This document shows positions 1 through 10,620 of a DNA stretch of 10,620 bases, in pieces. Source of the DNA: Desulfobacula sp. (GTDB taxonomy: Bacteria; Desulfobacterota; Desulfobacteria; Desulfobacterales; Desulfobacteraceae). The stretch spans positions 1 through 10,620 of the forward strand of contig JAOZRF010000062.1 in assembly GCA_029940245.1 (NCBI GenBank), written 5' to 3'. A model generated the notes under the pieces. That model did not search any database, was not told the origin of the DNA, and saw nothing but the letters and a program-made list of their open reading frames with translations. Position numbers and translations under genes: made by a program. Each line of letters begins with the position of its first letter. Within the stretch, counting starts at the first letter, position 1.

Positions 1-4
1 TTTA

Positions 5-50
5 GGTTAAAACTTAAAACCGTGCCTGAACAAGGTTTTCGTTCAGGCAC
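5..50 (-). terminator. Probable rho-independent terminator of the STAS gene
   Basis: A perfect 10-bp inverted repeat (GTGCCTGAAC at 22-31, GTTCAGGCAC at 41-50) encloses a 9-base loop. Read on the minus strand, in the direction of the STAS gene that stops at 93, the stem is followed by GGTTTTAAGTTTT, a moderately U-rich tail. The tail is broken by non-T bases, so termination may be partial. Confidence 0.55.
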
Positions 51-55
51 TATCT

Positions 56-85
56 AAGAGATAGCATTTATCTCTTCCCTTTTTT
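56..85 (+). terminator. Second hairpin with T-run, possible plus-strand terminator
   Basis: AAGAGATA (56-63) and TATCTCTT (69-76) form a perfect 8-bp AT-rich stem with a 5-base loop, followed on the plus strand by CCC and six T (80-85). It would end transcription entering from a plus-strand gene left of the window. With the neighbouring hairpin it makes a two-hairpin bidirectional block. The stem is weak and the T-run starts three bases after it, so the call is tentative. Confidence 0.35.
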
Positions 86-92
86 GGGGGTC

Positions 93-425
93 TTATTCCT
101 GTTCCAGGGCCTGGGCTGTGGTATCAAATATTTTTAAAATTGAATAAAATCCAGAGAGTTGAAATACATCCTTGGCGGGTCCGGTAAGACCGGAAAGGAA
201 AAGCTCCCTGTTTTGAGCCCGAAGTTTTTTGGCCGTTACCAGAACCACTCGGAGCCCGGCACTGCTGATATATTTTAGATCACTGCAATCCAGAATAATA
301 TTGGAAGTGGTTTTTTGTATAAGGTCCGTCAGAAAATTTTCCAATTCAGGGGAAGTGATGCCGTCTATTTTTTCTGATGCCGTAACAATCATCACCCCTT
401 TTTCTTCTCTTTTGTCAAGTTTCAC
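93..425 (-). CDS. STAS-domain protein (anti-sigma factor antagonist-like)
   Basis: A 110-residue single-domain STAS protein of the SpoIIAA/RsbV type, a cytoplasmic switch that normally binds an anti-sigma/kinase partner and is controlled by serine phosphorylation. The core motif DCSDLKYISSAGL is at residues 46-58. Aligned with the DSSGL motif of SpoIIAA, Ser55 is the expected phosphoacceptor. The frame stays open upstream to a TTG at 479, but the GTG at 425 is preferred because GGGGAG (432-437) sits six bases before it and the protein then starts next to the first STAS strand. No cognate kinase, phosphatase or sigma factor lies in the window, so its partner is unknown. It is divergent from the SUMF1-fold gene. 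The family call is firm; a sigma-factor role is inferred, since stand-alone STAS proteins also serve other kinases and membrane systems. Confidence 0.85.
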   Translation of the reverse strand: MKLDKREEKGVMIVTASEKIDGITSPELENFLTDLIQKTTSNIILDCSDLKYISSAGLRVVLVTAKKLRAQNRELFLSGLTGPAKDVFQLSGFYSILKIFDTTAQALEQE

Positions 426-495
426 AATATACTCCCCAAAAAAATCCTTAACTGAAAATAAACCCTTAACCCCAATCAAGCCTTCAATAGTTCAG

Positions 496-524
496 AGTAT
501 AACCGATTCAATAATAAACTGCAA
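496..524 (-). promoter_or_regulatory. Sigma70-type promoter for the STAS gene
   Basis: On the minus strand, TTGCAG (519-524) is followed after exactly 17 bases by TATACT (496-501). The -10 box matches the consensus at 5 of 6 positions and the -35 box at 3 of 6. Transcription would start near 489, leaving a leader of about 60 bases before the GTG at 425. Confidence 0.5.
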
Positions 525-546
525 CTTAGGGCCGCATATTTTTCAC

Positions 547-578
547 TTGACAATACAAAAAAATTGTTCTTGTATAGA
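547..578 (+). promoter_or_regulatory. Candidate promoter for the SUMF1-fold/transporter-like pair, with dyad
   Basis: A perfect -35 box TTGACA lies at 547-552. The -10 element is less certain: TGTATA (571-576, spacer 18) or TATAGA (573-578, spacer 20). Between the boxes lies a dyad, ATACAA (553-558) and TTGTAT (570-575) with 11 bases between, placed where a repressor could block RNA polymerase. The dyad could be chance in AT-rich DNA. Confidence 0.45.
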
Positions 579-617
579 AAATCTTCAGACTTTAACTGAT
601 TTCAATAAGTATTTTTA

Positions 618-742
618 AAAGGGGATTTAACATCAGCATAAATTTCTTAAAAATACATGTCCTGAATAAAGGGTTTAAAATTTTTCTTTTTTATTCTGTA
701 GCCTTTTTTCTAGGATGGATATTTCCTGCTTTGCCCAGTGCA
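618..742 (+). other. In-frame 5' extension encoding a signal peptide, non-canonical start
   Basis: The frame of the SUMF1-fold gene stays open upstream of TTG 731 to a stop at 593-595. The extension reads as a textbook signal peptide: NKGFK, then hydrophobic IFLFYSVAFFLGWIF, then PALPSA before QEKK, with predicted cleavage after base 742. There is no ATG, GTG or TTG in the extension. A strong Shine-Dalgarno AAGGGGA ends at 625, seven bases or so before an ATC at 632; a CTG at 662 would give the neatest signal peptide but has no ribosome site. Either a rare start codon is used, or there is a start-codon mutation or base-call error. Confidence 0.6.
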
Positions 743-1486
743 CAAGAAAAGAAAATGACCAACCATATTGGAATGGAGTTCATCCTGGTTAATCCCGGAT
801 CATTTATGATGGGCAGCCCTGAAAATGAGCTGCATCGCGATCATAACGAAATTCTGCATGAGATGAAAATCATCAAACCCTTTTATCTTCAATCAACTGA
901 AGTAACGGTTAAACAATGGAAAGCTGTTATGGGAAAAAAATTATTTAACCGCATAAAAGGATCGGATAACATGCCGGTAGTCCAGGTTTCCTTTTATGAT
1001 TGCCAGAAATTTATCAAAAGATTGAATACTATGAATAAAAGGGTTTACAGGCTACCCACGGAGGTGGAATGGGAATATGCCTGCCGGGCAGGAACAACCA
1101 CGGCCTATAGTTTCGGGGATACAATTGACTGTTCAAAGGCCATGTATGGGAATAACCAGAAAAAACAAACCGAGTGTATACAACACTTCAAATCCATGGG
1201 ATTTGCTCCAAACCGGGCAGCGCCCGTTAAAAGTTTTGCCCCCAATCCCTGGGGTTTCTATGATATGCATGGAAATGTCTGGGAATGGTGTGCTGATCCT
1301 TATCAGGATTACAATAGCCATAAGCTTGATACAGGATATGGCCCCATAAAAACCAACACCAGGATCAAACGGGGAGGTAGCTGGTACAAATATGGGTGGT
1401 ATTGCCGCAGTGCCAATCGCGCCTATGCCCATCCCGGCGCAAAATTTCAAACAACTGGTTTCAGGTTGGCACTTGAGGCGGATTAA
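731..1486 (+). CDS. SUMF1/formylglycine-generating-enzyme-fold protein, probably exported
   Basis: A complete FGE-sulfatase (SUMF1) fold domain. From TTG 731 the landmarks are FMMGSP (25-30), EVTVKQW (57-63), YRLPTEVEWEYACRAGT (106-122), GFYDMHGNVWEWCAD (175-189), RGGSW (214-218) and GFRLA (243-247). In true formylglycine-generating enzymes two cysteines lie 4 and 9 residues after the second glycine of GGS. Here those places hold Lys220 and Cys225, so half of the catalytic pair is gone and sulfatase activation is unlikely; many family members are non-catalytic or act on other substrates. The listed start is only the nearest conventional codon. It has no ribosome site, and the upstream in-frame signal peptide implies a longer precursor and a periplasmic protein. 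It is coupled to the next gene by a one-base TAATG overlap, suggesting a shared role at the membrane. The fold is certain, the function unknown. Confidence 0.85.
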   Translation: MPSAQEKKMTNHIGMEFILVNPGSFMMGSPENELHRDHNEILHEMKIIKPFYLQSTEVTVKQWKAVMGKKLFNRIKGSDNMPVVQVSFYDCQKFIKRLNTMNKRVYRLPTEVEWEYACRAGTTTAYSFGDTIDCSKAMYGNNQKKQTECIQHFKSMGFAPNRAAPVKSFAPNPWGFYDMHGNVWEWCADPYQDYNSHKLDTGYGPIKTNTRIKRGGSWYKYGWYCRSANRAYAHPGAKFQTTGFRLALEAD

Positions 1487-4400
1487 TGCGGGCAAAACTT
1501 CTTGGATTATTAAAACTGTATGAAGAAGAAGTCAATCTGCTCCTGTGGACAGCCGCACTTTTGTTTATCATCCGAAGTTCAGGAATCATTCTCAACAATT
1601 ATGCTGAAACCGCTTTTCTAAAACGCTATGGTGTTGAATATCTTCCCATCGTCAATATGCTTAATGCCGTAGCCACTTTTATCATTACCGGATTTTTAAC
1701 CGCTTTTATGGGAAAACTGCCCGGGGCAAGACTTCTCACCTATGTTTTTATTTTCTGCGGCATCAGCGTTACCATGATTCGAATCCTTATGCCATTTGGT
1801 TTTGAACTTTTATATCCTCTGCTTTTTATGCTCAAGAGCCAATTTGAACTGCTCCAGGCAATGCTGTTCTGGAATATATGCAATGATATTTTCAATACCC
1901 GGCAATCCAAAAGACTTTTTCCCCTGCTAACTGCAGGAGGTGTGATCGGACTTATCCTTGGGAGCTTTGGAACACCATATTTTGCAAAATTATTCCAGAT
2001 GGATAATCTCTTATATCTGTATCTGTGTACGACGATTATCGGTGCTTCCATTGTTGAGGCCATGGGCCGAAGTTACCCTTCCATGATTTTTTCAGAAAAA
2101 AAGAAAACCAATGGGAAAAAAAAGGATTCCATGATCCAGGAATTCAAGAATGTACTACCCCTGATCAAGGATTCAGTTCTCATAAAAATAGTGCTGATTC
2201 TAACCTTTATGCCCAATGTGGTTATTCCCATCATAAACTATCAGTTCAATTATGCCATAAATGATCAGTTTGCCACTGAATCCGGCATGCTTCAATTTTT
2301 TGGATATTTCAGGGGTGGATTATATGTAATAAGCCTGTTCATTCTTTTGTTTGTAGGCAGAATCTATGGAAAATGGGGGCTTCCCGTTGCCTTGATGTTT
2401 CATCCCTTTAATTATATGATTGCTTTTATGGCATTTCTTTTCCGTTTTGACTTTATTTCAGCCATGTATGCCAGGCTGTCGACCAATATCATTCGAACTA
2501 CCATCAATGTGCCGGCAAATTCAATATTAATAGGTCTTTTTCCAAAATCCTACCGTGGAATGATCCGCCCCTTTCTCCGGGGCACTGTTGTCAGGCTGGC
2601 GCTTTTTGTGGGATCAGGACTGATTCTGATATCTGAAAATTTTTTCCACCCCAGATATCTGACCCTGGTGGCTTTACCCTTTATGCTGGCCTGGATTGCC
2701 GCGCCCTTTATCCTTAAAGCAAAATATCCCAAAATACTGATGGATTTAATTTCCAACAACCTTCTGGATATCAAAAGCATGGAAAAAAAGGAGCTGGGAC
2801 AGGTTTTCAAGGGGGATAAAATTCTGTCCCGGCTTAAACAGGCATTTCTATCTGCCAGGGGGAAAGATGCCATCTGGCATGGCAATTTATTGAAAATTTA
2901 TTCCAGTGAGGATCTGGATAAGAATATCCTTGAGACTCTCGAAAACCAGGATGAACAAACCAAGATAGCACTGATCAAGATGATTTCTCCCCAGGGCCTT
3001 GCTACCTCCCTGGAAAGTCTTGTGCGATTTTTAGATCCCCAAAAACCGGAACTCACCATTGCTATTTTAAAAATTTTCTGCCTCCATGGGCCAACATCCA
3101 TAAAAAAGATTGATGTCTCTGTTGCGCCTTACATCAACAATCCACATCCGGTTGTTAAGGGGTTTACAGCAGCATGTCTATATCAAGGGAACCCAAAACC
3201 TTATGGTGCCATGATTGATAGATGGATCAAATCAAATGAGTTAAACGATTTACAGTCCGGAATTGTCAGTGCAGGATTAAGCGGGAAAAAAGAGTACATA
3301 GATACCCTCCTTAAAATACTGTCCCGGCAAGATATTGATCAGATTATCCCGGACATTATCATTGCCCTGTCACGCCTCAGGGCCAGGGAATTGAATACCG
3401 TCATCTATTCCTACTTTTCCCATGACCATGAAAAAGTCAGGATGGCAGCCCTTGATGCCCTGGATATTAATGATGATTTTTCATTAAAAAAAGCCATTTC
3501 GCAATTGGCAGACAATTCAGATGGAATTCACAAATTTGCCATAAAAAAAATCAAAAATTCTAAATACCACAATAACAAAATCCTGGTTGAATCCCTTGGT
3601 ATACCAGGCACCAGAATACGAAGAGGCCTTTTTGAGCTGTTGGAAACCCTTGATATTAAAGGACTAGATGTGTTTATGTTCGCCAAAAAGAACATAGATA
3701 AATGTTATGCATATCTTGCCATGAGTCAGAATCTTGAAAAACAACCCCAGGGGAAAATGCGGGATCTTGCCATTGAACACTTAATTAATCAAAAAGAACT
3801 TGTCCTTGAAAATATTATCCGCGTTCTTGCGATCCGGGATCAAACAGACAGAATGAAAACTGCATGGAAAGGGGTTTTTTCACCGGATACCAGCCAGAGG
3901 GCCAACGCCATTGAACTTTTAAATGATATCATGGACCGCAAACTTTTTAATGCCATGCTGCCGCTTCTGGAAAGTCCGACACCGGCAATGGCTCTGGCAG
4001 AAGGCAAAAACGTGGCAATAATCCCTGAATTCGATCCTGAAGGAAAACAGGTTTTTTCAAATCTGATATCCTCTGAAGACTGGGTGGATGTTATCATGGG
4101 ACTTGGTCTTACCCAGGACATGCCCTCTCTGATTGAGGGGAATGGAATGCTCAAAAAATTGGAAAATTCAATCAATAAGAATATTTCAAAGGAAATGCAA
4201 ATGATTCTGATGAAGAAGACCAAACCATCAACCGATTCCCAGGCGAACGATCCCCAGAGGGTAAGGGAAATCGAGATTTCCCTTGGTGAAACAATATTGC
4301 TTTTAAAGGAGATTGAAATTTTTTCCGGTCTCAGCCCTGCTGAGCTGGCAGCCATAGCAACAGTAACAAAGCAACTTAATTATCCCGGGGATCGAACCGT

Positions 4401-4707
4401 TATCAAACAGAACGATGTGGGTGAAACCGTGTTTCTGGTTATTGATGGTGAGGTAGAGGTAATCAAGGAACTGGCAGATGAAAATAAAATGGTGATCGCT
4501 GTTATCAGCCAGGGAGACTCTTTCGGAGAGATGGCTCTATTGGAAAATGAACCTCGATCGGCAACCATCCGGACAACAAAACCATCCCGTTTTTTAATCA
4601 TCCATCAACAGGAATTCAAGGAAACGGCAATGGAATACCCCGGGATTGCTCTGAAAATCTGCAAGGTCTTAAGCCGTCGTATCCGCAATCTTCACAAAGA
4701 TAATTAA
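1486..4707 (+). CDS. Nucleotide-transporter/MFS-like membrane protein with HEAT-like and cyclic-nucleotide-binding domains
   Basis: A 1073-residue three-part protein. Residues about 15-410 hold roughly ten to twelve hydrophobic segments in an arrangement like the ATP/ADP-translocase (NTT)/MFS superfamily, with a basic cytoplasmic loop (SEKKKTNGKKK, 203-213). Residues about 430-900 are soluble and helical with short repeating units such as HEKVRMAALDALDIN, typical of HEAT/armadillo scaffolds. Residues about 940-1070 are a cyclic-nucleotide-binding domain with an intact phosphate-binding cassette, FGEMALLENEPRSAT (1013-1027), including Glu1015 and Arg1024 that normally contact the ribose and phosphate of cAMP or cGMP. 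The start ATG overlaps the stop of the SUMF1-fold gene, so the two are translationally coupled. Role inferred: a membrane transporter or sensor whose state is set by a cyclic nucleotide through the HEAT scaffold. The transported substrate cannot be told from sequence; nucleotide transport is possible but undemonstrated. No clear terminator follows before the convergent gene 20 bases away. Confidence 0.8.
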   Translation: MRAKLLGLLKLYEEEVNLLLWTAALLFIIRSSGIILNNYAETAFLKRYGVEYLPIVNMLNAVATFIITGFLTAFMGKLPGARLLTYVFIFCGISVTMIRILMPFGFELLYPLLFMLKSQFELLQAMLFWNICNDIFNTRQSKRLFPLLTAGGVIGLILGSFGTPYFAKLFQMDNLLYLYLCTTIIGASIVEAMGRSYPSMIFSEKKKTNGKKKDSMIQEFKNVLPLIKDSVLIKIVLILTFMPNVVIPIINYQFNYAINDQFATESGMLQFFGYFRGGLYVISLFILLFVGRIYGKWGLPVALMFHPFNYMIAFMAFLFRFDFISAMYARLSTNIIRTTINVPANSILIGLFPKSYRGMIRPFLRGTVVRLALFVGSGLILISENFFHPRYLTLVALPFMLAWIAAPFILKAKYPKILMDLISNNLLDIKSMEKKELGQVFKGDKILSRLKQAFLSARGKDAIWHGNLLKIYSSEDLDKNILETLENQDEQTKIALIKMISPQGLATSLESLVRFLDPQKPELTIAILKIFCLHGPTSIKKIDVSVAPYINNPHPVVKGFTAACLYQGNPKPYGAMIDRWIKSNELNDLQSGIVSAGLSGKKEYIDTLLKILSRQDIDQIIPDIIIALSRLRARELNTVIYSYFSHDHEKVRMAALDALDINDDFSLKKAISQLADNSDGIHKFAIKKIKNSKYHNNKILVESLGIPGTRIRRGLFELLETLDIKGLDVFMFAKKNIDKCYAYLAMSQNLEKQPQGKMRDLAIEHLINQKELVLENIIRVLAIRDQTDRMKTAWKGVFSPDTSQRANAIELLNDIMDRKLFNAMLPLLESPTPAMALAEGKNVAIIPEFDPEGKQVFSNLISSEDWVDVIMGLGLTQDMPSLIEGNGMLKKLENSINKNISKEMQMILMKKTKPSTDSQANDPQRVREIEISLGETILLLKEIEIFSGLSPAELAAIATVTKQLNYPGDRTVIKQNDVGETVFLVIDGEVEVIKELADENKMVIAVISQGDSFGEMALLENEPRSATIRTTKPSRFLIIHQQEFKETAMEYPGIALKICKVLSRRIRNLHKDN

Positions 4708-4727
4708 GACAGATAATCTTTCGGGCA

Positions 4728-5846
4728 CTATTTAAGCTGTTTTTCAATTGCGCATGCCAGGTCATCTCTTCCCTGTTGGCGGAGTAAAGGAATCAGGGGC
4801 CTGTAAAATGGCGGCCTGACTCTGATGGTGATATCAAACTGAGAAATATGCTCTGAAGTAATTTCATCTTCAACAAAAGCCTGGGTTTTATCTAATAGTC
4901 CAAGGGCTGTCAATTCGGTCATAGTTCTGACACATTTTTCGCAATGACCACAATTCAAGCGGTCAGGAACATTGGCAAGACAGACCCTGAAATTCTGAAA
5001 TGCCACATCCCATTGAGAAACAATCCTTATTTTTTCGATCCGGGATAGCTGGAAATCCCTGTGCCTTATCCGAAGGTCCAGAGAAGAATATTCAGGGTCA
5101 AGCAATGGGTGGGAACCACAAGGGTGCAGGTTGGGTATGTCATAGGAAGACCCGATAAAAACAAGATTCATTCGCCTGGAAAAAGAATGGGCAATGGCTG
5201 CCAGAACCGAACCAAAAAAGCTGTTCAGCCAAAGTTCCCGTTCATCGCAAAGATGCCTGATATTGGTATAAACCGGTATCAAAGAAAGCCTGGCATCATT
5301 GGTAATTTTTGATATGGATTCCATGGCTCTGTCAAAAACAGGGTATTTCATCCCCCGCTCAACCACTCCGCCGATATCAAATCCATGAAGAAAAAACCCG
5401 TCTTTTACATATCCCGGATGGTTGCAGGGATAATGGAGCCGGTTTAACCGCAATGCAGCTAATGAATCCATGCCGCCGGACATGAACATGCCTGCACCGG
5501 GTATTTTAATCTGCCTGCTTTCAGACATTATTGGTGCTTCTATTATCAAGGGATTATATTTCCCCTTTGTCCAGTCTGAAAGGATATGCATGGCTGTTTC
5601 AAGGCCTTCCTTTAAGAAGGGACAGATTTTTGAATCCATTACAATTCTTTTTTCCCCAAAATGAATGGCAGGCAAAAGGCAACCCACCAGAAATGAATGG
5701 GGGTTGACATCAAAATATTTTTCATAAGCTACGGAGGTTTTGATAAAGACCTCTTTGTCCGGCTGGTTACAGTCCTCAAACCTGACAAGGGCCGTGGCCT
5801 TTACACTTTCTTCATCCTGAATCAGATTAAATTTAGAAATTTTCAT
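4728..5846 (-). CDS. QueC-like PP-loop ATPase (adenine nucleotide alpha-hydrolase-like)
   Basis: A 372-residue protein with an N-type ATP pyrophosphatase PP-loop, SGGMDS at residues 123-128, the signature of enzymes that adenylate a carboxylate or carbonyl (QueC, asparagine synthetase, GMP synthetase, NAD synthetase). Near the C-terminus Cys289, Cys299, Cys302 and Cys305 (CGHCEKC, followed by VRTM) form a C-x9-C-x2-C-x2-C set very like the zinc site of QueC. About 120 N-terminal residues precede the PP-loop, which is unlike short QueC proteins, and no other queuosine gene is nearby. A role as an adenylating, amide- or nitrile-forming or peptide-modifying enzyme in the local pathway is inferred. 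It is the last gene of a three-gene minus-strand operon, 19 bases after the RimK-like gene, and has almost no ribosome site, so it may depend on coupling. The fold is firm; the substrate is unknown. Confidence 0.75.
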   Translation of the reverse strand: MKISKFNLIQDEESVKATALVRFEDCNQPDKEVFIKTSVAYEKYFDVNPHSFLVGCLLPAIHFGEKRIVMDSKICPFLKEGLETAMHILSDWTKGKYNPLIIEAPIMSESRQIKIPGAGMFMSGGMDSLAALRLNRLHYPCNHPGYVKDGFFLHGFDIGGVVERGMKYPVFDRAMESISKITNDARLSLIPVYTNIRHLCDERELWLNSFFGSVLAAIAHSFSRRMNLVFIGSSYDIPNLHPCGSHPLLDPEYSSLDLRIRHRDFQLSRIEKIRIVSQWDVAFQNFRVCLANVPDRLNCGHCEKCVRTMTELTALGLLDKTQAFVEDEITSEHISQFDITIRVRPPFYRPLIPLLRQQGRDDLACAIEKQLK

Positions 5847-5865
5847 ATTATAGTATAATCATCTG

Positions 5866-6750
5866 TTATTTATTACAGGTTGATGTAACATAGTCTAATA
5901 TCAGCCTTGCAATATCCTTTCCAGTTGCCGCTTCAAGTCCTTTGAACCCAGGTGAATAATTCACTTCAAGTATCAAAGGAGAGCAGGCCTTTTCTACAAT
6001 AAGGTCAATGCCGGCAATTTGAAGATCACATGCTTTTGCAGCGTTAAGGGCAATCAAGGCCATGGATTCAGTCAATTCAACTGGTCTTGCATGACCTTTC
6101 TGGTGAATATTGGTTCTGAAATCATTATTGTCCGGCACAAGGGCCATGGCACCGGCTATCTTTTCACCTATCACCACCACCCTTATATCCATACGTTCCT
6201 GTGGCCTGATAAACTGCTGGACAATAAGGCCTTTTCCGGCCACTAGATTCCGGCTTAAAAAATCCTGGGCTTCTTTCTCGCTGTTGACCTTGATAACTCC
6301 ATCTCCCCCCATTCCATCCACCTGCTTGACCACCACGGGAAATCCGCCCAATTGTTTCACCGCGGGCAGAAAAGATGCCGATTTGGTAATAAAAAGTGTT
6401 CCCGGGACAGGCAGACCTGATGATACAAGCGCCTGAAGTGTGATAAACTGATTTCTGGCAATGGTAATGCCTTTAAGGCTGTTCACAAGGGGTATGCCCG
6501 AATGCATGAACTGGCCAAGGAGTACCAGGCCATAATCCCCCATGGGAGATCCCTGCCTGGGCATGATGACATCAATCTTTTTGTTTATCTTTTCAATCAA
6601 AAATTCAAATCGGCCGTCTTTTAAAGAACACAGGATATCATAGGGATTGATAAGAATGATCTCATTTCCCGACTCTTTTGCTGCCTGCTTTAAACGCATG
6701 TTGGGATGAAAAGAAAAATCATTTACAGTTATAACACCAATATTCATCAT
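5866..6750 (-). CDS. RimK-like ATP-grasp ligase
   Basis: A 294-residue ATP-grasp protein of the RimK (alpha-L-glutamate ligase) group, which joins a carboxylate, activated as acyl phosphate by ATP, to an amine. Visible elements: the adenine/glycine-rich loop PVVVKQVDGMGGDGV (138-152, Lys142 contacting ATP), VQQFI (177-181), DIRVVVIG (188-195), FRTNIHQKG (211-219, matching the WRTN segment of RimK), and the metal-binding tail around Asp249 and LEVNYSPGFKGLE (261-273, Glu262 and Asn264). All catalytic landmarks look intact and the length is that of the RimK family. The start ATG overlaps the stop of the GNAT-fusion gene as ATGA, and a second ATG follows at once. No ribosomal protein S6 gene is nearby, so S6 modification is unlikely. 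Its neighbours suggest that it adds an amino acid to a small metabolite or peptide; the acceptor is unknown. Confidence 0.88.
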   Translation of the reverse strand: MMNIGVITVNDFSFHPNMRLKQAAKESGNEIILINPYDILCSLKDGRFEFLIEKINKKIDVIMPRQGSPMGDYGLVLLGQFMHSGIPLVNSLKGITIARNQFITLQALVSSGLPVPGTLFITKSASFLPAVKQLGGFPVVVKQVDGMGGDGVIKVNSEKEAQDFLSRNLVAGKGLIVQQFIRPQERMDIRVVVIGEKIAGAMALVPDNNDFRTNIHQKGHARPVELTESMALIALNAAKACDLQIAGIDLIVEKACSPLILEVNYSPGFKGLEAATGKDIARLILDYVTSTCNK

Positions 6751-8585
6751 TTAAGTTCCCAGTCTTTTTCAATCATATTTTCAGGCATCCATATACCCAG
6801 TTTTTTGCCTGCCTTTTCGCTATAATATACGGCAATTTGTTTTGTGTTGTTTTTTTTAGCAATTTTCCGGGTGGCTGTATTGTCCTCACTGATGATGGAA
6901 AAAACCTTATGTTGCCCTGCCCTTTTTGTCAGCCCTTCAAGCAGTTTTGCGCCAACACCAAGCGCTCTGTATTCAGGCCTGACAGAGGTATAGCCTCTTT
7001 CAACAAAATGATTAAAATCAAGACCTGTAATGGTGTTCAGCCTCTGGATGAACTCAGGTCTTGGATGCTTTAGGCTGGAATTTCCCACGATGATGCCGTT
7101 TTCCTCGGCATATCCTATCAAATATGCCCTTTCAAGGTTATATCTGACATATTTTGTATCCACTGACCCTCCTGCTTCCACCATTGCACAGATCTCATCT
7201 AAAAAACCCGGGGGCAACTCATCCGGTTTCATAAAATTAAAGGTGATATTGCTTCCCAATGAAATAATGGTTTCATTGATTTTGTCTGCTCTCAGGCGGA
7301 AAAGATTTTTTTTTCCATGATAATTTAAATACAATAAAAGATGGGCAGGATCTGATAAAATTTTCCAGAAAGGTTCACCTGGAATCTGTTTTACACCTGT
7401 ATAGCCTTGCAGCAAAGGATCCATGGCATTGATGTCCGATTTAATATATGGATCATTGTCAATTAAATTGTCATAGGAATGGGCAATATTGGGATTTAAG
7501 GATATAAAGGTCAGCCAATCATTTTTTAAGGCATAGTCTGTAAGTCCGGTCAGGTTTACATGATTCCAGATACCTTGTTTGGAAAGATCCCATAAGGTTT
7601 TTATTTCAGCAGACTGTTTTTTTTCAGAACTTTCCCATTGGATCAAGGTCATGCCGGAGGAAAACAGATTTTGAATTTCATTACCATGATATATCGTATC
7701 AAAATTCTCCATAACAGCTTTGACACCAAAAAAAATATGGGAAACTTCTTTTTTTTCCACGAAAAATTCAAAAGAAGAAAACATATCCTCAAAAAGAAAT
7801 CCTTTTGCTCCAAATTTGTCTTTCAATTTTGCCACAAAATCCCAGAAAGAAAAAGCATCCTTAAAAAAACAAGATTGAAGCGGCAGTATCAATTCAGGTG
7901 TCAGGTATTCTTTTAAAGGGAATATGGAAAAGTCAGGTTCAACCTGTGTATCATGATTTTTAAGTTTCCAGAAGGTGTTTATCCATTTTAAAAAAAGCCC
8001 TGTATTCTGTAGGGAAAAACTATGGTCTGCACCAGGAGTATTATCTTCTGCCTGGTTTCTGCCCGCAAGGACAATTGTCTTTATTTCTGGAAAAACAGCT
8101 TTGATATAATTTATCATTGTAATTGCACAGGGAACCTGGGCTTCAGAGTCCAGAGCAAGGATGACCACCTTTGGAAGGGTCTGTTTCAGCTTTAAATCAA
8201 GTTTTTCATGGCAAAAAGAGATATAAGTTGGATTTTTATTGTCATCAATTACACTTGCGGCCTGAAAACCCCATCTGAACATGGAGGGATAAAAACCAGC
8301 AGAGTGAAAATATAACAAATCATCTATCCTGTTGCTGGCCACAAGATATTTTTCAGGATCATAAAATGATTCAGATCTTAAAAAATCCATCACCTTTTTT
8401 AAAAAAACATGGTTCACAAAAAAGTCAAGGTTAGCATCGTATACTATGGTTTTAAAGGCTTTATGCAAAAAACATCCTGCTGCCAGGGCAGCGGTAAAAG
8501 AGGGCATGGCAGGACTTGTCAGTGGTGGGGTTATGATCAGGACTGATATTTTATTTATGGCTTTCATCATTTTCTTATGATACAT
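6747..8585 (-). CDS. Degenerate B12-binding/radical-SAM-like protein fused to a GNAT acetyltransferase
   Basis: A 612-residue two-part protein. Residues 13-56 (SVLIITPPLTSPAMPSF, then VYDANLDFF) match the opening of the cobalamin-binding domain of B12-dependent radical SAM proteins, and FPEIKTIVLAGRN (165-177) fits its later strand. At 222-247 the segment FPLKEYLTPELILPL leads into CFFKDAFSF, exactly where the radical SAM CxxxCxxC cluster motif stands. Cys239 is kept, but the next two ligands are Asp243 and Ser246, so a 4Fe-4S cluster is unlikely. Residues about 447-600 form a GNAT acyltransferase with the acetyl-CoA loop RALGVGA (540-546) after VRPEY. The start ATG has AAGG five bases upstream. 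It is the first gene of the minus-strand operon and overlaps the RimK-like ligase by ATGA. N-acylation of an amine handled by the neighbouring ligases is inferred. The GNAT call is strong; the radical-SAM relationship is read from motif order and needs structural confirmation. Confidence 0.7.
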   Translation of the reverse strand: MYHKKMMKAINKISVLIITPPLTSPAMPSFTAALAAGCFLHKAFKTIVYDANLDFFVNHVFLKKVMDFLRSESFYDPEKYLVASNRIDDLLYFHSAGFYPSMFRWGFQAASVIDDNKNPTYISFCHEKLDLKLKQTLPKVVILALDSEAQVPCAITMINYIKAVFPEIKTIVLAGRNQAEDNTPGADHSFSLQNTGLFLKWINTFWKLKNHDTQVEPDFSIFPLKEYLTPELILPLQSCFFKDAFSFWDFVAKLKDKFGAKGFLFEDMFSSFEFFVEKKEVSHIFFGVKAVMENFDTIYHGNEIQNLFSSGMTLIQWESSEKKQSAEIKTLWDLSKQGIWNHVNLTGLTDYALKNDWLTFISLNPNIAHSYDNLIDNDPYIKSDINAMDPLLQGYTGVKQIPGEPFWKILSDPAHLLLYLNYHGKKNLFRLRADKINETIISLGSNITFNFMKPDELPPGFLDEICAMVEAGGSVDTKYVRYNLERAYLIGYAEENGIIVGNSSLKHPRPEFIQRLNTITGLDFNHFVERGYTSVRPEYRALGVGAKLLEGLTKRAGQHKVFSIISEDNTATRKIAKKNNTKQIAVYYSEKAGKKLGIWMPENMIEKDWELK

Positions 8586-8642
8586 TATCGCCTTATAGCT
8601 TGCAATATCTATAATACTGGGAGGGATTCAAAGTAAAGCATC
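8586..8642. promoter_or_regulatory. Short divergent promoter region between the two ligase operons
   Basis: All 57 bases between the GNAT-fusion gene and the GshB-like gene. Plus strand: a perfect TATAAT at 8610-8615 with no good -35 box. Minus strand: TATTAT (8611-8616) overlapping it, with a weak TTTACT (8632-8637) 15 bases upstream. The overlapping -10 boxes imply that the two operons are expressed from one shared control site. A GGGAGGG at 8619-8625 lies 17 bases before the plus-strand ATG, too far for an ideal ribosome site. Confidence 0.4.
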
Positions 8643-9617
8643 ATGAAAATTGCCTTTTTAATGGATGATTTAAGACAGATCAATCCAGTATGGGAAACCA
8701 CAACTGCCCTTATGTATGAATGCAACCAGAGGGGGCACACAGTATTTTTTCTGGAACCCCACGATGTATATATCCGTGGAAACAAAGTTGTTGCAAGGAT
8801 GCGGAACATATCAGTAAAACCTGACCTTCCCATCAAAGATTACTGGCAGATGCTTATTGAATGTCTCTACAAGGAAGACCTGATATTTGAAACCCTTATA
8901 GATCTGGATGTCTTGTTCCTGCGGAAAGACCCGCCCTTAAGTTATCAGGTCATGGAATTTCTTGGTCCTGTCAGCGATAAAATTTTCATGCTCAATGATA
9001 CTCTGGGGCAAATAAAGGGTAATAGTAAGATCTATACATTGAACTTCCCTGATATTATCCCTGAAACCCATATTTCCAGGGATCCTTCCCGAATCAGAAA
9101 AATAATTGATACCTTTGGTGGAGACATGGTGATAAAACCCCTTCAGGGACATGGCGGACACGGGGTTATCAAAGTCAGCAACCGGGATCCGGAAAATTTG
9201 AATTCATTGATCAATTATTATATTGATTCAGGACAACCCTATCCTGAACGTCACCCCACAATGGTTCAGGAATATTTAAAAAGCGTTAAATATGATGGGG
9301 ATGTCAGAATTCTGCTCTTAAACGGGGAAATCTTAGGGGCCATGGGCAGAAAATCGGTCTCCGGTGACTTTAGAACAAATGTCCACGCCGGTGCAAAAGT
9401 ATTTAAACACGAAATCACAAACAAAGAACGAGAAATATGTAAAAGTTTGAAAGATCAGTTAATAAAGGATGGTCTGTATTTTGTGGGCATTGATATTATC
9501 GGTGACAAGCTTGTTGAAATCAACTGCGTAAGCCCCGGGGGCATACCCCGGATCAATCAATTGGATAATGAAAAACTGGAAGTCAAGGTCATTGATTTTA
9601 TTGAACAGCAGATTTAA
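8643..9617 (+). CDS. Glutathione-synthetase-like (GshB-type) ATP-grasp ligase
   Basis: A 324-residue protein matching bacterial glutathione synthetase in length and motif order: N-terminal MKIAFLMDDL, FLRKDPP (92-98, like the RKDPP segment of GshB), VIKPLQGHGGHGV (163-175, ATP-binding Lys165 and glycine loop), VQEYL (208-212), GDVRILLLNGE (219-229), FRTNVHAGA (243-251), GIDIIG (282-287) and EINCVSPGGI (292-301), the metal-binding end. GshB adds glycine to gamma-glutamylcysteine, but no glutamate-cysteine ligase gene is in view. FRTNVH resembles RimK more than the GshB equivalent, so a different dipeptide-type ligation is as likely as glutathione synthesis. It is divergent from the GNAT/RimK/PP-loop operon and 12 bases upstream of the solute-binding lipoprotein gene. 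The family is certain; the product is open. Confidence 0.82.
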   Translation: MKIAFLMDDLRQINPVWETTTALMYECNQRGHTVFFLEPHDVYIRGNKVVARMRNISVKPDLPIKDYWQMLIECLYKEDLIFETLIDLDVLFLRKDPPLSYQVMEFLGPVSDKIFMLNDTLGQIKGNSKIYTLNFPDIIPETHISRDPSRIRKIIDTFGGDMVIKPLQGHGGHGVIKVSNRDPENLNSLINYYIDSGQPYPERHPTMVQEYLKSVKYDGDVRILLLNGEILGAMGRKSVSGDFRTNVHAGAKVFKHEITNKEREICKSLKDQLIKDGLYFVGIDIIGDKLVEINCVSPGGIPRINQLDNEKLEVKVIDFIEQQI

Positions 9618-9629
9618 AGGTCCGGCAAA

Positions 9630-10620
9630 ATGAACACTCAAAAGACTCTGGATAGATTATTGAAAAACAGTTTAAAACGCATCTTATTTACAGGGCTTGT
9701 GATAATAATTCTATGTATGATTTTATCCTGCCAGAAAAAAAATGAAACAAACCTGCTTAAAATAGGATTACCCCAGGAACCCAAATCATTAAATGTGTGG
9801 CTGGCAACTGATGGCAACTCACGTAAAATACTCTCCCAGATCTACCAGCCTTTGTATACTCGAGATCCAAAAACATTAAAAATAATTCCCTGGCTTGCCC
9901 GGGAAGACCCTGTTTTTAATAAAAAAAAATTGGCTTATACTATAAAATTAAGAGCTGCAAAATGGTCTGATGGAAGTAATTTTACATCTGATGATGTTGT
10001 ATTTAATAAAAAATTGTTCCTTGATTTTAAAATTCCGGGTTATGCCGGCAAATGGAAGGTGATAAAAAAAATTGATATCATTGATGATCACACACTTGTT
10101 TTCTATTTAAAAAAGCCCTCGGCAATTTTTCTTTCCCGGGTATTAACCACTCCCATGGTATCGAAAAAGGAATGGGAACAAATTGCAGCCAGGGCAAAAA
10201 AAACAGAAAAACCCTTACGCTCCCTACAGAACCATATCATTAAAAAACCATTGGGTACCGGCCCTTTTATGCTGGCTGAATACAAAAAAGGGGCCTATGT
10301 TTACATGACAAAAAACCCTTATTTTTTCGGTACGGGAAAAAAAATAGGCAATTATACGCTTGGACCCTATATAGACAGCATTCTTTTTAAAATATACGGG
10401 ACCAGTGATGTTGCAATACTGGCCCTTAAAAAAGGTGACATAGACATGTTCTGGTGGGAAATTCAGCCGGGCTACATAAAAGATCTTAAAGCCCAGCCCG
10501 ATATAAAGGTATTTTTGAATAAAAAAAGCGCTTTATATTATATGGGTTTTAACTTAAGAAAACCGCCATTTGATGATAAAATTTTACGACAGGCCATAGC
10601 CACCCTTATTGACAAAGAAT
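9630..10620 (+). CDS. Family-5 (oligopeptide-type) ABC solute-binding lipoprotein, 3'-truncated by window
   Basis: The reading frame runs open from ATG 9630 to the window edge (330 residues seen; the family usually has 500-600). The N-terminus is a lipoprotein signal: basic residues (KNSLKR), hydrophobic ILFTGLVIIILCMILS, then Cys34, so the protein should be lipid-anchored facing the periplasm. SBP_bac_5 landmarks are present: KIGLPQEPKSLN (44-55 region), KLRAAKWSDGSNFTSDDVVF (about 105-124), GTGPFMLAEYKKG (about 209) and NPYFF just after. Such proteins capture oligopeptides, dipeptides, nickel or similar ligands for ABC import. AAAGG, overlapping the stop of the GshB-like gene, serves as ribosome site, so both share one transcript. 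Being next to a peptide-ligase-type gene suggests that it binds a peptide-like compound; permease and ATPase genes are expected beyond the edge but not seen. Confidence 0.85.
   Translation, partial: MNTQKTLDRLLKNSLKRILFTGLVIIILCMILSCQKKNETNLLKIGLPQEPKSLNVWLATDGNSRKILSQIYQPLYTRDPKTLKIIPWLAREDPVFNKKKLAYTIKLRAAKWSDGSNFTSDDVVFNKKLFLDFKIPGYAGKWKVIKKIDIIDDHTLVFYLKKPSAIFLSRVLTTPMVSKKEWEQIAARAKKTEKPLRSLQNHIIKKPLGTGPFMLAEYKKGAYVYMTKNPYFFGTGKKIGNYTLGPYIDSILFKIYGTSDVAILALKKGDIDMFWWEIQPGYIKDLKAQPDIKVFLNKKSALYYMGFNLRKPPFDDKILRQAIATLIDKE

Follow-up and report, generated by a model that had tools for sequence, protein, structure and literature searches.

In the synthesis of N-acetylglutaminylglutamine amide (NAGGN), a GNAT acts together with an ATP-grasp enzyme and an ATP-dependent carboxylate-activating enzyme. 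The locus described here lies in a window of 10,620 nucleotides (the whole stretch of DNA that was analysed) and would likewise unite the acyl cap, the peptide bond made by ATP-grasp enzymes and the activation of a carboxylate, as the TIGR03103 GNAT/ATP-grasp protein and its amidotransferase do in the NAGGN route. However, other protein families are found at each step, and the module adds NTT, FGE, radical SAM and Opp proteins.

NTT-HEAT-cNMP-binding proteins were reported in 2017 from free-living bacteria, chlamydiae and oomycetes (Major et al., PMC5381601). According to the portion of that paper available to us, these NTT-HEAT-cNBD fusions were uncharacterised at the time, their cNBD was tied to cAMP only hypothetically, and the NTTs of known function transport nucleotides, not peptides. 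The window protein encoded at 1486-4707 has the three-part architecture of the fusions of free-living bacteria, but in contrast to what that portion describes, its gene is linked with those of peptide ligases and of a GNAT, with an Opp importer and with adjacent cyclases. For the PP-loop protein, the comparison set consisted of QatC and of Cap9 from type IV CBASS (available parts of PMC13279940 and PMC13329287). In the 2026 survey of PF06508 (PMC13329287), as far as its text was available, the main text contained no occurrence of ATP-grasp, RimK or acetyltransferase, and the QatC-like branch found here was not mentioned.

Gene order and the two ATP-grasp ligases

The gene coordinates confirmed that five adjacent genes form two divergent, tightly packed units, as the initial annotation had described. 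On the minus strand the gene of a QatC/QueC-like PP-loop ATP pyrophosphatase (4728..5846) is 19 bp apart from that of a RimK-family ATP-grasp carboxylate-amine ligase (5866..6750), and the latter overlaps by 4 bp with a degenerate radical SAM-GNAT fusion gene (6747..8585). A divergent intergenic region of 57 bp (8586..8642), common to both units, precedes the plus-strand genes of a GshB-like ATP-grasp ligase of a discrete clade (8643..9617) and, 12 bp further, of a family-5 peptide-type substrate-binding protein (9630..10620), whose 3' end is lost at the contig end. The arrangement of the five genes is not chance. They are part of a larger unit with NTT and FGE genes at the left and OppBCDF and radical SAM genes at the right; thus the span 4728..10620, taken initially as the whole, was too narrow, and the NTT, FGE, cyclase, radical SAM and OppBCDF genes had been missed. 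The stop codon of the FGE/SUMF1-domain gene (731..1486, plus strand) and the start codon of the NTT-HEAT-cNMP-binding transporter gene (1486..4707, plus strand) overlap by one base, and the NTT gene ends (4707) 20 bp from the PP-loop gene (4728). Contig C562 of the same genome carries the continuation of the binding protein, OppB, OppC, OppD, OppF and a radical SAM enzyme. The Rfam scan of the window at gathering cut-offs gave no hits.

Both ligases are ATP-grasp proteins, as originally assigned. The GshB-like protein matched GSH-S_ATP (PF02955, 178.6 bits) and GSH-S_N (PF02951, 69.1 bits), while it stayed below the equivalog cut-offs of glutathione synthetase (TIGR01380, 246.4 vs 299.05; PRK05246, 270.8 vs 272). 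Its clade is set apart by a score gap (497 vs 263 bits), and its members are 59-69% identical to the window protein across families. The RimK-family ligase matched TIGR00768 with 194 bits (cut-off 143.4) and PDB 7qyr with an E-value of 5.1e-41, and was below the equivalog cut-off of the ribosomal S6 ligase (137.6 vs 331). The two window ligases have the Pfam domains and the E-x-N metal-site motif in common with glutathione synthetase GshB and with RimK/MptN/LysX, but they fall below every equivalog cut-off, and the PF04262 (GshA family) partner was absent from all 13 host genomes. PF04107, the second family sought as gamma-glutamylcysteine ligase, was above cut-off in 3 of the 13, and in the source genome itself (79.5% complete) neither family was found. 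Since PF04262 is missing from these genomes, PF04107 is found in three only, and both ligases score below the equivalog cut-offs, the ligases are other than ordinary GshB and RimK, and ordinary glutathione synthesis was rejected.

The PP-loop protein and the acetyltransferase fusion

The QueC-like label of the PP-loop protein could be kept in part. An SGGMDS phosphate loop is present at residue 123 (SGGxD in 39/39 aligned rows), and the CX9CX2CX2C zinc motif is a variant of the canonical CX8CXXCXXC of QueC (CX8-9CGxCEKCxRT in 39/39 rows). On the other hand, the score against Pfam QueC (PF06508) was 12 bits, below the gathering cut-off of 22. The CDG-binding motifs of canonical QueC, YPDC, YxQxHxxE and VPxRN, were each found in 0/39 rows, and the genome has a separate canonical QueC (258 bits); canonical preQ0 synthesis was therefore rejected. 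The modelled full-length fold is closest to QatC, as judged by VIA-align of the ranked list of Foldseek, whereas Foldseek alone gave no match for the QueC-like model at E 0.001. The layout is of the QatC type, with an N-terminal extension, a QueC core and C-terminal helices. Nevertheless, the protein is only 10% identical to QatC of qatABCD, and the zinc variant of QatC (CX19CGxCxxRR) differs from that of this family. N-terminal-glycine protein modification as in QatB/CdnD was also rejected, as 0/6 window proteins start with Met-Gly.

In the GNAT fusion, the partner domain, left unnamed in the initial annotation, has a radical SAM fold (approx. residues 11-401), followed by the GNAT N-acetyltransferase (approx. 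445-606). The fold is common to the B12-dependent radical SAM C-methyltransferases (TIGR03975) and AprD4, but the cluster cysteines are lost: the [4Fe-4S] motif CX3-7CX2C is absent from the window protein and was not found before the GNAT at 62 loci, several of which are cut by contig ends or lack the extension. The domain is apparently on its way to becoming an appendage of the acetyltransferase. Intact radical SAM enzymes from relatives scored against TIGR03975 (cut-off 281.85) with 151.4 (L200), 146.9 (L043 and L205, one protein) and 120.7 bits (L038).

ATP-grasp dipeptide ligases, B12 radical SAM enzymes and GNATs are found in known peptide antibiotic pathways, and the locus could by its enzyme types be read as a Trojan-horse peptide antibiotic cluster with self-protection by the GNAT and uptake by Opp. 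The GNAT is weakly similar to ArsN1 (19.6 bits), and the radical SAM enzymes of the relatives to PhpK and ArsL, but all these scores are far below the cut-offs. Moreover, cyclases and an NTT would be unusual parts of such a cluster, and the identity of the GshB-like proteins across families is unlike diversifying antibiotic loci, so we regard this reading as very unlikely.

Transporter, cyclases and importer

The NTT protein consists of a TLC ATP/ADP-carrier-like domain (26.9 bits, cut-off 21), a HEAT-like region (HEAT_2, 25.7 bits, just below the cut-off of 27.7) and a C-terminal cyclic-nucleotide-binding domain (68.8 bits, cut-off 27.5), in which the FGEMALLENEPRSA cassette is found. Its profile search matched the ATP/ADP carriers 9j3j and 9j3n. 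In three relatives (G196, G053 and G282) a short ORF of its own, directly 3', encodes the cNMP part, an arrangement also described in the available part of PMC5381601. In the PADLOC search the cNMP domain of the NTT protein matched Pycsar/TIR models.

The FGE protein (PF03781, 168.5 bits) has PvdO (5hha) as its best solved relative by sequence. It is predicted to be periplasmic, a signal-peptide-like stretch being readable in the upstream frame directly before the listed start.

Cyclases adjoin these genes in relatives: at L044 approx. 85 bp separate the end of a cyclase frame from the FGE frame that follows on the same strand, and at L038 a HAMP cyclase gene precedes the NTT gene. For the window locus we infer a cyclase partner from these relatives; a STAS gene (93-479) occupies that place here. 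The STAS gene was rejected as a module member, because three mapping runs over the loci, the 79-locus set included, gave no match for it. In the cyclase alignment, many sequences have Glu or Gln at one candidate position, which we take to set the purine choice (Lys in cAMP-formers), and for this reason both cAMP and cGMP are kept as options.

A QatC-like modification enzyme, a cyclase and a cNMP-responsive membrane effector could also make up a phage-defence module of the Pycsar or Qat kind. PADLOC found no Qat component (the qatA/B/D partners) among 7 window proteins, and Qat/CBASS/Pycsar defence was rejected as a candidate in spite of the Pycsar/TIR matches. Domain scans of two cyclases gave HAMP and weak dCache sensor domains, the neighbouring genes are biosynthetic and transport genes, and some copies adjoin obgE/rpmA/nadD-like genes (recognised by eye). 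Defence is thus a highly improbable role.

The binding protein was originally called a peptide-type lipoprotein, and this agrees with its match to PF00496 (170.8 bits) and with a lipobox-like ILSC, which was seen by eye and was not matched by a strict motif script; it is a probable lipoprotein. An operon of radical SAM, RimK, GshB, binding protein and OppBCDF genes is found in L200 and L205, with variants in L202-L204. The importer leaves room for a metallophore or siderophore-like product, that is, a small chelating peptide that leaves via the NTT, is matured in the periplasm by the PvdO-like FGE protein and returns with its metal through a Nik/Opp-type ABC system. The PvdO match of the FGE protein, the scores of the window binding protein with NikA (76.8 bits), the staphylopine binder CntA (29.5 bits) and Opp4A (77.5 bits), and the methanobactin binder MbnE among the solved relatives of the L037 binding protein are in line with it. 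However, all matches of the binding protein are far below the equivalog cut-offs, and the best solved relative of the L037 protein is the oligopeptide binder AppA. The regulators seen were cyclases, PAS-sigma54 and PAS-LuxR types, with no metal regulator among them, and a metallophore is accordingly rather improbable.

Co-occurrence of the genes and proposed function

The genes of the module are physically and phyletically coupled. Around 79 QueC-like loci we found RimK (65), GNAT (62), NTT (48), FGE (39), cyclase (34), GshB-like (32), binding protein (23) and OppB (14) genes; many of these contigs end early, and the loci are not all independent (L119 and L122 are from one genome, L081 and L101 bear one isolate name). 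Where at least 5 kb was available on each side (36 loci), the counts were 33 for GNAT and RimK each, 27 for NTT, 24 for GshB-like, 22 for FGE, 20 for cyclase, 18 for the binding protein and 13 for OppB. The homologs are consequently not scattered. No other ORF family (clusters of ORFs of at least 50 aa) was present in more than 10 of the 79 loci, and so no common candidate for a RiPP (graspetide/microviridin-like) precursor was seen among them. The long antisense ORFs c4, c10 and c15 in GC-rich relatives, considered as partners, were judged spurious. The QueC-like loci L115, L116 and L122 were without GNAT, RimK and NTT.

Among 297 genomes of the phylum, 17 have the GshB-like clade, 17 the NTT and 15 both (Fisher 2.8e-21), and all 13 genomes with the GNAT have both (1.4e-19), with cut-offs (>700 bits; >=497 bits; GNAT E 4.7e-9 or better) set after the score lists were seen and one NTT, cut by a contig end (G094), left out. 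The GshB-like and NTT profiles were built from positive genomes alone (the 8 rows of A2 and the 9 of A7 are all from GNAT-positive genomes). Counted by family, with 96 families assumed from the highest label encountered, the GshB-like clade is present in 8, the NTT in 9 and both in 7. The coupling holds for distant genes too, since G020 and G273 keep the NTT and GshB-like genes on separate contigs, in G020 well inside long ones; only these two are cited, because the contigs of G103 resemble neighbours split at the radical SAM-GNAT gene and the hits of G058 are near contig ends. The exceptions are G231 and G167 (GshB-like clade without NTT or GNAT), G279 and G042, the latter 67% complete (NTT without the clade), and G020 and G058 (without GNAT). 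The clade is patchy, occurring in 85/389 genomes of the order. The NTT was found in 9/9 named genomes, including those whose fetched locus shows none; named strains with such a protein include Desulfosarcina widdelii, D. alkanivorans, Desulfatitalea alkaliphila and Geothermobacter hydrogeniphilus.

That ordinary GshB and RimK genes just happen to lie beside unrelated neighbours is hardly credible. Every family by itself is common, the GshB-like protein misses the PRK05246 cut-off by just 1.2 bits and three hosts have PF04107 ligases, but the co-occurrence result already contradicts this explanation at the level of neighbourhood, genome and family, and PF04262 is missing from all 13 genomes.

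The conserved neighbourhood of the five-gene set was thus borne out, but not an equal constancy of its members: only 5 of the 13 genomes with the GNAT have a strong QueC-like protein (G273 has a distant match), and in 20 kb around L031, L036 or L041 no RimK, FGE or Opp was seen, so the product cannot be identical in all hosts. This also bears on a live rival to peptide export, a NAGGN-like compatible solute: a di- or tripeptide, acetylated at its N-terminus and amidated at its C-terminus, would accumulate for osmotic balance, Opp would recapture what leaks, and the cNMP-gated NTT would be a regulated release valve instead of a route of secretion. The combination of GNAT, ATP-grasp and ATP-dependent carboxylate-activating enzyme, the encoded recapture importer and a few record names suggesting marine or saline origin (L046 Modern_marine, L053 Old_saline, L084 GSL) fit such a solute. 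However, GNAT genomes without the QueC-like protein could not amidate by that route, and for an osmolyte neither a radical SAM enzyme nor an FGE partner in the periplasm would be expected. TIGR03103 was above cut-off in 0/13 genomes (sub-cut-off matches, found in 13/13 genomes and 14/14 controls, are generic), so that NAGGN proper was rejected, the analogy drawn initially holds as logic only and the compound would be an analogue. We consider the osmolyte unlikely, though the most serious of the rivals.

The reading we prefer, at a probability of roughly 45%, is that the region represents most of one functional module that makes, moves and recaptures a small N-capped peptide; the N-acylated, amidated or adenylated dipeptide-like metabolite, made and recaptured, that was proposed at first remains a reasonable candidate. 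Product, chemistry and direction of transport are what we infer from the gene set. The GshB-like and RimK-like ligases would build a small non-ribosomal peptide, probably containing glutamate, the GNAT would add an acyl cap to its amine, and the QatC/QueC-like enzyme, where present, may adenylate a carboxylate to give an amide or a conjugate. The peptide skeleton may be altered by the radical SAM enzyme of the cobalamin type, for which the same genome has a separate gene. The NTT-HEAT-cNMP protein would carry the compound, or its counter-ion, across the inner membrane, and a cyclic nucleotide from the neighbouring cyclases would open or close it. Outside, the predicted periplasmic FGE/PvdO-like protein could bind or mature the compound, and the binding protein with OppBCDF would return it into the cell. 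In some lineages an N-formylglutamate-amidohydrolase-like enzyme may recycle it; such genes are found near GshB-like or QueC-like genes. It is much less probable that the secreted product of the module is a conjugate of a peptide with a nucleobase or nucleotide. In that case the QatC/QueC-like enzyme would link a heterocyclic carboxylate, purine-like or other, to the peptide from both ligases, the NTT, of a nucleotide-carrying family, would export it under cyclic-nucleotide control, and Opp would read it back; if true, this would be an extracellular signal or cofactor of a new class.

No description of this gene set was among the matches listed in a literature search, for which most subscription journals were outside coverage. 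Approximately twelve genes recur together in many sulfate-reducing bacteria and relatives, and they add a QatC-like fold without a phage-defence partner in sight. In one phylum, both the order of the genes and their co-occurrence link the NTT-HEAT-cNMP protein with an importer, with cyclases and with a defined set of biosynthetic proteins, and the presence of this link in named strains makes the question of these proteins approachable by knock-out and metabolite experiments.

Gene content of the window and of its continuation

In addition to the five genes grouped by the initial annotation, a Pfam scan identified in the window an FGE/PvdO-like domain (FGE) gene (731-1486, +) and a gene for a 1073-residue NTT-HEAT-cNMP-binding transporter-like protein (NTT; 1486-4707, +), the start codon of which overlaps the FGE stop. 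A gene named by eye as STAS-like (93-479, -) occupies the place of the class III cyclase found upstream of FGE-NTT in L044, the locus of a 91% identical relative; there the cyclase and FGE open frames share a strand, the former stopping approx. 85 bp upstream of the latter. A search of mapped loci detected no homologue of the STAS gene. Among named records, the PP-loop protein (4728-5846, -) has its closest relatives at 89-91% identity; Candidatus Desulfobacula maris and Desulfobacula sp. are among them.

The window is the whole contig C487 of a 566-contig genome with an estimated completeness of 79.5%. Contig C562 of the same genome carries, in this order, the remainder of the binding protein gene, OppB, OppC, OppD, OppF and a separate radical SAM enzyme (512 bits, 54% identity to that of the fetched locus L037), and its end overlaps the right end of the window by 59 bases, 58 of them identical. 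Given this gene order and overlap, the GshB-like (8643-9617, +), binding protein (9630-10620, +), OppBCDF and radical SAM genes very probably form one unit.

The GNAT fusion of the window (6747-8585, -) has a motif-less radical SAM domain; the motif is intact in L038 (9112-11421), and the domain is shortened or absent elsewhere (L044-L120 compared). This would represent a graded decay across the relatives.

Recurrence and co-occurrence of the module

The GNAT fusion was searched in 297 genomes of the phylum. At a threshold of E 0.001 matches were obtained in 24, the own genome counted; ten others, outside the fetched set, were weak and confined to the N-terminal region. Thirteen GNAT neighbourhoods were fetched, across which the NTT, GshB-like, RimK, QueC-like, binding protein and OppBCDF genes recur. 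The module exceeds the five genes initially reported.

With an alignment of five QueC-like sequences as query, 79 loci were obtained from named genomes; by title most belong to Desulfobacterales or Deltaproteobacteria, and Deferrisomatales, Geothermobacter, a single Thermoflexales and a single Phycisphaeraceae are also represented. Partner genes were counted using family-specific cut-offs of 35 to 200 bits. RimK was present at 65 loci, GNAT at 62, NTT at 48, FGE at 39, cyclase at 34 and GshB-like at 32; rarer partners were the binding protein (23), OppB (14), separate radical SAM (11), OppD (9) and an N-formylglutamate-amidohydrolase-like enzyme (FGase, 4). For the 36 loci flanked on both sides by 5 kb or more, the counts were GNAT 33, RimK 33, NTT 27, GshB-like 24, FGE 22, cyclase 20, binding protein 18 and OppB 13. 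Of the 70 loci reaching that far, 63 have RimK directly upstream of, and co-oriented with, the QueC-like gene; GNAT lies within 2.4 kb in 55/63. As a control, the remaining ORFs of at least 50 residues at the 79 loci were clustered; the most widespread family, antisense in appearance, reached 10/79, and the next widest include, by eye, ObgE, RpmA, NadD and RsfS-like genes.

Of the 297 genomes, 17 contained the GshB-like clade (at least 497 bits, the next score being 263) and 17 the full-length NTT (above 700 bits); 15 contained both (Fisher 2.8e-21). All 13 genomes with GNAT (E 4.7e-9 or better) have both (1.4e-19), and the association holds when counted by family, 96 families being assumed (2.4e-8, 9.1e-8, 3.0e-8). 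Genomes G231 and G167 have only the GshB-like gene, G279 and G042 only NTT, while G020 and G058 have both without GNAT. Profiles built from positive genomes only may have inflated the co-occurrence somewhat; the gap from 497 to 263 bits speaks against a large profile bias for the GshB-like clade. The QueC-like protein is less constant, at 8/297 for E 1e-10: the match is strong in the own genome (G000), G134, G176, G225 and G267 and distant in G273, G161 and G092.

Close linkage is dispensable, because NTT and GshB-like genes are on separate contigs in G020 and G273. NTT was present in 9/9 genomes behind ten chosen named loci, some of which have none in the fetched stretch, and some of these NTTs lie within about 15 kb of the locus by coordinates. 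The GshB-like clade is patchy in the order (85/389 genomes, 27/150 genera), and the module is therefore dispensable. The Desulfosarcina widdelii genome G297 has two NTT copies (C1, near 4.04 and 5.21 Mb), and G619 has two GshB-like copies (C1, near 4.06 and 5.21 Mb), one by each of these positions. Judging from the matching coordinates, G619 would be the same D. widdelii chromosome, and the whole module may be duplicated in this species.

Lineage variants

Seven loci (L031, L036, L041, L097, L099, L102 and L103) contain NTT, GNAT, QueC-like and GshB-like genes, and RimK was not found in the stretch read. In family f25 (L032-L035) the GNAT fusion, RimK, binding protein, OppBCDF and NTT run in a single direction, with GshB-like and FGase near NTT in L165 and L170; no QueC-like protein was detected in the genomes of these f25 loci at E 1e-10. 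Radical SAM, RimK, GshB-like and Opp occur in families f30 (L200, L205) and f58 (L202-L204). In view of these variants the constant parts are GshB-like, NTT and, mostly, GNAT; the others would modify the product or its handling.

In the f25 loci a DctM-type TRAP permease, an NMT1-like binding protein and a PAS-LuxR regulator adjoin the GNAT fusion (L033, 12876-17292). FGase-like genes either adjoin QueC-like or GshB-like genes or follow Opp (L036, 11615-12544; L170, 12953-13735; L202; L203). More distant QueC-like relatives are found away from the ligases in L179 (9902-12308), L115 (1884-4306), L181 (330-1235) and L122 (10034-10712), as tandem pairs in the first two; the first three lie, by eye, amid polysaccharide-type genes, which gives this PP-loop family a second genomic setting.

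In L160 and L161 the NTT gene adjoins an FGE gene in facing orientation, away from the ligases, and the minimal transport unit may consist of NTT with FGE. A further NTT-HEAT copy (G273:C1:104764-107892) contains three TGA codons in frame and is perhaps a decaying paralogue.

Proposed function and relation to earlier work

ATP-grasp ligases form amide bonds, GNATs transfer acyl groups to amines, and carboxylate activation is the role of PP-loop enzymes in the QueC/QatC group; family-5 binding proteins feed importers and cNMP domains respond to cyclases. On the basis of this family chemistry we propose that a small capped peptide would be made by the two ligases, released through the cyclic-nucleotide-controlled NTT and retaken by Opp; we infer the step order, the peptide identity and the direction in which NTT transports. 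Glutamate as a constituent of the peptide would be a guess, prompted only by the RimK assignment and by FGase as a partner. Of the rival readings (osmolyte, metallophore, antibiotic and defence), osmolyte and metallophore are the serious contenders.

Next to the system, in L037, L038, L044-L121 and L170, an alignment distinguished class III cyclases of at least two types. Many neighbouring cyclases have Glu or Gln at what is presumably the site usually occupied by Lys in cAMP-forming enzymes, so the messenger may be other than cAMP.

Every family in the module is already known. NTT-HEAT-cNBD fusions were described without function in one report (PMC5381601), and the words ATP-grasp, RimK and acetyltransferase are absent from the main text of a 2026 QueC-family survey (PMC13329287). 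The literature searched contained no description of the whole gene set. As far as we have seen, the parts of this biosynthesis-transport module and its control are newly linked here.
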